Assembly (NCBI RefSeq): GCF_003570885.1
Contig: NZ_QXJC01000001.1
Location: forward strand, 372,001 to 436,000
Length of the DNA stretch: 64,000 nucleotides
Direction of reading: 5' to 3'
Source: Simplicispira hankyongi
GTDB taxonomy: Bacteria; Pseudomonadota; Gammaproteobacteria; Burkholderiales; Burkholderiaceae_C
The translations under genes and the position numbers were made by a program. Of the stretch, positions 1 through 64,000 are shown in pieces. The notes under the pieces were generated by a model. That model did not search any database and was not told the origin of the DNA. It saw nothing but the letters and a program-made list of their open reading frames with translations. Positions within the stretch are counted from its first letter, which is position 1. Each line of letters starts with the position of its first letter.

Positions 1-54
1 CTCACAGAACGTGCTTTGAAGCGTTTGCGCAAACTATCCCCAGAGAAGCAATGA
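1..54 (+). CDS. C-terminal end of an upstream gene (partial)
   Basis: The first frame is open from the window edge to a TGA at 52-54 and ends in LTERALKRLRKLSPEKQ. The basic, leucine-spaced tail would suit a helix, and faintly recalls the last helix of a sigma-70 region 4, but 17 residues are too few to name a family. It may also be chance, since the true gene is cut off by the window edge. Confidence 0.35.
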   Translation, partial: LTERALKRLRKLSPEKQ

Positions 55-190
55 AGGTAATCACCGACAAGCCCGTCGAGTAACCGCAGGGCGCGCATGC
101 CGTGCCTTTTGGCGTGCTTTATTTTCTGTTTTCTGAAGTGCCCCACTCGGGCGTTCAATCGAATCACCGCAGCGACAAGGAGACGACGCC

Positions 191-1033
191 ATGCCAACCG
201 CCCCCAACCGACTCACAGGCAAAACCCTTTTCATCACCGGCGCCTCGCGCGGCATTGGCCTGGCGATTGCCAAGCGCGCCGCTGCCGACGGCGCCAACAT
301 CGCGATCGTGGCCAAGACCACCGAGGCCAACCCCAAGCTGCCGGGCACCATCTACAGCGCTGCCGCCGAGATCGAGGCCGCTGGTGGGCGGGCCCTGCCG
401 CTGGCGGTGGATATCCGCGACGAGGCGGCGGTGTTTGAGGCGGTCGCCAAGGCGGTGGAGGCCTTTGGCGGCATCGACATCCTGGTCAACAACGCCAGCG
501 CCATCAGCCTGACCAACACCGAAGCCACGCCCATGAAACGCTTCGACCTGATGCACGGCGTCAACGCGCGCGGCACCTACCTGTGCACCATGGCCTGCCT
601 ACCCGAGCTGAAAAAGTCCGCCGCAGCCGGGCGCAACCCGCAGGTGCTGACCATGTCGCCGCCGCTCACCATGCAAACGCACTGGTTTCAGCCCCACACC
701 GCCTACACCATGGCCAAGTACGGCATGAGCATGTGCACGCTGGGCCATGCTGGCGAGTTCAAACGCTATCGCATCGCCGTCAACAGCCTGTGGCCGCGCA
801 CCGCCATTGCCACGGCCGCCATGCAGATGATTCCCGGAATGGATGTGGCGCTGTGCCGCACGCCCGAAATCATGGCCGACGCCGCCTACTACGTGCTCAC
901 CGATACCGCGGGCGCCACGGGCAACTTCTACATCGACGACGCGGTGCTGGCGGCGCACGGGGTCACCGATTTCGACCGTTATGCCGTCACGCCGGGGAAC
1001 CGCAACTTCCTGCCGGACCTGTTTCTGGATTGA
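191..1033 (+). CDS. SDR family NAD(P)-dependent oxidoreductase
   Basis: This 280-residue protein is a classical short-chain dehydrogenase/reductase. The nucleotide-binding motif TGASRGIG is at residues 16-23, the NNAS motif at 100-103, and the catalytic Tyr172 and Lys176 (YTMAK) follow a Ser at 156. Its length and the long spacing between the Rossmann start and the active site resemble the HSDL2-like branch, which is larger than the usual 250 residues. The substrate is unknown; an alcohol or 3-hydroxyacyl compound is typical. The ATG is preceded by an AAGGAGA ribosome-binding site 7 bases upstream. It stands alone, facing the AEC transporter gene. Confidence 0.9.
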   Translation: MPTAPNRLTGKTLFITGASRGIGLAIAKRAAADGANIAIVAKTTEANPKLPGTIYSAAAEIEAAGGRALPLAVDIRDEAAVFEAVAKAVEAFGGIDILVNNASAISLTNTEATPMKRFDLMHGVNARGTYLCTMACLPELKKSAAAGRNPQVLTMSPPLTMQTHWFQPHTAYTMAKYGMSMCTLGHAGEFKRYRIAVNSLWPRTAIATAAMQMIPGMDVALCRTPEIMADAAYYVLTDTAGATGNFYIDDAVLAAHGVTDFDRYAVTPGNRNFLPDLFLD

Positions 1034-1036
1034 CGC

Positions 1037-1200
1037 TGGTGTCGTGAATTGCAAGTTCGCTTCAGAACGCTGCCGAGAATCGCTGCCATGCTGCGTTGCA
1101 AATCCTCGCGATAGCTACAGCTATCGCTGTGGTTTGCGCCTTGCCTGACGACCATTTCGACCGCTTTTCTTCTTCATCCAACTTCCAACGCACGACACTA
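1037..1200. repeat. MITE-like element with nested inverted repeats
   Basis: The two ends form an imperfect terminal inverted repeat: TGGTGTCGTGAATTGCAAG at the left and, read from the other strand, TAGTGTCGTGCGTTGGAAG at the right. Inside is a second, longer hairpin (about 1097-1136) built around GATAGC-TACA-GCTATC with 14 of 18 arm bases paired. It has no coding capacity. The element lies exactly between the SDR gene and the converging AEC gene, and its right end carries the AEC stop codon (TAG, 1198-1200). I associate this pattern with mobile miniature elements; whether it is repeated in the genome cannot be seen here. Confidence 0.6.
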
Positions 1201-2154
1201 GGCGGTCACAAACCGCGTGACCAGGAACATCACCACCGGCAGCGTGACCAGCGCCATCGCCGTGGAGACGGCAATACTCGCCGTCACCTCGGCTTCGGCC
1301 ACGTTGTAGCGCTGGGCAAACAGGAAGACATTGGCGCCAATCGGCAGCGACGCGGTGACCACCAGCACCGCCAGCGCCGGCCCGCCAAAGCCTAGCGCCA
1401 TGCCCAAACTCCCCAGGACCAGCGGAAAACCCAGGGATTTGACCAAGGCCACGCGCAGCGCGGGCCTGAAGTTCGACCCTACCTTCGAGAACGCCAGTGT
1501 GACCCCCACCAGCAACAGTGCCAGCGGCCCCAGCGCCTGACCGAGCAGTTGCAGGGGCTTGTCGACCACGGTGGGCAACGCCAGGCCTGTTTGCGCAAAC
1601 AGCAGGCCAATGATGATGGGCAAGGGCACGGGGTGCAGGATGCCATTCTTGACCGCCTGCAGCACCGTGCGCAGCATGTGCGCTTGAGGCTGGCCCGGCG
1701 TGTCGGCGCGCTCGCGTGCGGCGGCCATCTCAAAGACCACCGTGGCCCCCGTCAGCAGCACCAGGGCGTGCACCGAGATCAAGGTGAACAGCGTCACCAG
1801 CCCGGCCTCGCCAAAGGCCAGGCCGATGAGCGGCACACCGATCATGAGGGTGTTACCAAAGGTATAGGCCAGAGCCCGCGCCGCCGCCAGTGTCGCAAAG
1901 CCCTGCAGCGCCAGCGTGGCGGCAAAAACCAGTGCGGCGGCCGCGAAATAAATACCCACCGGGCCAAAGTCAAGCGCTTCGATGTGCACCGTGCTCATGG
2001 TGCGAAACAGCAGGGCCGGCGTCAGCACCATAAAGACGAGGTTGGAGAGGTCCTTGACCGAGGCGGCGCGGATCCACTCCAGGCGCGCGGCCAGATAGCC
2101 GATGGCAATGAAGAGGCCGACCGGGACCAGAGAAGTGAAAACGGGAGAGTTCAA
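1198..2154 (-). CDS. AEC family transporter
   Basis: The 318-residue protein is almost wholly hydrophobic, with about ten membrane segments, and matches the auxin efflux carrier (AEC/MdcF) family in its two five-helix halves and the start NSPVFTSLVPVGLFIAIGYL. Bacterial members move small organic acids such as malonate or malate. The start is a TTG without a visible ribosome-binding site; the alignment of the N-terminus with the family supports it, and no good ATG exists nearby. A short palindromic repeat ends about 10 bases upstream of this codon. The stop codon lies in the terminal repeat of the MITE-like element downstream. Confidence 0.85.
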   Translation of the reverse strand: MNSPVFTSLVPVGLFIAIGYLAARLEWIRAASVKDLSNLVFMVLTPALLFRTMSTVHIEALDFGPVGIYFAAAALVFAATLALQGFATLAAARALAYTFGNTLMIGVPLIGLAFGEAGLVTLFTLISVHALVLLTGATVVFEMAAARERADTPGQPQAHMLRTVLQAVKNGILHPVPLPIIIGLLFAQTGLALPTVVDKPLQLLGQALGPLALLLVGVTLAFSKVGSNFRPALRVALVKSLGFPLVLGSLGMALGFGGPALAVLVVTASLPIGANVFLFAQRYNVAEAEVTASIAVSTAMALVTLPVVMFLVTRFVTA

Positions 2155-2164
2155 GACGCGACTA

Positions 2165-2226
2165 TATTTTTGATAGCTGGGCGAGCTTATACCTAAAGCG
2201 CTGGAGCCCTATTTTTATCAAAAATA
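2165..2226 (+). repeat. AGCGCTT palindromic repeat, copy A
   Basis: The core reads AGCTTATACCTAAAGCGCT, flanked by GATAGCTGG on the left and GGAGCCCTATTTTTATC on the right. An outer perfect 11-base inverted repeat (TATTTTTGATA / TATCAAAAATA) encloses it. It is the first of ten related copies in the window, and sits directly upstream of the TTG start of the AEC gene. Confidence 0.65.
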
Positions 2227-2336
2227 CGAAACTGCAAGCATCGCACGGCTCCGGCTGCGCGCACCCGCATTCTTGAGGGGGCTTGGAGCTGCAAAGACTG
2301 GGCTCCTGTGCATTGCGCCCAGCCAAAACCGTCCCT

Positions 2337-3299
2337 TCAAGCCTCTACCGACGCCGCCTCTACCGGCGCCACTTCAATGCGGTTCCGGCCATTTTTCTTG
2401 GCCGCATACAGTTGCCGGTCCACCGCCTCCATGAAGTCGGAAGGCGACATGCGCGCGCCTGGAACGACCGTCCCGACACCGATGCTGACGGTAAGGCGCT
2501 GCTCATGCGGCGACTGCGCGTGGATGATGGCCTGCTTCTTGATCAGCCGCTCGCAGCGCTGGGCGACTTTCAGCGCCACGGTGGCATCGGCTTGCGGCAA
2601 CAGGACCACAAATTCTTCACCGCCGAAACGCGCCACCAGATCGCGCGGGCCATCCAGGGCCAGACTCAGCGTTTGTGCGATATCCGTCAGGCAGCGGTCG
2701 CCCTTGATATGCCCATAGAGGTCGTTGTACTGCTTGAAAAAGTCGATATCGAACATCAGGACGGACAGCGGCTGGCCGTTGCTGCGTGCGCTCTCCCATT
2801 CCAGTTCGAGGCTGACATTGAATCGGCGCCGGTTGGCGATGTTGGTCAACCCGTCCTTGAACGACAGCGCTTCCAGTTCCTTTTGCAGGGCGAGCAGTTT
2901 TTCTTCGGTCCTTTTCCGTTCGCTGATGTCGAACATGAAGCCCACCAGCGCTTCCGGCCCGCCCTCCTGGTTGCGCACCACGTGCACGACATCACGTAGC
3001 CACACGTACCCGTTGTCCTTGGTCAGCGCCCGGTAGTCGGCCTCGTGGTCCACCCCAGCCTGGGATTGCGCGACACAGAAATTCACCACGTTTTCACGGT
3101 CATCCTGGTGCATGCGCGCTGCCCAGTCTTCCACGGTCATCCAGCTCTCGGGCTTCCAGCCTAGCAGCTCTTCGATTTGCGGGCCGATGTAGGTAAACCG
3201 CTTGCTGGCCCAATCAATCTTCCACGGAATGGCCTTGGTCGATTCCAGAAGGGTCCGGTACACCGCGTTGTCGCTATGGAGGTCGCTCACGTCTGCCAT
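2337..3299 (-). CDS. PAS domain-containing diguanylate cyclase
   Basis: A cytoplasmic 320-residue protein with an N-terminal PAS domain (about residues 15-130, PAS-fold 3 type ending in FDISERKR) and a GGDEF domain (about 145-310). The active site is GGEEF with the preceding DIDFFKQYND metal-binding segment, so it should make cyclic di-GMP from two GTP. The inhibitory RxxD site five residues upstream is absent (GPRD is found), so product feedback may be missing. An AGGAGA ribosome-binding site precedes the ATG. It lies 38 bases downstream of an unknown gene on the same strand, with which it may be co-transcribed. Confidence 0.92.
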   Translation of the reverse strand: MADVSDLHSDNAVYRTLLESTKAIPWKIDWASKRFTYIGPQIEELLGWKPESWMTVEDWAARMHQDDRENVVNFCVAQSQAGVDHEADYRALTKDNGYVWLRDVVHVVRNQEGGPEALVGFMFDISERKRTEEKLLALQKELEALSFKDGLTNIANRRRFNVSLELEWESARSNGQPLSVLMFDIDFFKQYNDLYGHIKGDRCLTDIAQTLSLALDGPRDLVARFGGEEFVVLLPQADATVALKVAQRCERLIKKQAIIHAQSPHEQRLTVSIGVGTVVPGARMSPSDFMEAVDRQLYAAKKNGRNRIEVAPVEAASVEA

Positions 3300-3337
3300 G
3301 TTCCATGTCTCCTGGTCAATATGGGTTCAATGCCTGC

Positions 3338-4144
3338 TTACCCGATGGCGACCGGTTGGCCATGCCCCGTGTCGATGGCGTTCCAGTACCAATAGAAAAA
3401 TCCGTGGTCTTTTTGCAGCAGCGTGTGCGTGACGATGCTGCCTTGCCGGATGTCGCCCCAGCAGGCGCGCGCCGAATTGCGGTTGTTGTGCAGGTCGATG
3501 CACTCCAGGCTGGTACTCGCCGGTTTGGGCGGGATATACAGCGCACTGCCACGCGGCACCCAGAGATCGGCCAGCCGGATCTTGCCCAACGCCGGCCAGT
3601 AGCGGCCGACCGAAATCACCAGCGGCTGCGTGGGGTCGGTGGATGCGAACACGTGGGGGAAGTCGTGGTGCTCCAGGTCGGTGCACACCACGCTAAGCAG
3701 AGTATTGCCCGTTCCCTGGTAGGGCGACCAATGCCCGGCGAAGACACCGTATTCGTATTCGATCTGCTGCAATTGCGCGACCGGGCTGCTCAGGCGGACC
3801 ACCTGCCCCGGCTCCACCAGCGTGATACCAAAGGCCGCCGCGACATCCCGCGTCGCCCACAGCGGCGCGAAATCGACCTGCCGGGCTGCAAACCCCAGTT
3901 GCGTTTCAATGCCGTACGGCGGCGTGGGTTTGACCCCCAACACTTCGGCCACCACGTACTCGTTGCCCATGGCCATCGCCGGGTGGGTGGCCGCCGGTTC
4001 GATCGGCGCGACGCCAGCGGGCGGCTGGCTCAGGTAGGTGGGGGCGCCGCCATCGTTGAAGAAAAACGGCGTTTGGGCGATGTCCACCGCCGTTTCGAAA
4101 ATCTCTTTGATGAACAGCGGTGCAGCAAGCTGGGTTTCGGGCAC
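3338..4144 (-). CDS. hypothetical protein
   Basis: I do not recognise this 268-residue protein. It starts with GTG after an AGGAG ribosome-binding site. There is no signal peptide, membrane segment or obvious catalytic motif. It is rich in aromatic residues towards the C-terminus (FFYWYWNAID) and has an even, globular composition with full coding character. It precedes the PAS-GGDEF gene by 38 bases on the same strand, so the two may be one transcript; a ligand-binding or effector role linked to the cyclase would be speculation. Confidence 0.7.
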   Translation of the reverse strand: MPETQLAAPLFIKEIFETAVDIAQTPFFFNDGGAPTYLSQPPAGVAPIEPAATHPAMAMGNEYVVAEVLGVKPTPPYGIETQLGFAARQVDFAPLWATRDVAAAFGITLVEPGQVVRLSSPVAQLQQIEYEYGVFAGHWSPYQGTGNTLLSVVCTDLEHHDFPHVFASTDPTQPLVISVGRYWPALGKIRLADLWVPRGSALYIPPKPASTSLECIDLHNNRNSARACWGDIRQGSIVTHTLLQKDHGFFYWYWNAIDTGHGQPVAIG

Positions 4145-4341
4145 GGGGTAATGACTCCTGCATGTTTTGGGACGTTCGCGCTTCCAATCCGGCCCCCAAC
4201 AAGGCCGCAGAATATGTTACCAGGGGTTTCAATTTGGCGCTGGGCGCGGCTGAAAGCGCCGCGGCATCAGCCACCGCCTCGAAGCGGAGCAAGCCGGAAG
4301 GGCCAGCCACCGCTTTCTACGGGCACAAGCTCCGTCCTGCG

Positions 4342-5397
4342 TCACGGGTGGGCACAGGAGTCGTCCAGCCCCGCCATGCCCGCCACTTTCTGCAGACGCG
4401 AGCGATTGTCCAAACAGGCTTGGTGTTCGACCTCGGCCGCTTTTTGCTGGGCCAAGCGGATGGTTCTGGCGCGTTCGGCCTGCAGGCGGGCCACGCGCTC
4501 GCGTATCTTCGGCATGGCGGCCAACGCGGCTTTTTCGCCCTCGATGATGGCGGTGGCGCGCTGGCTGAAGTCGGCCGAGCTCAGGTCGAGCACCTTGGGG
4601 CGGATGACGACGTCGGCCCGCGCCAGCTCGGCCTGACCGAGCTTCTGGCCCATGATGGCAATCGACTGATTCAGCGTGCCCAGCATGTCGCCCGACACCT
4701 TGCCCTGGGCCTTGCTGGAAATGTCCACGGCAATCACCACATCGGCGCCCAGCTGGCGCGCCGCATCCACCGGCACCGGGCTGACCACACCGCCATCCAC
4801 ATAATGGTATTTGCCAATGGTGACCGGCTGGAACACCCCCGGCACGCTGCTGGACGCCCGTACCGCCTGGCCCGTGTTGCCACGCGCAAACGCCGTGCGC
4901 TCGCCATCTTCGAGCCGCGTCGCCACGGCCACGAAAGGCTTGGCCAGTTGCTCCATGGGCTTGTGGTGCACCTGCTCGTTCACGTAGTCCTCCAGCTTCT
5001 GGCCCAGCACCAAGCCGCCAGAGGACCACTGCAGGTCGCGGATATTGGCCTCGTCCATGGCGATGGCCTTTTCCTGCAACGCAAACGCATTCAGGCCGCT
5101 GGCATACAGCGCCCCCACCACGCTGCCCGCACTGGTGCCCGCCACCACAGCCGGAGCAAAGCCATTGGCCTCCAGCATCTTGATGACGCCGATGTGCGCA
5201 AACCCCTTGGCCGCGCCGCCGCCCAGGGCGATGCCGATTTTGATGGGCGGTACGGGAGGCGTGGCTGCCGTGGTTTCTGGGGCGGCGGCCGGTGGGCTGG
5301 GCGAGGTGCTGCTGCAGGCGGCCAAGGTGGCCAGGAGCAGAGACATGAGCGGACGCGAAAAGAGGGTCAGGCGGATGCCGGGAAATCGGTTTGTCAT
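4342..5397 (-). CDS. patatin-like phospholipase lipoprotein
   Basis: A 351-residue protein with a lipoprotein signal (lipobox LAAC, Cys28), a Pro/Ala-rich linker, then a patatin domain. The oxyanion-hole stretch GGGAAKG (59-65), the nucleophile elbow GTSAG (Ser89) and the dyad aspartate in DGG (Asp201) are all present, so it should be an active Ser-Asp lipid acyl hydrolase of the RssA type. The lipobox places it on the periplasmic side of a membrane. The C-terminal 90 residues form a charged helical tail. It stands alone between a gene remnant and an unknown gene. Confidence 0.9.
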   Translation of the reverse strand: MTNRFPGIRLTLFSRPLMSLLLATLAACSSTSPSPPAAAPETTAATPPVPPIKIGIALGGGAAKGFAHIGVIKMLEANGFAPAVVAGTSAGSVVGALYASGLNAFALQEKAIAMDEANIRDLQWSSGGLVLGQKLEDYVNEQVHHKPMEQLAKPFVAVATRLEDGERTAFARGNTGQAVRASSSVPGVFQPVTIGKYHYVDGGVVSPVPVDAARQLGADVVIAVDISSKAQGKVSGDMLGTLNQSIAIMGQKLGQAELARADVVIRPKVLDLSSADFSQRATAIIEGEKAALAAMPKIRERVARLQAERARTIRLAQQKAAEVEHQACLDNRSRLQKVAGMAGLDDSCAHP

Positions 5398-5448
5398 TGA
5401 ATCGGGTGTGTAGCGCCAGCCGTTTGGTTGACGCGGGCGAACTGCAGC

Positions 5449-5556
5449 TTATTGCCGAACCGGCGCCACGGAGCACTTGAATCCCATGGCATGCAGCACC
5501 TTGAACAGAGTATCGGAGCTGGGCGCGCGTTCCCCAGGCAGGCTTTTGTCGCGTTG
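5449..5556 (-). pseudogene. C-terminal remnant of an addiction-module antitoxin
   Basis: The last 35 codons of this frame include ERAPSSDTLFKVLHAMGF before a TAA, which is the typical end of the HTH (COG3636, addiction module antidote) antitoxin family. The expected N-terminal helix-turn-helix is missing: upstream, the frame continues into sequence whose other frame reads NPAFKATCTKSRAGPP, a style of repeat-derived tail common in Comamonadaceae. No toxin gene is nearby. I read it as a truncated antitoxin joined to repeat sequence. The rest of 5398-5724 holds this repeat-like stretch and one palindromic repeat and no intact gene. Confidence 0.45.
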
Positions 5557-5660
5557 GGGGGCCTGCCCGGCTCTTTGTGCAGGTCGCCTTGAACGCAGGG
5601 TTGGACCTCGGTGGCATACCCTGCCCCTGCTCGGCACAGAGATAGGTATTGAAACTCCTC

Positions 5661-5718
5661 TTTTAATAGCTTCCAGCGCCCGTCCCATAAGCGCTAGAGG
5701 CCGATTTCACTCAAAAAA
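5661..5718 (+). repeat. AGCGCTT palindromic repeat, copy B
   Basis: The core runs from AGCGCCCGTCCC to ATAAGCGCT (5675-5695), preceded by AATAGCTTCC and followed by AGAGGCCGATTT. The left arm is mutated (AGCGCCC). It lies downstream of msrA, between genes on the same strand. Confidence 0.7.
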
Positions 5719-5724
5719 CCAGCG

Positions 5725-6303
5725 TCACCCATCCTTCAAAAACCGCACAAACGTCTTGCGAAACTTGGCCACCTTCGGCCCCACCACGGCGGCGCAGTAG
5801 CCTTGGTTGGGGTTTCGCGCGTAGTAGTCGTCGTGGTAGGCCTCGGCGGCGCTCCAATTGGAAAGCGGCGCGACCTCGGTGGTGATGGGGCCGTCGTAGA
5901 GGCCCTCCTCCGCCATTTCCTTGAGCATCTGGCGGGCCAGCTCGCCCTGGGCTTCGGTGTCGTAATAGATGCCGCTGCGGTACTGTGTGCCCACGTCGTT
6001 GCCCTGGCGGTTGAGCTGCGACGGGTCGTGCATGGCGAAGAAGATTTCCAAAATCTCGCGCAGGCTGATCACGGTATCGTCAAACTGCACGCGCACCACT
6101 TCGGCGTGGCCGGTGCGGCCGGTGCACACCTGCTCGTACGTGGGGTTCTGCGCATGGCCGTTGGAATAACCGCTTTGCACGTCGGTCACGCCGCGCACGC
6201 GGTCAAACACCGCCTCGGTGCACCAGAAACAGCCGCCAGCCAGGGTGATGGTTGCCCTTCCGGCTGAGGCGGCTGTTCCGGGTTGATTGCCTGGATGGCT
6301 CAT
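5725..6303 (-). CDS. msrA: peptide-methionine (S)-S-oxide reductase MsrA
   Basis: Reduces the S-epimer of methionine sulfoxide in proteins and free amino acids, using thioredoxin. The 192-residue length and the active-site motif GCFWCTE (nucleophile Cys25) are diagnostic, as are GYSNGH and the segment around EVVRVQFDD. The start ATG is followed by a short Ala/Gly-rich lead before the domain. No MsrB is adjacent. It is followed by the palindromic repeat copy B and preceded by an FmdE-like gene 30 bases upstream. Confidence 0.97.
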   Translation of the reverse strand: MSHPGNQPGTAASAGRATITLAGGCFWCTEAVFDRVRGVTDVQSGYSNGHAQNPTYEQVCTGRTGHAEVVRVQFDDTVISLREILEIFFAMHDPSQLNRQGNDVGTQYRSGIYYDTEAQGELARQMLKEMAEEGLYDGPITTEVAPLSNWSAAEAYHDDYYARNPNQGYCAAVVGPKVAKFRKTFVRFLKDG

Positions 6304-6333
6304 TGCGTCAAGCTCCTTCGTATTCTTCGAGGT

Positions 6334-6978
6334 TCACGGGGCGGGATGCCAGTCGCTGACCCACACCATTGCGGGGTCGTCGGCATGGTCCACCAGCATC
6401 AATCGCACCCGCTCCTGCCAGAGCTGTGCAAAACGCTCCAGCTCGGCGCTGTCGGCGCGCTCGGAGAAGGCTTTGGCCATCAGCGGTCGCATTTCGTCCG
6501 GCCAGGGCAGCAGGGCGCCGTCCAGGTGCACGGCGACGGCCTTGCCGGTGTCACGGCGGCGCATGCCTAGAACGCCGTCGACGTCGGCACCAAAGTGCAG
6601 CAGGTTCTTGCGTGCAAAGAGCGCCGACGGGCCGGCACCAGGAAACCCGGTTTCAGCCGCGGCACCGGTCACCAGTTGCACCACCGAGGAGATGACCCCC
6701 GTCACGCCGCTATCGCGCGCGTCCCGCATGAAGACTTCCACATCGCCCCGCACGGGCGTCTCACCTGCATACAGTGCGCGCAGGCCATGCAGAGCCATGA
6801 GGTAGGCGCCCGCGACGGTCGGGCACGAGTGGCCCGCCAGGCGCACCACGTCGGCGTAGCCATATTGAATCAGCCCCTGCCGGACCGCGCCCAGAAACTG
6901 GGCCAGCGGGTCGCGCACCGTGATGACGGGCGCTTGCGCGAAAAAATCGGGAAATCCGGGGTCTTGCACTTCTGTCAT
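6334..6978 (-). CDS. FmdE-like protein
   Basis: The protein has 214 residues from the ATG at 6978 (MTEVQDPG); an in-frame start at 7056 adds 26 unconserved-looking residues and would run towards the tetR promoter, so I prefer the shorter form. The segment YADVVRLAGHSCPTVAGAYL resembles the His-x-x-Cys core of the FmdE family (PF02663), first named from a molybdenum formylmethanofuran dehydrogenase operon, whose bacterial members have no settled role and may bind metal. It lies 30 bases upstream of msrA and diverges from the TetR efflux operon. The family call is by motif only. Confidence 0.6.
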   Translation of the reverse strand: MTEVQDPGFPDFFAQAPVITVRDPLAQFLGAVRQGLIQYGYADVVRLAGHSCPTVAGAYLMALHGLRALYAGETPVRGDVEVFMRDARDSGVTGVISSVVQLVTGAAAETGFPGAGPSALFARKNLLHFGADVDGVLGMRRRDTGKAVAVHLDGALLPWPDEMRPLMAKAFSERADSAELERFAQLWQERVRLMLVDHADDPAMVWVSDWHPAP

Positions 6979-7082
6979 GGCACCTGCTTTTGCTTTGGAA
7001 GCGGCACATCGCGTGCCGCTGGGCCATCGTAAACACTTCTGGCTGCATGACCGCATTGGGGCTATTTCAATCAGGCGCGCAA

Positions 7083-7111
7083 TTGACCTCTGGAAACGGT
7101 TTTGCTACATT
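7083..7111 (+). promoter_or_regulatory. sigma-70-type promoter of the TetR-efflux operon
   Basis: TTGACC (7083-7088) and TACATT (7106-7111) are separated by 17 bases. The -10 hexamer overlaps the inverted repeat proposed as the TetR operator, which would allow direct repression. Confidence 0.5.
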
Positions 7112-7132
7112 ACTAACCAGTCAGTCAGTAAT
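7109..7132 (+). promoter_or_regulatory. probable TetR operator
   Basis: A 24-base imperfect palindrome begins ATTACT and ends AGTAAT, with a centre of AACCAGTCAGTC. It covers the end of the -10 box and the expected transcription start of the operon, and lies just upstream of the regulator's start codon. TACTNACNN-type palindromes like this are usual for TetR regulators of RND pumps. Confidence 0.55.
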
Positions 7133-7139
7133 CTACACT

Positions 7140-7874
7140 TTGTCCACACGCCCTGCCCCCCTTCCTGCCGAACCACCGCACGACGACACCCTGGGAGCCG
7201 CGCTTGGCGGGGCGGCGCGCCGCGAGCGCCGCAAGCAGGCCCGCCCCGGCGAGTTGCTGGATGCCGCGCTGGACCTGTTTGTGGAAAAGGGTTTTACCGC
7301 CACGCGGGTGGAAGAAGTGGCTGCGCGTGCTGGCGTGTCCAAGGGCACGCTGTTTCTTTATTTCCCCAGCAAGGAAGAGCTGTTCAAGGCCGTGGTGCGC
7401 GAGAGCATCGTGGGGCGCTTCGACGAATGGTCGGCACAGATCGACCAGTTCCCCGGCAGCACCGGCGAGATGCTGCGGGCCTGCTACCAGGCCTGGTGGG
7501 AACGCATTGGCAACACGCGCGCCTCGGGCATCACCAAGCTGATGCTGTGCGAGGCGGGCAATTTCCCGGAAATCGCCCAGTTCTACCAGCACGAGGTCAT
7601 CGAACCGGCGCAGCAGCTCATTCGCCGCGTGCTGGCACGGGGTGTGGCCTCGGGGGAGTTTCGCGCGGTGGACCCGGTGTACGCGGTGCACGCCATCATT
7701 GCGCCGCTGATGTTTTTGATGCTCACCAAACATTCCATGGGCGCCTGTGTGCCCAATGCCGCTGATTTCGATCCACAAACCTTTATCGACCACCAGATCG
7801 ACGGTCTGCTCTATGGCTTGTGCGTGCGTCCAGCGCTGGCTGTCTCTGCTTCTCCTTTGCCCTCACACCCATGA
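7140..7874 (+). CDS. TetR/AcrR family regulator of the efflux operon
   Basis: A TetR-type repressor with the N-terminal HTH about 30 residues from the proposed start (GFTATRVEEVAARAGVSKGT, LFLYFPSKEELF) and a ligand-binding C-terminal domain with LMFLMLTKHSM. An upstream in-frame ATG exists at 6990, but it would lie before the promoter and operator, so I place the start at the TTG at 7140, 244 residues. The ribosome-binding site is weak. Its end overlaps the adaptor gene's start (ATGA, 7871-7874), so regulator and pump are translationally coupled. It should repress its own operon until bound by a pump substrate. Confidence 0.85.
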   Translation: MSTRPAPLPAEPPHDDTLGAALGGAARRERRKQARPGELLDAALDLFVEKGFTATRVEEVAARAGVSKGTLFLYFPSKEELFKAVVRESIVGRFDEWSAQIDQFPGSTGEMLRACYQAWWERIGNTRASGITKLMLCEAGNFPEIAQFYQHEVIEPAQQLIRRVLARGVASGEFRAVDPVYAVHAIIAPLMFLMLTKHSMGACVPNAADFDPQTFIDHQIDGLLYGLCVRPALAVSASPLPSHP

Positions 7875-9061
7875 AACGCTGGATTCCCTGGATCGCCGTG
7901 GCTATCGTCGTTGCCGTGGTGGCCGCTGGCGCCTTGCGCGCAATCGCAGCGCGCAAGGCGCAGCAACAAATAGCCAGTAGCGCGCGCGCCGAACGCGTGG
8001 TGATGGAGGTTGCGCCCGGCGAGGTATTTGCCCTGCGTTCGCGCGAACTCACGCTGGGCATCCCCGTTTCGGGTGCGGTGCGTGCGGTGCAGTCGGCCAC
8101 CATCAAGGCGCGGGTCGCGGGTGAGCTGCAAGACCTGAACCTGCGCGAAGGCGATGCCGTGCACGCCGGCCAGGTGGTGGCGCGGATCGACGCGACCGAA
8201 ACCCAGGCGCGCGTGCGCCAGGCGCAGCAGCAGGCCGACGCGGCCCGCGCGCAGGTGGCGATCAGCCAGCGGCAGTTCGACAACAACCAGGCGCTGGTGG
8301 CACAGGGCTTCATTTCGAAAACGGCGCTCGACACCTCACAGGCCAGCCTGGATGCCGCCAAGGCCTCGTACCAGGCAGGCGTGGCGGCGGCCGACGTAGC
8401 GCGCAAGTCGCTTGCCGACACGGTGCTCAAGAGCCCTATTGACGGCTTTGTCTCGCAGCGCCTGGTGCAAAACGGCGAACGCGTGGCCGTGGATGCGCGC
8501 ATCCTCGAAGTCGTGGACCTGTCGAAACTCGAAGTCGAAGCGCTGGTGCCAGCCGCCGACGCCGCACAAGTGCGGGTCGGCCAGACGGCCAGCCTGCAAC
8601 TGGAAGGCACTCACGATGGCCTGCAGGCGCGCGTGGTGCGCATCAGCCCGAGCGCACAAACCGGCACGCGCGCTGTGCCCGTTTACCTGGCGATCGACAA
8701 CACCACCGCCCTGCCTGGCCTGCGCCAAGGGGTGTATCTGCAGGGCACGCTCGCAGCCGGTACGCAGCAGGCCTTGGCCGTGCCGCTCGATGCCGTGCGA
8801 ACCGACCAGGCCGAGCCGTATTTGCAGGTGGCCGAGAGCGGCCAGGTAGCGCACCACGTTGTCCGCCTGGGGGCACGCACTTTGATGGACGGCGCGACCT
8901 GGGTGGCGGTGCAAGGCGTGGCCGAGGGCGCGCAGGTGCTCGCGGCCCGCGTGGGCGCCCTGCCCGTGGGCACCGCGCTGCGCCTGCCCGAGCCCACTTC
9001 TCAGCCGCCTGCTGCGGCCCCAGCACTGCCCCAGGCCACTGCAGCCTCTGCAGCGCACTGA
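7871..9061 (+). CDS. RND efflux periplasmic adaptor subunit (HlyD/AcrA family)
   Basis: This 396-residue membrane fusion protein links the inner membrane pump to an outer membrane channel. It has one N-terminal membrane anchor (WIPWIAVAIVVAVVAAGAL), a lipoyl domain split around a coiled-coil hairpin of about 80 residues rich in Ala, Gln and Arg, and beta-barrel domains further on (VVDLSKLEVEALVPAADA). The ATG at 7871 overlaps the regulator's stop. The C-terminal 25 residues are Pro/Ala rich. The pump gene follows after 24 bases. Confidence 0.93.
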   Translation: MKRWIPWIAVAIVVAVVAAGALRAIAARKAQQQIASSARAERVVMEVAPGEVFALRSRELTLGIPVSGAVRAVQSATIKARVAGELQDLNLREGDAVHAGQVVARIDATETQARVRQAQQQADAARAQVAISQRQFDNNQALVAQGFISKTALDTSQASLDAAKASYQAGVAAADVARKSLADTVLKSPIDGFVSQRLVQNGERVAVDARILEVVDLSKLEVEALVPAADAAQVRVGQTASLQLEGTHDGLQARVVRISPSAQTGTRAVPVYLAIDNTTALPGLRQGVYLQGTLAAGTQQALAVPLDAVRTDQAEPYLQVAESGQVAHHVVRLGARTLMDGATWVAVQGVAEGAQVLAARVGALPVGTALRLPEPTSQPPAAAPALPQATAASAAH

Positions 9062-9085
9062 CACCGGCGTCTGCCAGGCCCCGCC

Positions 9086-12000
9086 ATGTGGTTTACCAAA
9101 GTCAGTTTGCGCAACCCCGTGTTTGCCACGATGGTGATGCTCGCCTTCGTGGTGCTGGGGGTGTTTTCTTACCAGCGGCTCAAGGTCGATCAGTTTCCCG
9201 ACATCGATTTTCCGGTGGTGGTGGTCACCACCGAATACCCGGGCGCATCGCCCGAGATCGTTGAGAGCGAAGTCACCAAGAAGATCGAGGAAGGCGTCAA
9301 TTCCGTGGCAGGCATCAATGCCCTGACCTCGCGCAGCTACGAAGGCAGCTCGGTCGTCATCATCGAATTCGATCTCAATGTCGATGGCCGCAAGGCCGCC
9401 GAGGACGTACGCGAGAAGGTGGCCAGCGTACGCCCCTTGCTGCGCGACGAGGTAAAAGAGCCGCGCGTGCTGCGCTTTGACCCTGCCAGCCGGCCGGTCT
9501 GGTCGCTGGCCGTGCTGCCCACGGCAGACGCAAAAGCCCCGCTGTCGGCCGAGGCGCTGACCACCTGGGCCGACCAGACGCTACGGAAGCGCCTGGAGAA
9601 CGTGCGCGGCGTGGGTGCGGTGAATCTGGTGGGGGCCACGCGGCGCGAGATCAACATCTACCTGCAGCCGCAAGCGCTGGAAGCGTTTGGCATCACGCCC
9701 GAGCAGGTGGTGAACGCCGTGCGCAGTGAAAACCAGGATCTGCCGCTGGGCGCCATCCGCTCGCTGAACCAGGAGCGCGTGGTGCAGATCGACGCGCGCA
9801 TACAACGGCCCGAGGATTTCGGCCGCATCATCGTCGCCCGAAAAGGGGATGCACCGGTGCGCATCGAGCAGGTAGCGCGGGTGGAAGACGGCGCCGAAGA
9901 GGTCGAAAGCCTGGCGCTCTACAACGGCCAGCGCACGCTGCTGCTGTCGGTGCAGAAGGCGCAGGGCGAGAACACCATCGAGGTGGTCGACGGCCTGAAT
10001 GCGGCGGTGGCCACGCTGCGCGCCGAGCTGCCCGCAGGCGTGCGGCTGGAGACGATTGGCGACAGCGCGCGCCCGATCCGCGTGGCGGTGGAAAACGTGC
10101 GCGAGACGCTGATCGAAGGCGCGGCGCTCACCGTGCTGATCGTCTTTCTGTTCCTCAACTCCTGGCGCTCCACGGTCATTACCGGCCTGACGCTGCCGAT
10201 CTCCATCATCGGCACCTTTTTGTTCATGTACTGGTTTGGCTTCACCATCAACATGATCACGCTGATGGCGCTTTCCCTGTGCGTGGGCCTGCTGATCGAC
10301 GACGCCATCGTGGTGCGCGAGAACATCGTGCGCCACGTGCAGATGGGCAAGGGGAGCTTCGCCGCCGCCATGGACGGCACGCAGGAGATTGGCCTGGCAG
10401 TGCTGGCGACGTCGCTGTCCATCGTCGCGGTGTTCCTGCCGATTGGCTTCATGGGCGGCATCATCGGCAAGTTCTTCCACGAGTTTGGCATCACCATCGT
10501 CGCGGCGGTGCTGATCTCGATGTTTGTCAGTTTCACGCTGGACCCCATGCTGTCGTCGCTCTGGGAAGACCCCAGCATTCACGTACACGGCAAGCGCGTG
10601 GAAGACCGCAGCCGGTACGGCCGCACCATCGGCCGGGTGACGGGCTGGTTCGACGACGCCACGGAAAGCCTGGCACAGGGCTACCAGAAGGTACTGGGCT
10701 GGGCGCTGGTGCACAAGCTGAAAACCTTGGCGCTGGCGCTGGGCATTTTTGTGCTGAGCATTTTCATGGTGCCGCTGCTGGGCACCGAGTTCGTTCCCGC
10801 TGCCGATTTTTCTGAAACCACGATCAATTTCTATACCCCTGTGGGCTCGTCACTGGAGGCCACCGAGGCCAAGGCGCGCCAGGTGGAGGCCGTGGTGCGC
10901 GAATTCCCCGAGGTGCGCTATACGCTGGCCACACTCAACACCGGCAGCGCGCAGGGCAAAATTTACGGCAGCATTTACGTGCGCCTGACGGACCGAAAAG
11001 ACCGCAAGCGCGACGTGGGCGTGATGTCCGCCCTGCTGCGCGAGCGCCTGCACCAGATAGCCGGCATCACCGTCACGCATGTCGGCCTGCTGGACCCGGT
11101 GGGCGGACAAAAGCAGATCGAGTTTTCTCTGCAGGGGCAGGATTTGCAGGAACTTGAACGCCTGACCCGGCAGGTGACGGCGCGGCTCAAGGACATTCCG
11201 GGCTTGGTCGATCTCGATTCCAGCCTGAAGGCAGACAAGCCGGTGATTGCCGTCGATCTGCGGCGCGACGCGGCCTCTGACCTGGGCCTCTCGGTGGGCT
11301 CGGTTGCGGCCAGCCTGCGCACCCTGATTGCCGGCCAGACAGTGGGCAACTGGCGCGCGCCCAACGACGAGACCTACGACGTGAACGTGCGCCTGGCGCC
11401 AGAGGCACGCACCACGCCAGCGCAAATTGGGCGCCTGCCCTTCACCCTGGCAGCGGCTGGTGGCGGCACGCGCACGGTGCGCCTGGACCAGGTGGCGCAG
11501 GTGCGCGAATCCACCGGGCCCAACCAGATCAACCGGCGCGACATGACACGCGAAGTGGCCATCAACGCCAACGTCTACCACCGGTCTACCGGCGAAGTGT
11601 CGGACGACATCCGCAAGGTGCTCGACCAGACAACATTCCCACCCGGCTACCGCTACCAGTTTGGCGGTTCGACCAAGAACATGGCCGAAGCCTTTGGCTA
11701 CGCCATCTCGGCCCTGCTGCTGGCCATCGTCTTCATCTACATGATTCTGGCCAGCCAGTTCAAGAGCTTTCTGCAGCCGCTGGCGCTGATGACGGCGCTG
11801 CCGCTGACCTTGATTGGCGTGGTGCTGGCCCTGCTGATCTTTGGCTCCGCGCTGTCGATGTTTTCCATCATCGGCGTGGTGATGCTGATGGGCCTGGTCA
11901 CCAAGAATGCCATCTTGCTGGTGGACTTTGCCATCCGCTCGCGTGAGGACCATGTGGGCGACGACGGCACGGTGCAAGCCGGCCTGCCGCGCAGCGAGGC

Positions 12001-12250
12001 GCTGCTGCTGGCGGCACGCGTGCGGCTGCGCCCCATTCTGATGACCACGCTGGCCATGATCTTCGGCATGCTGCCGCTGGCCTTCGCCATGAGCGAAGGC
12101 TCGGAGCAGCGCGCGCCCATGGGCCAGGCCGTGATCGGCGGTGTCATTACCTCGTCGCTGCTGACCTTGGTGGTGGTGCCCGTCGTGTACTGCTACATGG
12201 ACGACCTGGCGGGCTGGGCGCGCCGCAAATGGCGCGGGGGCAGCGCCTAA
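9086..12250 (+). CDS. RND multidrug efflux permease (AcrB/HAE1 family)
   Basis: A 1054-residue proton-driven inner membrane pump. Typical features are the start WFTKVSLRNPVFATMVML, two large periplasmic loops, the first-half membrane helices with GLLIDDAIVVREN (the proton-relay aspartates), and the second-half helix with GLVTKNAILLVDFA. Both six-helix halves are complete, so it should be functional. It lies between the adaptor gene and pcm. The TolC-type channel gene is in the same run after two small genes. Its substrates cannot be read from sequence; a TetR-controlled system suggests toxic hydrophobic compounds. Confidence 0.95.
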   Translation: MWFTKVSLRNPVFATMVMLAFVVLGVFSYQRLKVDQFPDIDFPVVVVTTEYPGASPEIVESEVTKKIEEGVNSVAGINALTSRSYEGSSVVIIEFDLNVDGRKAAEDVREKVASVRPLLRDEVKEPRVLRFDPASRPVWSLAVLPTADAKAPLSAEALTTWADQTLRKRLENVRGVGAVNLVGATRREINIYLQPQALEAFGITPEQVVNAVRSENQDLPLGAIRSLNQERVVQIDARIQRPEDFGRIIVARKGDAPVRIEQVARVEDGAEEVESLALYNGQRTLLLSVQKAQGENTIEVVDGLNAAVATLRAELPAGVRLETIGDSARPIRVAVENVRETLIEGAALTVLIVFLFLNSWRSTVITGLTLPISIIGTFLFMYWFGFTINMITLMALSLCVGLLIDDAIVVRENIVRHVQMGKGSFAAAMDGTQEIGLAVLATSLSIVAVFLPIGFMGGIIGKFFHEFGITIVAAVLISMFVSFTLDPMLSSLWEDPSIHVHGKRVEDRSRYGRTIGRVTGWFDDATESLAQGYQKVLGWALVHKLKTLALALGIFVLSIFMVPLLGTEFVPAADFSETTINFYTPVGSSLEATEAKARQVEAVVREFPEVRYTLATLNTGSAQGKIYGSIYVRLTDRKDRKRDVGVMSALLRERLHQIAGITVTHVGLLDPVGGQKQIEFSLQGQDLQELERLTRQVTARLKDIPGLVDLDSSLKADKPVIAVDLRRDAASDLGLSVGSVAASLRTLIAGQTVGNWRAPNDETYDVNVRLAPEARTTPAQIGRLPFTLAAAGGGTRTVRLDQVAQVRESTGPNQINRRDMTREVAINANVYHRSTGEVSDDIRKVLDQTTFPPGYRYQFGGSTKNMAEAFGYAISALLLAIVFIYMILASQFKSFLQPLALMTALPLTLIGVVLALLIFGSALSMFSIIGVVMLMGLVTKNAILLVDFAIRSREDHVGDDGTVQAGLPRSEALLLAARVRLRPILMTTLAMIFGMLPLAFAMSEGSEQRAPMGQAVIGGVITSSLLTLVVVPVVYCYMDDLAGWARRKWRGGSA

Positions 12251-12303
12251 AATCAAGGGTTTGCCCTGAATGCCCTCCCCCTTTTCCTCTCGGAGACTGT
12301 CCC

Positions 12304-13011
12304 ATGAATATGCCCATTAATCCTTCTGCCCATCCCGATGCCGCACTTGAGCAGGCGCGCTTCAACATGATCGAGCAGCAGATCCGCCCCTGGGAGGTGT
12401 ACGACGGCCAGACGCTCGACGCACTGGGCCGCGTGCGCCGTGAGGATTTCGTCCCGCCCGCCTACCGCAGCCTGGCCTTCATGGACATCCAGATTCCCCT
12501 TCGCGGCAATGCCGAAGAGGCGCTGCGCAAAGGCGAATGCATGCTCTCGCCCAAGGTGGAGGCGCGCCTCATGCAAGACCTGCTGATCACCCGCAACGAC
12601 CGCGTGCTGGAAATCGGCGCCGGCTCGGGCTTCATGGCAGCGCTGCTGGCACAGGTCGCCGACCAGGTGGTGAGCCTGGAGATTGAACCCGAACTGGCGC
12701 AAATGGCACTGGACAACCTCAGGCGCGCCGGTGTGCGCAACGCTGCCGTGCGCGTGGCCGATGGTTCGAGCCTGATTCCCGATGGCCCATTTGACGTGAT
12801 TTTGCTCAGCGGCTCGGTCGCATCCGTGCCGCAAGAGTTGCTGGCCTTGCTGCGTGACGGCGGCCGCCTGGCCGCCATCGTTGGCGAAGAGCCCATGATG
12901 CGCGCCACCATCGTGCGCCGCCAGGGTGAACGCTTCGAAACCATCCAGCCCTGGGACACGGTTGCGCCGCGCCTGCGCAACTTCCCGGAGCCCTCGGCAT
13001 TTCGCTTCTGA
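12304..13011 (+). CDS. pcm: protein-L-isoaspartate O-methyltransferase family protein
   Basis: A SAM-dependent methyltransferase of 235 residues. It has the family start ARFNMIEQQIRPWEV, the segment LSPKVEARLMQDLL and the SAM-binding glycine motif VLEIGAGSGFMAALLA. Pcm repairs isoaspartyl damage in proteins; bacterial members next to rhodanese and TolC genes form a distinct branch whose target is not proven. A GGAGA ribosome-binding site precedes the ATG. It starts 53 bases after the RND pump and is followed after 10 bases by a rhodanese gene. Confidence 0.9.
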   Translation: MNMPINPSAHPDAALEQARFNMIEQQIRPWEVYDGQTLDALGRVRREDFVPPAYRSLAFMDIQIPLRGNAEEALRKGECMLSPKVEARLMQDLLITRNDRVLEIGAGSGFMAALLAQVADQVVSLEIEPELAQMALDNLRRAGVRNAAVRVADGSSLIPDGPFDVILLSGSVASVPQELLALLRDGGRLAAIVGEEPMMRATIVRRQGERFETIQPWDTVAPRLRNFPEPSAFRF

Positions 13012-13021
13012 GAGTACGCCA

Positions 13022-13360
13022 ATGGTCGATCAAGTGCGCCCCGCCGATCTCGCCGCATGGTTTGCCGCGGAACCCGCCGCCGCGCCGCTGGTGCTGGACG
13101 TGCGTGAGCCCTGGGAGCTGGCCATCGCCAGCGTCCAGGCCGCCGGCTTCGAAGTGCGCGCCATGCCCATGGCCAGCGTGCCGGCGCAGCTCGCTGCCCT
13201 GGACCCGGACCAGCCCGTGGCCTGCCTGTGCCACCACGGCGCACGCAGTTTCAACGTGGCGATGTTTCTGGAGCAGCGCGGCTTTGCGCGCGTGGCCAAC
13301 ATCACCGGCGGTATCAATGCCTGGTCTGCCGAGTGCGACTCCTCGGTGCCGCGCTACTGA
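13022..13360 (+). CDS. rhodanese-like domain protein
   Basis: A single-domain sulfurtransferase of 112 residues. The catalytic loop CHHGAR (Cys70 to Arg75) and the start LVLDVREPWEL fit the GlpE/PspE class, which moves a sulfane sulfur from a donor to an acceptor such as cyanide or a protein thiol. There is no signal peptide, so it acts in the cytoplasm. It lies 10 bases after pcm and 57 bases before the tolC-type gene, an order that I know from other Burkholderiales. Confidence 0.92.
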   Translation: MVDQVRPADLAAWFAAEPAAAPLVLDVREPWELAIASVQAAGFEVRAMPMASVPAQLAALDPDQPVACLCHHGARSFNVAMFLEQRGFARVANITGGINAWSAECDSSVPRY

Positions 13361-13417
13361 GGCGCACCCTGCCTTTCTGCCCCCTTTCGTTCGTTCCGAC
13401 TACTCCGAAAGACCTTC

Positions 13418-14752
13418 ATGCACCCGTGCCGGCTTGTACCCCTGTCTCTGGCTCTGGCCGCAGCGTTCGCTGCGCCCGCTCACGCACAAAGCCTGCTGGA
13501 GCTGGTGCAGTCCGCCAGCGAAACCGATTCCAGCTGGCAAGCCGCACGGGCGCAACTGGACGCGGCCGAAGGCCGCGCCGGCCAAGCACGTGCCGGGCTG
13601 CTGCCCAGTGCGGGGCTGTCAGCGGGCTGGTCCGTCGCGGATACCGAGATCAGCCGCCCGCCGATGGACTTCAGCACCGTGACGCAAAGCATCGCCATCA
13701 GCGCCTCGCAGCCGCTGTACCGCCCGGCCAATGGCATTGCCTACAAACAAGGCAAGCGCGGTGTCGATCTGGCGCGCGTGCAGCTCGAAGGGGCCACGCA
13801 AGACCTGCTGGTGCGCGTCAGCCAGGCCTATTTCGACGTGCTGGCGGCGCAGGACACCCTGGCCTCGGTGCAGGCCCAAAAGGCGGCCGTGGACGAACAG
13901 CTCGCCGCGGCCAAGCGCAATTTCGAGGTCGGCACCTCCACCATCACCGATTCGCGCGAAGCGCAGGCGCGCTTTGACCTGGTGCGTGCGCAAGAAATCG
14001 CGGCCGAGAACGACTTGCACGTCAAACGCCTGGCACTTGACCAGATCACAGGCCGCACCAATGCCGAGCCCTTGCCTTTGAGCCAACCGGTCCGCCCGCC
14101 CGAGCCCACGCCGCTGGACGTCAACACGTGGGTGCAGACGGCGCAGACCGAACAGCCCCAGGTGCGCGCGGCCGCCATTGCGCTAGACGTCGCCCGGCTG
14201 GAAACCAAGAAGGCCGAGACCGGCCACCTTCCCACCGTGGATTTGCAGGCCAGCTACGGTGTGGCGCACTACCCGCGGGGCTCCTCCACCATCCCGAACC
14301 TGAACACACGCGCCAACAACGCCAGCATCGGTGTAGCACTCAACGTGCCGCTGTTTGCCGGCTTTGCCGTGCAAAACCGCGTGCGCGAAACCTTGGCCCT
14401 GGAAGACAAGGCCAGCGCCGACCTTGAAACCGCCCGCCGCGCCATCGCACAGGCCACGCGCGCCGCCTACTTCGGGCTGGAGTCGGGCCGCAGCCAGGTC
14501 AGCGCCCTGGAAGCGGCCGAGCAATCGAGCAAGAGCGCGCTCGAAGCCAACCAGCTCGGCTACCAGGTGGGCGTGCGCATCAACATCGACGTGCTCAATG
14601 CCCAAAGCCAGCTCTACCAGACCCAGCGCGACCTGGCCCAGGCGCGCTACAACGTGCTGCTGGGCACGCTCAAGCTGCGCCAGGCGGCGGGCACGCTCAG
14701 CCTGGACGACGTGCGCAAAGTAGACGGTTTATTGGTTAAAAAAGCCCCCTAG
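13418..14752 (+). CDS. TolC family outer membrane channel protein
   Basis: A 444-residue outer membrane channel with a signal peptide ending at AHA-QS. The mature part shows the doubled TolC layout of long alpha-helical hairpins (for example AQAYFDVLAAQDTL-type helices and a matching second half with TRAAYFGLESGRSQVSALEAA). It probably serves the RND pump encoded upstream as well as other exporters. The last residues (LVKKAP) and the stop TAG lie in a palindromic repeat copy, so the C-terminus was set by that element. A carboxymuconolactone decarboxylase-like gene converges on it. Confidence 0.93.
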   Translation: MHPCRLVPLSLALAAAFAAPAHAQSLLELVQSASETDSSWQAARAQLDAAEGRAGQARAGLLPSAGLSAGWSVADTEISRPPMDFSTVTQSIAISASQPLYRPANGIAYKQGKRGVDLARVQLEGATQDLLVRVSQAYFDVLAAQDTLASVQAQKAAVDEQLAAAKRNFEVGTSTITDSREAQARFDLVRAQEIAAENDLHVKRLALDQITGRTNAEPLPLSQPVRPPEPTPLDVNTWVQTAQTEQPQVRAAAIALDVARLETKKAETGHLPTVDLQASYGVAHYPRGSSTIPNLNTRANNASIGVALNVPLFAGFAVQNRVRETLALEDKASADLETARRAIAQATRAAYFGLESGRSQVSALEAAEQSSKSALEANQLGYQVGVRINIDVLNAQSQLYQTQRDLAQARYNVLLGTLKLRQAAGTLSLDDVRKVDGLLVKKAP

Positions 14753-14785
14753 CGCAATACCATCAAGCGATGGTAGCTATATTTC
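14733..14785 (-). repeat. AGCGCTT palindromic repeat, copy C
   Basis: Reads AAAAAAGCCCCCTAGCGC, a loop, then AAGCGATGGTAGCTATA. It is the reverse orientation of the family, and mutated in both arms. Its CTAG supplies the tolC stop codon, and it lies between the convergent tolC and AhpD-like genes. Confidence 0.6.
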
Positions 14786-14814
14786 CTATAGCTCCCTACC
14801 GTTTCACCCCGCAC

Positions 14815-15168
14815 TCAAGCGGTGACACCGCCCTCTGGATGTGCATGCAGCATGGTGTCGAGCGCGAGCGCCGAGTGCGCATAGGCAGCGCCCGCGCGCA
14901 TCTCGGCCGACACCCAGATGGCTTCCATGATCTCGGCTTGCGTGGCACCCGCTTTGAGCGCCGCCTGCGTATGGCCACGAATGCAGTACGGGCACTGCGT
15001 CACATGCGCCACCGCCACCGCAATCAGTTGCTTGGTCTTGCTCGGCAATGCACCGTCGGCAAATACGGCAGCGCTAAAAGCCTTGAAGGCGTTGAGAGGC
15101 TCAGGCGCCAGTTCGCGGCGCTTGCGCGCAATGTCAGCGCTGGCGTGGGGATAGAGGGATTCGTCCAT
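14815..15168 (-). CDS. carboxymuconolactone decarboxylase / AhpD-like protein
   Basis: A 117-residue all-helical protein of the CMD family with the redox motif CPYCIRGH and conserved downstream AALKAGAT. The CxxC-x3-H arrangement is that of AhpD-like peroxidase partners rather than of true decarboxylases. An AAGGAG ribosome-binding site precedes the ATG. It is the last gene of a four-gene minus-strand run with a second CMD-family gene, DUF488 and a Rieske-FAD reductase. Confidence 0.9.
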   Translation of the reverse strand: MDESLYPHASADIARKRRELAPEPLNAFKAFSAAVFADGALPSKTKQLIAVAVAHVTQCPYCIRGHTQAALKAGATQAEIMEAIWVSAEMRAGAAYAHSALALDTMLHAHPEGGVTA

Positions 15169-15196
15169 AGGAAGCTCCTTTCAAAACCGAAATCGA

Positions 15197-15664
15197 TCAG
15201 GCTGCGCGGGCCTTGGGGGGCTGGTAGCTGCCTGCCTCGGAACGAAACGGGATCGCCAGGCGGTTCCAGCCGTTGATGGCGACGATGGCGAGCGTCAGGT
15301 CGACCAGCGCCTTTTCGTCGAACTGGCGGCGTACCTCGTCGTACAGCGCATCGGCAACACCGTGCGGGCCCAGTTGCGTCACGGCTTCGGACCAGGCCAG
15401 CGCGGCACGCTCGCGTTCCGAATAGAAGCTGGTTTCCCGCCAGGCGGGCAGCAGGTACAGGCGTTGCTCGGTTTCTCCGGCGGCGCGTGCGTCCTTGGTG
15501 TGCATGTCCAGGCAGTAGGCGCAGCCGTTGATTTGCGACACGCGTGTCTTCACCAGTTCCAGCAGGCTGTGCTCCAGGCCAGACTGGCGCACGTAGTTCT
15601 CCAGTCCCAGCATGGCCTGGAAGGCGGCCGGAGCGGCTTGTTTGTAATCAAGGCGTGGTTGCAT
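15197..15664 (-). CDS. carboxymuconolactone decarboxylase family protein
   Basis: A 155-residue CMD/AhpD-like protein with the redox motif CAYCLDMH and the extended C-terminal half (LVDLTLAIVAINGWNRLAIP) typical of the YnjA/Pseudomonas peroxidase-related subgroup. The start at 15664 (MQPRLDYKQ) has an AAGGAGC ribosome-binding site; a longer frame adds 16 residues without support. It lies 28 bases before the second CMD gene and 44 bases after DUF488. A thiol-dependent peroxidase or oxidative stress role is likely. Confidence 0.9.
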   Translation of the reverse strand: MQPRLDYKQAAPAAFQAMLGLENYVRQSGLEHSLLELVKTRVSQINGCAYCLDMHTKDARAAGETEQRLYLLPAWRETSFYSERERAALAWSEAVTQLGPHGVADALYDEVRRQFDEKALVDLTLAIVAINGWNRLAIPFRSEAGSYQPPKARAA

Positions 15665-15708
15665 GGAAAGCTCCTTCAAAAGTGTGCGGTTCGGTTGCGG
15701 TGCGCCCT

Positions 15709-16095
15709 TCATGGCGCTGCCGCTCTATCGGGTGCCAGCAGCAAGGCGCGCACCACCACCGCGTTGTTGTGGGCTTCGTCGTGTGCGCCATAGACCAGGG
15801 TCACCGTGCCGCTGCGCGCCCGTGCACGCAAGGCGTCCAGCGCCTCGGCCTGGGAGTGCAGCTCGGTTGCGTAGCGTTTTTGGAACTCGGCCCAGCGCGC
15901 CGGATCGTGGCCAAACCATTGGCGCAGTGCCGTGCTGGGCGCAAGCTCCTTGGCCCATTGGTCCAGCGCCAGTGCTTCCTTCTTGACGCCGCGCGGCCAC
16001 AAGCGGTCGATGAGGATACGCGTGCCGTCTTCCGGCGCGGGCGGTTCGTAGGCGCGCTTGATCAGCACATGGCTGGCAGGCACCGGGTGGGTCAT
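15709..16095 (-). CDS. DUF488 family protein (YeaO-like)
   Basis: A 128-residue protein with the DUF488 signature ILIDRLWPRGVKKEALALD and LVYGAHDEAHNNAVVV near the end. The family function is unknown; members often sit near stress or redox genes. The start ATG overlaps the stop of the upstream Rieske-FAD reductase gene by four bases (ATGA), so the two are translationally coupled. A longer in-frame ORF is a shadow of the reductase gene. Confidence 0.88.
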   Translation of the reverse strand: MTHPVPASHVLIKRAYEPPAPEDGTRILIDRLWPRGVKKEALALDQWAKELAPSTALRQWFGHDPARWAEFQKRYATELHSQAEALDALRARARSGTVTLVYGAHDEAHNNAVVVRALLLAPDRAAAP

Positions 16096-17648
16096 GGCGT
16101 CACTTTTGCCTTGCCGCATTGGCTGGCCATGGCCCGTTCCATCTCGACTTCGGCGTGCAGCCCGGCCAGATCGCGGTGCACCACGGCCACGGCCAGTGCC
16201 TTGCCGGCGCGCCGGTAGGTGATGCGGCAGTCTTGCTGCTCCAGGTCGCCATCGATCAGCGCCTCGTCCCAACCCTCGGCGTGGCCGACATAGGCCAGGG
16301 CAAAGTCGTACTGCTCGGTCCAGAAGAAAGGCACTGCGTCAAAGCGTTCGCGCTGGCCCAGCAGGTTGCGCGCGGCCGTCTGGCCCTGGCGGCCAGCCAC
16401 CACCCAGTGCTCGACACGGATGCGTTCGCCCGTGGCCGGGTCGGGCCAGCGCGCAATGTCACCGGCCGCGTAAATGCCTGGCACGCTGGTTTGCAGAAAT
16501 TCATCCACCGCCACGCCGCGGTCCATGGCCAAACCGGCCTGTTCGGCCAGCGCCAGCGCCGGGCGCACGCCAACGCCCACCACCACCAGATCAGCAGGGA
16601 GTATTTCGCCGCTGCGCAGGCGCACCGCCTGCGCGTCAATGCCGACTGGGTCGGTGCCCAGGTGAAACACCACGCCGTGGCGCTCATGCAAAGTTTTGAG
16701 GTAGGCGCCCACCTGCGGCCCCAGCACTTTCTCCATCAGCACGCTCTCGCGCCCCACCACATGGACGTCGATATTGCGGGCGCGCAGCGATGCAGCGACT
16801 TCCAGGCCAATGAAGCTCGCACCAACGATGACGGCGCGCTTGGCGCCCTCAGCGGCCGTGGCCAGTGCCTCGCCATCGGCCTGCGTGCGCAGCACGTGCA
16901 CATGCGGCAAATGGACGCCGGGAAGGTCCAGCCGCACCGGCTCGGCACCGGTGGCCAGCAGCAGCGCGCCATAGGCCAGGCGACTGCCATCGGAGAGTTG
17001 CAACTGGCGCTGGGCGGGGTCGATGCCCACCACCTGGGTCGCCAGGCGCACACCAATGTTTTGCTCTTGGTAGAACTCTGCCGGCCGCAGAGACAGCCAC
17101 TCGGCGGGAGCGGTTCCCGCCAGAAAGTTCTTCGACAGATTGGGGCGGTCGCAAGGCAGGTGCGTGTCGCTGCTGAGCAGTGTCACCGGCCCTGCATAGC
17201 CTTCACGCCGCAGGGTCTCCGCAGCGGCCTGGCCGGCGGTACCGCCGCCCACGATGACGATGGATTCAGGCGTGCCCGCGTGGGCCGAGCTGGACTTGGG
17301 GCCGGCCATGCGCTTGCCGGTGACGTAGGCCTTGCCGCCCCGTGGTTCTACCTGCCAGCACCCCACGCCACCCAACGCCGGCGCGCGCAGCGCCTCGCCG
17401 GTGCGCAGGCTGAAAGCCGCATGGTGCCAGGGGCACCGCACGGTGTCGCCCACCACCAGACCCTCGGCCAGCGGGCCACCGTAGTGGGTGCAGGTAGCGC
17501 CCACGGCAAACAGTTCATCGCCGTGGCGCGACAGCAGCAGCGCCTCGCCGAAGGCGTGGCCGAGCAGCATGCCGCCCTCGGGAATGCGGTCGAGCGCTAT
17601 GCCCGCCGCGAAATCGTCGCCCTGCAAGGGGGTTGGGGAATCGCTCAT
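16092..17648 (-). CDS. Rieske-domain FAD-dependent oxidoreductase
   Basis: The 518-residue protein joins an N-terminal Rieske [2Fe-2S] domain (residues about 10-110, CTHYGGPL and CPWHHAAF ligands) to a ferredoxin-reductase-like FAD/NAD(P)H domain (GGGTAGQAAAETL, ATGAEPVRLDLPG, VGASFIGLEVAASL, YAAGDIARW). This is the layout of AIFM3/Nfrl-type proteins. It should pass electrons between NAD(P)H and a partner via FAD and the cluster; the partner is unknown. The start at 17648 has an AGGAG site. It leads an operon with DUF488 and two AhpD-like proteins, suggesting redox stress. Confidence 0.92.
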   Translation of the reverse strand: MSDSPTPLQGDDFAAGIALDRIPEGGMLLGHAFGEALLLSRHGDELFAVGATCTHYGGPLAEGLVVGDTVRCPWHHAAFSLRTGEALRAPALGGVGCWQVEPRGGKAYVTGKRMAGPKSSSAHAGTPESIVIVGGGTAGQAAAETLRREGYAGPVTLLSSDTHLPCDRPNLSKNFLAGTAPAEWLSLRPAEFYQEQNIGVRLATQVVGIDPAQRQLQLSDGSRLAYGALLLATGAEPVRLDLPGVHLPHVHVLRTQADGEALATAAEGAKRAVIVGASFIGLEVAASLRARNIDVHVVGRESVLMEKVLGPQVGAYLKTLHERHGVVFHLGTDPVGIDAQAVRLRSGEILPADLVVVGVGVRPALALAEQAGLAMDRGVAVDEFLQTSVPGIYAAGDIARWPDPATGERIRVEHWVVAGRQGQTAARNLLGQRERFDAVPFFWTEQYDFALAYVGHAEGWDEALIDGDLEQQDCRITYRRAGKALAVAVVHRDLAGLHAEVEMERAMASQCGKAKVTP

Positions 17649-17713
17649 GGTCTGCTCCTCCATCAGAAGCGGCGCCCTGCCTGGCCGTGCAGCCCAAGGG
17701 CCGCTGTGGCAAT

Positions 17714-17740
17714 GGTGAAGCGGGCACCTTGTGCTTCACC
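17714..17740. other. hairpin in intergenic region
   Basis: GGTGAAGC and GCTTCACC form a perfect eight-base stem with an 11-base loop, 228 bases of non-coding sequence lying around it between the PLP enzyme gene and the reductase gene. No T-run follows, so it is not a convincing terminator. No other feature was seen in this gap. Confidence 0.3.
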
Positions 17741-17876
17741 CTGGTGCTGGGTGACAGCCTACGCCGCTGCGCGGATCGGCTTGGCAGTAGGGGCTTTGAG
17801 TAAGGTTGCGGGTAGGGACAGCCGGTTGCGCAGGCGGCGTCTAGCTCAACGATGCGGCAGCCCTCGTGCTTGGTGT

Positions 17877-19046
17877 TCAGCGGGCAGCCAGTGCCTGGCT
17901 CAGATCCGCCACCAAATCATCCGGATGCTCAATCCCCACACTCAGTCGGATCATGCCCTCCCCCACGCCCGCTGCCGCGCGCGCCTCGGGCGAGACAAAG
18001 CTGTGCGTGGTGCTGGCCGGGTGGCAGGCGAGGCTGTCCACATCGCCGAGCGATACGGCCTGCGCGAAAAGCTTGAGCGCGTTGAGCATGCTGGCAGCAG
18101 CGGAGCGCTCGCCCTGGGCCAGTTCGAAGGTCACCATGCCGCCAAAGCCGCCTTCCATCTGGCGCTGCGCCAGGGCGTGCTGCGGGTGGCTGGGCAAACC
18201 CGGGTAGTGCACGGTGCGTACGGCGGGGTGGCTGGCCAGAAAACCAGCCACCGCCTGCGCGCCTTCGCAGTGCGCCGCCATGCGCAGCGGCAGCGTCTTG
18301 ATGCCGCGCAGGAACAAAAACGCCTCCTGCGCCGCCAAACTGGCGCCGATATGGCCCAGACCCGTCTTGCGGATCTGCGCAATGTGCGCCGCCTTTCCCG
18401 CCACCAGCCCGCCCGTGGCATCGCCGTGGCCGCCCAGGTATTTGGTCATGGAATGCACCACCAGGTCGATGCCATGCGCCAGTGGGCGCGTCAGGCACGG
18501 CGTGCAGAACGTGTTGTCGGCCACGGTGAGGGCGCCGTGGGCACGGGCCGTGGCGGCCACGGCCGCCAGGTCGTGCATCTGCAGACTGGGGTTGGTCAGC
18601 GGCTCCACCCAGACCATGCGCGTGGCGGGGCTGAGCGCCGCCGCCAGGCCGGTGGCCGTGGCATCGGTCACGCGCAGGCCCCAGCGCTCGCCCAGCGAGC
18701 GCAGCAGGCCTTCGGTGCCGCCGTACAGCGGGCCCAGAAACACGAGTTCGTCTCCGGGTTGCAACAGTGCCAGCACCGTGGCCGCTGTGGCGGCTGTGCC
18801 ACTGGCAAAGGCCACCGCCGCCTCGGCGCCTTCCAGGTCGGCCATCTTGGCCTCCAGCGCGGCCACGGTGGGATTGCCGTAGCGGCCGTAGCGGTAGCCC
18901 TCGGCCTCGCCGGCAAAAATGGCCGCGCCGCGCTCCAGGCTGCCATAGGCAAAAGCCGTGCTTTGGGTGATGGGCATGGCGATGGCGCCGCTGGCGGGAT
19001 CGGGGTGTTGGCCGGCGTGGACGGCGCGGGTGCGAAGGTGGGTCAT
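17877..19046 (-). CDS. Cys/Met metabolism PLP-dependent enzyme (cystathionine gamma-synthase family)
   Basis: This 389-residue fold-type I PLP enzyme has the family landmarks RYGRYGNPTVAALE, ASGTAATAA, the substrate region DNTFCTPCLTRPLAHGIDLVVHS and the PLP lysine in HSMTKYLGGHGD, followed by SVGIEHPDDL. The family includes cystathionine gamma-synthase and beta/gamma-lyases, O-succinylhomoserine sulfhydrylase and methionine gamma-lyase. The Tyr-rich entry and the GIEHPDDL end do not separate these. I start it at 19046 (MTHLRTRAVHAG); a longer frame lacks support. It stands alone between chrA and the redox operon. Confidence 0.88.
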   Translation of the reverse strand: MTHLRTRAVHAGQHPDPASGAIAMPITQSTAFAYGSLERGAAIFAGEAEGYRYGRYGNPTVAALEAKMADLEGAEAAVAFASGTAATAATVLALLQPGDELVFLGPLYGGTEGLLRSLGERWGLRVTDATATGLAAALSPATRMVWVEPLTNPSLQMHDLAAVAATARAHGALTVADNTFCTPCLTRPLAHGIDLVVHSMTKYLGGHGDATGGLVAGKAAHIAQIRKTGLGHIGASLAAQEAFLFLRGIKTLPLRMAAHCEGAQAVAGFLASHPAVRTVHYPGLPSHPQHALAQRQMEGGFGGMVTFELAQGERSAAASMLNALKLFAQAVSLGDVDSLACHPASTTHSFVSPEARAAAGVGEGMIRLSVGIEHPDDLVADLSQALAAR

Positions 19047-19080
19047 ACAAGCTCTTTCAGGCGCAAAGGGCGCCATTCTT

Positions 19081-19137
19081 AAATAATTTGATAGCACTCT
19101 CCATAGAACAGGTATGCGCTAGCACTGGTTTTATACC
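19081..19137 (+). repeat. AGCGCTT palindromic repeat, copy D (degenerate)
   Basis: TTGATAGC at the left and GCGCTAGCACTGGTTTTAT at the right resemble the repeat family, but the arms no longer pair well. An outer GGTAT/ATACC pair remains. It ends at the chrA stop codon. Confidence 0.4.
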
Positions 19138-20372
19138 TAAATCCATTTCGCAAGAGCCCAGCCGGCGGCGGCGGCAAAGGCCACCACCCAGACCGGTGGC
19201 AGCCGCGCGAGGCTGAGCAAGGCCCAAGCCGCCAGCGCCAGGGCGGCATCGGCGCGGCTGTGGATGGCGCCGGTCCAAACCGGGTCGTACAAGGCGCTGA
19301 GCAGCAGCCCCACCACGCCCGCATTGACGCCGGCCATGGCCCTGCGCATGCCTTGGCGCTGGCGCAGCACCTCCCAGAAAGGCAGCGTGCCCAGCAGCAC
19401 CAGAAATCCGGGCAGAAAGATCGCGCAGAGCAGCAGCAGCGCGCCGGTCATGCCGTGCCAGGTGCCGGGCAGCAGCGCGCCAAGGTAGGCGGCAAAACTG
19501 AACAGCGGCCCGGGCACGGCCTGCGCCGCGCCGTAGCCGGCCAGGAAATCGCCCTGGGACACAAGGCCCGCCGGCACCACGCTCGCCTCCAGCAAGGGCA
19601 AGACCACGTGTCCGCCGCCAAAGACCAGGGCGCCAGCGCGGTACACGCCGCTCATCGCCGAGAGTACCGGTGACCCTGTGCCGGCGGCCCACAGTGACAG
19701 CACCCCCAACAGCGCGAAAAAAACCACCAGGGCCACGACGGCGAGGGACCGGGACACCGCAATCGCCGGCGCCGCTGTCGCCTCGTTTGCACCAGACGCG
19801 CCGGCGCCCGCCCCTGTGTCCCGCAGCCACCACAGGCCGAGCAGACCGCACAGCAGCAAAGCCACCAGTTGCGCAGCCGCCGTGGGCGCGAGCAAGGTGA
19901 ACAAGGCGGCAAGCATGGCCAAGGCGGCGCGCGGGCGGTCTGGGCAGAGGCTGCGCGCCATGGCCCACACCGCCTGCGCCACCACGGCGACGGCCACTAC
20001 CTTGAGGCCATGCACCCAACCCGCCGCGGCAAGCGCCGGATGGGCCGACAAGGTCTGGGCAAACAGCAGCAGCGCGGCGGCAGAGGGCAAGGTAAAACCC
20101 ACCCAGGCAGCCAGCGCCCCCCAGAGCCCGGCGCGGGTCATGCCCAGCGCCATGCCCAGCTGGCTGCTGGCCGGGCCGGGCAGGAACTGGCACAGCGCCA
20201 GCAGTTCGGAGTAGCGCGCGTCGCCCAGCCAGCGGCGGCGCTCTACCAGCTCGGCGCGGAAATACGCCAGGTGCGCCACCGGCCCGCCGAACGAGGTCAG
20301 CCCAAGGCGCAAAAAGGTGAACAACACCTCCAGAAAGGCCGAGACACGCCCGCCGCCGCCAGGGGTCGTCAT
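19137..20372 (-). CDS. chrA: chromate transporter ChrA
   Basis: A long-chain CHR protein of 411 residues, with two homologous membrane domains, each starting with an FGG motif-like segment (FLRLGLTSFGGPVAHLAYFR in the first; VFGGGHVVLPLLE in the second) and PGP (QFLPGPASSQLG; AVPGPLFSFAAYLG). ChrA exports chromate from the cytoplasm using the membrane potential. The start at 20372 (MTTPGGGGRVSAFLEV) gives the usual length; an upstream frame adds 62 unrelated residues. No chrB-type regulator is adjacent, so induction by chromate is not evident. Confidence 0.92.
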   Translation of the reverse strand: MTTPGGGGRVSAFLEVLFTFLRLGLTSFGGPVAHLAYFRAELVERRRWLGDARYSELLALCQFLPGPASSQLGMALGMTRAGLWGALAAWVGFTLPSAAALLLFAQTLSAHPALAAAGWVHGLKVVAVAVVAQAVWAMARSLCPDRPRAALAMLAALFTLLAPTAAAQLVALLLCGLLGLWWLRDTGAGAGASGANEATAAPAIAVSRSLAVVALVVFFALLGVLSLWAAGTGSPVLSAMSGVYRAGALVFGGGHVVLPLLEASVVPAGLVSQGDFLAGYGAAQAVPGPLFSFAAYLGALLPGTWHGMTGALLLLCAIFLPGFLVLLGTLPFWEVLRQRQGMRRAMAGVNAGVVGLLLSALYDPVWTGAIHSRADAALALAAWALLSLARLPPVWVVAFAAAAGWALAKWI

Positions 20373-20418
20373 GCTGCCATCGTGTCCGGGGATCGGCCGC
20401 GCTGAAGGAAACACGGCA

Positions 20419-20724
20419 CTAAGGCGTATCGGGAAACAGCGCCGCCCAGCAGGCCGGATCACCCGCCAGCAGGTCGAGATCGGCGGTCGTCGGCTTGTCG
20501 CAGGGCTTGGCGCCAAGCGTTTGCGCCAGGGCAATGGCGGCGGGCGAAAAATAGGCAATCACCTCGCACTGCAAGCGGCCTTCCAGCTCGTGCCTGGCGA
20601 AGACGGCCATGTCGGCCGGACGGCCTGCGGCCGCGAACAAAGGCTCGAACTGCTCGCGCAATTGCTCCTTGGGTTCAAAGGCCAGAACCCCATCGCCCAG
20701 CGATTGGGAAAACCAGGTCTGCAT
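20419..20724 (-). CDS. hypothetical protein
   Basis: A 101-residue protein of unknown function starting MQTWFSQSLGDGVLAFEPKE, with an AAAGGACC ribosome-binding site. It has no signal peptide or membrane segment; the sequence is acidic with a hydrophobic segment AYFSPAAIALAQTLGA near the middle and a C-terminal LFPDTP. It lies between chrA (46 bases downstream) and waaA (50 bases upstream). Coding character is good, and it matches the typical size of small conserved unknown proteins, but I cannot place it in a family. Confidence 0.7.
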   Translation of the reverse strand: MQTWFSQSLGDGVLAFEPKEQLREQFEPLFAAAGRPADMAVFARHELEGRLQCEVIAYFSPAAIALAQTLGAKPCDKPTTADLDLLAGDPACWAALFPDTP

Positions 20725-20774
20725 GGTGAGGTCCTTTCTCTCAATATTTCGCGGGGACAGTGCCATCGGCAACC

Positions 20775-22142
20775 CTAGCCCGCACGCAATGGCCGTGTTG
20801 CAAGCAATGCCTTCAAGGCGGCTGCCGTGCGCGCCGCAGCGCCCCGGTGGGCAGTAGAAAACGCCTCGGCCCGCACGCGCCCAAGGGCAAGCCGGGCGCT
20901 GTCTCCCGCCCATTGGCCTGCGGCCAGCATGCCCGCGGCCATACCAGCCACGCGCACGGCGGCGCCTGCGCTGCACGCCTGCTCGGCCACCTCGGCAAAG
21001 TTGAAGGTATGGGGGCCCATCACCACGGGGCAACCGCAGGCCGCGGCCTCGATCAGGTTCTGGCCACCGAGCGGCGCAAAGCTGCCGCCCAGCAGTGCCA
21101 CATCGGCCAGGCCGTAGTACAGCGCCATCTCGCCCAGGGTGTCGCCCAGCCACACATCGGCATCCTGCGGCGGCTGGCCCCACTGGCTGCGGCGTGCGAC
21201 GCGCAGGCCAGCACTGCTGAGCAGGGCAAACACTTCGCCAAAGCGCTGGGGGTGGCGCGGGACGATCAGCCATTGCACGGCATGGGGCACTTGGTTTGCT
21301 TCTGCATTGATAGCTGGAAGCGCTTGTCCCACCTGCGCTGGAGCCCTATTTTTTATAAAATTTTGTAGCCAAAGCGCTTCTTCGCCCTCGCGGCTGCTGG
21401 CCAGCAGCAGCACGGGCCGCGGGCAGGCCGCGCGCCATTCGCGGCCCTGGGCGAGCTGGGCGGTGTCGGGCTCGGCGTCGAACTTGAGGTTGCCCAGCAC
21501 GCCCTGCACGGGAGCGCCCACTTGGCGCAGCCGCTGGGCGTCCGCGTCGGTCTGCGCCCAGACGGCACTCAGGCCGCTGTAGGCCGGGCGAGAGAGGCTG
21601 GCGAAACGCAAGGCCGCCGCCAGCGATTTTTCGCTCAGGCGCGCGTTCGCCAGCACCAGCGGCACGCCGTGCGCCTGGCACCCGGCGACGAGGTTGGGCC
21701 AGACTTCGGTTTCCATCAGGATGCCCACCGCAGGGTGAAATTTCCGCAGAAAGCGCTCGACCGCGCCACGCGTGTCCCAGGGCTGCCAGACCTGGATGTC
21801 CCCTGGCAGCAGCAGGCGCTCGCCCTCCGCCCGGCCTGTGGCGGTGCCGTGGGTCAGCAGCAAACGCATGTCGGGCCATTGCGCACGCAGCTCGGCCAGC
21901 AAAATGCCGGCGGCGCGGGTCTCGCCGAGCGAGACGGCGTGAATCCACAGAAAGCTGCCCTGGCCGCTGGTGCTGCTCAACGGCATCAGGCTGTCGAGCG
22001 GACGGGCGTAGTAGCCAAAGCGCTCCGCCACCGCCGTGGCATAGCCCTTCTCGGCGCGGGCGCGGCGGCGCAGTTTGCGGCGCACCAAGGGCTGGGCCAG
22101 CCAGACCAGCACCGAATACAGCCAGAGCGCCGCACTTTGCAT
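20775..22142 (-). CDS. waaA: 3-deoxy-D-manno-octulosonic acid (Kdo) transferase
   Basis: Adds Kdo from CMP-Kdo to lipid A precursor at the inner membrane. The 455-residue GT30 protein has an N-terminal membrane anchor, FLWIHAVSLGETRA, LLLTHGTATGRAEG, METEVWPNLV and the C-terminal GGSFAPLGGQNLIEAAACGCPVV region. Odd: residues about 259-278 (FIKNRAPAQVGQALPAIN) are encoded by a copy of the palindromic repeat, inserted in frame between LLASSREGEEALWL and WLIVPRHPQRF, two segments that are nearly adjacent in the family. The insert falls between strands of the Rossmann-like C-terminal domain, so the enzyme is probably still active. Start ATG at 22142. Confidence 0.93.
   Translation of the reverse strand: MQSAALWLYSVLVWLAQPLVRRKLRRRARAEKGYATAVAERFGYYARPLDSLMPLSSTSGQGSFLWIHAVSLGETRAAGILLAELRAQWPDMRLLLTHGTATGRAEGERLLLPGDIQVWQPWDTRGAVERFLRKFHPAVGILMETEVWPNLVAGCQAHGVPLVLANARLSEKSLAAALRFASLSRPAYSGLSAVWAQTDADAQRLRQVGAPVQGVLGNLKFDAEPDTAQLAQGREWRAACPRPVLLLASSREGEEALWLQNFIKNRAPAQVGQALPAINAEANQVPHAVQWLIVPRHPQRFGEVFALLSSAGLRVARRSQWGQPPQDADVWLGDTLGEMALYYGLADVALLGGSFAPLGGQNLIEAAACGCPVVMGPHTFNFAEVAEQACSAGAAVRVAGMAAGMLAAGQWAGDSARLALGRVRAEAFSTAHRGAAARTAAALKALLATRPLRAG
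21307..21366 (+). repeat. AGCGCTT palindromic repeat, copy E, inside waaA
   Basis: TTGATAGCTGGAAGCGCTT, a short loop, then GCGCTGGAGCCCTATTTTTT. It is closely related to copy A (same flanks GATAGCTGG and GGAGCCCTATTTTT). It lies antisense to waaA and is translated without a stop, adding about 20 residues. Confidence 0.8.
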
Positions 22143-22200
22143 CTCAGTTATCCATTGCGCTGCGCGCCACCGGCAGCCCATGAACCTGGCGCGGCAGAGG

Positions 22201-22303
22201 CCAGTGCCACCGTGGAACTGGCTTCGCCAGGCCACGGGTGGCGTCCCCCTCCCGCGCAGCGAGAGAGGGAGGAAGACGCGAAGCGGCTCAGGGGGTGTTC
22301 CAT
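22201..22303. repeat. intergenic hairpin repeat, second family
   Basis: A hairpin of CCGTGG (22210-22215) and CCACGG (22232-22237) encloses an inner CTGGC/GCCAG. It is followed by CCTCCC (22248-22253) paired with GGGAGG (22267-22272), and an outer CCCCCT/AGGGGG pair. I recognise this layout as a common intergenic repeat of Comamonadaceae. It fills the gap between waaA and the phosphomannomutase gene. Confidence 0.5.
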
Positions 22304-22304
22304 C

Positions 22305-23714
22305 TCAGTGCGCCGCCGACTGCAACTGCGCATCCGGCTTGGCGCGGCGCAGCAGGGCCAGCATGTCGCCTTCGATGCGCGCGAGCGCCTCCGGCGTTTG
22401 CCCCTCGAAACGCAGCACCAGCACCGGCGTGGTGTTGCTGGCGCGGATCAGGCCAAAGCCATCGGGCCAGTCCACGCGCAGACCGTCAATGGTGTTGAGT
22501 CGGGCCGGTGCAGGAAAGGTATCGGCGGCCAGCTTTTGCAATGCCTCGCTGACGCGGTGCGGCTCGCCCTCCTCGCAGGCCACGTTCAGTTCGGGCGTGG
22601 AGCAGCTGGTGGGCAGGGCTTCGAGCACGGCGCCGGCATCCGGGCTGCGGCTCAAGATTTCGAGCAAACGGCAGCCGGCGTAGGTGCCGTCGTCAAAGCC
22701 GTACCAGCGCTCCTTGAAGAAGATGTGGCCGCTCATTTCGCCGCCGAGCGGCGAATCCAGCTCTTTCATGCGCGCCTTGATGAGCGAGTGGCCGGTTTTG
22801 TACATCACCGGCACGCCGCCGGCCGCTTCAATGGCAGGCGCCAGGCGCTGGGTGCATTTCACGTCGAACAAAATGCTGGCGCCGGGCACGCGGGAGAGCA
22901 CGTCGCCCGCAAACAGCATCATCTGGCGATCCGGGTAGATGTTGGCGCCGCTCGGCGTCACGATGCCCAGACGGTCCCCATCGCCGTCGAACGCCAGGCC
23001 GAGCTCGGCGTCGCCCGACTGCAGCGCGGCGATCAAATCGCGCAGGTTCTCGGGTTTGCTCGGGTCGGGGTGGTGGTTGGGGAAATTGCCGTCTACCTCG
23101 GAAAACAGCTCAGTCACTTCGCAGCCCAGCGCGCGGAAGATGGCCGGGGCCGTGGCGCCGGCAATGCCGTTGCCGCTGTCGATGACGATCTTCATCGGCC
23201 GCGCCAGTTTCACGTCGCCCAGAATGCGCGCGCGGTAGGCTGGCAGCACATCGGCGTGGCCCATGCTGCCGCCGGCGGCGAGCTTCCAGCTGCGCGCTTC
23301 GATGGTGCGGCGCAGCGCCTGAATCTCGTCGCCAAAGATGGCGCGGCCGGCCAGGACCATCTTGAAACCGTTGTAGTCCTTGGGGTTGTGGCTGCCAGTG
23401 ATCTGAATGCCGCTGGTGCACAGCGTGCTGGCGGCGAAATACAGCATGGGCGTGGTGCAAGGGCCGATGTCGATCACGTCGAGGCCGGTTTCGGCCAGGC
23501 CCAGAATCAGTGCGGTGGACAGTTTGCTGCCCGAGAGGCGGCCGTCGCGCCCCACAGCCACGCGGCGCTCGCCCGCCTCCATCGCCGCCGTGCCAAAAGC
23601 CCGGCCCAGGCAACGGGCCACGGTCTCGTTCACGGTCTCGGGCACCACGCCGCGAATGTCATAGGCTTTGAAAATGGCGGGAGACAGGTGCACGGGGTGG
23701 TCTTTCTTCGTCAA
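22305..23714 (-). CDS. phosphomannomutase / phosphoglucomutase
   Basis: Interconverts hexose 1- and 6-phosphates to feed GDP-mannose or UDP-glucose for polysaccharide and LPS synthesis. The 469-residue alpha-D-phosphohexomutase shows AYDIRGVV at the start, the phosphoserine loop TGSHNPKDYNG, the metal loop DGDGDRLGI, the sugar loop GGEMSGH and a C-terminal phosphate loop RASNTTPVLVLRFEG. The GGEMSGH form suits the AlgC-type dual enzyme. It lies upstream of waaA on the same strand, which fits an LPS supply role, with a hairpin repeat between them. Confidence 0.95.
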   Translation of the reverse strand: MTKKDHPVHLSPAIFKAYDIRGVVPETVNETVARCLGRAFGTAAMEAGERRVAVGRDGRLSGSKLSTALILGLAETGLDVIDIGPCTTPMLYFAASTLCTSGIQITGSHNPKDYNGFKMVLAGRAIFGDEIQALRRTIEARSWKLAAGGSMGHADVLPAYRARILGDVKLARPMKIVIDSGNGIAGATAPAIFRALGCEVTELFSEVDGNFPNHHPDPSKPENLRDLIAALQSGDAELGLAFDGDGDRLGIVTPSGANIYPDRQMMLFAGDVLSRVPGASILFDVKCTQRLAPAIEAAGGVPVMYKTGHSLIKARMKELDSPLGGEMSGHIFFKERWYGFDDGTYAGCRLLEILSRSPDAGAVLEALPTSCSTPELNVACEEGEPHRVSEALQKLAADTFPAPARLNTIDGLRVDWPDGFGLIRASNTTPVLVLRFEGQTPEALARIEGDMLALLRRAKPDAQLQSAAH

Positions 23715-23835
23715 TAGGGCAGCGGCAAACGATTGTAGGGGCCTGCCATGCCGTACCTTTCCAGCCGCCTTCCAGCCAAAATCCGCAGGTCCGAAAATGG
23801 CTAGCGATCGTTTGGCACGGCCCTATCATTTGTCC

Positions 23836-25371
23836 ATGCCCCGCTCGCCATCCCGTATGAAAAACACCGCTCAGGCCGCACCCGCCGATGCCGGCCGCTA
23901 CCTGGCGCTGTGCGCCCGCGATGCACGCTTTGACGGGCAGTTCTTTACGGGGGTCACGTCCACCGGCATCTATTGCCGCCCGGTCTGCGCCGTGCGCACG
24001 CCCCGGCGCGAAAACTGCCGCTTTTTCGATCTGGCGGCGCAGGCCGAGCAGGCTGGGTTTCGCCCCTGCCTGCGCTGCCGGCCCGAGGTGGCGCCGGGCC
24101 AGTTGGCCTGGTCCACGCAGGACGCCACTGCCCTGCTGCTGCAGCATGCGCTGCGCCTGATTGCCAGCGGAGCCGAGGGCGCGGCCCCGGTGGCCCAGCT
24201 GGCGCAGCGCCTGGGCGTGAGCGACCGGCACCTGCGGCGCATCTTTGAGGCGCGCCTGGGCATTACGCCGCTGCAGTACCTGCAGACGCAGCGCCTGCTC
24301 ACCGCCAAGCACCTGCTGACCGATACCTGTTTGAGCACGACGCAAGTGGCGCTGGCCAGCGGTTTTGGCAGCGTGCGGCGTTTCAACGACGCGTTTGCCC
24401 GGCAGTACCGCCTGAACCCGACGCAATTGCGCCGCAGCAGCGCCTTTCCAGCGCCGGGCACAGCGCCATCGGGCCAACCGCAACCGACCCTGGCGCTGCG
24501 CTTGGCCTACCGCCCGCCGTTGGACACCGCAGCGCTGCTGGGTTTTTTCGCCACGCGCCAGATCCCGAGCATGGAACAGGTCGAGGGCAGCGGCGGCAGC
24601 GCCGAACTGCGGCGCACCGTGCGCCTAGGCAGCGGTGCACAGGCGTGCAATGGCTGGATCGCGCTGCGCTTTCATCCCGGGCGCTGCGAACTGCTGCTGG
24701 AGGCAAGCGACAGCCTCGCGCCGCAACTGGGCGCGGTCATGCGGCGCGTGCGCGGCATGCTGGACCTGGACGCGGACCCGGCGGCCATCAACGCGCGGCT
24801 GCATGCGGATTTTCCGGACGGCGACGGTCTGCGCGTGCCCGGTGCCTGGGACGGTTTCGAGACCGCCGTGCGCGCCGTGCTGGGCCAGCAAATCACCGTG
24901 GCCGCCGCGCGCACCCTGGCGGGCCGGCTGGTGGCGCGCTTTGGCGAGCCCATCGCCACGCCGTGGCCCGCGCTCAGCCACCTGTTTCCCAGCGCGGCGG
25001 TGCTGGCAGCTGCGTCCGGCGATTCCCTCGGGCAACTGGGCATCGTTCGCCAGCGCCAGGGCGCGATTGCCGCGCTGGCGCGGGCGGTGGATTCGGGCGA
25101 GCTGCGCCTGGAGCCGGGCGCCGACGTGGAGCGCACCCTGTCGCAATTGCGCGCCCTGCCCGGCATTGGCGACTGGACGGCGCAGTACATCGCCATGCGG
25201 GTGCTGCGCTGGCCCGATGCGTTTCCCGCCGGTGACGTGGCGCTGCAATCGGCCCTGGGCGTGCGGCGCGACCCGCGCCCGGCGCGCGCTGCCGAGGCAG
25301 CCTCCACAGCCTGGAAGCCCTGGCGCAGCTACGCCGTGGTGCGCGCCTGGGCCAGAGGAGCGGCGCCATGA
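23836..25371 (+). CDS. Ada-AlkA: methyl-acceptor / AraC / DNA-3-methyladenine glycosylase fusion
   Basis: A 511-residue three-part protein. An Ada zinc domain (about 15-90) carries four cysteines (Cys47, 51, 78, 81), of which Cys47 corresponds to the methylphosphotriester acceptor. An AraC-type HTH follows (about 105-185, LAQRLGVSDRHLRRIFEARLG). The last part is an AlkA glycosylase with the HhH motif LPGIGDWTAQYIAMR and catalytic Asp in PAGDVALQ. It should remove alkylated bases and also switch on alkylation-repair genes, including the ogt gene downstream. I chose the ATG at 23836; another at 23857 is possible. Confidence 0.93.
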   Translation: MPRSPSRMKNTAQAAPADAGRYLALCARDARFDGQFFTGVTSTGIYCRPVCAVRTPRRENCRFFDLAAQAEQAGFRPCLRCRPEVAPGQLAWSTQDATALLLQHALRLIASGAEGAAPVAQLAQRLGVSDRHLRRIFEARLGITPLQYLQTQRLLTAKHLLTDTCLSTTQVALASGFGSVRRFNDAFARQYRLNPTQLRRSSAFPAPGTAPSGQPQPTLALRLAYRPPLDTAALLGFFATRQIPSMEQVEGSGGSAELRRTVRLGSGAQACNGWIALRFHPGRCELLLEASDSLAPQLGAVMRRVRGMLDLDADPAAINARLHADFPDGDGLRVPGAWDGFETAVRAVLGQQITVAAARTLAGRLVARFGEPIATPWPALSHLFPSAAVLAAASGDSLGQLGIVRQRQGAIAALARAVDSGELRLEPGADVERTLSQLRALPGIGDWTAQYIAMRVLRWPDAFPAGDVALQSALGVRRDPRPARAAEAASTAWKPWRSYAVVRAWARGAAP

Positions 25372-25382
25372 CAAGGCCTGAA

Positions 25383-25443
25383 GCTATTAACTTTATAGCT
25401 GTTAGCGCTTACCCAATAAGCGCTAGAGGCCATTTTCATTCAT
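25383..25443 (+). repeat. AGCGCTT palindromic repeat, copy F
   Basis: TATAGCTGTTAGCGCTTAC, loop, then AATAAGCGCTAGAGGCCATT; the core (25404-25424) is a perfect seven-base inverted repeat. This copy and copies G and J are the best preserved. It separates the ada-alkA gene from ogt. Confidence 0.85.
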
Positions 25444-25509
25444 AATTTCAGCGCTTTCCTGCCTTTCGGCCGCAGTCTGGCGCACCCACCACCCCGCAGG
25501 ACATCTACC

Positions 25510-26058
25510 ATGCATTTCCATCCCGACACCGTGCAATCCCGCGTCGACACGCCCTTGGGGCCCGTGCGCCTGGCGGCATCGCCTGCCGGCCTGTGCGGCC
25601 TGTGGTTCGAAGGCCAGAAGCACCTGCCCGCGCAGCTCGGCGGGGCTGGCGCCTGGCCGATGGCACCCGCCCACCCCGTGCTGGCGGCGGCGTCCGCGCA
25701 GCTCGGCGACTGGCTGCGGGGCGAGCGCCACGGTTTCGATCTGCCGCTGGACCTCTCGGGCGGTACGCCGTTCCAGCAAGCGGTCTGGCGCGCGCTGCTG
25801 GACATTGCCTGGGGCCAGACGCTCAGCTATGGCCAGGTGGCACGGATCGCTGGCGCCGCAGCCGCGGTGCGCGCCGTGGGCGCGGCCGTGGGGCGCAACC
25901 CGATTTCGCTGGTGGTGCCCTGCCACCGTGTGCTGGGTGCCAACGGGGCGTTGACCGGCTATGCCGGTGGGTTGGAGCGCAAGCACGCCTTGCTGGCCAT
26001 GGAGGCTGCCGCGCCCCTGGCGCCGGGCGCGCGCACCGCCGCGCGGCTGGCCGCATGA
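25510..26058 (+). CDS. ogt: methylated-DNA-[protein]-cysteine S-methyltransferase
   Basis: Repairs O6-methylguanine and O4-methylthymine by irreversible transfer to its own cysteine. The 182-residue protein has the active-site motif PCHR with acceptor Cys138, the DNA-binding helix region SYGQVARIAG and the GLERKHALLAME end. It belongs to the small Ogt class. It follows the Ada-AlkA gene by 138 bases, a repair pair for alkylation damage, and its stop overlaps the start of an EamA exporter gene by four bases. Confidence 0.95.
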   Translation: MHFHPDTVQSRVDTPLGPVRLAASPAGLCGLWFEGQKHLPAQLGGAGAWPMAPAHPVLAAASAQLGDWLRGERHGFDLPLDLSGGTPFQQAVWRALLDIAWGQTLSYGQVARIAGAAAAVRAVGAAVGRNPISLVVPCHRVLGANGALTGYAGGLERKHALLAMEAAAPLAPGARTAARLAA

Positions 26059-26987
26059 GCGGCGCCGACGGTACGCGCCCGGCGGTGCACTGGGTACGCG
26101 AATTCTTTCTGCTCTCCAGCCTGTGGGGCGCATCGTTTCTGTTCATGCGCCTGGGCGCGGCCGAATTCGGGCCGCTGCCGACGGCGGGCCTGCGCGTGGC
26201 GCTGGCGACAGTATTCCTCTGGCCCATCCTGGTGCAGCAAGGCCAATGGCCGGCCCTGCGCAAGCACTGGCGGCCGGTGCTGCTGGCAGGCGTCATCAAT
26301 TCGGCCATTCCGTTTGCGCTGTACGCCTGGGCGGTGCTGCACATCACCACCGGGCTGGCCTCCATCCTGAACGCCACGGTGCCGCTGTTTGGCGCCATCG
26401 TCGCCTGGCTCTGGCTGGGCGAGCGCATCGGGCGCCTGCGCTCGCTGGGCCTGGCGCTGGGGTTTCTCGGCGTGGCGCTGCTGGCCTGGCGTGCGCCGGG
26501 CGGTGCCGGCGGCAAGTCCGACCTGGCGCTCTGGGCCGTGGCAGCCTGCCTGGGCGCGACCACGTGCTACGCGCTGGCCGCCAGCTACGCCCGGCGCTAC
26601 CTGGGCGGCATTCCGCCGCTGGCGACGGCCACGGGCAGCCAGTTGGGGGCGGCGCTGTTCCTGGCACTGCCCACCGCCTGGGCCTGGCCGGTGCAGATGC
26701 CGGGCCTGCGCGCCTGGCTTGCCGTGGTGGCGATTGCGGTGCTGTGCACGGGGATTGCCTACATCCTGTACTTTCGCCTCATCGTGCATGCCGGGCCCAG
26801 CCGGGCGCTGGCCGTCACTTTTCTCGCGCCGGTGTTTGCCGTGCTGTACGGGGTGGTGTTTCTGAGCGAAACCGTGACCTTGTGGATGGCGGGCTGCGCG
26901 CTCGTTATCGTGCTGGGAACCTTGCTTTCGACGGGGCTGCTGGGCCCCGGCGTGCTGCGTTGGGGCACCAGAACACGGGCGCCCTGA
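26055..26987 (+). CDS. EamA family DMT superfamily transporter
   Basis: The 310-residue protein has ten membrane segments in two EamA repeats: the first with LSSLWGASFLFMRLGAAEFG and WLGERIGRLRSLGLALGFLG, the second with TFLAPVFAVLYGVVFLSETV. Such drug/metabolite exporters move amino acids, nucleosides or other small molecules. Its start codon at 26055 overlaps the ogt stop (ATGA), so it is co-translated with a repair gene, though a functional link is not obvious. The longer frame upstream is an ogt shadow. Confidence 0.9.
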   Translation: MSGADGTRPAVHWVREFFLLSSLWGASFLFMRLGAAEFGPLPTAGLRVALATVFLWPILVQQGQWPALRKHWRPVLLAGVINSAIPFALYAWAVLHITTGLASILNATVPLFGAIVAWLWLGERIGRLRSLGLALGFLGVALLAWRAPGGAGGKSDLALWAVAACLGATTCYALAASYARRYLGGIPPLATATGSQLGAALFLALPTAWAWPVQMPGLRAWLAVVAIAVLCTGIAYILYFRLIVHAGPSRALAVTFLAPVFAVLYGVVFLSETVTLWMAGCALVIVLGTLLSTGLLGPGVLRWGTRTRAP

Positions 26988-27027
26988 AATCGCTGCGACA
27001 CGCCTGAGCTTGCCCTAAACTGCGTTC

Positions 27028-29940
27028 ATGCTGCGCCAGTCCCACCGCATTGCCTCTGTTCCAGTCGCCGAGTCAGGGGGCGCCGTGGCTTCGCGGGATG
27101 AGGAGTTGCAGGCGCTGCAGGCGTCTGAAGCCAAATTCAGCGCCATTTCCATGCTCTTGCCTGACCCCTGCGGCATTACGCGCGTGGCTGATGGCCGCTA
27201 CATCGAGGTCAACCCGGCGTTTTGCGCCATGTTTGGCTTGGCGCGTGAGCAGGTCATTGGGCGGACTGCGGCAGAGCTGGGCATTTGGGCGGGCCCGCAG
27301 GAGCGCGAACGCCTTGTGGCCGCCCTGTCGGTGGAGGGCCGAGCCGACCGTCTACCGCTCACGGTGCGCGCGCGCGGTCGCGAAGCGCTTGGGCTGATGT
27401 CGGCGCGCGCGATACAGATTGAAGACGAAGCCTGCATGGTCTTCATCTTTCACGACATGACGCAGGAGCGACGCATCTACGACGACCTGGTCGCGGCGCA
27501 CGCCCTCCTGACCCAGGCCGGCCACATGGCGCGGTTGGGGGCCTGGGAAACCGACGCTACCGGAACACTGCAGCATTGGTCGGAAGTCTGCTGCGAGGTG
27601 CATGGCCTGGCACTTGGCGCACCTCCTCCGGCCGACTACATCAATGTGTGCGTTGCGCCGCGATGGCGCGATACCCTGCGCAACGCTGCCCGCGCCTGCC
27701 TGCGCGACGGCACCTCCTGGACCTTGGAACTGGAGATCATTCACGCCGACACCGGGCGGGTCCAATGGATGCGGGCCCACGGCGAAGCCGTGCGCGATGG
27801 CGATCGCACCTTGCGCATGCGTGGTGTGATGCAGGACATCAATGCCGCGCACCACGCCGAGCAGGCACTGCGGGAATCGCAGCAGCGCTTTCGGCTTATC
27901 TTTGAAATGCTGCCCTACCCCATGGGCATCACGCGCTGCGAAACTGGCGCGTACGTGGACGTCAACCCCGCGTGGGAGGCCATGACCGGCATCAAGCGCG
28001 CCGAAGCCTTTGGGCGCACGGTGCTGGAGCTGGGCCTCTACAGCGAGGAAGAGCGCCGGCGCATCCTGGCCCACGCCAGCAGCGACAACGGCATCGCGCC
28101 AGTGGAGTGCACCCTGCGCCCCCACGTTGGCGAGCCGCGTACGGTGCAGCAGGCCACCCGGAAAATCCTCCTGGGCACCACCGAGTGCTGGCTGTTTGCC
28201 CTGCACGACATCACCGATCGCAAACGCGCCGAAGATGCCGTGCGCGAGCGCGAAGCCGTGCTCAGCCTGACGCTGGAAGCGGCGTCGGTTGGGCGGTGGG
28301 ATTGCGACATTGTCAGCGGCATGACGACCGGCGATGCCCGTTGGCACCAGATGCGCGGCGTGGACCAGCCGGAGGGCCGTGCCGTGCACTTTGACCTGTG
28401 TGGTGGCGCCAAAGACGGGCCGCGCATTTACGCGGAACTCCGGCGCCATGCGCGCCACCCCGAAACCTCGTTTGACCTCGTCACCACCGTGCCGGGCGCA
28501 TTGGAAAACCGCCGCTGGATGCGCAACCTGGGAAAAATTGTCGACTGGTACCCTGACGGCAAGCCACGCCGGATATTAGGCGTCACCATCGACGTGACAG
28601 GCCAGCGCGAGCAGGAAATGCTGCTCCAGCACCTCGCCCACTACGACGCCCTGACCGATCTGCCCAACCGTGTGCTGCTGGCGCAGCAGCTTACCGACGC
28701 CATGGCGCAGGCCCGCGCCAGCGGCCAACTGCTGGGCGTGGCGTACCTGGACCTCGATGGCTTCAAGCCCGTGAACGACCGCTTCGGCCATGCGGCGGGC
28801 GACCAGTTGCTGCGCACGGCGGCAGAGCGCCTGAAAGCGGCGCTGCGCCCACAAGACTGCGTGGCGCGCCTGGGCGGGGATGAATTTGCCATTCTGCTGC
28901 CTGAGCTTGCCGCCACCGAAGACGCCCAAAACGCGCTCAAGCGCCTGATGCGCAGCATCTCTGCGCCCTACACGCTTGAGGGCGAAGCCATCTCGGTGAC
29001 GGCCAGCATCGGCTTCACCCTGTACCCACGCGACGATGCCGACGCCGACACCCTGCTGCGCCATGCCGACCAGGCCATGTACGCCGCCAAGCAGGCAGGG
29101 CGCAACCAGTTCCAGGAGTTCGACGCGGCCCAGGAGCGCGCGCTTCGCCATACGCGCGCCCAAGTCGTGCAGCTGCGCGAAGCCCTGGCGACCGGGCAGT
29201 TCGAGCTGTACCTGCAACCCAAGGTGGATATGCGCCTGGGCACGGTCGTGGGCGCCGAGGCACTGGCGCGCTGGAACCACCCGGAGCGCGGCGTGCTCTC
29301 GCCGGCGGCCTTTCTGCCGCTCATCGAGGGCACGGAACTCGATACGCAGTTTGGCACCTGGGTGGTGCAATCGGGCCTGGCGCTGATCGAGCGTTTGGCG
29401 GACAGCGGCCTGCCGCTGCCCGTCAGCATCAACATCGCGGCGCCGCACCTGCAGCAATGCGGCTTTGCCGAATGGATGGGAGGCGAGGTCGCCGCACACC
29501 CGCAAGTACCGGCCCACCTGCTCGACATCGAGATCACCGAAACAGCGCAACTGCTGGACATCGAGAACGTGGCGCTGACCTTGCAAAAGCTGCGCGCCCT
29601 GGGCATCACCATCTCGCTGGACGATTTCGGCACCGGGTACTCGTCGCTCACCTACCTGCGGGGCCTGCCGCTCAATACCCTCAAGATCGACCAGAGCTTC
29701 GTCGGCGGCATGCTGGCCGAGGCCGGCGACCTGGCCATCGTCCAAGGCGTGATCGGCCTGGCGCGCTCGTTTGGCTACCGCGTGATAGCCGAGGGCGTGG
29801 AGACCGAAGACCAGGGCCTGATGCTGCTGCAAATGGGCTGCGCCCAGGCGCAGGGCTACTTCATTGCCCGGCCCATGCCGGTGGCGCAATTTCTGGGCTG
29901 GGCTGCGTCCTGGCAAGCGCCCGCGGCCTGGCAGCCGTGA
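27028..29940 (+). CDS. multi-PAS GGDEF-EAL cyclic di-GMP protein
   Basis: A 970-residue soluble signalling protein. Four PAS-like domains are seen (about 30-150, 155-285, 285-405, 405-530), the first and third with closely similar openings (MLLPDPCGITR and MLPYPMGITR). They lead to a GGDEF domain (about 540-700, LTDLPNR, RLGGDEFAILLP) and an EAL domain (about 710-960, GAEALARW, EITETAQ, DDFGTGYSSL, EGVETEDQG). The RxxD inhibitory site (RPQD) is present. The EAL residues look intact, so it could both make and break cyclic di-GMP. No membrane segment or signal peptide is present. Confidence 0.94.
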   Translation: MLRQSHRIASVPVAESGGAVASRDEELQALQASEAKFSAISMLLPDPCGITRVADGRYIEVNPAFCAMFGLAREQVIGRTAAELGIWAGPQERERLVAALSVEGRADRLPLTVRARGREALGLMSARAIQIEDEACMVFIFHDMTQERRIYDDLVAAHALLTQAGHMARLGAWETDATGTLQHWSEVCCEVHGLALGAPPPADYINVCVAPRWRDTLRNAARACLRDGTSWTLELEIIHADTGRVQWMRAHGEAVRDGDRTLRMRGVMQDINAAHHAEQALRESQQRFRLIFEMLPYPMGITRCETGAYVDVNPAWEAMTGIKRAEAFGRTVLELGLYSEEERRRILAHASSDNGIAPVECTLRPHVGEPRTVQQATRKILLGTTECWLFALHDITDRKRAEDAVREREAVLSLTLEAASVGRWDCDIVSGMTTGDARWHQMRGVDQPEGRAVHFDLCGGAKDGPRIYAELRRHARHPETSFDLVTTVPGALENRRWMRNLGKIVDWYPDGKPRRILGVTIDVTGQREQEMLLQHLAHYDALTDLPNRVLLAQQLTDAMAQARASGQLLGVAYLDLDGFKPVNDRFGHAAGDQLLRTAAERLKAALRPQDCVARLGGDEFAILLPELAATEDAQNALKRLMRSISAPYTLEGEAISVTASIGFTLYPRDDADADTLLRHADQAMYAAKQAGRNQFQEFDAAQERALRHTRAQVVQLREALATGQFELYLQPKVDMRLGTVVGAEALARWNHPERGVLSPAAFLPLIEGTELDTQFGTWVVQSGLALIERLADSGLPLPVSINIAAPHLQQCGFAEWMGGEVAAHPQVPAHLLDIEITETAQLLDIENVALTLQKLRALGITISLDDFGTGYSSLTYLRGLPLNTLKIDQSFVGGMLAEAGDLAIVQGVIGLARSFGYRVIAEGVETEDQGLMLLQMGCAQAQGYFIARPMPVAQFLGWAASWQAPAAWQP

Positions 29941-29957
29941 CGCCCGCCCTCTAAGAA

Positions 29958-30019
29958 ATTTTAAGTCAAATCAGGCTCTAGCGCTTATCCCATAAGCGCT
30001 AGCAGCTACTGATTCAATA
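29958..30019 (-). repeat. AGCGCTT palindromic repeat, copy G
   Basis: GGCTCTAGCGCTTAT, loop CCC, then ATAAGCGCTAGCAGCTACTG; a perfect nine-base stem with a three-base loop (29980-30000). It lies between the convergent GGDEF-EAL gene and prpE, where it may act as a terminator for both. Confidence 0.85.
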
Positions 30020-30021
30020 GC

Positions 30022-31917
30022 TCATTCGCCCACCATGGCGCGCACTTGCTGCAGCGCTGTCGGGTCTTCCATGGTTGTCAAATCGCCGGGGTCGCGCCGC
30101 TCGGCCACGGCCTGCAGCGCGCGGCGCAGCAGCTTGCCGCTGCGCGTCTTGGGCAGTGCGGTGACGAAGAACACGCGCGATGGCCTGGCCACGGCGCCCA
30201 GTTGCTTGTCCACCTGCTTCATGACTTCGCCTTCGAGCTTGAGGCGCGCTGCGGCGTCGTCAAGCCCCGTCGCATCGCGCGGCACGGCAAACGCCATCGC
30301 CACCTGGCCTTTGAGGCTGTCGGCCACGCCCACCACGGCGACTTCGGCAATGTTCGGGTGCGACGAGATCGATTCCTCGATCTCGCGCGTCCCCAGGCGG
30401 TGGCCGGCGACGTTGATCACGTCGTCGGTGCGGCCGAGGATGAAGTAGTAGCCATCGGCGTCGCGAATGCCCCAGTCGAAGGTGCTGTAGATCTGCCGGC
30501 CGGGGATGGTGCTCCAGTAGGTGCTGACGAAGCGCTCGTCGTCGCCCCAAATGGTCTGCAGGCAGCCGGGGGGCAGCGGGCCTTCGATGGCGACCACGCC
30601 CTTCTGATTGGGCGCTGTCAGCTCCTCGCCGGTGGCCTCGTCGATCAGCTTGACGTTGTAGCCGTACATGGCCTTGCCGGGGCTGCCAAAGCGCGTGGCC
30701 TGCTGCTCGATGCCGTTGGCCAGCGTGAGGATGGGCCAACCGGTTTCGGTCTGCCAGTAGTTGTCGATGATGGGCACGGCCAGCGCGTCGCTGATCCACT
30801 GCGCCGTCGGCTCGTCGAGCGGCTCACCGGCCAGCCACAGGGCCTTGAGGCTGGAGACATCGTATTTTTTCAGCCAGGACGGGTCTTGCTTCTTGAGCAC
30901 GCGCACCGCCGTCGGCGCCGAAAACATGTGCGTGACCTTGTATTTTTCGACGATGCTCCACCACACGCCGGCGTCAGGCCGGGTCGGCAGGCCTTCGTAC
31001 ATGATGGTGGTCATGCCCGCGATCAGCGGGCCATAAATGATGTAGCTGTGGCCCACCACCCAGCCGATGTCGCTGGTGGCGAAATACACCTCGCCAGGAC
31101 GCGCGTCGAAAATGTGCTTCATGCTGGCCGCCAGTGCCACCGTGTAGCCGCCGGTATCGCGCTGCACGCCTTTGGGCTTGCCCGTGGTGCCGCTGGTATA
31201 GAGCGTATAGCTGGGGTGTGTGGAAGGCAGCCACTCGCAGGGCACCTCGGCATCGAGGTGCTGCGCGCACAGTTCGCCCCACAGGTGGTCGCGCCCAGCT
31301 TCGAGTTGCATGGGTACCAAGCCCCGGTCCACCAGCAGCACGGCCTGCGGCTTGTGGCTGGCCAGGCGAATGGCGTCATCGAGCAGTGGTTTGTACGCCA
31401 CGGCCTTGCCGCCGCGCGAACCGGCGTCGGCGCTGACGATCACCACAGGCGTTGCATCGTCGATGCGGGACGCCAGCGACCCCGAGGCAAAACCGCCAAA
31501 CACCACGCTGTGCAAGGCGCCAATGCGCACGCAGGCGAGCATGGCAAACGCGGCTTCGGCCACCATGGGCATGTAGATCAAGACCCGGTCGCCCTTTTTG
31601 ACGCCCAGCGCCCGCAGGCTGGCGGCCATGCGCTGTACCTCGGCGTGCAGTTCGCGGAAGCTGTAGCTGCGCTCGGTGTCGGTTTCGGTGGAAATGGCGA
31701 CCAGTGCGGCCTGGTCCGCACGCTCAGCCAGGTGGCGATCCACCGCGTTGTGGCACAAATTGGTGGTGCCGCCGACAAACCAGCGCGCAAACGGCGGGTT
31801 GCTGTAGTCGCAGACCTGCTCGGGCGGCGTCTGCCAATCGATCAGCCGCGCCTGGGTGGCCCAGAAGTTGTCGCGCTGATCAATGGATTGACGGTAAAAC
31901 TTGGCGTAGCTGGTCAT
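30022..31917 (-). CDS. prpE: propionate-CoA ligase (PrpE)
   Basis: Activates propionate, and possibly acetate, to the CoA thioester. The 631-residue ANL-superfamily enzyme has the AMP-binding loop LYTSGTTGKPKGVQRD, YWQTETGWPI, the adenylation hinge region RTDDVINVAGHRLGTREIE and the catalytic lysine in PKTRSGKLLRR, which could be regulated by acetylation. The start at 31917 (MTSYAKFYRQSID) has an AGGAGA ribosome-binding site and matches PrpE rather than Acs. No prpBCD genes are next to it in this window. Confidence 0.92.
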   Translation of the reverse strand: MTSYAKFYRQSIDQRDNFWATQARLIDWQTPPEQVCDYSNPPFARWFVGGTTNLCHNAVDRHLAERADQAALVAISTETDTERSYSFRELHAEVQRMAASLRALGVKKGDRVLIYMPMVAEAAFAMLACVRIGALHSVVFGGFASGSLASRIDDATPVVIVSADAGSRGGKAVAYKPLLDDAIRLASHKPQAVLLVDRGLVPMQLEAGRDHLWGELCAQHLDAEVPCEWLPSTHPSYTLYTSGTTGKPKGVQRDTGGYTVALAASMKHIFDARPGEVYFATSDIGWVVGHSYIIYGPLIAGMTTIMYEGLPTRPDAGVWWSIVEKYKVTHMFSAPTAVRVLKKQDPSWLKKYDVSSLKALWLAGEPLDEPTAQWISDALAVPIIDNYWQTETGWPILTLANGIEQQATRFGSPGKAMYGYNVKLIDEATGEELTAPNQKGVVAIEGPLPPGCLQTIWGDDERFVSTYWSTIPGRQIYSTFDWGIRDADGYYFILGRTDDVINVAGHRLGTREIEESISSHPNIAEVAVVGVADSLKGQVAMAFAVPRDATGLDDAAARLKLEGEVMKQVDKQLGAVARPSRVFFVTALPKTRSGKLLRRALQAVAERRDPGDLTTMEDPTALQQVRAMVGE

Positions 31918-32029
31918 GGAACAGGTCTCCTGGAACGACTCAATAGCCGCATGGTACGGCGATTCTGAATTCATAATTATTCATGACGGGCTTGCGGGAA
32001 GCTGACGCACCCGTCTGGCCAAGCGCACC

Positions 32030-32632
32030 CTATTTGATGAGTGCAAGCGCCTGGCGGAAAGCCGGATGCTCACAGCTGCCCAGCCACTCGAAGCCCACCA
32101 TCTCGGTCGTGACCAGCTCGGCCCCTGCGCCTGCCAGGCGGTCGTAGGCGGCGTCCCGGCTGCGCTCGGTGCGCGAGCTGCATGCGTCGGTTACCACCCA
32201 GACCTCGAATTCGTCTTCCAGCAGGCCAAGCGCGGTTTGCAGCAGACAGACATGTGCCTCACAGCCAGCGATGACGATGCTGTTGCGGGGTGGCGCGGCC
32301 TGCGCCGTCTTCTGCAGGTGTTTGGGCAGGCTGCGGGCGTTGCCCGCCGGGGGCTTGGCGGGTGGGCGCAGCCACTCGCCCAGGCCTTCTTCGGCAGCGC
32401 TGAAATGCATCTTGGCCAGCGTGTCCTTGCACAGGGCGCGCAGCCGCTCGTCGTTGTGTCCCAGGCGCGAGGGGTTTTGCTCGGTGCCCCACACCGGCAC
32501 GTCCATCAGCTTGGCAAGTTGCGCCAAGCGAACGGCGTTGGCCAGCGTAGCCTCTGCGTCGTGGATGACCGGCATCAGGCGCTCCTGGTAGTCCACCAGC
32601 ACCAGTTGGCATTCGGAGGCTTCAAGCAGCAT
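32030..32632 (-). CDS. isochorismatase-like (cysteine) hydrolase
   Basis: The 200-residue protein has the isochorismatase-superfamily triad: Asp in LVLVDYQERLMP, Lys in AKMHFSA and the nucleophile Cys in GCEAHVCLLQTA. It looks like the YcaC group, whose reactions are uncertain, and not like nicotinamidase. A proline/alanine-rich insertion (about PPAKPPAGNARSLPKHLQ) sits between the Lys and Cys motifs. It follows the PRPP-synthetase-like gene by 85 bases on the same strand and may be the last gene of the nucleotide-related operon. Confidence 0.85.
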   Translation of the reverse strand: MLLEASECQLVLVDYQERLMPVIHDAEATLANAVRLAQLAKLMDVPVWGTEQNPSRLGHNDERLRALCKDTLAKMHFSAAEEGLGEWLRPPAKPPAGNARSLPKHLQKTAQAAPPRNSIVIAGCEAHVCLLQTALGLLEDEFEVWVVTDACSSRTERSRDAAYDRLAGAGAELVTTEMVGFEWLGSCEHPAFRQALALIK

Positions 32633-32680
32633 TGGGTTTCCTTCTCTTATTTTGCAGATAGCGCCATTGTCGCCGTGCAG

Positions 32681-32728
32681 GTCACGCCGACAATCACACC
32701 GACAATCACACCGACAGTCACGCCGGCA
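32681..32728. repeat. 12-base tandem repeat, four units
   Basis: Four units of 12 bases, (A/G)TCAC(A/G)CCGACA with the last ending GCCGGCA. Because 12 is a multiple of three, each unit carries a TGA in the same frame on the minus strand. The repeat overlaps the end of the PRPP-synthetase-like gene, whose stop codon (32718-32720) is in the first unit met. Confidence 0.85.
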
Positions 32729-33644
32729 CCGCAGCCAGCACTTGGACCAAGGCTTGTGCCAGCGCGTCGGCCATGAACACGCAGTTGCTGGCATGGGGGA
32801 TGCAATCGGTGCTCCAGAAGTCGCCGATTCCGGCGCCGTGCAAGGCGGCGAGATCCGCATCCGACAAGAGTGCGTGCGTCACCGCCACATCGACCGATGC
32901 CGCGCCCGCCGCCAGCAACAGCCTTGCCGCTTCAGCCAATGTGTGGCCAGTGCTGGCCACATCGTCCAACAGCACCACGCTGCGCCCCGCAAGGGGCACT
33001 TGCGGCAGCGTCACCGTAACGCTGCGGTCGCCTTCGCGCGTCTTGTGGCACACCGCATGGTCGAACCCATGGCGCGCCGCCGCCTGCGCCACCCACTGGG
33101 CGGATTCGCCATCGGGCCCCATCAGCAAGGGTGCCGCGCGCTGCGCCGCAATCCAGTCGCCCAACAGCGGCGCGCCGCTGATCACGGCACAGGCGCGCGC
33201 CGGCACCGCGTCTTCGAGCCGGGCCACGCGGTGCAGGTGCGGGTCCACGGTGACCACGGCGTCGAAAAGCCCGGCCAGAAACGGCCCGACGATGCGCTGG
33301 CTCACCGCCTCGCCGGGTTGAAAGGCGATGTCCTGGCGCATATAGGCCAGGTAGGGTGCCACCAGGGCGAGGCATTGAACCCCCAGCGTGCGCGCGGCTT
33401 GGGCGGCAAGCAGCAGTTCGACGAGCTTTTCGTTGGGGTGGTGCAGGCTGCGCAGCAGCACGGCACGGCCGGGCAAGCGGCCTGCGGCGTCCACTGGCAG
33501 GCGCAGCTTGATCTCTCCATCCGGGAAGCGGTGGCATTCGATCGCCACAGGGTGCAAGCCAGCGGCAACCGCCAGGCGCGCTGCGCTTGCGGCCTCATCG
33601 GCAAAGTGGAGCAGGCAAACAGTGGGTTCGGCGGGGCTGTGCAT
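32718..33644 (-). CDS. ribose-phosphate pyrophosphokinase-like protein
   Basis: A 308-residue PRPP synthetase homologue with the FPDGEIKLRLP segment, the ribose-phosphate motif VDPHLHR (133-139) and the PRPP loop VVLLDDVASTGHT (223-235). The usual N-terminal SGN-type ATP-loop start is changed, so activity cannot be assumed; it resembles divergent and archaeal-type PRPP synthetases more than Prs. It starts two bases after the stop of the type 2 thymidine/AMP phosphorylase gene, so the two are translationally coupled. A role in AMP/PRPP metabolism is likely. Confidence 0.85.
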   Translation of the reverse strand: MHSPAEPTVCLLHFADEAASAARLAVAAGLHPVAIECHRFPDGEIKLRLPVDAAGRLPGRAVLLRSLHHPNEKLVELLLAAQAARTLGVQCLALVAPYLAYMRQDIAFQPGEAVSQRIVGPFLAGLFDAVVTVDPHLHRVARLEDAVPARACAVISGAPLLGDWIAAQRAAPLLMGPDGESAQWVAQAAARHGFDHAVCHKTREGDRSVTVTLPQVPLAGRSVVLLDDVASTGHTLAEAARLLLAAGAASVDVAVTHALLSDADLAALHGAGIGDFWSTDCIPHASNCVFMADALAQALVQVLAAVPA

Positions 33645-33646
33645 GC

Positions 33647-35239
33647 TCAGCCTTCTTCCAGGGAGGCGCCGGCGGGCACCGCGCCATCAATCCGGTAGCC
33701 GCTCGCGCGCGTGCAGGCCTGGCGCGCAAACTCCAGATCGGCCGGGAAGCTGGCATACACGCGGTACAGCGGCGTGCCAGGGGCTACGGCATCGCCTAGC
33801 TTGCACAGCAAATCGACACCGGCGACCTGTACCGTGGGGGCACCAGCGAGGCGCGCGATACGGGCGATTTGCAGGTTGTCAATGCCCACCACCACGCCGG
33901 CCGCGGGCGCGCCGACCTCGAAGCTGAGCTGCCCCAGCGGCGGGTGTGCGGCGTCAAAGCTGTGGGCACCTTGGGCCTCCATGATGGCCTGCATGCGCGC
34001 CAGGGCGCGGCCGGAATCGAGAATGTCCCGCGCAATCGCGTAACCGGCACCGCCACGCACGTCGGGGTGGAACTCGATCATGCGGCCTGCCAGGCGCAGC
34101 GCCTTCTCGCGCAGGTCGTGCGGCGCCAATGGATCGTTGTGCAGGACGCGCATCACGTCGCGCGCTTCAAGCACCGGCCCCACGCCCTGCCCCACCGGCT
34201 GACTGCCATCGGTAATCACCACGTCCAGCACCAAACCCAGGCGTCGGGCCACGTATTCAAACAGCCGGCGCAGGCGCTGCGCCTCGGGCATGGAACGCAC
34301 TTTCGCGGTAGGCCCCAAGGGAATATCAAGCAGCAGGTGCGTGGAGCCTGCAGCCAGCTTCTTGGACAGGATGGACGCCACCATCTGCCCAGGCGAATCA
34401 ATCGACAGCGGGCGCTCGACCGAGATCAGCACATCGTCCGCCGGCGAAAGCTGGGCCGTGCCGCCCCACACCAGGCAGCCGCGGTGTTCGCGCACGATGT
34501 CCTGCAGGCGGGGAAGCGGCAGCTCTACTTCGGCCAGCACCTCCATGGTATCGGCGGTTCCGGAAGGCGAGGTGATGGCGCGCGACGAGGTCTTGGGGCA
34601 GAGCAGCCCATGCGCCGCGACGATGGGCACGACCAGCATGGAGGTGCGGTTGCCGGGAATACCGCCGATGCAATGCTTGTCCACCACCAGGGGTTCGTGC
34701 CAGTCGAGCCGCTGACCGCTGGCAGCCATGGCGTCGGTGAGGAAATACACCTCCTCGCGATCGAGCTCGTCGCGCGCGCAGCCGACGACAAAGGCGGTAA
34801 GCTCAATCTTGGAATAGCGCTTGTCGACGATGTCGTGGATGATGGCGCGGAAGTCCTCACGTTGCAGCCGCTCGCCCGCCAGCTTGCGAAACAAGGCGTC
34901 CATGGAAGCCGGCCGCTCGGCCTGCGCCACGGCAATGCTGTGCCCCTCTTGCACGCCAAGCTGTGCAAACGCGTCCTCGGAGAGACCAATTTCATGCTGG
35001 GCGACCAGCGCCTCATCGTCCACCACGTTGAGCGTCGCCAGGATGCGCCGCCCGTTGGCGCGCACCTCGATCTTGGAGAGCGCCTGAAAACCCTCCGCTC
35101 GGTACACCGCGCAGTCGCGGTGCAGGTAGGCGACATTCTCCCGCCAGGTGTCGATCGCCACGCGCCGCAGGGCCAGGCATGAAGTGGTGGCGGCTCCGGT
35201 CGACGCAAGTTCGCTGGCAACGCAAGGGTCTGGACTCAT
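33647..35239 (-). CDS. type 2 thymidine phosphorylase / AMP phosphorylase family protein
   Basis: The protein has 530 residues, about 90 more than the ordinary DeoA thymidine phosphorylase. The extra N-terminal domain and the motifs [15 protein letters not shown] (187-201) and [19 protein letters not shown] (216-234) belong to the type 2 subfamily, which includes archaeal AMP phosphorylase (AMP + phosphate to adenine + ribose 1,5-bisphosphate). Whether this bacterial member takes nucleosides or nucleotides is not known. It is the first gene of an operon with a PRPP-synthetase-like protein and a hydrolase. I chose the ATG at 35239, seven residues into the open frame. Confidence 0.9.
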
Positions 35240-35365
35240 AAGTCTTGTGCAGTGTTTCACTCAGAACCCACCCAGCGTAACGCAACACCCACTGCGCCAG
35301 CGCGTTGCGGGGCTGACAAAAGGCAGAAAAGGGCACGAATCGAAGTCGTGTTACCCTCCGCGCCC

Positions 35366-36013
35366 ATGTCCCGTTGGTTTTACCCCCTGCTGATTGCCAC
35401 CTTCTGTGCCCAGACGGTATTTGCAACCCCCGCTGAACCCCCTGCCGATGCGCCAACAGCGCAGGCCATACCGCTGCAAGCGAGCGACACGGGCCCGGCG
35501 GCAGCGCCTGCCTTGCACGAGTCCCTGGTGCTGCGCTCCTTCGAGCAGGTGGGCCATACGGTGGTGGACCAGGCGCACACGGTGGCCGACAACACATCGG
35601 CACTGGTCACCACGGCCATGGGTTTCATGGGTCTGCGCTACCGGCGCGGCGGCAACAGCGAAAGAACCGGATTCGACTGCAGCGGCTTCGTCCGAGCGGT
35701 GTACGAAAAAACCGCCGGCCTGGTCTTGCCCCGGCGCGCCAAGGACCAGGCGGCTGCGACCAAGGTCATCGACAAGCGCGATCTTCAGCCGGGCGATCTG
35801 GTGTTTTTCAACACCATGCGCCACGCCTTCAGCCATGTGGGCGTCTACCTGGGCGACGGCAAGTTCATTCATTCGCCCCGGTCTGGCGAAAAGGTGCGCG
35901 TAGACGACCTGCAAGACAGCTATTGGAAAAAGCGCTTCAACGGTGCACGCCACGTCACCTTGGACGAACAAGCCAGCGCCCGGCTGAGCGCAGTGTCGAA
36001 CATAAGCGAATAA
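35366..36013 (+). CDS. NlpC/P60 family cell wall hydrolase
   Basis: A secreted peptidoglycan endopeptidase of 215 residues. A signal peptide ends at VFA-TPAE (residue 20). The NlpC/P60 domain follows, with the catalytic Cys105 (FDCSGFVR), His157 (SHVGVYLG) and third residue His169. About 70 residues of linker lie between the signal and the domain. The family cuts between D-glutamate and diaminopimelate in wall peptides. It diverges from the phosphorylase operon and precedes a small unknown gene by 70 bases. Confidence 0.93.
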   Translation: MSRWFYPLLIATFCAQTVFATPAEPPADAPTAQAIPLQASDTGPAAAPALHESLVLRSFEQVGHTVVDQAHTVADNTSALVTTAMGFMGLRYRRGGNSERTGFDCSGFVRAVYEKTAGLVLPRRAKDQAAATKVIDKRDLQPGDLVFFNTMRHAFSHVGVYLGDGKFIHSPRSGEKVRVDDLQDSYWKKRFNGARHVTLDEQASARLSAVSNISE

Positions 36014-36083
36014 GCGAACAAAATCCCGGCACGCTGCGCAGCGGCCGATTTGAGCGCCCGCTCGGGCCTGTCGCATTGACCGT

Positions 36084-36632
36084 ATGGCCAGCCTCAAGCA
36101 CATCCTCGCACGCAAGGCTGCAAGCGTTGGCAGCGCGCCGGACACCCCGCCCGCAACCCCGTACCAGGCCGCCATGCAAGCGGCCGCGCAGCGCTCGCGC
36201 AGCCTGCTCAAGCGCCGGGCCCTGGTCGCGGCTGTCGCCAGCACCGTGCCGGTGCCGGGCCTGGACTGGGCGGTGGACGCCGCCCTGCTCTCGCGCCTGC
36301 TGCCGCAAATCAGCGCCGAATTCGGCCTGACACCCGCGCAACTCGACGCCCTCGACCCCCACAAGCGCGAGCAGGTGCAAAAGGCCGTGGCCATGGTGGG
36401 CTCGGTGCTGATTGGCAAGTTCATCACCCGCGATCTGGTGCTCAAGGCCGTGCGCACCGCAGGCCTGCGCCTGACCACACAACAGCTGAGCAAGTACATC
36501 CCGCTGGCCGGCCAGGCTGTCTCGGCAGCACTGGGCTACGCCACGCTGCGTTTCCTGGGCGAGCAGCATATCCGTGACTGCATCGCCGTGGCCGAGGCGG
36601 CGCAGCTGCAGTTGCCGCCGCCCCGGGGCTGA
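36084..36632 (+). CDS. hypothetical protein, DUF697/EcsC-like
   Basis: An 182-residue protein with hydrophobic segments around RRALVAAVASTVPVPGLDWA and LSKYIPLAGQAVSAALGY. The VPVPGLDWAVDAALL segment resembles the glycine-proline turn of the DUF697/EcsC-type membrane-associated families, but the match is weak. The function is unknown. There is no signal peptide. It converges on the Nramp-like gene with a palindromic repeat between. Confidence 0.65.
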   Translation: MASLKHILARKAASVGSAPDTPPATPYQAAMQAAAQRSRSLLKRRALVAAVASTVPVPGLDWAVDAALLSRLLPQISAEFGLTPAQLDALDPHKREQVQKAVAMVGSVLIGKFITRDLVLKAVRTAGLRLTTQQLSKYIPLAGQAVSAALGYATLRFLGEQHIRDCIAVAEAAQLQLPPPRG

Positions 36633-36641
36633 ACACTCTGC

Positions 36642-36690
36642 TTTCTATAGCTGCATACGCTTGTTGGATAAGCGTTTAAGCCATATTTGA
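36642..36690 (+). repeat. AGCGCTT palindromic repeat, copy H
   Basis: CTATAGCTGCATACGCTTG, loop, then GATAAGCGTTTAAGCCATA. The arms are ACGCTT/AAGCGT, a mutated but still paired form. It lies between two convergent genes. Confidence 0.7.
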
Positions 36691-36779
36691 TTATATATTT
36701 CCCCGATTGAAAATGGGTATCGCAGGGGGTTCTGGGGCACCAAAACAGCGGCCGGCTACCAAACCCAGGCTCAAGCCAT

Positions 36780-38033
36780 TCAGGTGAAAATTCCCCATAG
36801 CCCGGCAAACAGGCCAAACCCAGCGGTCACCGCGATCGTGATGCCCACGATCCAGCTGTAGCACCCCGACAGGCGGTACGGAGCCGGGAGCGCCCGCCGC
36901 GCGAGCATGAAGAGAAAACCCAGGACGATAGGCAGCAAGAGCGCGTTCATCACCTGGACACCCACGCTCAACTCGACCAGATCAACGCCAGAGGCAACAA
37001 GTATGGCGCCAAGCACGAGGGCGACTGTGTAGACACCATAGAACCAAGGTGCTTCACGCGGGTGGTACGCCAGCGAATGCTTGAAGCCAAGGATTTCGCC
37101 CAGGGTGCGAGCGGCCGTCAGCGTGACAACAATCGTCGCGATCAGCGCGGCCCCAATCATGCCGAGCGCGAACATCAAGGTGCCCGTGTGCTCGCCAACG
37201 AAGGGCGTGATCGCCTGGGCAATCTGCTGAACGGTGTCCAGGGATTGCCCCTTGTGGGCATTGCCGATGGTGGCGGCAGTGACCACCAGGACAGCGGCCA
37301 TGATGATCTGGGTGACAACGGCACCCATGGCGGTGTCCCAGCGCGCGGCCGGAAGATCCTCGGCGGTCAGGCCTTTTTCCACGACGGCAGACTGCTGATA
37401 GAAAACCATCCAGGGCATGATCACCGCGCCGACGTTGGCCGCTGCGAGGTACAGGTACTTCGGGTCAGAGAACGGGATGGACACAGCACCAACCGCCATC
37501 GCGCCAATATCAGGATGCGCCTGCCAGGCGACAACAAGAAAAACAAGTTCGAACAGGCCGACCGCCAGGGCAATGCGCTCGACAGTCTGGTACGACCCCG
37601 TATAAGCCATGAACACCAAGCCCCCCACCACGATGGCCATGCTCTCCCAAACCGGTATCCCCACCAGCATGCCGACGCCGGCAACGCCGCTTAGCTCTGT
37701 CACAAGGGCACCCACGCAGGCCAGTAGCAGCGTGGAGACGGATATCCAGGCCCAGATCGGGCCAAAATGCTTGCGGATGCCCCGTGCGTGGCCCTCGCCG
37801 GTGACGATGCCAAGCCGGACGGTGAGCTCCTGGACAATGTAGAGGATGGGAATCAGCACCGCCTGCAAGAGCAGCAGACGGTAGCCCCACTGGGCACCGC
37901 TCTGTGCCGCGGTAATGATGCTGCCGGCGTCAGTGTCCGCCAGCATGACCACGGTGCCCGGCCCGACAATGGCCGCAAAGCGACCCCATCGCGGACGGCG
38001 AAGCGGCATTGCCAGCGCGGTTGCATTTGTCAT
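36780..38033 (-). CDS. Nramp-like divalent metal transporter with altered metal site
   Basis: A 417-residue, about 11-helix protein of the Nramp family. Family landmarks include GAQWGYRLLLLQ and the GEGHARGIRKHFG segment. The metal site is unusual: the canonical DPGN of helix 1 is DAGS (35-38), and the MPH of helix 6 is MPW (206-208). The binding Asp and Met are kept, but Asn is Ser and His is Trp. Ordinary members import Mn or Fe; changed sites occur in Nramp-related magnesium-type transporters. A good Fur box lies 15 bases upstream of the start, so iron is a likely substrate or signal. Confidence 0.88.
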   Translation of the reverse strand: MTNATALAMPLRRPRWGRFAAIVGPGTVVMLADTDAGSIITAAQSGAQWGYRLLLLQAVLIPILYIVQELTVRLGIVTGEGHARGIRKHFGPIWAWISVSTLLLACVGALVTELSGVAGVGMLVGIPVWESMAIVVGGLVFMAYTGSYQTVERIALAVGLFELVFLVVAWQAHPDIGAMAVGAVSIPFSDPKYLYLAAANVGAVIMPWMVFYQQSAVVEKGLTAEDLPAARWDTAMGAVVTQIIMAAVLVVTAATIGNAHKGQSLDTVQQIAQAITPFVGEHTGTLMFALGMIGAALIATIVVTLTAARTLGEILGFKHSLAYHPREAPWFYGVYTVALVLGAILVASGVDLVELSVGVQVMNALLLPIVLGFLFMLARRALPAPYRLSGCYSWIVGITIAVTAGFGLFAGLWGIFT

Positions 38034-38047
38034 TTCGTGCTTTCAAT

Positions 38048-38066
38048 GATAATGCTTCTCATTATC
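38048..38066 (-). promoter_or_regulatory. Fur box upstream of the Nramp-like gene
   Basis: The 19-base sequence starts GATAATG and ends CATTATC and matches 16 of 19 positions of the classical Fur box (GATAAT ATAATC ATTATC layout), being nearly palindromic. It ends 15 bases from the ATG of the transporter gene, so Fur with iron bound would block transcription or translation start. No gene starts on the other side. Confidence 0.75.
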
Positions 38067-38167
38067 ATGCAAGCCGGAATCAGCCGCAACGGGTGACCAT
38101 CAAGGCCACAGGCCGGCACCGGTGGTGGTGCCTTAAGTCATTTCGCAGCTCCGTTGCCCCTCTTTCC

Positions 38168-39538
38168 TCACACCCAGGCGCACTCACAGGTGAAATGGCG
38201 CAGAAACTGCGGCTGCTTGGTGATGCGCACGCCGCGGATGCTCGCTGCTTTCTGCTTGACCTCGGCGATCACCTCGGCGGCGTAGTCGAAGTGCGACTGC
38301 GTGTACATCCGCCGCGGAAACGCCAGGCGCACCAGTTCCATGCTGTGGTAGGTCTCGGTGCCATCCGCCAGGCGCTTGCCGAACATGACCGAGCCGATCT
38401 CCACGCCCCGAATGCCGCCCTCCAGGTACAGCGCGTTGCACAGCGCCCAGGCGGGGTAGTGCGCCACGGGCATGTCGGGCAGCACTGTTTTGGCGTCGAT
38501 GTACACCGCGTGGCCGCCGGTGGGCTTGACGAAGCCGACGCCAGCGGCGTCCAGCCGCTCGCCCAGGTATTCGGCGGTGCGCAGGCGGTAGCGCAGATAG
38601 TCCTCGTCCATGCCCTCCTCCAGGCCGACGGCCATGGCTTCCAGGTCGCGCCCGGCCAGACCGCCGTAGGTGGGAAAACCTTCCATCATGATCAGGCCGT
38701 TGCGCACGCCGTCCATCCATTCGTCGCTGCGCAGCACGATAAAGCCGCCGATGTTCACCATGGCGTCTTTCTTGGCGCTCATGGTGGCGCCGTCGCAGTA
38801 CGAGAACATCTCTTGGACGATGTCGCGGATGGGGGTGTTCTCGTAGCCCGGCTCGCGCATCTTGATGAACATGGCGTTCTCCGAGAAGCGGCACACGTCC
38901 ATGATGAAGGGCTTGCCGTACTTCTTGAGCAAGGCCGAATACGCACGGATGTTGGCCATCGACACGGGCTGGCCGCCACCGGTGTTGTTGGTCACGGTGA
39001 TCATGCCAAACGGAATGCGCGCTCCCTCTTTTTCCAGTATGGCCTCAGCGCGCGCCAGATCGATGTTGCCCTTGAAGGGGTAGATCAACGCCGGTTGCAG
39101 TCCCTCGGGAATGACAAGATCGACCGCCTCGATGCCCAAATATTCGAGGTTGGCGCGCGTGGTGTCGAAGTGGCAGTTGTTGGGTACCAGATCGCCCTTC
39201 TTGCACACCGCCGTGAACAACACCTTCTCGGCCGCGCGGCCCTGGTGCGTGGGTACGAAGTGCTGCATGCCGGTGATGTCCTGGATCACTTTTTCCAGCC
39301 GGTAGAAGCTGCGCGCGCCGGCATAGCTCTCGTCGCCCTCCATGATGGCACCCCACTGGCGGCTGGACATGGCGCCAGTGCCGGAATCGGTCAGCCAGTC
39401 GAGCAATACGTCTTCGGCGCGCAGCTTGAAAACGTTCAGATACGCCGCTTCCAGCAGTTGCTCGCGCTGCGCACGCGTGGTCATGCGGATGGGCTCGATG
39501 CTCTTGATGCGAAAGGGTTCGATGAGGGTTTTGGGCAT
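38168..39538 (-). CDS. tnaA: tryptophanase / tyrosine phenol-lyase family protein
   Basis: The 456-residue PLP enzyme is homologous along its whole length to tryptophanase and tyrosine phenol-lyase (EPFRIKSIEPI, LTDSGTGAMS, VPTHQGRAAEK). The PLP lysine lies in MSAKKDAMV, the form found in tryptophanase (tyrosine phenol-lyase has SGKKDCLV), as do RGVEIGSVMFGK and ITKQPQFLRHFT. It should split tryptophan to indole, pyruvate and ammonia. No TnaC-type leader or TnaB permease is nearby. It lies downstream of the LacI-type gene, 136 bases away, on the same strand. Tryptophanase is preferred over phenol-lyase. Confidence 0.82.
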   Translation of the reverse strand: MPKTLIEPFRIKSIEPIRMTTRAQREQLLEAAYLNVFKLRAEDVLLDWLTDSGTGAMSSRQWGAIMEGDESYAGARSFYRLEKVIQDITGMQHFVPTHQGRAAEKVLFTAVCKKGDLVPNNCHFDTTRANLEYLGIEAVDLVIPEGLQPALIYPFKGNIDLARAEAILEKEGARIPFGMITVTNNTGGGQPVSMANIRAYSALLKKYGKPFIMDVCRFSENAMFIKMREPGYENTPIRDIVQEMFSYCDGATMSAKKDAMVNIGGFIVLRSDEWMDGVRNGLIMMEGFPTYGGLAGRDLEAMAVGLEEGMDEDYLRYRLRTAEYLGERLDAAGVGFVKPTGGHAVYIDAKTVLPDMPVAHYPAWALCNALYLEGGIRGVEIGSVMFGKRLADGTETYHSMELVRLAFPRRMYTQSHFDYAAEVIAEVKQKAASIRGVRITKQPQFLRHFTCECAWV

Positions 39539-39629
39539 GGTGGTCTCTGGCCGTGTAGGAAAAGTGGCGCAAAGTTATCACCGGGATTTGGGGCGTGGTG
39601 TCGGTTAATAGCAACGATCGCACCACGTG

Positions 39630-39641
39630 GCGCCATGGCGC
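39630..39641. other. perfect 12-base palindrome, GCGCCATGGCGC
   Basis: Lies in the 136-base gap between the tryptophanase-type gene and the LacI gene, about 90 bases upstream of the former. It could be an operator or an accident of the GC-rich sequence; nothing else supports a role. Confidence 0.25.
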
Positions 39642-39674
39642 GCAGTGCAACGGCCGCAGGTTTGGCGCTGCCCG

Positions 39675-40733
39675 TCACGGCAGGTTTTCGCGAAAAATAA
39701 CCTGGCTGCGCGCCACTTCCACACCACCCATGGGTTCGAGCCCATCGCGCACGTTGGCGAAAATGCGCACGCAGCTGCTCATGGCGGTTTGCGGACTTTG
39801 CGTAATCACGGCGTCCATGGTGCCGCGAATCAAGAGCGCCCGCGTGTCGGGCGAGAGGCCGTGACCGACAAAGGCGACTTGTTGTGCGCGCCCGGCCTCT
39901 TCCAACGCGCGGGCAACGCCATCCGAGGCACCGCCAATGTTGTAGATGCCGGCCAACTCCGGGTGCTGTTCCAGCAGCACCCGGGTCTGCGCATAATTTT
40001 TCGCTGCGTCGTCATGCCCTTCACGCAGGCCCACGACCTCGACCTCGGGAAACTGCTCCTGAAACAGCTGAAGAAACCCGGCTTCACGGTCTTCATGGGC
40101 GCGGTAGCTCAGGCTGCCGGCAATCATCGCCACCTTGGTCACCCTGCCCGTACGCGGGCCGATGAAGCGGCCGATGAGGTAGGCCGCCGTCCGGCCCGCG
40201 GCGCGGTTGTCCAGGCCCACATAGGCCGCTCGCCGGGTACTCGAGATGTCCGAGATCAGCGTCACTGTGGGCACATTGCGCTCAGCCAGGCTGTCAACCG
40301 CTTCGCGCACCGCCGGGTGCTCCAGCGCCATGAACGCGACACCGTTGGCCCGCTCGCCAGCGCGCAAAAGGCTGCGTGCCAGTTCATCGGGGTTGAAGCT
40401 TTCAATGAACTCCACATGGCAGCACACGTTGTAAGGCGCCCAGTGGTCCTGCAAATAGCCGACGCTGTCACCCATCATGCGAATGAAGCGGTTGGTGCCG
40501 CCGGGCAACAGGAACGTAAGCCGCATAGGCTGCGGCGCAAGTGCTGCGTAGAGGTCGCTCTCGGGAAGGTAGCGCAATTGCGCAGCGGCGCGCAGCACGC
40601 GCTGTACCGTGGCCGTGCGCACGCCCGCGCGCCGGTTGAGCACACGGTCAACGGTGGCCGTGGAAACGCCTGCCAACCGTGCCACATCGGGCAAAAGTGC
40701 CGGTTTGGCGAACGTTTTGGAGCCCTTGGTCAT
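39675..40733 (-). CDS. LacI family transcriptional regulator
   Basis: A 352-residue LacI/GalR-type repressor. The HTH is at residues about 15-35 (LLPDVARLAGVSTATVDRVL) with the hinge helix (PESDLYAALAPQPM). The remaining part is a periplasmic-binding-protein-like sensor domain with IYNIGGASDGVARALEEAG. It diverges from the TRAP / RuBisCO-like operon across a 134-base intergenic region holding a palindrome, and is the obvious candidate regulator of that operon. The ligand is unknown and is likely the imported acid or a pathway intermediate. Confidence 0.92.
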   Translation of the reverse strand: MTKGSKTFAKPALLPDVARLAGVSTATVDRVLNRRAGVRTATVQRVLRAAAQLRYLPESDLYAALAPQPMRLTFLLPGGTNRFIRMMGDSVGYLQDHWAPYNVCCHVEFIESFNPDELARSLLRAGERANGVAFMALEHPAVREAVDSLAERNVPTVTLISDISSTRRAAYVGLDNRAAGRTAAYLIGRFIGPRTGRVTKVAMIAGSLSYRAHEDREAGFLQLFQEQFPEVEVVGLREGHDDAAKNYAQTRVLLEQHPELAGIYNIGGASDGVARALEEAGRAQQVAFVGHGLSPDTRALLIRGTMDAVITQSPQTAMSSCVRIFANVRDGLEPMGGVEVARSQVIFRENLP

Positions 40734-40780
40734 CTCGGGTTTACCCTAGAAAAAACATCAAAATACATCAACAAAGTAAT

Positions 40781-40809
40781 TTGACGCTATGGCATCCAAC
40801 CCATATCGT
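40781..40809 (+). promoter_or_regulatory. probable promoter of the TRAP-RLP operon
   Basis: TTGACG (40781-40786) and TATCGT (40804-40809) are spaced by 17 bases; the -10 is weak (4 of 6). Transcription would start at about 40816, just upstream of the proposed LacI operator. Confidence 0.4.
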
Positions 40810-40827
40810 CAAGGCTCTTTCTAAAAA

Positions 40828-40837
40828 TGATGCATCA
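40828..40837 (+). promoter_or_regulatory. probable LacI-type operator
   Basis: TGATGCATCA is a perfect palindrome flanked by AA and AA, placed between the -10 element and the start codon of the TRAP binding-protein gene. CATCA half-sites recur at about 40756, 40765 and 40843, as AACATCAAAATACATCAAC and GTCATCATC. The repressor gene is next to it. Confidence 0.5.
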
Positions 40838-40867
40838 AAAGTCATCATCTATCAACCAGGAGACACC

Positions 40868-41887
40868 ATGACAGAAATGACCCGCCGCAGCCTGTTGCGC
40901 ACCCTGTCCGCTGTGCCGGTTGCCGGCATGACAACAGCCTTGCCGGCCATGGCGCAGACCGCCGAGTTCTCGCTCAAGTACGGCAACAACCTGCCCGTTA
41001 CGCACCCGTTGAACATCCGCGCAAAGGAGGCCTGCGATCGCATCCTCAAAGAGAGCAAGGGGCGCGTGGACATCAAGATCTTCCCCAACAACCAGTTGGG
41101 CGGCGATACCGACATGCTTTCGCAGGTGCGCTCGGGCGGCATAGATTTCTTCACACCCTCGGCGCTGGTGATCGCTACCCTGGTGCCTGTCGCGGCCATC
41201 AACGCGGTGGGATTTGCCTTCTCTGACTACAACCAGGTGTGGTCGGCCATGGACGGTGATCTGGGCGCCCACGTGCGCGCCGCCATCGCCAAGATGCACC
41301 TGCACACGTTTGAAAAGATGTGGGACAACGGCTTTCGCCAGACCACCAGCAGCAAGGCGCCGATCACCACCGCCAAAGACCTTGACGGCCTGAAGATCCG
41401 CGTGCCGGTCAGCCCGCTGTCGATCTCCATGTTCAAGGGGCTGGGCGCCTCGCCCACCAGCCTGCAGTTCAGCGAGGTGTATTCGTCGCTGCAAACCAAG
41501 ATCGTGGACGCGCAGGAAAACCCGCTGCCGATCATCCAGGTCGCCAAGCTGTACGAAGTGCAGAAATTTTGCTCGCTCACCAACCACATCTGGGACGGTT
41601 ACTGGTTCATTGCCAACGGCCGCACCTGGGAGCGCCTGCCGGCCGACCTCAAGGCCATCGTGTCTGCCGCCATCAACGACGCCGGCATGGGGCAGCGGGA
41701 CGACATCAAGAAGCTCAACGAGTCGGTCGTGGGCGACCTGCAGTCCAAAGGCCTGGCCATCAACCGCCCTGCCGCCGAGACCTTCCGCGCCAAGTTGCGC
41801 GAAGCCGGCTTCTACGGCGAGTGGAAAGGGCGCTTTGGCGACGAGGCCTGGGGCTTGCTGGAAAAGTCGGTGGGCAAGCTGGCCTGA
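40868..41887 (+). CDS. TRAP transporter substrate-binding protein (DctP family)
   Basis: The periplasmic binding protein of the system, 339 residues, with a twin-arginine-type signal (TRRSLLRTLSAVPVAGM) and cleavage near AMA-QTAEF. Typical DctP segments are LDGLKIRVPVSP, whose arginine binds a carboxylate, and SEVYSSLQTKIVDAQENPLP. The ligand is thus expected to be an organic or sugar acid. A CAGGAGA ribosome-binding site precedes the ATG at 40868. It is the first gene of the operon, controlled by the LacI regulator. Confidence 0.94.
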   Translation: MTEMTRRSLLRTLSAVPVAGMTTALPAMAQTAEFSLKYGNNLPVTHPLNIRAKEACDRILKESKGRVDIKIFPNNQLGGDTDMLSQVRSGGIDFFTPSALVIATLVPVAAINAVGFAFSDYNQVWSAMDGDLGAHVRAAIAKMHLHTFEKMWDNGFRQTTSSKAPITTAKDLDGLKIRVPVSPLSISMFKGLGASPTSLQFSEVYSSLQTKIVDAQENPLPIIQVAKLYEVQKFCSLTNHIWDGYWFIANGRTWERLPADLKAIVSAAINDAGMGQRDDIKKLNESVVGDLQSKGLAINRPAAETFRAKLREAGFYGEWKGRFGDEAWGLLEKSVGKLA

Positions 41888-41982
41888 TTCGACCCACGTT
41901 CCCCGAGCGGCGCTTGCGCGGCAGCATGGCTGCTGCGCGGCTGGGCGCCTTGGCGACCAATTTTTGAAAGCACCCCACGTCC

Positions 41983-43860
41983 ATGTCTCACGCCACTGAT
42001 CCTGCGTCCGAGTTGCCCACCAACCCTGTCAGCGCGCTCGCGTGGCGGCTCGACCATGGCTTTGGCATGGTGATGGAAACGTTGGGTGCGGCCATCGTGC
42101 TGATTGAGATCGCCGTGCTGTTCTCGGGCGTGGTGGCGCGATACGCGCTGCACGCACCGCTGGTGTGGACCGATGAGCTCGCGTCCATCCTTTTCCTGTG
42201 GTTGTCCATGCTCGGCGCCGTGGTGGCCTTGCGCCGAGGCGACCACATGGCCATGACAGCGATCCTCAATCGGGCCAAACCCGGCACGCGCGCCATGCTC
42301 CAGACGGTAGCCATTGCTGCAGCCCTGGCATTTCTGGCCCTGGTGCTCTGGCCTGCCTACCAATACGCCGATGAAGAGCGCTACATCATCACCCCAGCAC
42401 TGGAGGTAAGCAACGCCTGGCGTGCATCCGCAATTCCGTTCGGTGCGCTGTTGATGATCGTCGCGGCCGTGCTGCGCCTTTTCAAATTCAGCACGCTGCG
42501 GCAGATCGGTCTGGCCATCACCATCACCGCTGTATTGGTCGCGGCCTTCTGGCTGGCCCAGCCGGTATGGGCGATGCTCGGAAAGCTGAACCTCATCGTG
42601 TTTTTCGTGGGAGTGGTGGCGGGCTGCGTGTTTGCCGGCGTTCCCATTGCCTTCTCGTTTGCGCTGGCCACCTTCGGCTACCTCGCGCTCACCACACAGA
42701 CGCCCATGGTGGTGATGGTCGGGCGCCTCGACGAAGGCATGTCGCACCTGATGCTGCTGGCCGTGCCACTGTTCATTTTTCTAGGCGCCCTGATCGAAAT
42801 GACGGGTATGGCGCGCGCCATGATCGGGTTTCTCGCCAGCCTGCTCGGCCATGTGCGCGGCGGCCTGTCGTATGTGCTGATCGGGGCGATGTACCTGATC
42901 TCGGGCATCTCGGGCTCCAAGATCGCCGATATGGCGGCCATTGCGCCGGTGCTGTTTCCTGAGATGAAAAAACGCGGCGCCAAACCGGGCGACCTGGTCG
43001 CGCTGCTGTCGGCGACCGGAGCACAGACGGAGACCATTCCGCCGTCCATCGTGCTGATTACGATCGGCTCGGTCACTGGCGTGTCGATCGCGGCACTGTT
43101 CACCGGCGGGATGCTGCCCGCCGTAGTGCTGGGCGTTTGCCTGTGCAGTGTGGTGTGGTGGCGCAACCGCAACGAAGACCTGAGCGGTGTGCGGCGCTTT
43201 CCGGCGCGCGAGATCGGGCGGCTCTTTCTGGTGGCCCTGCCGGCGATTTTGCTGCCCTTTGTGATCCGTGCCTCGGTCGTCGAAGGCGTGGCCACGGCCA
43301 CCGAGGTTTCGACGATCGGCATCATCTATTCGGCCCTCGCCGGCCTCGTGTTCTACCGGCGATTCGACTGGCGGCGCCTGCGCCCCATGCTCGTGGAAAC
43401 CGCCTCGCTGGCCGGCGCCATCATGCTCATCGTCGGTTGTGCCACCGCCATGGCCTGGGGCTTGACGCAGTCGGGCTTCTCCACCGATCTGGCTCGGTTC
43501 ATGGCGAATATTCCGGGCGGGCGGTTTGGCTTTCTGGCGATCTCCATCCTCGCCTTCATCGTGCTCGGTTGTGTGCTGGAAGGCATTCCCGCGATCGTGC
43601 TGTTTGGCCCCCTGCTCTTCCCCATTGCCCGTGCCGCCGGCGTGCACGAGGTGCATTACGCCATGGTGGTCATCCTGTCGATGGGTATTGGTTTGTTCGC
43701 ACCACCCATTGGCGTTGGCTACTACGGTGCCTGCGCCGTCAGCAAAGTCGATCCGAGCGAGGGCCTGAAGTACATCGGCGGCTACATGGCAGCGCTGGTT
43801 CTCGGCCTGCTGCTGGTGGCGGCCATTCCCTGGATTTCCACAGGCTTCCTCAAGGGCTAA
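41983..43860 (+). CDS. fused TRAP transporter small and large permease (DctQ-DctM)
   Basis: The 625-residue protein joins both membrane parts of the TRAP system. Residues about 15-200 form the DctQ part (four helices, LWLSMLGAVVALRRGDHMAMT), and residues about 200-625 the DctM part (GLSYVLIGAMYLISGISGSKIADMA-type segments, SATGAQTETIPPSIVLI, MGIGLFAPPIGVGYYGAC). Sodium-driven uptake is expected, together with the upstream binding protein. Fused QM proteins are a known form. The gene follows the binding protein by 95 bases. Confidence 0.93.
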   Translation: MSHATDPASELPTNPVSALAWRLDHGFGMVMETLGAAIVLIEIAVLFSGVVARYALHAPLVWTDELASILFLWLSMLGAVVALRRGDHMAMTAILNRAKPGTRAMLQTVAIAAALAFLALVLWPAYQYADEERYIITPALEVSNAWRASAIPFGALLMIVAAVLRLFKFSTLRQIGLAITITAVLVAAFWLAQPVWAMLGKLNLIVFFVGVVAGCVFAGVPIAFSFALATFGYLALTTQTPMVVMVGRLDEGMSHLMLLAVPLFIFLGALIEMTGMARAMIGFLASLLGHVRGGLSYVLIGAMYLISGISGSKIADMAAIAPVLFPEMKKRGAKPGDLVALLSATGAQTETIPPSIVLITIGSVTGVSIAALFTGGMLPAVVLGVCLCSVVWWRNRNEDLSGVRRFPAREIGRLFLVALPAILLPFVIRASVVEGVATATEVSTIGIIYSALAGLVFYRRFDWRRLRPMLVETASLAGAIMLIVGCATAMAWGLTQSGFSTDLARFMANIPGGRFGFLAISILAFIVLGCVLEGIPAIVLFGPLLFPIARAAGVHEVHYAMVVILSMGIGLFAPPIGVGYYGACAVSKVDPSEGLKYIGGYMAALVLGLLLVAAIPWISTGFLKG

Positions 43861-43899
43861 GCCGCCGCCCCCTTTACTGACGTTGATTGAAAGAACCCC

Positions 43900-44439
43900 A
43901 TGAGCCGACATTTCGGAGAGATTCGCCAACTGGGCTATGTCGTGCACGACATCGAAGCCGCTATGGACTATTGGAGCAAGACACTGGGCGTCGGCCCCTG
44001 GTACTACAACCCACAAGTGCCGATCGTCAACTACCGCTACGACGGCCAGGCCTACCAGCCACACAACTCGGTGGCGCTCGCCAATTCGGGCTTTGTGCAG
44101 GTGGAACTCATCCAGACGCGCAACGACGTACCCTCCATGTACCGCGACTTCCTGCAAGCCGGCCGCACTGGTCTGCAGCATGTGGCGTACTGGACGCAAG
44201 ACTATGACGCCGACATCGAGCGCCTGCTCGCCCAGGGCTTCAAGCCCAAGATGAGTGGCGAGGTCGGCGAGCGCGGGCGTTTCATCTATTTCGACACCGA
44301 ATACCACCCCGGTACGGTCATCGAGCTGTCGGAGGTCGCCGGGCCCAAGGGGCGCCTGTTCGACCTGATCCGCACCTCCTCGCAAGGCTGGGACGGCAGC
44401 GACCCGGTGCGTCCCTTCCCTGATCTGAGCAGTTTCTGA
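43900..44439 (+). CDS. VOC (glyoxalase/epimerase) family protein
   Basis: A 179-residue vicinal-oxygen-chelate protein with the two beta-alpha-beta-beta-beta modules of the methylmalonyl-CoA epimerase / glyoxalase I type. Candidate metal ligands are Gln10 (RQLGYVVHD), Glu69 (VQVELIQ), His94 (GLQHVAYW) and Glu142 (VIELSEVAG), matching the Gln-Glu-His-Glu set of glyoxalase I rather than the His-first epimerases. The role here is unknown; being between the transporter and the RLP gene it may be an isomerase or epimerase of the imported acid sugar. The RLP gene begins 13 bases after its stop. Confidence 0.85.
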   Translation: MSRHFGEIRQLGYVVHDIEAAMDYWSKTLGVGPWYYNPQVPIVNYRYDGQAYQPHNSVALANSGFVQVELIQTRNDVPSMYRDFLQAGRTGLQHVAYWTQDYDADIERLLAQGFKPKMSGEVGERGRFIYFDTEYHPGTVIELSEVAGPKGRLFDLIRTSSQGWDGSDPVRPFPDLSSF

Positions 44440-44452
44440 GGGTTGGCGCAGC

Positions 44453-45718
44453 ATGAATACCGATCGCATCCTGGCCCGCTATCTCGTGGAAACGCCGCTC
44501 GATCCTGCGCGCGTGGCCGAAGTGATGGCGGGCGAGCAGTCCTGCGGCACCTTTGCGCGCGTGGCGGGCGAAACCGATGCATTGCGCAAGCGCGCCCGTG
44601 CCACGGTGCAAGGCATCACCACCCTGGCCACCACCAGTGCCCCGAGCCTGCCCAACGCGTGGCTCACGCGGCACGCCCCGAGCGGGCCGTGGCACCAGGT
44701 GCAGATCGACATTGCCTACCCGGTGGCCAACATCGGCGCGAACCTGCCCACGCTGGTGGCCACGGTCGCCGGCAACCTGTACGACCTGGGCGAAGTCACC
44801 GGCATGCGGCTCGAAACCCTGCAACTGCCGGCCGACTACCGCACGCAATTCGAGCTGCCCGCCGTCGGCATCACCGGGACGCGGCGCATTACCGGCGTCG
44901 ACCAGGGGGCACTGGTGGGCACCATCATCAAACCCAACGTGGGCCTGTCGCCGCAGCAGACGGCCGAACTGGTGCGCACCCTGTGCGAGGCCGGCGTCGA
45001 TTTCATCAAGGACGACGAAGTCTGCGCCAACCCAGTCCACGCACCGCTGGCCGAGCGTGTGCCGGCCATCATGGCCGTCGTGCGTGCGCACCAGGAACGC
45101 ACCGGCAAGCACGTAATGGTGGCGTTCAACATCAGCGACGAAACCGACGCCATGAAACGCCATGCCGATCTCGTGGCGCGTGAAGGCGGCTCCTGCGTGA
45201 TGGCCAGCATCAACTGGTGCGGCTACTCGGCCATGCAGACCTTGCGCCGCCACACCCCGCTGGCGCTGCACGCCCACCGCAACGGCTTTGGCGCGCTCTC
45301 GCGCCACCCGGGGCTCGGCATCGGCTTTCAGGCGTACCAGACCCTGTGGCGCCTGGCTGGCGTGGACCATATGCACGTGCATGGACTGCAGGGAAAATTC
45401 GCGCAGGCCGATGAGGAAGTCGTCCAATCTGCGCGCGACTGCTTTACGCCGCTCATCTCAGGGCTTGACGACCGCGTCCTGCCAGCGTTTTCTTCCGGCC
45501 AGTGGGCGGGCACCGTGCCCGCCACCTGGGACGCCATCGCCAGCGACGATCTGCTGTTCATGTCGGGCGGCGGCATTCTGGCCCACCCGGACGGGCCAGC
45601 GGCCGGCGTCATGAGCCTGCGCCAGGCTTGGCAGGCCGCTCGTTCGGGAACGCCTTTGGCTGATTTCGCCCGACTGGCGCCAGAACTCTGCCGCGCGCTG
45701 ACGTTCTTTGGCCAATAG
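44453..45718 (+). CDS. RuBisCO-like protein (RLP)
   Basis: A 421-residue homologue of the RuBisCO large subunit, without its C-terminal extension. Active-site equivalents are present: Lys160 (GTIIKPNVG), the carbamate lysine and metal site Lys186-Asp-Asp-Glu189 (DFIKDDE), the His275 in HAHRNGFG, His308/310 with Lys315 (MHVHGLQGKF) and the phosphate loop SGGGILAHP (371-379). It is thus able to bind a carbamate and Mg. The DUF1537 kinase follows after 23 bases, the gene pair known from 3-oxo-isoapionate pathways (OiaX/OiaT with OiaK). A reaction of decarboxylation or transcarboxylation on a phosphorylated 3-oxo acid is inferred; carbon fixation is unlikely. Confidence 0.9.
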   Translation: MNTDRILARYLVETPLDPARVAEVMAGEQSCGTFARVAGETDALRKRARATVQGITTLATTSAPSLPNAWLTRHAPSGPWHQVQIDIAYPVANIGANLPTLVATVAGNLYDLGEVTGMRLETLQLPADYRTQFELPAVGITGTRRITGVDQGALVGTIIKPNVGLSPQQTAELVRTLCEAGVDFIKDDEVCANPVHAPLAERVPAIMAVVRAHQERTGKHVMVAFNISDETDAMKRHADLVAREGGSCVMASINWCGYSAMQTLRRHTPLALHAHRNGFGALSRHPGLGIGFQAYQTLWRLAGVDHMHVHGLQGKFAQADEEVVQSARDCFTPLISGLDDRVLPAFSSGQWAGTVPATWDAIASDDLLFMSGGGILAHPDGPAAGVMSLRQAWQAARSGTPLADFARLAPELCRALTFFGQ

Positions 45719-45741
45719 CCCGGGAACGAGCACCCCCTGCC

Positions 45742-47079
45742 ATGGCCGTCTCTAAGATCGCACCACCGCGCATCGTCTATTACGCGGACGACTTCACCGG
45801 GGCCACCGACACGCTGGCCAACGCAGCCCGTGCGGGCCTGCGCGCTCTGTTGTTCCTGACCCTGCCCACACCAGCGCAGCGCGCAAGGGCAGGTGCGCTC
45901 GATTGCCTGGGCATTGCCGGCGCCGCACGCGCCATGGCGCCAGCTGAAATGGCCGCCGAACTCGCCCCCGTGGGAGCCTTCTTTGCCGCTTCGGGCGCAC
46001 GGGTGCTGCATTACAAATGTTGCTCTACTTTTGACAGCGCGCCCCATGTGGGCAGCATCGGCCAGGCGGTGCGCAGCCTGCGCCCCTATGCCCCCAACCC
46101 GTGGGTGCCGGTTGTCGGTGGCCAGCCGAACCTGGGGCGCTACTGCGTCTTCGGCAACCTGTTTGCCGCCGCAGGCAGCGGGGGTACGGTGCACCGCATC
46201 GACAGACACCCCACCATGCGCCAGCACCCGGTCACCCCCATGGGTGAGGCTGATTTGCGGCGCCACCTCGCGCAGCAAGGGCTGGTGCAAATAGGCGGGC
46301 TCGACTACACCGCCTATGAAGCGCCAGAAGCAGGCCAGTTGACACGGCTTCAAGCCTTGCACCTGGCGCACCCCGATGCCGTGCTGCTCGACGTCGCCCG
46401 GCCGGCCGACCTGGTTCCCGTCGGTCAGCTGATCTGGCGCGCTGCGCTGCAGCAGCCCCTCCTCGCGGTCGGCCCCAGCAGCGTGGTGCAGGCCCTGACC
46501 GCCGCATGGGCCGCCAATGAAACGCCCTTGCCTGCAGCGCAAGCGAACCCGCCGATCGGTCCATCCAAAGGGCCGGTGCTGGTGCTGGCCGGCAGCCTCT
46601 CGCCGATTACCGCTACCCAGGTGCAGCACGCCACCTCGTTCTCCCACGTCGCGCTGGACCCTGCGCAACTTGTGAACGCCGATGGCGCCTACCGCCAGCG
46701 GTTGGCCCTCGAAGTGGCCGCGGCACTGCAGGACGGACACCATGTGCTGGCCTGCACGTCGAGCGCGGGCGGCAGCCCCGCCGCAGGCTTGTCCATCGGT
46801 TCGCGACAGCTTGCCCTCGCGTGCGGCGAATGGCTGGCAACCGTGCTGAACCACACCTCGGTGCGCCGCGTCGGGATTGCCGGGGGCGACACCTCCAGCC
46901 TTGCGGTGCAGGCACTCGACGCCTGGGGCCTGTCGCATCTGGGCCAGCTCTCGCCCGACCAAGCGCTGTGCCGGCTGCACAGCAACGTCCCGGCGCTCGA
47001 TGGCCTGGAGCTCATGCTCAAGGGCGGACAGATGGGGCCACCGGATCTGTTCGAACGTCTGGTGCGCGGCGCAGCCTGA
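45742..47079 (+). CDS. four-carbon acid sugar kinase family (DUF1537) protein
   Basis: A 445-residue two-domain kinase. The N-terminal substrate domain has YYADDFTGATDTL, and KCCSTFDSAPHVGSIG with its typical STFDS loop, and the C-terminal ATP domain has GGDTSSLAVQAL and KGGQMGPPDLFERLV. Members phosphorylate acid sugars such as D-threonate, D-erythronate, 3-oxo-tetronate and 3-oxo-isoapionate. Here it probably makes the phosphorylated substrate for the RuBisCO-like protein encoded 23 bases upstream. It is the last gene of the operon. Confidence 0.92.
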   Translation: MAVSKIAPPRIVYYADDFTGATDTLANAARAGLRALLFLTLPTPAQRARAGALDCLGIAGAARAMAPAEMAAELAPVGAFFAASGARVLHYKCCSTFDSAPHVGSIGQAVRSLRPYAPNPWVPVVGGQPNLGRYCVFGNLFAAAGSGGTVHRIDRHPTMRQHPVTPMGEADLRRHLAQQGLVQIGGLDYTAYEAPEAGQLTRLQALHLAHPDAVLLDVARPADLVPVGQLIWRAALQQPLLAVGPSSVVQALTAAWAANETPLPAAQANPPIGPSKGPVLVLAGSLSPITATQVQHATSFSHVALDPAQLVNADGAYRQRLALEVAAALQDGHHVLACTSSAGGSPAAGLSIGSRQLALACGEWLATVLNHTSVRRVGIAGGDTSSLAVQALDAWGLSHLGQLSPDQALCRLHSNVPALDGLELMLKGGQMGPPDLFERLVRGAA

Positions 47080-47119
47080 CAGCGCCTGGGCGGTGCAATG
47101 GCCTGGAACAGAAAAAATG

Positions 47120-47170
47120 AATGAAAATGGCTGCTAGCGCTTATATGGAAAGCGTTTGTAGCTATCTATT
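47120..47170 (-). repeat. AGCGCTT palindromic repeat, copy I
   Basis: AATGGCTGCTAGCGCTTATA, loop, then AAAGCGTTTGTAGCTATC. It is in the reverse orientation, and lies between the convergent kinase and cardiolipin synthase genes. Confidence 0.75.
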
Positions 47171-47178
47171 TGTAAGTT

Positions 47179-48639
47179 TCACAAGTAGGGCGACAGCAGC
47201 CATACCAGCCGATTGCGCAGCCGTGCGGGCAGATGCTGGCGAGCCAGCGTGGCGGCATCGAGCGGCGTGGCGCGGGCGATGCGGGTGTCGATCAGCGGGC
47301 TGAGCTTGCGCACCAGTTCGCCATCGTGGCATTCCAGGTTGTATTCAAAGTTGAGCCGCAGGCTGCGCGCGTCCCAGTTGGTCGAACCAATCAGCGCCCA
47401 GGCACCGTCCACCACCAACAGCTTGGCGTGGTCGAACGGCGCTGGCGTGAGGTAGATGCGGCAGCCGGCTGCCAGCAGTGCGTCGAACTGCGGGCGCATG
47501 GCCCAGTCGAGCAGCGGCAGGTTGCTGCGCACCGGCAGCACGATGTCCACCACCACGCCGCGCAGTGCCGTCGTCTGCAGCGTGCTCAGCACCACTTCGT
47601 CGGGCAGAAAGTACGGCGTGACGATGCGCACCCGCTGCCGCGCCGCAGCCAACGCGCCCAGAATGACCTGGCGCATGTGGTCCATATCGGCGTCCGGGCC
47701 ATCGGTCACGCCCCGCGCCAGCACCGAGCCACTGGGCTGCGGCGGCGCAAACCAGGGCGCGCCATGCAGGCGCTCGCCCGTGGTGAACGCCCAGTCGGTG
47801 GCGAAAGCGCGCTGCATGTCGGTGGCCACCGGCCCACGCACTTCGAAATGCAGGCAGTGCACGGGCGTGGCCGGCTGCCTGCCGATCCAGTGGTTGGCGC
47901 TGATGTTCATGCCGCCGGTAAAACCGACCACGCCGTCCACCACCAAAATCTTGCGGTGGTTGCGCAGGTTCACATGCGAGAGCACGCGCGTGAATGCAGG
48001 CGGCAGGAACGCGGCGCAGGGAATGCCCAGCGCCCGCAGGCGCCGCAGCACGCCGGTCGGCCGATAGCGCGATCCCACGGCATCGATCAGCACGCGCACC
48101 TGCACGCCCCGCGCCTGGGCGCGCGTCAGCGCCTGCACAAAGGCTTCGCCCACGGCGTCGTTGTGGAAGATGTAGGTCAGCAGCGTGACGGACTGCCCGG
48201 CCGCGTCGATCGCTGCCAGCATCGCCGGGTAGGCGGTGTCGCCATCGGGCAGAGGCACGACACGGTTGCCCGCCAGCAGCGGTTTTCCCGTCACCTGACG
48301 GGCCACCCGGGCCACGCCGCCCAGCGGAGCATCCACCGCCTCGTCGGGGACTGCAAAGGCTTCGGCCAAGTCGCCTTCGCTCTGCCAGGCTTTGCGCAGG
48401 CCCAGCGCCACCCCAGTGCGCCCGATGCGGTTGATGCCCAGCAACCAATACGCAAGCGCACCACCGAACGGTGCCAGCCAGGCCAGACCAATCCAGCCGA
48501 CTGCAGCGTGCACTTCGTCCTTCTTCATCAGCGCATGCAGCGTGACGGCGATCGCCAGTGCGATGTGCACCGAGGAGACCAGCCACAGCGCAAAACCATG
48601 CAGCAGTTGCAGCAGCAGCGTGGGCAAGGACGGTTCCAT
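47179..48639 (-). CDS. cardiolipin synthase (Cls family, PLD superfamily)
   Basis: Joins two phosphatidylglycerols to form cardiolipin in the inner membrane. The 486-residue protein has two N-terminal membrane segments and two HKD catalytic motifs, HRKILVVDG and HAKLLVVDG, the second followed by GSTNWDARS. The layout matches ClsA. It converges on the kinase gene with a repeat between. No sensor of regulation was seen. Confidence 0.92.
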   Translation of the reverse strand: MEPSLPTLLLQLLHGFALWLVSSVHIALAIAVTLHALMKKDEVHAAVGWIGLAWLAPFGGALAYWLLGINRIGRTGVALGLRKAWQSEGDLAEAFAVPDEAVDAPLGGVARVARQVTGKPLLAGNRVVPLPDGDTAYPAMLAAIDAAGQSVTLLTYIFHNDAVGEAFVQALTRAQARGVQVRVLIDAVGSRYRPTGVLRRLRALGIPCAAFLPPAFTRVLSHVNLRNHRKILVVDGVVGFTGGMNISANHWIGRQPATPVHCLHFEVRGPVATDMQRAFATDWAFTTGERLHGAPWFAPPQPSGSVLARGVTDGPDADMDHMRQVILGALAAARQRVRIVTPYFLPDEVVLSTLQTTALRGVVVDIVLPVRSNLPLLDWAMRPQFDALLAAGCRIYLTPAPFDHAKLLVVDGAWALIGSTNWDARSLRLNFEYNLECHDGELVRKLSPLIDTRIARATPLDAATLARQHLPARLRNRLVWLLSPYL

Positions 48640-48698
48640 GCGGTGATGTTAGTGTGCGTTGATGCATTCTCCCCACAGGCCTGCGGCGAATGCTCGCC

Positions 48699-50318
48699 TC
48701 AGCCCAGCACCACCGCCCTGCCTGTCAAACGCTGCGCCAGCCCCTGTGCCAGCCGGTTGGCAATGCCGTAGATGGACAGCTGCGGGTTCGCGCCCACGCT
48801 GGTCGGAAAGAGCGAGCCGTCGTGCACCGACAGGTTTTCGATCTGCCAATGCCCGCCGTCTGCACGCACCACGCCTTGCGCCTCCGTTGCGGCCATGGCG
48901 CAGCCGCCCATGACATGGGCGCTGACCACCTTGGTGAGCAGCGGCTTCATGGGCAGTGCCGCAATGGCGCTGCGCGCCGCGTCCCACGAGGTGTAGGGGT
49001 GCGCTCGCTCGTGCACTGGCAGCACCTCTTGGGCTCCGGCAGCAAACTGGATTTCGGCCATGGCCAGCAGCGCGCGCCGGGCGCCTTCCATCACGAAATC
49101 GGTCAGCGGGTAGTCCAGCACTGCCGAGCCATCGCTGCGCAGCTTGACCTGGCCGCCCGGCGCCTGCGGGTGAAAGCCGTCGCGCAGCAAGGCCAGCAGC
49201 ACATGGGTGTGCGGAAATTTCGCCAGCATGTCGGCGTGCGGCTGGCCGTAGCCCGGCATGGTCGTGGCCATGATGACCGGGTGCAGGGGCGGCGCCTCCA
49301 GCTTGAAACCCATGGGGCCGTCAATCGGCTGCGTGTCCATGAAATGGTCGGTGTAGATGGACTGCGGCGCACCCGCCCAGCCCTCCACCCGCTGCTCCAG
49401 CACGGCCGCCGACATCACCACCGGGTGCAAAAAGGTGCGCGCGCCCAGCAGCGCGTGCGGGTCGGGCGCCTTGGAGCGCAGCAGCACCGCCGGTGAATTG
49501 ATGGCGCCGCCCGCCAGCACAAAGTGCTTGGCCACGATGGTGGTGGCAATCTGGCCCGGTGCCACCGGTGCGCTATTGGGCCGCACGGCCACGCAGCGCA
49601 GCGCCTGCGCTTTGCCGCCATCCAGTACGAATTGTTCAGCGCGTGTTTCCACCAGCAGCGTGGCGCCGTGGTCCAGCGCCGCGGGGATGGTGGTCACCAG
49701 CATGGACTGCTTGGCATTCGTCGGGCACCCCATGCCGCAGGAACCGAGGTTCCAACAGCCTTTGACGTTGCGCGCAATCACCGACGCGGAAATACCAAGC
49801 TTTTGCGCCCCGCGGTGAAGCAAGGCGTTGTTCTCGTTGGGCTCCGTCAGCCAGGGCGCGATGTGCAAGCGCCGCTCGGCCTGATCAAAATACGGCGCCA
49901 AAGCTTCACGGTGGTAATCCTTCAGCCCTAAGCGCTCCTGCCAGAAGCGCAATGTGGACTCGGGCGTGCGAAAGGAGCTGGTCCAGTTCACCGTGGTGGA
50001 TCCGCCTACGCAACGCCCCTGGAGGATGGAGATGGCCTTGTCCTCGGTTTTGCGGCTCGCACTTTCCTGGTACAGCGAGGGATAGGCCTCGGATTCATGC
50101 TGGTGGAAATCGCTGCTGCTCTTGAGCGGCCCTTCTTCCACGATGACGACGGCCAGACCCGCCTGGGTCAGCAGCTCGGCGGTGATGCCGGCACCGGCGC
50201 CCGAGCCGACAATGGCGACGTCGCAGGTGATTTTGGCAGGCAGTGCGCCGTGGGCGCCGCCCAGCACCTTCCAGCCGCGCTGTAAACCCGCACGGATAGG
50301 GTCAGGAAAATGGCTCAT
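48699..50318 (-). CDS. GMC family oxidoreductase
   Basis: The 539-residue FAD enzyme has the dinucleotide motif VAIVGSGAGAGITAELL, GRCVGGSTTVNW, the cysteine-rich GSCGMGCPTNAKQSML, HVMGGCAMA and the C-terminal DGSLFPTSVGANPQLSIYG. It resembles cholesterol-oxidase-like and membrane-linked alcohol or sugar dehydrogenases rather than glucose oxidases. The start at 50318 (MSHFPDPIRAG) is 10 bases after the stop of a Tat-exported small protein, which may carry it across the membrane. The open frame upstream of the ATG is a shadow of that gene. Confidence 0.9.
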   Translation of the reverse strand: MSHFPDPIRAGLQRGWKVLGGAHGALPAKITCDVAIVGSGAGAGITAELLTQAGLAVVIVEEGPLKSSSDFHQHESEAYPSLYQESASRKTEDKAISILQGRCVGGSTTVNWTSSFRTPESTLRFWQERLGLKDYHREALAPYFDQAERRLHIAPWLTEPNENNALLHRGAQKLGISASVIARNVKGCWNLGSCGMGCPTNAKQSMLVTTIPAALDHGATLLVETRAEQFVLDGGKAQALRCVAVRPNSAPVAPGQIATTIVAKHFVLAGGAINSPAVLLRSKAPDPHALLGARTFLHPVVMSAAVLEQRVEGWAGAPQSIYTDHFMDTQPIDGPMGFKLEAPPLHPVIMATTMPGYGQPHADMLAKFPHTHVLLALLRDGFHPQAPGGQVKLRSDGSAVLDYPLTDFVMEGARRALLAMAEIQFAAGAQEVLPVHERAHPYTSWDAARSAIAALPMKPLLTKVVSAHVMGGCAMAATEAQGVVRADGGHWQIENLSVHDGSLFPTSVGANPQLSIYGIANRLAQGLAQRLTGRAVVLG

Positions 50319-50328
50319 ACGAGGAAAA

Positions 50329-50835
50329 TCAAAGAGGCAAAGGCCCGGGGTAGCCCAAAGCGGCCCAGGTGCTTTCGTCAGACATGTAGGCGCCGCCCAC
50401 GATCTCGTGCAGCGCCTGGTAGGCCTGCTGGCGCAGCGCCAGGCTGGAAAAACGCATCCCTTCCAGGGCGGCCTGCACCTGTGCCTCGCTGGCATCGGCC
50501 CAGGCCGGCGCCAGGCCCGCCAGCCCCAGGCGCCCTGGCGTGGTGCACAGCAAGCCCAAGAGTTGCGAGAGTTCGGCTTGCACCGCAGGCGGCAGGTTGG
50601 CCGTGAGCGCGTCGATGCGTTCGACCATGCCCGCAAGCGCGCGACTGCATGCCTGCGCATCAACAGGCAGGGTGCCTTGCAGGATGGCACGGCCCAGGCT
50701 GGCAAACAGCCCACGGGCCGACGCAGAAAGGCGCCCCTGCTCCAGGCCCGGCCGCAGCAGCACCGCGGCCCCACCCGCCAACGCCAGTACGGCGCCGGAC
50801 ACCAAGCCCAGTTTCAAAAGAGATCGTCTTTGCAT
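50329..50835 (-). CDS. Tat-exported small subunit (gluconate 2-dehydrogenase subunit 3-like)
   Basis: A 168-residue protein with a twin-arginine signal (MQRRSLLKLGLVSG) and hydrophobic stretch to about residue 27, then a small helical domain with ARGLFASLGRAIL and LLQLLGLLCT-type segments. It resembles the third subunit of gluconate 2-dehydrogenase and similar exported GMC partners, which export the FAD subunit by riding the Tat system. It is 10 bases upstream of the GMC oxidoreductase gene. Electron transfer would need a cytochrome subunit, which is not adjacent. Confidence 0.75.
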   Translation of the reverse strand: MQRRSLLKLGLVSGAVLALAGGAAVLLRPGLEQGRLSASARGLFASLGRAILQGTLPVDAQACSRALAGMVERIDALTANLPPAVQAELSQLLGLLCTTPGRLGLAGLAPAWADASEAQVQAALEGMRFSSLALRQQAYQALHEIVGGAYMSDESTWAALGYPGPLPL

Positions 50836-51062
50836 CGGACAAATATCGCACGCGATGCATGAGCAGCTCTAGAGGCTGGCACCTAGAGGGCACGGGGGTT
50901 TTCCTCCATGCCGCGGATCCGATCTGCGTCAACTCCAGTGCAGCAAACACTGTACGCGGAACCTCGCCGCCTTTGCCAAAACTTCCTCGCCGCTACCCCA
51001 TCCGCCATTCGGGAGGGGGGTGAAAAGCCGTTACCCACCGTGCAACCACCATCTCCCGCTGC

Positions 51063-51959
51063 TCACTGGTCGCGCAGCCGGTACATCCAAAAACTCTCTT
51101 CTTGCTCAATGGCCGCAAGCAGGTCCGTAGGGCTGTGGCCCGTATTGCGCCGGACGTCGCGGCACAGGTGGGCCTGGTCGGCATACCCACAGTCCACAGC
51201 CATTTCGGCCCAGTCAAGGGAGCCTCGTTGGTGCGATGCCATCGCCCGAAAAAATGTTTCTTCCGCACGCTCCATGCGCCGCAAATCCCGCAGAGGCTGG
51301 CCTGCCCATTGCTTGATGCGCCGCTCCATCTGGCGCATGCCGACGCCCACCCCCGACTGCGCTGCCCGCAAGGCCAAATTCTCGACCCAATAGTGAAAGC
51401 GATCCGCCCGAAGCACGGTACCATCGCGTACCAGCTCCCAGCGTGGCTCCAGAAAATCTTCAAACAAGGCGATACGGCGCGCGTCATCGGTTGCCCGGAG
51501 CACCTCTTGCGCCATGGTCCCCCATGCGGCGCCAAATACTTCTTCCAGCGGGACCACACGATTGACCAGGGAACTGACGGGCACACCGCTAAGGGCTTCC
51601 ACCGCCGCCGGAGTCAGCGCCACCATCAAAGCCTCTACCGGCCCTGGGTTATGGCTCACAACCGGCACGCTGTGCGGGCCGATCAACGAAATACGCGGCG
51701 TTACTTCGCAGATGGCCTGGTCGCCGCGTTGAACGACCGTGGCGCCTCCCTGAAACAACCAACAGATTGCGCACAGCGGGGATGCAGGGAAATGGTTGTA
51801 CCGCTGCTCAGGACCAAGCGCCAGGCCCGCTGTGCTTCGAACAATATGCCCTCGCACACAAGACGCAAGCGACAAGCGTGGCGCCAAGAGGGCGCAGCGG
51901 ACACCCGACTCCGGAACAGTGGCGACAGGCAAGTGCATACGCAATTCTAGGCTGCGCAT
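51063..51959 (-). CDS. AraC family transcriptional regulator
   Basis: A 298-residue regulator with a C-terminal AraC-type double HTH, best seen as GVGVGMRQMERRIKQWAGQPLR and the second DWAEMAVDCGYADQAHLCRDVR. The N-terminal cupin-like sensing part (residues 20-190) is not closely like any named member. It diverges from the ABC/LolA-like operon across 110 bases and may control it or the GMC pair downstream. Its start could also be the ATG at 51938. Confidence 0.88.
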   Translation of the reverse strand: MRSLELRMHLPVATVPESGVRCALLAPRLSLASCVRGHIVRSTAGLALGPEQRYNHFPASPLCAICWLFQGGATVVQRGDQAICEVTPRISLIGPHSVPVVSHNPGPVEALMVALTPAAVEALSGVPVSSLVNRVVPLEEVFGAAWGTMAQEVLRATDDARRIALFEDFLEPRWELVRDGTVLRADRFHYWVENLALRAAQSGVGVGMRQMERRIKQWAGQPLRDLRRMERAEETFFRAMASHQRGSLDWAEMAVDCGYADQAHLCRDVRRNTGHSPTDLLAAIEQEESFWMYRLRDQ

Positions 51960-52069
51960 ACGTGTCGGAATCGTTCAATACAGCCCGCCCAGGGGTGCGC
52001 GAAACTGCGGCCGCACCAATGGCCCCGCCTTTGGATTCCTGCTTTTTCGACCTCTCGCCGCCCTGCACC

Positions 52070-52777
52070 ATGCACCCTGTCATTCTGAGAAATGTCTCTC
52101 GCACCTACCGCTTAGGCAGTGTGGATGTCCCCGCCTTGAGCGACATCCATCTTGAGATCCGTGCCAATTGCTTCACCGTCATCTGCGGGCCTTCGGGCAG
52201 CGGCAAGACCACGCTGCTCAATGTGGTGGGCTGCATCGACCGCCCAGACCACGGCGAGGTACTTGTTGCCGGGCAGAACGTGCTGGCGCTGTCGGACGAC
52301 GCGTTGTCCGACTTTCGCGCCCGAAACCTCGGTTTCATCTTTCAAAACTTCAACCTGTTGCAGGTGCTCACCGCCTATGAGAATGTCGAGTACCCCTTGC
52401 TGCTAAGCGGCATGCCCGCCCCGCAGCGGCACGAGCGCGTGCGCTCGCTGCTCGATGCGGTGGGCCTGTCTGACAAAGCCCGGAACCGCCCAGGCCAGCT
52501 CTCTGGCGGGCAACGCCAGCGCGTGGCCATTGCCCGTGCTCTGGCACCCGCACCGACCCTGGTGCTGGCCGACGAACCTACCGCCAACCTCGACAGCCAC
52601 ACCGGCGCGGGCATCATTGCCCTGATGCGCCAGATGCAGCGCGAACACCATGTGTCGTTTGTGTTTTCTTCGCACGACCCGCAGGTGCAGGCGGCGGCCG
52701 ACGACACGGTGACGATTTGCGACGGGCGCATCACCTCCATCGAACGGCTCGCCGAGTCTTCAGGGGTGCTGGCATGA
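52070..52777 (+). CDS. ABC transporter ATP-binding protein (LolD/MacB type)
   Basis: A 235-residue ATPase of the MacB/LolD class, with Walker A GPSGSGKT (40-47), signature LSGGQRQRVAIARAL, Walker B LVLADEPTANLD and switch histidine in SSHD. This class drives periplasmic processes such as lipoprotein release and efflux. The ATG at 52070 has a poor ribosome-binding site; another at 52019 is possible. Its stop overlaps the start of the permease gene by four bases. Confidence 0.92.
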   Translation: MHPVILRNVSRTYRLGSVDVPALSDIHLEIRANCFTVICGPSGSGKTTLLNVVGCIDRPDHGEVLVAGQNVLALSDDALSDFRARNLGFIFQNFNLLQVLTAYENVEYPLLLSGMPAPQRHERVRSLLDAVGLSDKARNRPGQLSGGQRQRVAIARALAPAPTLVLADEPTANLDSHTGAGIIALMRQMQREHHVSFVFSSHDPQVQAAADDTVTICDGRITSIERLAESSGVLA

Positions 52778-54162
52778 ACACCGTGTCGCTCGCACTGCGC
52801 AACTTGCTGCGCAACCGCCGCCGCTCTCTGGCAACCTTGCTGGCCATGGTGATTGGCCTGTGCGCCATTTTGGTGTTTGGCGGCTACAGCAGCAGCACCA
52901 TCTACTCCATGCAGACGGGCTATGTGCAGTTGCATGGGCACCTGCAAATCCAGCGCAAGAATTATTTTCTGGATGGCAGCAGCAACCCGACCGCCTACGG
53001 CATCGCGGATTACGAACGCATCATGGAGCAGGTGCGACGCGACCCGGTGCTCGCACCCATGCTGACGGTGGTCACGCCCAAACTGCAATTGAGCGGCATT
53101 GCCGGAAATTTTGCAGCCGGGGTCTCGACCAATGTGCTCTCGGCCGGTATCGTCGCCCCGGAACAAGCACAACTGCGCGCATGGGACGACTACGGCAACA
53201 TGAGCTACGCCCCGCCCATCGCCCTGCTGAACACACCGGGCAATGCGGTAGTCATTGGCACCGGCGTGGCACGCAAGCTGCAGTTGTGCCAGGCGCTGAA
53301 CGTGCACCCCTGCCCGACGCCCAGCATTGCGAAAAACACGTCCGCTGCACCGACGCCGGACGACATTGCGGCCCTCTCTGCACAGGAAGCGCCCAGCGCC
53401 TCCGCCAAACAATCCACCCATATTGAAATGCTGGCCGCCACGGTGCAAGGCGCGCCCAACGTGGTGGGGCTCGACGTGGTGAAAGCAGAGAACTTCGGGC
53501 TCAAGGAGTTTGACGACAGCTACACCATGATGCACCTCGCCCAAGCTCAGCGCTTGGTCTATGGCGGAGCCGCGCCACAGGTCACCGCTATTCAAATCCA
53601 GCTGCACCACACCGCGCAGATGGCGCAAGCCCGAGCACGGCTCACACAGTTGCTGGCGCCCGAGCTTCAAAAGGGTGAATTGGAGGTGTTGGACTATGAA
53701 ACCCTGGCGCCCATTTACGGCCAGACCATCGAGTTCTTCCAATCGGTGTTTGGCTTTATCGCCATACTCATCGGCGTCATCGTACTGTTCACCGTGGGCA
53801 ACACCATGGGGATGGCCGTGGTGGAGCGCACCACCGAAATTGGCACCTTGCGCGCCATCGGTTTGCGCCAAGGCGGTATTCGCCGCCTGTTCGTGACCGA
53901 AGGCCTGGTGCTGGGGGTGGCGGGCGCCGTACTGGGCACGCTGATAGCGCTGGCGCTGGCCGCATTGATCAACCACAGCGGCTTGACCTGGACGCCGCCC
54001 GGCTATGTCTATGCCTACCCGCTCAAGGTACGGCTCTGGGGTGCTTGGGCCACGCTGGCCGGCAGTGCCGGAGCGCTGGTGCTGGTGGCCGGGCTGTCGG
54101 CCTGGTGGCCGGCACGGCGGGCCGCGCGTTTGCTGATCGTCGACGCCCTGCGCCATGTCTAA
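52774..54162 (+). CDS. ABC transporter permease, FtsX/MacB-like
   Basis: The 462-residue inner membrane protein has one N-terminal helix (NRRRSLATLLAMVIGLCAILV), a large periplasmic domain of about 240 residues, and three C-terminal helices with the FtsX motif (GNTMGMAVVERTTEIGTLRAIG). This is the layout of MacB/LolC/LolE. The periplasmic domain should act as a mechanical arm on a lipid or lipoprotein substrate. Starts within the ATPase gene (ATGA); the LolA-like gene follows after 26 bases. Confidence 0.92.
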   Translation: MNTVSLALRNLLRNRRRSLATLLAMVIGLCAILVFGGYSSSTIYSMQTGYVQLHGHLQIQRKNYFLDGSSNPTAYGIADYERIMEQVRRDPVLAPMLTVVTPKLQLSGIAGNFAAGVSTNVLSAGIVAPEQAQLRAWDDYGNMSYAPPIALLNTPGNAVVIGTGVARKLQLCQALNVHPCPTPSIAKNTSAAPTPDDIAALSAQEAPSASAKQSTHIEMLAATVQGAPNVVGLDVVKAENFGLKEFDDSYTMMHLAQAQRLVYGGAAPQVTAIQIQLHHTAQMAQARARLTQLLAPELQKGELEVLDYETLAPIYGQTIEFFQSVFGFIAILIGVIVLFTVGNTMGMAVVERTTEIGTLRAIGLRQGGIRRLFVTEGLVLGVAGAVLGTLIALALAALINHSGLTWTPPGYVYAYPLKVRLWGAWATLAGSAGALVLVAGLSAWWPARRAARLLIVDALRHV

Positions 54163-54188
54163 GAGTCTGTTCGAAGAAAGAGGCGACG

Positions 54189-54962
54189 ATGAAAAAACAA
54201 TGCAAATCCCTGCTCGCGTTGCTGGCCTTTTGCATGGGCACCGCATGGGCCGCACCCAGTGCCCAAGAAATCCTGGCTGCAAGCGATGCCGTGCGCAACC
54301 CGGACTTTTCGTTTGGGCTGACCAATACCCTGATCGAATACCGCAAGGGGCAGCAAACCGATACGAATACGCTGGCCATCTATTCCAAGGCCGACGCCAG
54401 CAGTGGACAGTTTCGCAGCCTGGTGCGTTTCGTGGCGCCGGCGCGCGATACCAACAAGCTCATGCTCTACAGCGGCAAAGACCTGTGGTTTTTTGACCCA
54501 AGCAGTAAGGCCAGCATCCGTTTGTCGCCGCAGCAGCGCCTGTTGGGGCAGGCATCGAATGGCGATGTGGTCACGGTCAACCTGGCCAAGGACTACGGTG
54601 CACAGCTGGCAGGAGAAGAAGACACACAGGATGGCGAGCGCAAGACGCGCCACTGCTACAAACTCGCCTTGAGCGCCCAAACGCCCGATGTCAGCTACCC
54701 CCGCATTGACATCTGGATCGACACCGGCAACCACCAGCCCATCAAGGCGCGTTACTACGCCGACAGTGGCCAGTTGCTCAAAACCGCCTACTTTCGCCAC
54801 TACCAGCGCCATCTGGGGCAGGAGCGTCCTACCGAGACCGTCATCATCGACGGGCTCGACCCGACTTGGGTCACGGTGATGCGCTTTACCGACTGGACCC
54901 GGCGCGAGGTGCCCGACGCCTGGCTGCAGCGGGACTACCTGCCCCGCTTCAAACCCGAGTAG
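54189..54962 (+). CDS. outer membrane lipoprotein-sorting protein (LolA-like)
   Basis: A secreted 257-residue protein with a signal peptide ending at AWA-AP. The mature part fits the LolA/LppX-like fold seen beside lipid exporters (PF17131), with SLVRFVAPARDTNKLMLY, DLWFFDPSSKASIRLS and the typical LLGQASNGDVVTVNLAKDY segment. It should bind a lipid or lipoprotein in the periplasm. It lies between the permease gene and a beta-barrel gene that starts six bases after its stop. Confidence 0.88.
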   Translation: MKKQCKSLLALLAFCMGTAWAAPSAQEILAASDAVRNPDFSFGLTNTLIEYRKGQQTDTNTLAIYSKADASSGQFRSLVRFVAPARDTNKLMLYSGKDLWFFDPSSKASIRLSPQQRLLGQASNGDVVTVNLAKDYGAQLAGEEDTQDGERKTRHCYKLALSAQTPDVSYPRIDIWIDTGNHQPIKARYYADSGQLLKTAYFRHYQRHLGQERPTETVIIDGLDPTWVTVMRFTDWTRREVPDAWLQRDYLPRFKPE

Positions 54963-54968
54963 CGCCCC

Positions 54969-56261
54969 ATGCGACTTGTCCTGCCCACGCGCTGGCGCCA
55001 GCGCAGGCTATCGATGGGTGCATTGGGTGCATTGGGTGCACTGGCCGTCGCCCTTGCGTTCCCAGCCGCAGCCCAGTCAGGCGATATTGATGCCTTGCTG
55101 CTGGCCGATGCCCCTGCCGCGCCCACGGTCGCCGCCCGCGACTGGCAATTGTTTTCCGAGCTTGCTGCAGGCCAGGTCCACACACTTTTGGGTCGTGATC
55201 GCGACAACCAACGCGTATCGCTGGATCTGCAAATAGACCACTCGCTGGCGCCCGGTTGGCGTGCGGTGCTCGCCGATCGGCTGGACGTGAGTTGGCCACC
55301 GCAGGGCGGACAAGAACACCCCATCAACACACTCAATGAAGCATGGGTGGGCTGGCAAGCAAGTGACACCCAGGCGGTGGATCTGGGCCGTATCAATGCA
55401 CGGTTTGGCGTCGCCACCGGCTACAGCCCGACGGACTACTTTCGCACGGGTTCCATCCGCTCCGTGGTTTCGGTAGATCCAGGCAGCCTGAAGAAAAACC
55501 GCCAGGGCGCTTTCATGCTGCGCAGCCAGGCGGTCTGGGACCAGGGGGCGCTCACCGCCTTGCTCTCCCCGCGCTTGGCTGCGCAACCCAGCAGCGCCCC
55601 GTTTGCGCTTAACGAGGGCGCAACCAACGCCAGCAACCGCTGGCTGCTGGCATGGAGCCAGCGGCTGAACGACCAGTTCAATCCGCAGTGGTTGCTCTAC
55701 GGGGAAGAGCGGCAAGCTCCTCAAACAGGGTTCAACCTGGCGACACTCGTCAACGACTCCACCGTAGCGTTCGCCGAGTGGTCAGGGGGGCGCAGCCGCT
55801 CCCAGCTGGCACAGGCGTTGGACCTCCCCGAAGACCGCAGCTTTCACCAGCGGCTGAGTGCCGGTGCCACCTGGACCGCAGCCAGCAAGCTCTCGCTCAC
55901 CCTGGAATACTCCCGCAACAACACCGCCCTTAGCGCCCCGGCATGGCGAGCATTGCAAAACAGCGCGTCCATCGGCTATGCGATGTACCGCAACTGGACC
56001 ATCACCGCCCAGGAAATGGCGACGCACAACATGTATGCCGTGTACGCCCACTGGCCGGATGTGCTTGTGCCGCATTTGGAGCTGAACGCCATGGTCCGAG
56101 CCAATGCCGCTGACCACAGCCAACTGCACTGGCTGGAGCTGCGCTACCACTGGAGCCAAATCGATCTGGCCATGCAATGGCAAGGCAGCAAAGGCAGTGC
56201 GCGCAGCGAGTTCGGCGCGGTGCCCCATGCGTGGGAGTTGAGTGTGCGCAAGTATTTTTGA
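54969..56261 (+). CDS. outer membrane beta-barrel protein, unknown function
   Basis: A 430-residue protein with a long signal peptide ending at AAA-QSGD. The mature sequence has alternating amphipathic strands (for example SLTLEYSRNN, QLHWLELRYHWSQIDLAMQW) and ends in Phe (SVRKYF), as outer membrane barrels do. I see no known porin motif. Three GAL units in the signal peptide come from a nine-base tandem repeat. It follows the LolA-like gene by six bases, suggesting that it is the outer membrane end of the same export pathway. Confidence 0.8.
   Translation: MRLVLPTRWRQRRLSMGALGALGALAVALAFPAAAQSGDIDALLLADAPAAPTVAARDWQLFSELAAGQVHTLLGRDRDNQRVSLDLQIDHSLAPGWRAVLADRLDVSWPPQGGQEHPINTLNEAWVGWQASDTQAVDLGRINARFGVATGYSPTDYFRTGSIRSVVSVDPGSLKKNRQGAFMLRSQAVWDQGALTALLSPRLAAQPSSAPFALNEGATNASNRWLLAWSQRLNDQFNPQWLLYGEERQAPQTGFNLATLVNDSTVAFAEWSGGRSRSQLAQALDLPEDRSFHQRLSAGATWTAASKLSLTLEYSRNNTALSAPAWRALQNSASIGYAMYRNWTITAQEMATHNMYAVYAHWPDVLVPHLELNAMVRANAADHSQLHWLELRYHWSQIDLAMQWQGSKGSARSEFGAVPHAWELSVRKYF
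55015..55041 (+). repeat. nine-base tandem repeat in a signal peptide
   Basis: Three units of TGGGTGCAT (the last ending C) code for repeated Gly-Ala-Leu in the hydrophobic core of the barrel protein's signal peptide. Gain or loss of a unit would not change the frame. Confidence 0.85.
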
Positions 56262-56557
56262 GTTCAGGCACAGTGGTCTGCCTGTTTTTGCGCTGGCGGT
56301 ACACCCCCAGTTTTCCGCGCTGGTCCCACCACGGCATTCAAGGCGATCCGGTGGTCAAATGCGAATTTCAACCATAGCTCACTGCATCCGCCTTGGTCTC
56401 TGGCCACCTGAACTCCAGCTTTTTGAGCTGGCCTTTGTTCATGGGGCGGCATCATGCACCAAGCAGGCAGTCACACCGCTTGCACGCCAAGGCTCCTTCG
56501 TATCCATACCATCCGCGTTGCGGGTGAGGCGGGTTTCACCGGCCGGACCCTGCCGGC
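56262..56557. other. unresolved intergenic sequence, possible insertion-sequence remnant
   Basis: The 296-base gap between the barrel gene and the converging methyltransferase gene has short frames only. On the minus strand one reads MNKGQLKKLEFRWPETKADA before a stop, which looks like a decayed coding tail, and other frames are likewise broken. An inverted CCAGCTTTTTGAGCTGG lies at about 56417-56433. I could not match the fragments to a family. It holds none of the AGCGCTT repeats found in the other convergent gaps. Confidence 0.3.
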
Positions 56558-57517
56558 CTACAGCTCGGGCGCCTGGTACACCAGTACTTTCAGCGCCCGT
56601 TCGGGGTCCAGATCAGCAAACACGGCTGGATTGGCCACCCGCTCGACAAATACCAATTCCGGCGCCACTTCTTGCATCTGGTCCTGCAAAAAAGCCACCC
56701 CCAGTTCGGGCGCATTCAGGCACAGCAGCGCGTGCCCGCCCGGCGCCACCAGGTCCGGCAGGCGCCGCATGAGCCGGGCGTAGTCCTTGGTCGCCACGAA
56801 GCTGCCCTTCTGGTAGCTCGGCGGATCGACGATCACCAACCCGTACGGCCCGCTGCGCGTGATCTTGCCCCAGCTGCTGAAGATGTCGTGCGGCAGAAAG
56901 CTCGCCCCCGCGGTGATGCCATTGAGCTGGTGGTTCTGCTGGCCGATGGCGAGTGCGCCGTGGCTCATGTCCACGTTGACCACCTGGCGGGCGCCCGCCT
57001 GCAGCGCCACCACCGAGAAGGCGCAGGTGTAGGCAAACAGGTTGAGCACCTTCAGGCCGTAGCGATTCGTTCGGCGTGCTTCGGCATATTCGCGCACCCA
57101 GCGCCTGCCCTCGGCCATGTCCAGGAACAGGCCGTGGTTCTGGCCCCTTTCGATATGCACACGAAACCGCGCACCCTGCTCGGTCACGACATGCGGGGCG
57201 GGCACGCTGCCGGCCAAGATGCGGGTTTCGGTGCGCCCGTGCGTGCGCAGTGGCTCATTGCGGCACTGAAATACCCAGTGGAGCGCCTGACCGGGCGCCA
57301 GCGCCTCCCAGCGCCTGGCCAACGCGGCGCCGATGAGGGCAATCTGAGCGTCTGTGCCCTCCTCCGCAGACAGGAAGCTGGTGAGCACAAAAACGGGGGG
57401 ATAGGCGTCGAGCGTCCAGTGCTCGCACCCAGCATACAGCCCACCCCGGCCATGGAAGATGCGTTGGGCGTCGGTGGGCAGGGCCATCGTGGCGATGGCG
57501 TTCAACAAGGCTTGCAT
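56558..57517 (-). CDS. class I SAM-dependent methyltransferase (RlmI/RlmK-like)
   Basis: A 319-residue methyltransferase. The C-terminal Rossmann half has the SAM motif VLNLFAYTCAFSVVALQAGA and the catalytic motif DPPSYQKGSF, as in the RlmI/RlmK 23S rRNA m5C/m7G family (PF10672). The N-terminal PUA-like domain of full RlmI is shorter here. It would modify rRNA or a related RNA; the target is unknown. It diverges from a GlsB-type gene. Confidence 0.88.
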   Translation of the reverse strand: MQALLNAIATMALPTDAQRIFHGRGGLYAGCEHWTLDAYPPVFVLTSFLSAEEGTDAQIALIGAALARRWEALAPGQALHWVFQCRNEPLRTHGRTETRILAGSVPAPHVVTEQGARFRVHIERGQNHGLFLDMAEGRRWVREYAEARRTNRYGLKVLNLFAYTCAFSVVALQAGARQVVNVDMSHGALAIGQQNHQLNGITAGASFLPHDIFSSWGKITRSGPYGLVIVDPPSYQKGSFVATKDYARLMRRLPDLVAPGGHALLCLNAPELGVAFLQDQMQEVAPELVFVERVANPAVFADLDPERALKVLVYQAPEL

Positions 57518-57587
57518 TGGCAGATTGTCGGTGCTGCGGCTACAGTGGCCGCTCCCAGGCCAAATGGCTGTCTGTCAAAGGAATCGA

Positions 57588-57839
57588 ATGTTTGCCCTTC
57601 TCGGAACCCTCATCGTCGGCCTCATCGTCGGCCTGATTGCCCGCGCGGTAAAACCCGGCGACGACAAGCTGGGCTGGATCATGACCATCGTGCTCGGCAT
57701 CGCCGGCTCGTTCCTGGCGCGCTATGTCGGCGTGGCCATGGGCTGGTATGCGCCGGGCGCACCCGCAGGGTGGCTGGCGTCCATCTTCGGCGCGATCGTG
57801 CTGCTGGTGGTCTACGGCCTGGTGAAGAAGAAGGCGTGA
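57588..57839 (+). CDS. GlsB/YeaQ/YmgE family stress-response membrane protein
   Basis: An 83-residue, three-helix membrane protein of the transglycosylase-associated family, with GTLIVGLIVGLIARAVKPGDD at the start and a Lys-rich end (VKKKA). These small proteins are induced in general stress; their function is not known. The ATG at 57588 has a AAGGA site; the longer open frame upstream overlaps the methyltransferase gene's region and is not supported. Confidence 0.92.
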   Translation: MFALLGTLIVGLIVGLIARAVKPGDDKLGWIMTIVLGIAGSFLARYVGVAMGWYAPGAPAGWLASIFGAIVLLVVYGLVKKKA

Positions 57840-57883
57840 GCCATGAGGGCATTCCTCGTGGCAAAGGAGACGAAAATTTGTAG

Positions 57884-57930
57884 TAAAAATGGCCTCTAGC
57901 GCTTATGTGGTAAGCGCTGATAGCTATAAA
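57884..57930 (-). repeat. AGCGCTT palindromic repeat, copy J
   Basis: AAAATGGCCTCTAGCGCTTAT, loop, then TAAGCGCTGATAGCTATAAA. The core (57898-57918) is a near-perfect inverted repeat. It lies between the convergent GlsB-type and DUF2889 genes. Confidence 0.85.
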
Positions 57931-58003
57931 AACAGGAGAGAATTTCCGGCTGCCTCCGGTGCCTCCGGCCCGGTCTGGCGCGGGCGGGCGGGCAATGCCG
58001 GGC

Positions 58004-58573
58004 TCAGAGGCCTGGTTTTTTCGCGAACTGCGGAAAGACCTCCTGAACGGCCGCGCCATCGGCACGCCAGGAATGGCATTTGTCCACGAAAAATGGCGCC
58101 ACCCCGCCACGGCCCATGCCCGACAAGGGGTTGGTACCTTCCGGCGTGCGTCCAAATCCCAACGTCTGGAAGGCCACGGTGGCGGTGGCTTGCAGCAGTT
58201 CGCTCAGATGCGTGCAGGAGGCTGAAGGGGGAAGCCGGGCCTTCAGCGCCTGGCGCCAGCCCGGGCCCAGCCGCAGGCCCTTGAGCGACTGCAGCGCTGG
58301 AATCGCATCGGGGCAGATGCCAAACGGCGAGGCGTCGGTGGCGGCTTCAATGGCCAGCACCTGCATAGCGTCGTCCAGCGTGAGGCGTACCCACATGTCG
58401 TGCACCGGCTCACCCTCGCCGATTGGCTCGTTGCGATAGTTCAGATGGGCGAAGGGCTTGCGGTCGGTCAAGCGGCCCTCGATGTCCCACAGGCCGTCTT
58501 CGCGTGCGAAGCCCTGGAACTCAAGGGCGCGCCGGTGCAGCGGCTTGCGCGGGCTGGCGTCGGACAAGGGCAT
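58004..58573 (-). CDS. DUF2889 domain-containing protein
   Basis: A 189-residue protein of the DUF2889 family, with RRALEFQGFAREDGLWDIEG at the start, HDMWVRLTLDDAMQVLAIEA and LTELLQATATVAFQT-like segments. The function is unknown. In betaproteobacteria it often accompanies CoA ligase and aromatic acid degradation genes, as it does here, being 11 bases after the acyl-CoA ligase. It may be an enzyme-associated or binding protein of the same pathway. Last gene of the operon. Confidence 0.9.
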   Translation of the reverse strand: MPLSDASPRKPLHRRALEFQGFAREDGLWDIEGRLTDRKPFAHLNYRNEPIGEGEPVHDMWVRLTLDDAMQVLAIEAATDASPFGICPDAIPALQSLKGLRLGPGWRQALKARLPPSASCTHLSELLQATATVAFQTLGFGRTPEGTNPLSGMGRGGVAPFFVDKCHSWRADGAAVQEVFPQFAKKPGL

Positions 58574-58584
58574 GGCAACCAGGC

Positions 58585-60216
58585 TCAGGCGGTCGCCGCG
58601 CTGCGCTGCAGAGCCTGCGCCTGCGCCTGGGACTTGAGCTTGACCTTATCGACCTTGCCCACCGGGAGCAACGGCAGTTCGGCGCAGACGATGAAGCGCT
58701 TGGGCACCTTGTAGTTGGCCAATTGGCGTTTGCACCAGTCGGCAGCTTCCTTCTCGCTGATCTGCCGGCCCGGCGCGGGCACCACATAGGCCCAGCCTAC
58801 TTCGTCGTAGAGCGGGTCGGGCACGGAGACGACGGCGCTCAGCACCACCGCCTCGTGGGTTTCCATGGCCAGTTCGACCTCGCGCGGGTAGACGTTGTAT
58901 CCGCCGGACTTGTACATCTCGCTGCGCCGGCCGATGAAGCGGATGTTGCCATCCTCGCGCAGCACGGCGGTGTCGCCGGTGTGCAGCCAGCCGTCTTCGG
59001 TGAAGGCTTCGGCGGTGGCCTGGGGCCGGTTCAGATAGCCGCCCATGCAGTATTCGGCGCGCACCTGCAGCTCCCCGGGCACGCCGGGCGCACAGGGCTG
59101 GCCATCGTCGTCCGCCACGCGCACCTCGCCCACGGGCGTGGCCCGGCCGATGGTGTTGGCCAGCGTTTCCACGTCGGCGTCCGGGTCGGAATAGGTGACG
59201 GAGCCGCAGGTTTCCGTCATGCCATAGGTGAGGCCCATCGGGCAGCCGGTGCTGCGGATCAGCTCCAGCAGTTCCGGCGCCATGGCGGCGCCGGAAAACA
59301 CGAACCAGTCGAGCTTGGCCAGCAACTCTTTGGAAAAGCCGGGCTCATCCACCATCATCTTGAACATCGTGGGCAGCAGGATCAGGGCGTTGATGCTCCC
59401 AGCCTGGAGGGCGGCAACGAATTCCGCCGCCGAGAAGCGCTCGGTAAAGCGCAGCGTGCCGCCGCCAATGAAGGTGAACAGCCCCAGGAAATGCATGCCA
59501 CCGATGTGGTTCACCGGCAGCGGGTTGATGACGCGGGGGTAGCTGCGGGTGGCAAAGCGTTCGTTCTGCGTACGGCTGCGGCGGATCAGCTCGCGGTGGC
59601 GCAGCAGCACCCCTTTGGGCTTGCCGCTGGAGCCCGAGGTGTAGACCAGCAGCGCGGGCGCGGTGTCCTGCACTGCCGCGCGGGCGCTGGCAAGCTGTGC
59701 GTCGAGCGCAGGATCGGCGAACGAGACCGCCCAATCGTCGAAACTGGAGCCGTCGGGGCCGCGCCGCTCGATGAGGACGGTGGCGCGGATGCCGGGGTTC
59801 TGCTGCGCCAGGATTTCGATGTCGGGCGCGTACGAACGGCCCTCCAGGGAATCGATGGACAGCAGCAGCTTGGGCTGCGCATCGCCGACCACATAGCTCA
59901 GTTCGGGCAATTGGTAACGGGGATTGAGACCCAGCCACAAGACGCCGATTTTCGCGGCGGCAAGAAAGCTGATGAAGGCCTCGGGGCGCGGCGGGCACAG
60001 CATGGCGACGCAGTCGCCGCCCTGGAGGCCATGGGCCAGGTAGGCCCGCGCGCACTGGTCCACCTTGCGGCGCAGCTCTGCATAGGTGATGCGCGTGGCA
60101 CCGAACAGGATGGCATCGCGCTCGGGGTGCTGCGCGGCGTGCGCGTCCAGCCAGTCGGCCAGTACCCGGTAGGCGGACGGGTCGCTCTGCGGAGATTGGA
60201 GTGGGGTTTCAAGCAT
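58585..60216 (-). CDS. acyl-CoA ligase (AMP-dependent synthetase)
   Basis: A 543-residue ANL enzyme that activates a carboxylic acid to the CoA thioester through an acyl-AMP. It has YTSGSSGKPKGVLLRH, the LTYGMTETCG segment, the hinge region GRRSEMYKSGGYNVYPREVE and the catalytic lysine in LPVGKVDKVKLK. Its substrate is unknown; an aromatic or short cyclic acid imported by the TRAP genes upstream is possible. Its start overlaps the end of the enoyl-CoA hydratase gene by eight bases. Confidence 0.93.
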   Translation of the reverse strand: MLETPLQSPQSDPSAYRVLADWLDAHAAQHPERDAILFGATRITYAELRRKVDQCARAYLAHGLQGGDCVAMLCPPRPEAFISFLAAAKIGVLWLGLNPRYQLPELSYVVGDAQPKLLLSIDSLEGRSYAPDIEILAQQNPGIRATVLIERRGPDGSSFDDWAVSFADPALDAQLASARAAVQDTAPALLVYTSGSSGKPKGVLLRHRELIRRSRTQNERFATRSYPRVINPLPVNHIGGMHFLGLFTFIGGGTLRFTERFSAAEFVAALQAGSINALILLPTMFKMMVDEPGFSKELLAKLDWFVFSGAAMAPELLELIRSTGCPMGLTYGMTETCGSVTYSDPDADVETLANTIGRATPVGEVRVADDDGQPCAPGVPGELQVRAEYCMGGYLNRPQATAEAFTEDGWLHTGDTAVLREDGNIRFIGRRSEMYKSGGYNVYPREVELAMETHEAVVLSAVVSVPDPLYDEVGWAYVVPAPGRQISEKEAADWCKRQLANYKVPKRFIVCAELPLLPVGKVDKVKLKSQAQAQALQRSAATA

Positions 60217-61003
60217 GACCGGCCTTTCCCGTCAGTTGCTGCGTGAAGCTTTCGCGCGCGCGCCGGCCTTCGTCGTCGGTCATGCAGACCAGCATGTCGT
60301 CCATATCGCTGTAGCTGGCGGTTTTTGCCAGCGCCAGGCTGTAGGCGTTGACCGAGCGCTTGATGATTTGCGCCGCCAGCGCGGGCAGCGCCGCCACTTC
60401 CTGGGCCAGCTCCATGGCGGCGGCCACCGCGCCGCCGGGCTCGGCCACGTGTTCGGCAATGTTCCATGCCGCCAGCTCTTCGGCGCCATGGCGCCGGCAG
60501 AGGATGGAGATCCACTTCGCACGGCCCGGGCCCGCCAGCGCGGCCAGGCGGGGCAACGTGCTCCAGCCGTAATTCAGGCCGAGGCGGACTTCCGGCACAT
60601 AGGCAAAGGCATTGCGCGCAAACACGCGCCAGTCGCACGCCAGTGCCAACCCGAAGCCGCCGCCCACCGCGCCGCCTTCGACCGCGGCAATCGTCACCGC
60701 CGGCATGGATTGCCACAGCTCGGCCATGCGCGCGCCTTTGTCCGTCATGCGGCGCACCTGGTTGACGTCCGGCTCTTTCTCGATGGCATCGAAGGTGCTG
60801 ATGTCGGCGCCTGCGGAAAACGCCTGCGGCCCACCGGTCAGCACAATGGCTTTGACCGAAGCGTCCTCACGCAGCGTCTCAGCGGCGTCGATGAGGGCGC
60901 TGATCAGCGCGTCGTTCAAGGCATTGCGCTTGTCCTGGCGCTGCAGCGTGACAAGGGCAATGCCGGTGGCCGGCTTCTCGATACTTACAAGGGGGTGCGT
61001 CAT
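60209..61003 (-). CDS. enoyl-CoA hydratase/isomerase family protein
   Basis: A 264-residue crotonase with the oxyanion-hole segments AFSAGADIS and EGGAVGGGFGLALACDW, and a candidate catalytic Glu in PEVRLGLNYG. It could hydrate an enoyl-CoA made by the acyl-CoA ligase, or split a hydroxyaryl-propanoyl-CoA as in feruloyl-CoA hydratase-lyase. The start at 61003 (MTHPLVSIEKPATG) overlaps the stop of the MDR gene by four bases; the longer frame is a shadow. Confidence 0.93.
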   Translation of the reverse strand: MTHPLVSIEKPATGIALVTLQRQDKRNALNDALISALIDAAETLREDASVKAIVLTGGPQAFSAGADISTFDAIEKEPDVNQVRRMTDKGARMAELWQSMPAVTIAAVEGGAVGGGFGLALACDWRVFARNAFAYVPEVRLGLNYGWSTLPRLAALAGPGRAKWISILCRRHGAEELAAWNIAEHVAEPGGAVAAAMELAQEVAALPALAAQIIKRSVNAYSLALAKTASYSDMDDMLVCMTDDEGRRARESFTQQLTGKAGHA

Positions 61004-62037
61004 TCGGTGACTCCAGAGGGAATGGGAAGGGTGGCAACGACCTTGCCGGCATACGCGCCGCAGGCCAGTTGTTCCAGCGCGTGGGCAACGCCTTCGAGCG
61101 GTACGGTGTCTGCGATCGCCGGATTCAGGCGGCCTTGGCGGTACCAATCGAACAGCGTTTGAAAGGACTGGCGGGTCTGCGCGGGGCGCAGTTGCTGGTA
61201 GGGCCCCCAGTAGCAGCCGACGATGTCGATGTTCTTGACGAGGATGTGGTTGGCGCGCAGCGTCGGCGCCTGCCCGCTGGTGAAGCCCACGACGACCAGC
61301 CGGCCCTCGAACTGCAGGCAGCGCATGGCGGCGGCGGTCGCGTCTCCACCGACCATGTCGAGCACGACATCCACGCCAGCGCCCACATCCGCTTGCTGCA
61401 GCGCGCGCTTCAAGTCGCCCGCCGACCACGCCACGAACGCGTCGGCGCCAGCCTGCATGACGGCGCCACGCTTGGATTCGCTGCGCGAGACCCCGATCAC
61501 CCGGGCGCCAAGCGCCTTGCCCACTTGCACGGCGGCCAGGCCCACCGCCCCGGCGGCACCGAGCACCAGCAGCGTTTCCCCGGGCGCCAGGCGGCCGCGT
61601 TCGCGCAAGGCGCAGAGCGCGGTGCCGTAGGGAATGTAGAAACCGGCGGCCTCATCGTCGGGCATGGCTGTGGGCACGCGTGCGAGCCGGTGCTGGTGCA
61701 TCACGGCCCATTCGGCATAGGCGCCGGCGCCGACCTGCCCCATGACCCGCTCGCCGGCTGTCAGGCCCTGCACGCCCGCACCCACAGCCACCACTTGGCC
61801 GCAGAGCTCGGCCCCCGGCACGAACGGCAGCGCCTGTTTTTCCTGGTAGCTGCCGCCAATGCTCAAGGTATCGGCGAAGTTGAGACCGGCTGCGCGCACC
61901 CGCACCAACACGCTGTCCGCGTCCAGCGCCTGCGCTTGCGGGCGCGGCACTTCGGTCACCTGCATGCCGTTGGGCCAGCCGGTTTCGCGGACCAGCAGGG
62001 CCCGCATCGTGTTGCCGGAGGGATTGGCCGTCGTCAT
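61000..62037 (-). CDS. zinc-independent quinone-oxidoreductase-like MDR protein
   Basis: The 345-residue MDR enzyme resembles NADPH:quinone reductase (Qor) and enoyl reductases: GAELCGQVVAVGAGV, AAGAVGLAAVQVGKALGARV, FTSGQAPTLRANHIL and a LNPAIADTVPLEGVAHALEQ end. The catalytic zinc ligands of alcohol dehydrogenases are missing. It probably reduces a double bond or quinone with NADPH, maybe an enoyl-CoA in the same pathway. ATGA overlaps link it to both neighbouring genes (TRAP permease and hydratase). Confidence 0.9.
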   Translation of the reverse strand: MTTANPSGNTMRALLVRETGWPNGMQVTEVPRPQAQALDADSVLVRVRAAGLNFADTLSIGGSYQEKQALPFVPGAELCGQVVAVGAGVQGLTAGERVMGQVGAGAYAEWAVMHQHRLARVPTAMPDDEAAGFYIPYGTALCALRERGRLAPGETLLVLGAAGAVGLAAVQVGKALGARVIGVSRSESKRGAVMQAGADAFVAWSAGDLKRALQQADVGAGVDVVLDMVGGDATAAAMRCLQFEGRLVVVGFTSGQAPTLRANHILVKNIDIVGCYWGPYQQLRPAQTRQSFQTLFDWYRQGRLNPAIADTVPLEGVAHALEQLACGAYAGKVVATLPIPSGVTE

Positions 62038-63323
62038 TGGTTCATGCCAGAAGGCAGCCAAAGAATGATTTGCGGGAACAGGATCAGCACGATGATCAGC
62101 AGCACGTGGGCCACCACATGCGGCCAGACCCCGGCGAACACCTCGCCCACCGGCGTGTTGGTGCTCTTGGCGACCACGAACACGTTCAGCCCCACCGGCG
62201 GCGTGACCATGCCGACTTCGGCCAACAGGATCACCAGGATGCCGAACCACACCGGGTCGAAGCCCAGCTTGACGACCAACGGCAGCACGATGGGAATCGT
62301 GAGAATGAGGATGGAGAGCTGGTCCAGGAAGCAGCCGAGCATCAGGTACAGCACGACCAGGAACGCCAGCACGGTGTAGGGCGACACGCCCGAGCTGCCG
62401 ACGAAATCCACCAGCCGCTGCGTCGCTTCGGTCATGGTGATGAAGTAGCCGAACATCTGCGCGCAGATGACGATCAGGCCGATCATGGCGCTGGTGGCAC
62501 AGGCGCGCGAGACTGCGCTCAGGAATACCTTGCGCGTCATGCGGCCCGAGGTCACGGTGAAAACCAGAGCGCCAAGTGCGCCCAGCGCTGAGGACTCGAC
62601 CGGCGTGGCGATACCCAGGTAGATCAGGCCCGTCACCAGCAGGAAGAGTGCGCAGAACGGCCCCGCCACCTTGATGGAGTCGATCTTTTCCTTCCAGCTG
62701 TAGGCCCGGCTTTCGCCCGCACGCGACGGTTCGCGCCATAGCAGCAACCAGATGGTGAAGACGATGACCAGGGTGACGAGCGCCCCGGGAATGATGCCGG
62801 CGACCAGCAGCTTGGCCACGCTGGTGCCGCTCAGAAGGCCGTAGAAGATCAGGGCGACACTGGGGGGAATCAGCATGGCCAGCGTGCCGGAAATCGCCAC
62901 GATGCCCTTGGCGAAACGCGGCTCGTAGCCCTGCGCGATCATCGACGGAATGCTGGATTTGGACAGTGTGGCGGCCGCCGCCGTGCTGGAGCCCGAAATC
63001 GCACCGAAGGCCGCGCCGGTCAGGGCCGTCGCCACGCCGAGCCCGCCCGGCAGGCGGCCCACCCAGGCGGCAATCGCCATGAACAGCGAATCGGAGATCC
63101 GGCTGGCGACCATGAACTCGGCCATCAGCAGGAACATCGGGATGGTCATGAACTCGTAGCTACCGACGGCCGAGGCCGGTGCCGTCGCGAGGATGCCGGT
63201 CAGCAAGTCGGTTCCGCCGAAGAAGACCAGGCCAATCGAGCCGGCAATGCCCAGTGCAAAGGCCACGGGCAAGCCGACCGCCAGCAGCGCCAGCAGCAAC
63301 ACAACAACCAGAGCGAGCGTCAT
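62034..63323 (-). CDS. TRAP transporter large permease (DctM)
   Basis: A 429-residue permease with about 12 helices. Typical segments are GAFGAISGSSTAAAATLSKSSIP, GTLAMLIPPSVALIFYGLLS and LAEVGMVTPPVGLNVFVV. With the small permease and binding protein it imports an organic acid with sodium ions. The start follows the small permease stop by one base, and the stop overlaps the next gene, so the uptake and degradation genes form one transcription unit. Confidence 0.94.
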   Translation of the reverse strand: MTLALVVVLLLALLAVGLPVAFALGIAGSIGLVFFGGTDLLTGILATAPASAVGSYEFMTIPMFLLMAEFMVASRISDSLFMAIAAWVGRLPGGLGVATALTGAAFGAISGSSTAAAATLSKSSIPSMIAQGYEPRFAKGIVAISGTLAMLIPPSVALIFYGLLSGTSVAKLLVAGIIPGALVTLVIVFTIWLLLWREPSRAGESRAYSWKEKIDSIKVAGPFCALFLLVTGLIYLGIATPVESSALGALGALVFTVTSGRMTRKVFLSAVSRACATSAMIGLIVICAQMFGYFITMTEATQRLVDFVGSSGVSPYTVLAFLVVLYLMLGCFLDQLSILILTIPIVLPLVVKLGFDPVWFGILVILLAEVGMVTPPVGLNVFVVAKSTNTPVGEVFAGVWPHVVAHVLLIIVLILFPQIILWLPSGMNQ

Positions 63324-63324
63324 G

Positions 63325-63885
63325 TCAGTCCTTCACGAGGATTTGGCGGGAGTTTTCCAGGCCGATGGCTTCCCGGAATTCCTCGTCCGCAACGCTGCAC
63401 CAGTGCGCAAGGGCGCGGTGCAGCAGGCGCAGCGACAGCGACGCGGCACCGATGGGCACGATGATCTTGGCACTCCAGGTCGGCCAGATCAGAGCGCCCA
63501 TGAGCGCATCGTTGTTGTCCCAGGCTTCGTAGGCATCCCACGCGCTGAGCCAGCAGATGCCGGCAAATATGACCGCCGCCACAAGAAACCCCGCCCCCAT
63601 CACCGGGTGGTAAACGTTCAGCGGGATGTGGCGCGCGAAGTAGTCCACGGCCACGTTTTCGTTGGTGCGCAGCGTGTACGAGAACGCGAAGAAGAACGAA
63701 CCGATCAGCAGGTACTGCGTGACCAGATCGAAAGCCCAGCGGATCGGGTGGTGAAAGGCGTAGCGCATCACCACGTCCGCAGCTGTTATGCCCATCATGG
63801 CCAGCACCGCCAGACCGGCAATGGCGATGAACGCGAAGTCCATCTTCCAGAGCCAGCGGTCGGACCTGAACAGCAGGGCTTTCAT
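63325..63885 (-). CDS. TRAP transporter small permease (DctQ)
   Basis: A 186-residue four-helix protein with FAFIAIAGLAVLAMMGITAADVVMR-type first helix and SLRLLHRALAHWC at the end. It belongs to the DctQ family and partners the large permease downstream. Its start overlaps the stop of the binding-protein gene by three bases, so the TRAP genes are tightly packed. Confidence 0.93.
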   Translation of the reverse strand: MKALLFRSDRWLWKMDFAFIAIAGLAVLAMMGITAADVVMRYAFHHPIRWAFDLVTQYLLIGSFFFAFSYTLRTNENVAVDYFARHIPLNVYHPVMGAGFLVAAVIFAGICWLSAWDAYEAWDNNDALMGALIWPTWSAKIIVPIGAASLSLRLLHRALAHWCSVADEEFREAIGLENSRQILVKD

Positions 63886-64000
63886 TGGGCGACAGCCTTG
63901 CGGAAGTCGCTCAGCACGGCGGTGCCCGGCTTGTTGCGCTTGTCAAGGGAAGTGGCCCATTCGGCGGCGACGTTTTGAAGCTTCGTGTTCAGCGCAGCCA
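63882..64000 (-). CDS. C-terminal end of a TRAP substrate-binding protein (partial)
   Basis: The last 38 codons end in KPGTAVLSDFRKAVAQ and stop at TGA (63882-63884), overlapping the DctQ start. The sequence LQNVAAEWATSLDKRNKPG fits the C-terminal helix of DctP binding proteins. The rest of the gene is outside the window. Its position in front of dctQ supports the call. Confidence 0.8.
   Translation of the reverse strand, partial: AALNTKLQNVAAEWATSLDKRNKPGTAVLSDFRKAVAQ

Follow-up and report, generated by a model that had tools for sequence, protein, structure and literature searches.

A LacI–TRAP–VOC–RuBisCO-like protein–DUF1537 kinase cassette of Simplicispira hankyongi, a candidate operon for acid-sugar catabolism

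Gene content and putative operators of the locus

The window (the whole stretch of 64,000 nucleotides analysed) carries a LacI-family regulator gene on the minus strand (39675–40733) opposite five genes on the plus strand, which span positions 40868–47079 and are separated by gaps of 95, 39, 13 and 23 bases. The regulator features HTH and Peripla_BP_4 sensor domains (PF00356 and PF13407, above cut-off). The plus-strand genes encode a TRAP substrate-binding protein DctP (40868–41887; PF03480, 246 bits), a fused TRAP permease DctQ-DctM (41983–43860; PF04290 and PF06808), a VOC-fold protein proposed to be a 2-oxo/3-oxo acid isomerase (43900–44439; PF13669, 90 bits), a RuBisCO-like protein (RLP) proposed to be a 3-oxo-acid-phosphate decarboxylase or cleaving enzyme (44453–45718; PF00016, 216 bits, and PF02788) and a DUF1537 acid-sugar kinase (45742–47079) with SBD_N (PF07005, 174 bits) and NBD_C (PF17042, 92 bits) domains, both over the cut-off. 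This confirms the gene set; all gene positions of the first-pass annotation were correct, and the domains named there were present in a profile search of the locus proteins. A profile search of the window genome gave one RuBisCO_large match and one DUF1537 match.

The search for a palindromic operator gave nothing convincing in the window but brought out a direct repeat. The element CATCAAAANNCATCA, a repeat of CATCA with a 10-base spacing, occurs before the LacI gene in two exact plus-strand copies (40756–40770 and 40833–40847), against an expectation of 0.04 for the whole window when up to one mismatch is tolerated. Of the 77 related loci that have LacI, from which the slightly wider form of the pattern was derived, 61 contain this form at most 450 bases from LacI; it is missing before LacI in the other 16, and also in L034, L035, L038 and L177. 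It accompanies all three transporter types, which argues for a single inducer. These repeats are probably the sites at which the LacI repressor acts.

Conservation of the cassette and replacement of its RLP–kinase pair

The six-gene set is common to many proteobacteria rather than peculiar to this locus. In the genome-neighbourhood comparison suggested by the first-pass annotation, the order VOC–RLP–kinase was kept in all 80 of the best relatives fetched from named genomes, an arrangement beyond chance. The transporter was of the window's TRAP type in 67 of these loci, of another TRAP type in 2 and a family-3 ABC system in 9, the remaining 2 being short contigs; LacI was present in 77, with short contigs accounting for the other three, and an SDR gene stood at the head of the cassette in 9. 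The full set was also present in all 11 plasmid records fetched among the 18 best (H1–H18 less H4–H9 and H15), in 10 by annotation and in one unannotated record by tblastn. Relatives of the VOC-fold protein with at least 67% identity had the cassette alongside in 7 of 7 fetched cases. Its paralogues of 49–56% identity had no RLP or cassette-kinase match at the 10 places fetched out of 11, and gave no hint of the chemistry. Downstream of the kinase, no gene in a fixed place recurred widely among the related loci compared, which fits a product entering central metabolism. No description of the module was found among the open-access papers listed in literature searches; Carter et al. 2018 may still mention it.

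A natural replacement occurs in the genus labelled g220, where 14 of 19 cassettes carry a different RLP and kinase, with LacI, transporter and VOC retained. In the RLP tree, the swapped RLP belongs to a clade with RLPs of apionate loci. It is 67–70% identical to the RLP of L127, a locus with ApnL-like, Gfo/Idh and ApnO-like genes. The last name is tentative, being based on genes annotated as 'phosphogluconate dehydrogenase C-terminal domain'; no model names it. The ApnL-like protein of L127 scores below the ApnL cut-off (313 of 750 bits). The same clade contains L131, whose locus has an annotated oiaK gene and an ApnL over the cut-off (770 of 750 bits), and a similar RLP in the genome G579 (L263) adjoins a kinase and an ApnO-like gene. 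The ApnO-like query gave no match beyond 23.5 bits in a swapped genome (G507). The nearest relative of the swapped kinase (58%) comes from L129, an SDR/TRAP locus with no ApnO-like gene within its stretch, and the swapped RLP is equally close to L129 (69%) and L127 (68%). The substrate of the swapped pair may therefore be a different 3-oxo acid.

The swap, seen in the sequences of 14 of the 19 cassettes, argues that the intermediate would be 3-oxo-isoapionate or something close. With LacI, transporter and VOC constant, it narrows the intermediate to one accepted by two RLP clades. The earlier suggestion that the starting acid may differ from the known ones stays a conjecture. Among the swapped cassettes, VOC is interrupted by a stop in that of G963, and the RLP match in that of L238.

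Features of the enzymes and the binding protein

The RLP retains K160, K186, D188, E189, H275, R276, H308 and K315 in 103 of 103 aligned rows, the counterparts of RuBisCO Lys175, Lys201, Asp203, Glu204, His294, Arg295, His327 and Lys334, and has Asn where CO2-fixing RuBisCO has Lys177. Among all NCBIfam models, OiaX and OiaK are the best for the RLP and the kinase, respectively. The RLP scores 442.7 bits with the OiaX model (NF042437, cut-off 700), below the RLP of L044 (761 bits), and the kinase scores 310 bits with the OiaK model (NF042436, cut-off 700). The latter cut-off is strict, since even the kinase that neighbours OiaX in L044 stays below it (444 bits). The OiaK score was dropped as a test of substrate, as this L044 kinase scores below the swapped kinase (551 bits); the L129 kinase reaches 577 bits.

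The RLP phylogeny proposed in the first pass placed the window RLP apart from the OiaX grouping, which is represented in the tree by the single row L044 on a long branch, and within a 37-row clade of its own (support 100/99) that also includes the solved structure 3nwr. The RLPs of the apionate loci L127 and L131 fall outside this clade as well. Clustering of the RLP inside a known clade, which the first pass had named as refuting, was thus not seen as far as OiaX is concerned. The clade has its own letters N162 and H310, both shared by 3nwr, an RLP listed without function, which gives 669.8 bits with the window protein and stands beside a Paraburkholderia cassette RLP; its tree neighbour L108 was found by tblastn to have the cassette. 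For RuBisCO-like proteins, only a small number of reactions have been described. The reaction of this clade is directly testable, as one member has a known structure, the operon is compact and the clade is widely distributed over alpha- and betaproteobacteria.

The fold of the VOC superfamily is indicated by PF13669 and by a Foldseek match of the AlphaFold model (pLDDT 87.9) to 3gm5 with an E-value of 4.3e-11. The best PDB neighbours of the model are 3gm5 and methylmalonyl-CoA epimerases, with which the protein shares the fold and, for the greater part, the presumed metal site. Residues Q10, Q67, H94 and E142, invariant in 20 of 20 sequences, form a putative metal site; in methylmalonyl-CoA epimerase, the corresponding ligands are His, Gln, His and Glu. 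The first assumed ligand is Gln in the window protein and in 3gm5, in contrast to His in the epimerase. Where the solved epimerase has E43, the aligned residue varies among the relatives, leaving the catalytic Glu of that enzyme without a conserved counterpart, and the score with the methylmalonyl-CoA epimerase model is 23.2 bits (cut-off 115). That the protein is an isomerase, as first suggested, is plausible in view of the modelled fold and the conserved putative metal site; the isomerase reaction itself is one that we infer.

The closest solved structure to DctP is 4oan (452 bits), whose ligand density was reportedly modelled as 2-acetolactate, a 2-hydroxy-3-oxo acid. In a stretch of the genome G771, a gene 100% identical to 4oan has as neighbours a fused permease and an ORF judged on manual inspection to encode an acyl-CoA synthetase. 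No match to VOC, RLP or kinase was found in this fetched stretch; hence, little weight was given to 2-acetolactate as a substrate deduced from the likeness of DctP to 4oan. The compound is among the TRAP ligands that a review lists (PMC5812351).

Proposed pathway and comparison with known routes

The locus is proposed to be a self-contained acid-sugar operon by which a keto acid sugar would be imported, converted by VOC, phosphorylated and cleaved by the RLP. We give this scheme an even chance of being correct, and infer the substrate, the VOC reaction and the type of RLP cleavage. The LacI repressor would sense the substrate or an intermediate, and the TRAP system would bring in the keto acid sugar; some relatives may take up a hydroxy acid, with its oxidation by the SDR as the first step. 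VOC, probably metal-dependent, would turn the keto acid into a 2-hydroxy-3-oxo acid with no net redox change, the product most likely being 3-oxo-isoapionate or a closely related compound. The DUF1537 kinase would phosphorylate the terminal hydroxyl of the 3-oxo acid, and the RLP, with its RuBisCO lysines and metal ligands, would break the C–C bond beside the carboxylate, yielding central metabolites by decarboxylation or by transcarboxylation/hydrolysis as in OiaT.

A somewhat unlikely alternative is a linear 2-oxo acid (e.g., 2-oxo-tetronate or 2-oxo-hexonate), which VOC would convert from the 2-oxo to the 3-oxo form via an enediol, with phosphorylation of the end by the kinase and decarboxylation by the RLP, in a non-orthologous copy of the tetronate route OtnI-OtnK-OtnC. 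That route isomerises its substrate to a 3-oxo acid, phosphorylates it with a DUF1537 kinase and decarboxylates it, and the cassette would follow the same logic; a VOC fold resembling that of epimerases lends itself to enolate chemistry, and OtnK is the second-best model for the kinase (158.7 bits, cut-off 350). Moreover, RLP–kinase loci with an SDR and without an annotated ApnO-like gene exist (L128, L129, L132 and L135), and one of them, L129, is the nearest to the swapped kinase. However, the best NCBIfam models of the kinase and the RLP are OiaK and OiaX, and RLPs of apionate loci are among the members of the clade to which the replacing RLP belongs.

A more specific form of the proposed pathway, which we consider unlikely, is that VOC performs the carbon-skeleton (ketol-acid, hydroxymethyl-shift) rearrangement that is coupled to oxidation in ApnO elsewhere, so that SDR and VOC together make a split oxidoisomerase. 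If so, cassettes without an SDR import the keto acid directly, and the result is a redox-free three-enzyme route with the last step performed by this RLP clade. Doing the job of ApnO without redox would be, to our knowledge, a new reaction for the VOC superfamily.

It is quite improbable that VOC is an epimerase setting the configuration of a 3-oxo acid imported as such by the TRAP system, with no move of the ketone. Its closest structural neighbours are methylmalonyl-CoA epimerases and 3gm5, a putative enzyme of this kind that likewise has Gln at the first assumed ligand, and all four ligand places are invariant (20 of 20); the presumed 2-acetolactate in 4oan would also fit. However, C2 of 3-oxo-isoapionate carries no hydrogen, and an epimerase working by simple proton abstraction would therefore need a linear acid; in addition, the E43 position is not conserved, and the locus of 4oan differs.

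A standard D-apionate route whose oxidoisomerase and lactonase genes lie elsewhere in the genome, a finding named in the first pass as refuting, is very improbable. Both enzymes had been noted as missing, and ApnO-like and ApnL-like queries found no match in the window genome. The ApnO-like query was controlled by the same tool finding relatives in other genomes; relatives of the ApnL-like query were found by tblastn only, at three other loci, so the absence of ApnL is less well controlled. The PF16896 model was uninformative, with no match here or in the controls. A strong ApnO-like match was found in only two of seven other cassette genomes tested (G579 and G654), in both cases away from the cassette. 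In G579, a distance of 2.3 kb separates the cassette from genes of the ApnL-like, Gfo/Idh/MocA and sugar ABC types, which would favour an apiose link; yet this support is weak, the ApnO-like gene of G579 having a separate RLP and kinase of its own. Among the loci searched, ApnL-like or matching Gfo/Idh genes stood near the cassette within the stretch at L177 alone, and six further cassettes of the G579 family (L264–L269) had none of these genes within their stretches.

Finally, the probability that the RLP is the enolase/isomerase of methylthio-sugar salvage or a true CO2-fixing RuBisCO is negligible: the fold family and catalytic residues are shared, but the scores are far below the cut-offs (149.6 of 409 bits for the DK-MTP-1-P enolase model and 231.4 of 497 bits for RuBisCO), the place of Lys177 holds N, and the partners are a kinase and a TRAP system.

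The first-pass view of an acid-sugar catabolic operon is supported, and the proposed operon is related, though not identical, to the OiaK-OiaX/OiaK-OiaT branch by which D-apionate is broken down (Carter et al. 2018, as cited in PMC6302742). Both have a DUF1537 kinase next to an RLP with the catalytic residues kept, and both window proteins have the enzymes of that branch as their best models. In contrast to it, the window genome has no ApnO-like or ApnL-like match, VOC is found in every fetched cassette, the RLP belongs to a separate clade, and the scores are far below both equivalog cut-offs. The tetronate route shares the logic of the cassette, whereas the isomerase and decarboxylase of the window come from other families.

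Gene content and conservation of the cassette

The gene set proposed in the first-pass annotation was borne out by gene calls and by domain and profile models. A LacI gene (39675-40733) lies on the minus strand, and genes for a TRAP binding protein (DctP), a fused TRAP permease (DctQM), a VOC-fold protein, a RuBisCO-like protein (RLP) and a DUF1537 kinase follow on the plus strand (40868-47079), with intergenic gaps of 95, 39, 13 and 23 bases. The 3.7 Mb host genome contains one RuBisCO_large match and one DUF1537 match. The LacI gene is directly adjoined by a tryptophanase/tyrosine phenol-lyase relative (38168-39538, minus strand; 664 bits with a subfamily model, short of the equivalog cut-offs), and the latter by an NRAMP-fold transporter (36780-38033, minus strand; PF01566), for which the MntH model gives 100 of 430 bits, far under its cut-off. 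A cardiolipin-synthase-like protein, which at 263.5 bits narrowly misses the equivalog threshold of 290, is encoded at 47179-48639 on the minus strand.

The cassette is a conserved module whose RLP clade has no assigned reaction. A scan of named genomes confirmed at least 586 matching stretches, of which the best 80 loci (RLP identity 70-79%) were retained; among the matches listed, those in named records that are nearest to the window RLP belong to Variovorax and other Comamonadaceae. Within these best 80 of at least 586, tblastn found VOC, RLP and kinase genes in succession on the same strand in every locus and LacI in 77, the remaining three being short contigs. The transporter is of the window's TRAP type in 67, of a second TRAP type in two and a family-3 ABC system in nine; the last two, both short contigs on whose edge DctQM is matched, have no assigned type, and locus L124 has the binding protein without a DctQM match. 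A dehydrogenase (SDR) heads nine of the 80 cassettes, with 75-77% identity to the SDR that likewise heads a Neorhizobium plasmid cassette.

In plasmid records, the full set was present in all 11 matches examined out of H1-H18 (56-79% identity), and an annotated VOC gene in none of 12 stretches examined out of H19-H60 (at most 51% identity), whose gene tables are incomplete. Among these 12, apionate-type genes occur in L044, L127 and L131, with L130 carrying an ApnO-like gene alone; a dehydrogenase (SDR or glucose 1-dehydrogenase by annotation) and a transporter occur in L043, L128, L129, L132 and L135, with an ApnO-like gene besides in L043; and polysaccharide genes surround the RLP-kinase pair in L126, L133 and L134. 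The five dehydrogenase loci share a second repeated RLP-kinase layout of dehydrogenase, LysR and transporter, with pyruvate kinase in some. The polysaccharide-degradation genes include GH28, GH78, beta-L-arabinofuranosidase and pectinesterase.

Flanking ORFs were selected on codon-position GC, which also let in spurious frames. Among the 45 largest clusters, named by eye, a TctC-like binding protein recurs in 22 loci and an aldehyde-dehydrogenase-like ORF in nine, at scattered positions, alongside the cassette, transporter and SDR families.

The LacI-DctP gap contains two copies of a putative operator, CATCAAAANNCATCA (40756-40770 and 40833-40847); shuffling gives a mean of 0.04 in the window with up to one mismatch allowed. 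Within 450 bases of LacI, 61 of 77 loci carry a slightly wider form, which also turns up at four places elsewhere in them; because the pattern was derived from these same loci, this conservation is partly built in. The wider form accompanies TRAP (51/58), TRAP with SDR (4/9), ABC (4/8) and second-type TRAP systems (2/2), and was not found in L034, L035, L038 and L177.

The RuBisCO-like and VOC-fold proteins

The best curated model for the window RLP is OiaX, the RLP of the D-apionate branch (442.7 bits vs a cut-off of 700), and its best solved relative is 3nwr (669.8 bits; next structure 188.5 bits). A 71-row tree groups the cassette RLPs with 3nwr in a single clade of 37 rows (support 100/99). 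Outside it lie the OiaX row (L044, on a long branch), the RLPs of apionate and SDR loci and one cassette row, L172. With RuBisCO numbering taken from a HMMER alignment to 1geh, the eight key residues are retained in all 103 cassette RLP rows, and the His327 counterpart is H308 of the window RLP. The cassette clade is set off by asparagine at the Lys177 place (102/103) and by H310 (101/103; exceptions L172 and L007); in the 29 other RLPs compared, the first of these places is occupied by S or G and the second by N or G.

In a phylum sample of 398 genomes, 22 had a VOC relative at 1e-20. The cassette was present at all seven loci examined with a VOC of at least 67% identity, and at none of the ten places examined (of 11) with a VOC of 49-56%. 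Around these paralogues (L160-L169), by-eye naming gave SDR-like ORFs in five of ten loci, a tripartite-type binding-protein-like ORF in five and a family of ORFs of about 190 aa in six. The predicted VOC structure (pLDDT 87.9) best matches 3gm5 and methylmalonyl-CoA epimerases. Q10, Q67 and H94 (aligned via 6xbs) and E142 (via 3gm5) correspond to four epimerase positions that we take to be metal ligands; the first is Q in 3gm5 as well. None of the four varies among the 20 VOC rows, which include six paralogues, and the catalytic Glu43 of the epimerase has no conserved counterpart in this alignment. VOC enzymes work through metal-bound enolates or enediolates, a chemistry suited to a shift from 2-oxo to 3-oxo; to our knowledge, a ketol-acid rearrangement of the skeleton would be new for the fold.

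A VOC relative of 60% identity stands beside a TRAP system in L207 (6536-14505), and genes for an OiaK-like kinase and PdxA lie close by. No RLP match was found in L207 or L210, the two stretches that between them cover the 27.5 kb contig, so the VOC protein may also pair with another decarboxylase.

Natural exchange of the RLP-kinase pair

The cassette VOC occurs in 19 of 265 genomes of one genus, probably Bradyrhizobium, and all 19 neighbourhoods were examined. In 14, the RLP and kinase are replaced by a pair from another RLP clade, and LacI, DctP, DctQM and VOC are retained at 63-78% identity to the window. The replacing RLPs are 52-54% identical to the window RLP and 67-70% to that of L127, and each comes with a matching kinase; the nearest relative of the swapped kinase is that of L129 (58%). 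The wider operator form is found in both swapped loci examined (L172 and L230). Among the swapped cassettes, L234 (genome G963) has an in-frame stop in VOC, L238 a stop inside the RLP match, and the RLP of L235 is matched only in part. The other five cassettes have the ordinary pair, among them L246, with an SDR and no DctQM match.

The swap under a retained regulator, transporter and VOC implies that the L172/L127 RLP clade accepts whatever compound VOC releases. This clade includes L127 (Shinella), with ApnO-like and Gfo/Idh genes and an ApnL-like protein under its cut-off, and L131 (Paraburkholderia), with an annotated oiaK and ApnL above its cut-off; L263 (RLP, kinase, ApnO-like) joins it by identity. 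The likeliest such compound would be 3-oxo-isoapionate, with room for others because the SDR loci L129 and L135 fall in the same clade and L129 has the nearest kinase.

Proposed function and relation to D-apionate breakdown

The acid-sugar interpretation of the first-pass annotation is supported in part. The substrate would be imported, isomerised by VOC, phosphorylated and then cleaved at a C-C bond by the RLP. Degradation of an acid sugar by kinase and then RLP is quite probable; that VOC acts as an isomerase, of either the carbon chain or the ketone, is an even call, and 3-oxo-isoapionate as the intermediate is a somewhat more tentative proposal. Cleavage by the RLP to 3-phosphoglycerate and glycolate would agree a little better than decarboxylation with the absence of a fixed downstream gene, and either reaction may apply.

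For the usual oxidoisomerase (ApnO) and lactonase (ApnL), which the first-pass annotation called missing, no ApnO-like or ApnL-like match was found in the host genome, where an SDR query gave only relatives of at most 40% identity. A strong ApnO-like match, with the label ApnO taken from annotation and general knowledge, occurs in two of seven other cassette genomes (G579 and G654). In G579, ApnL-like, Gfo/Idh/MocA and ABC genes lie 2.3 kb from the cassette, and the ApnO-like gene is accompanied by its own RLP and kinase. The lack of matches in the host, the two of seven genomes and the separate RLP and kinase in G579 argue that the cassette is not simply part of the known D-apionate route.
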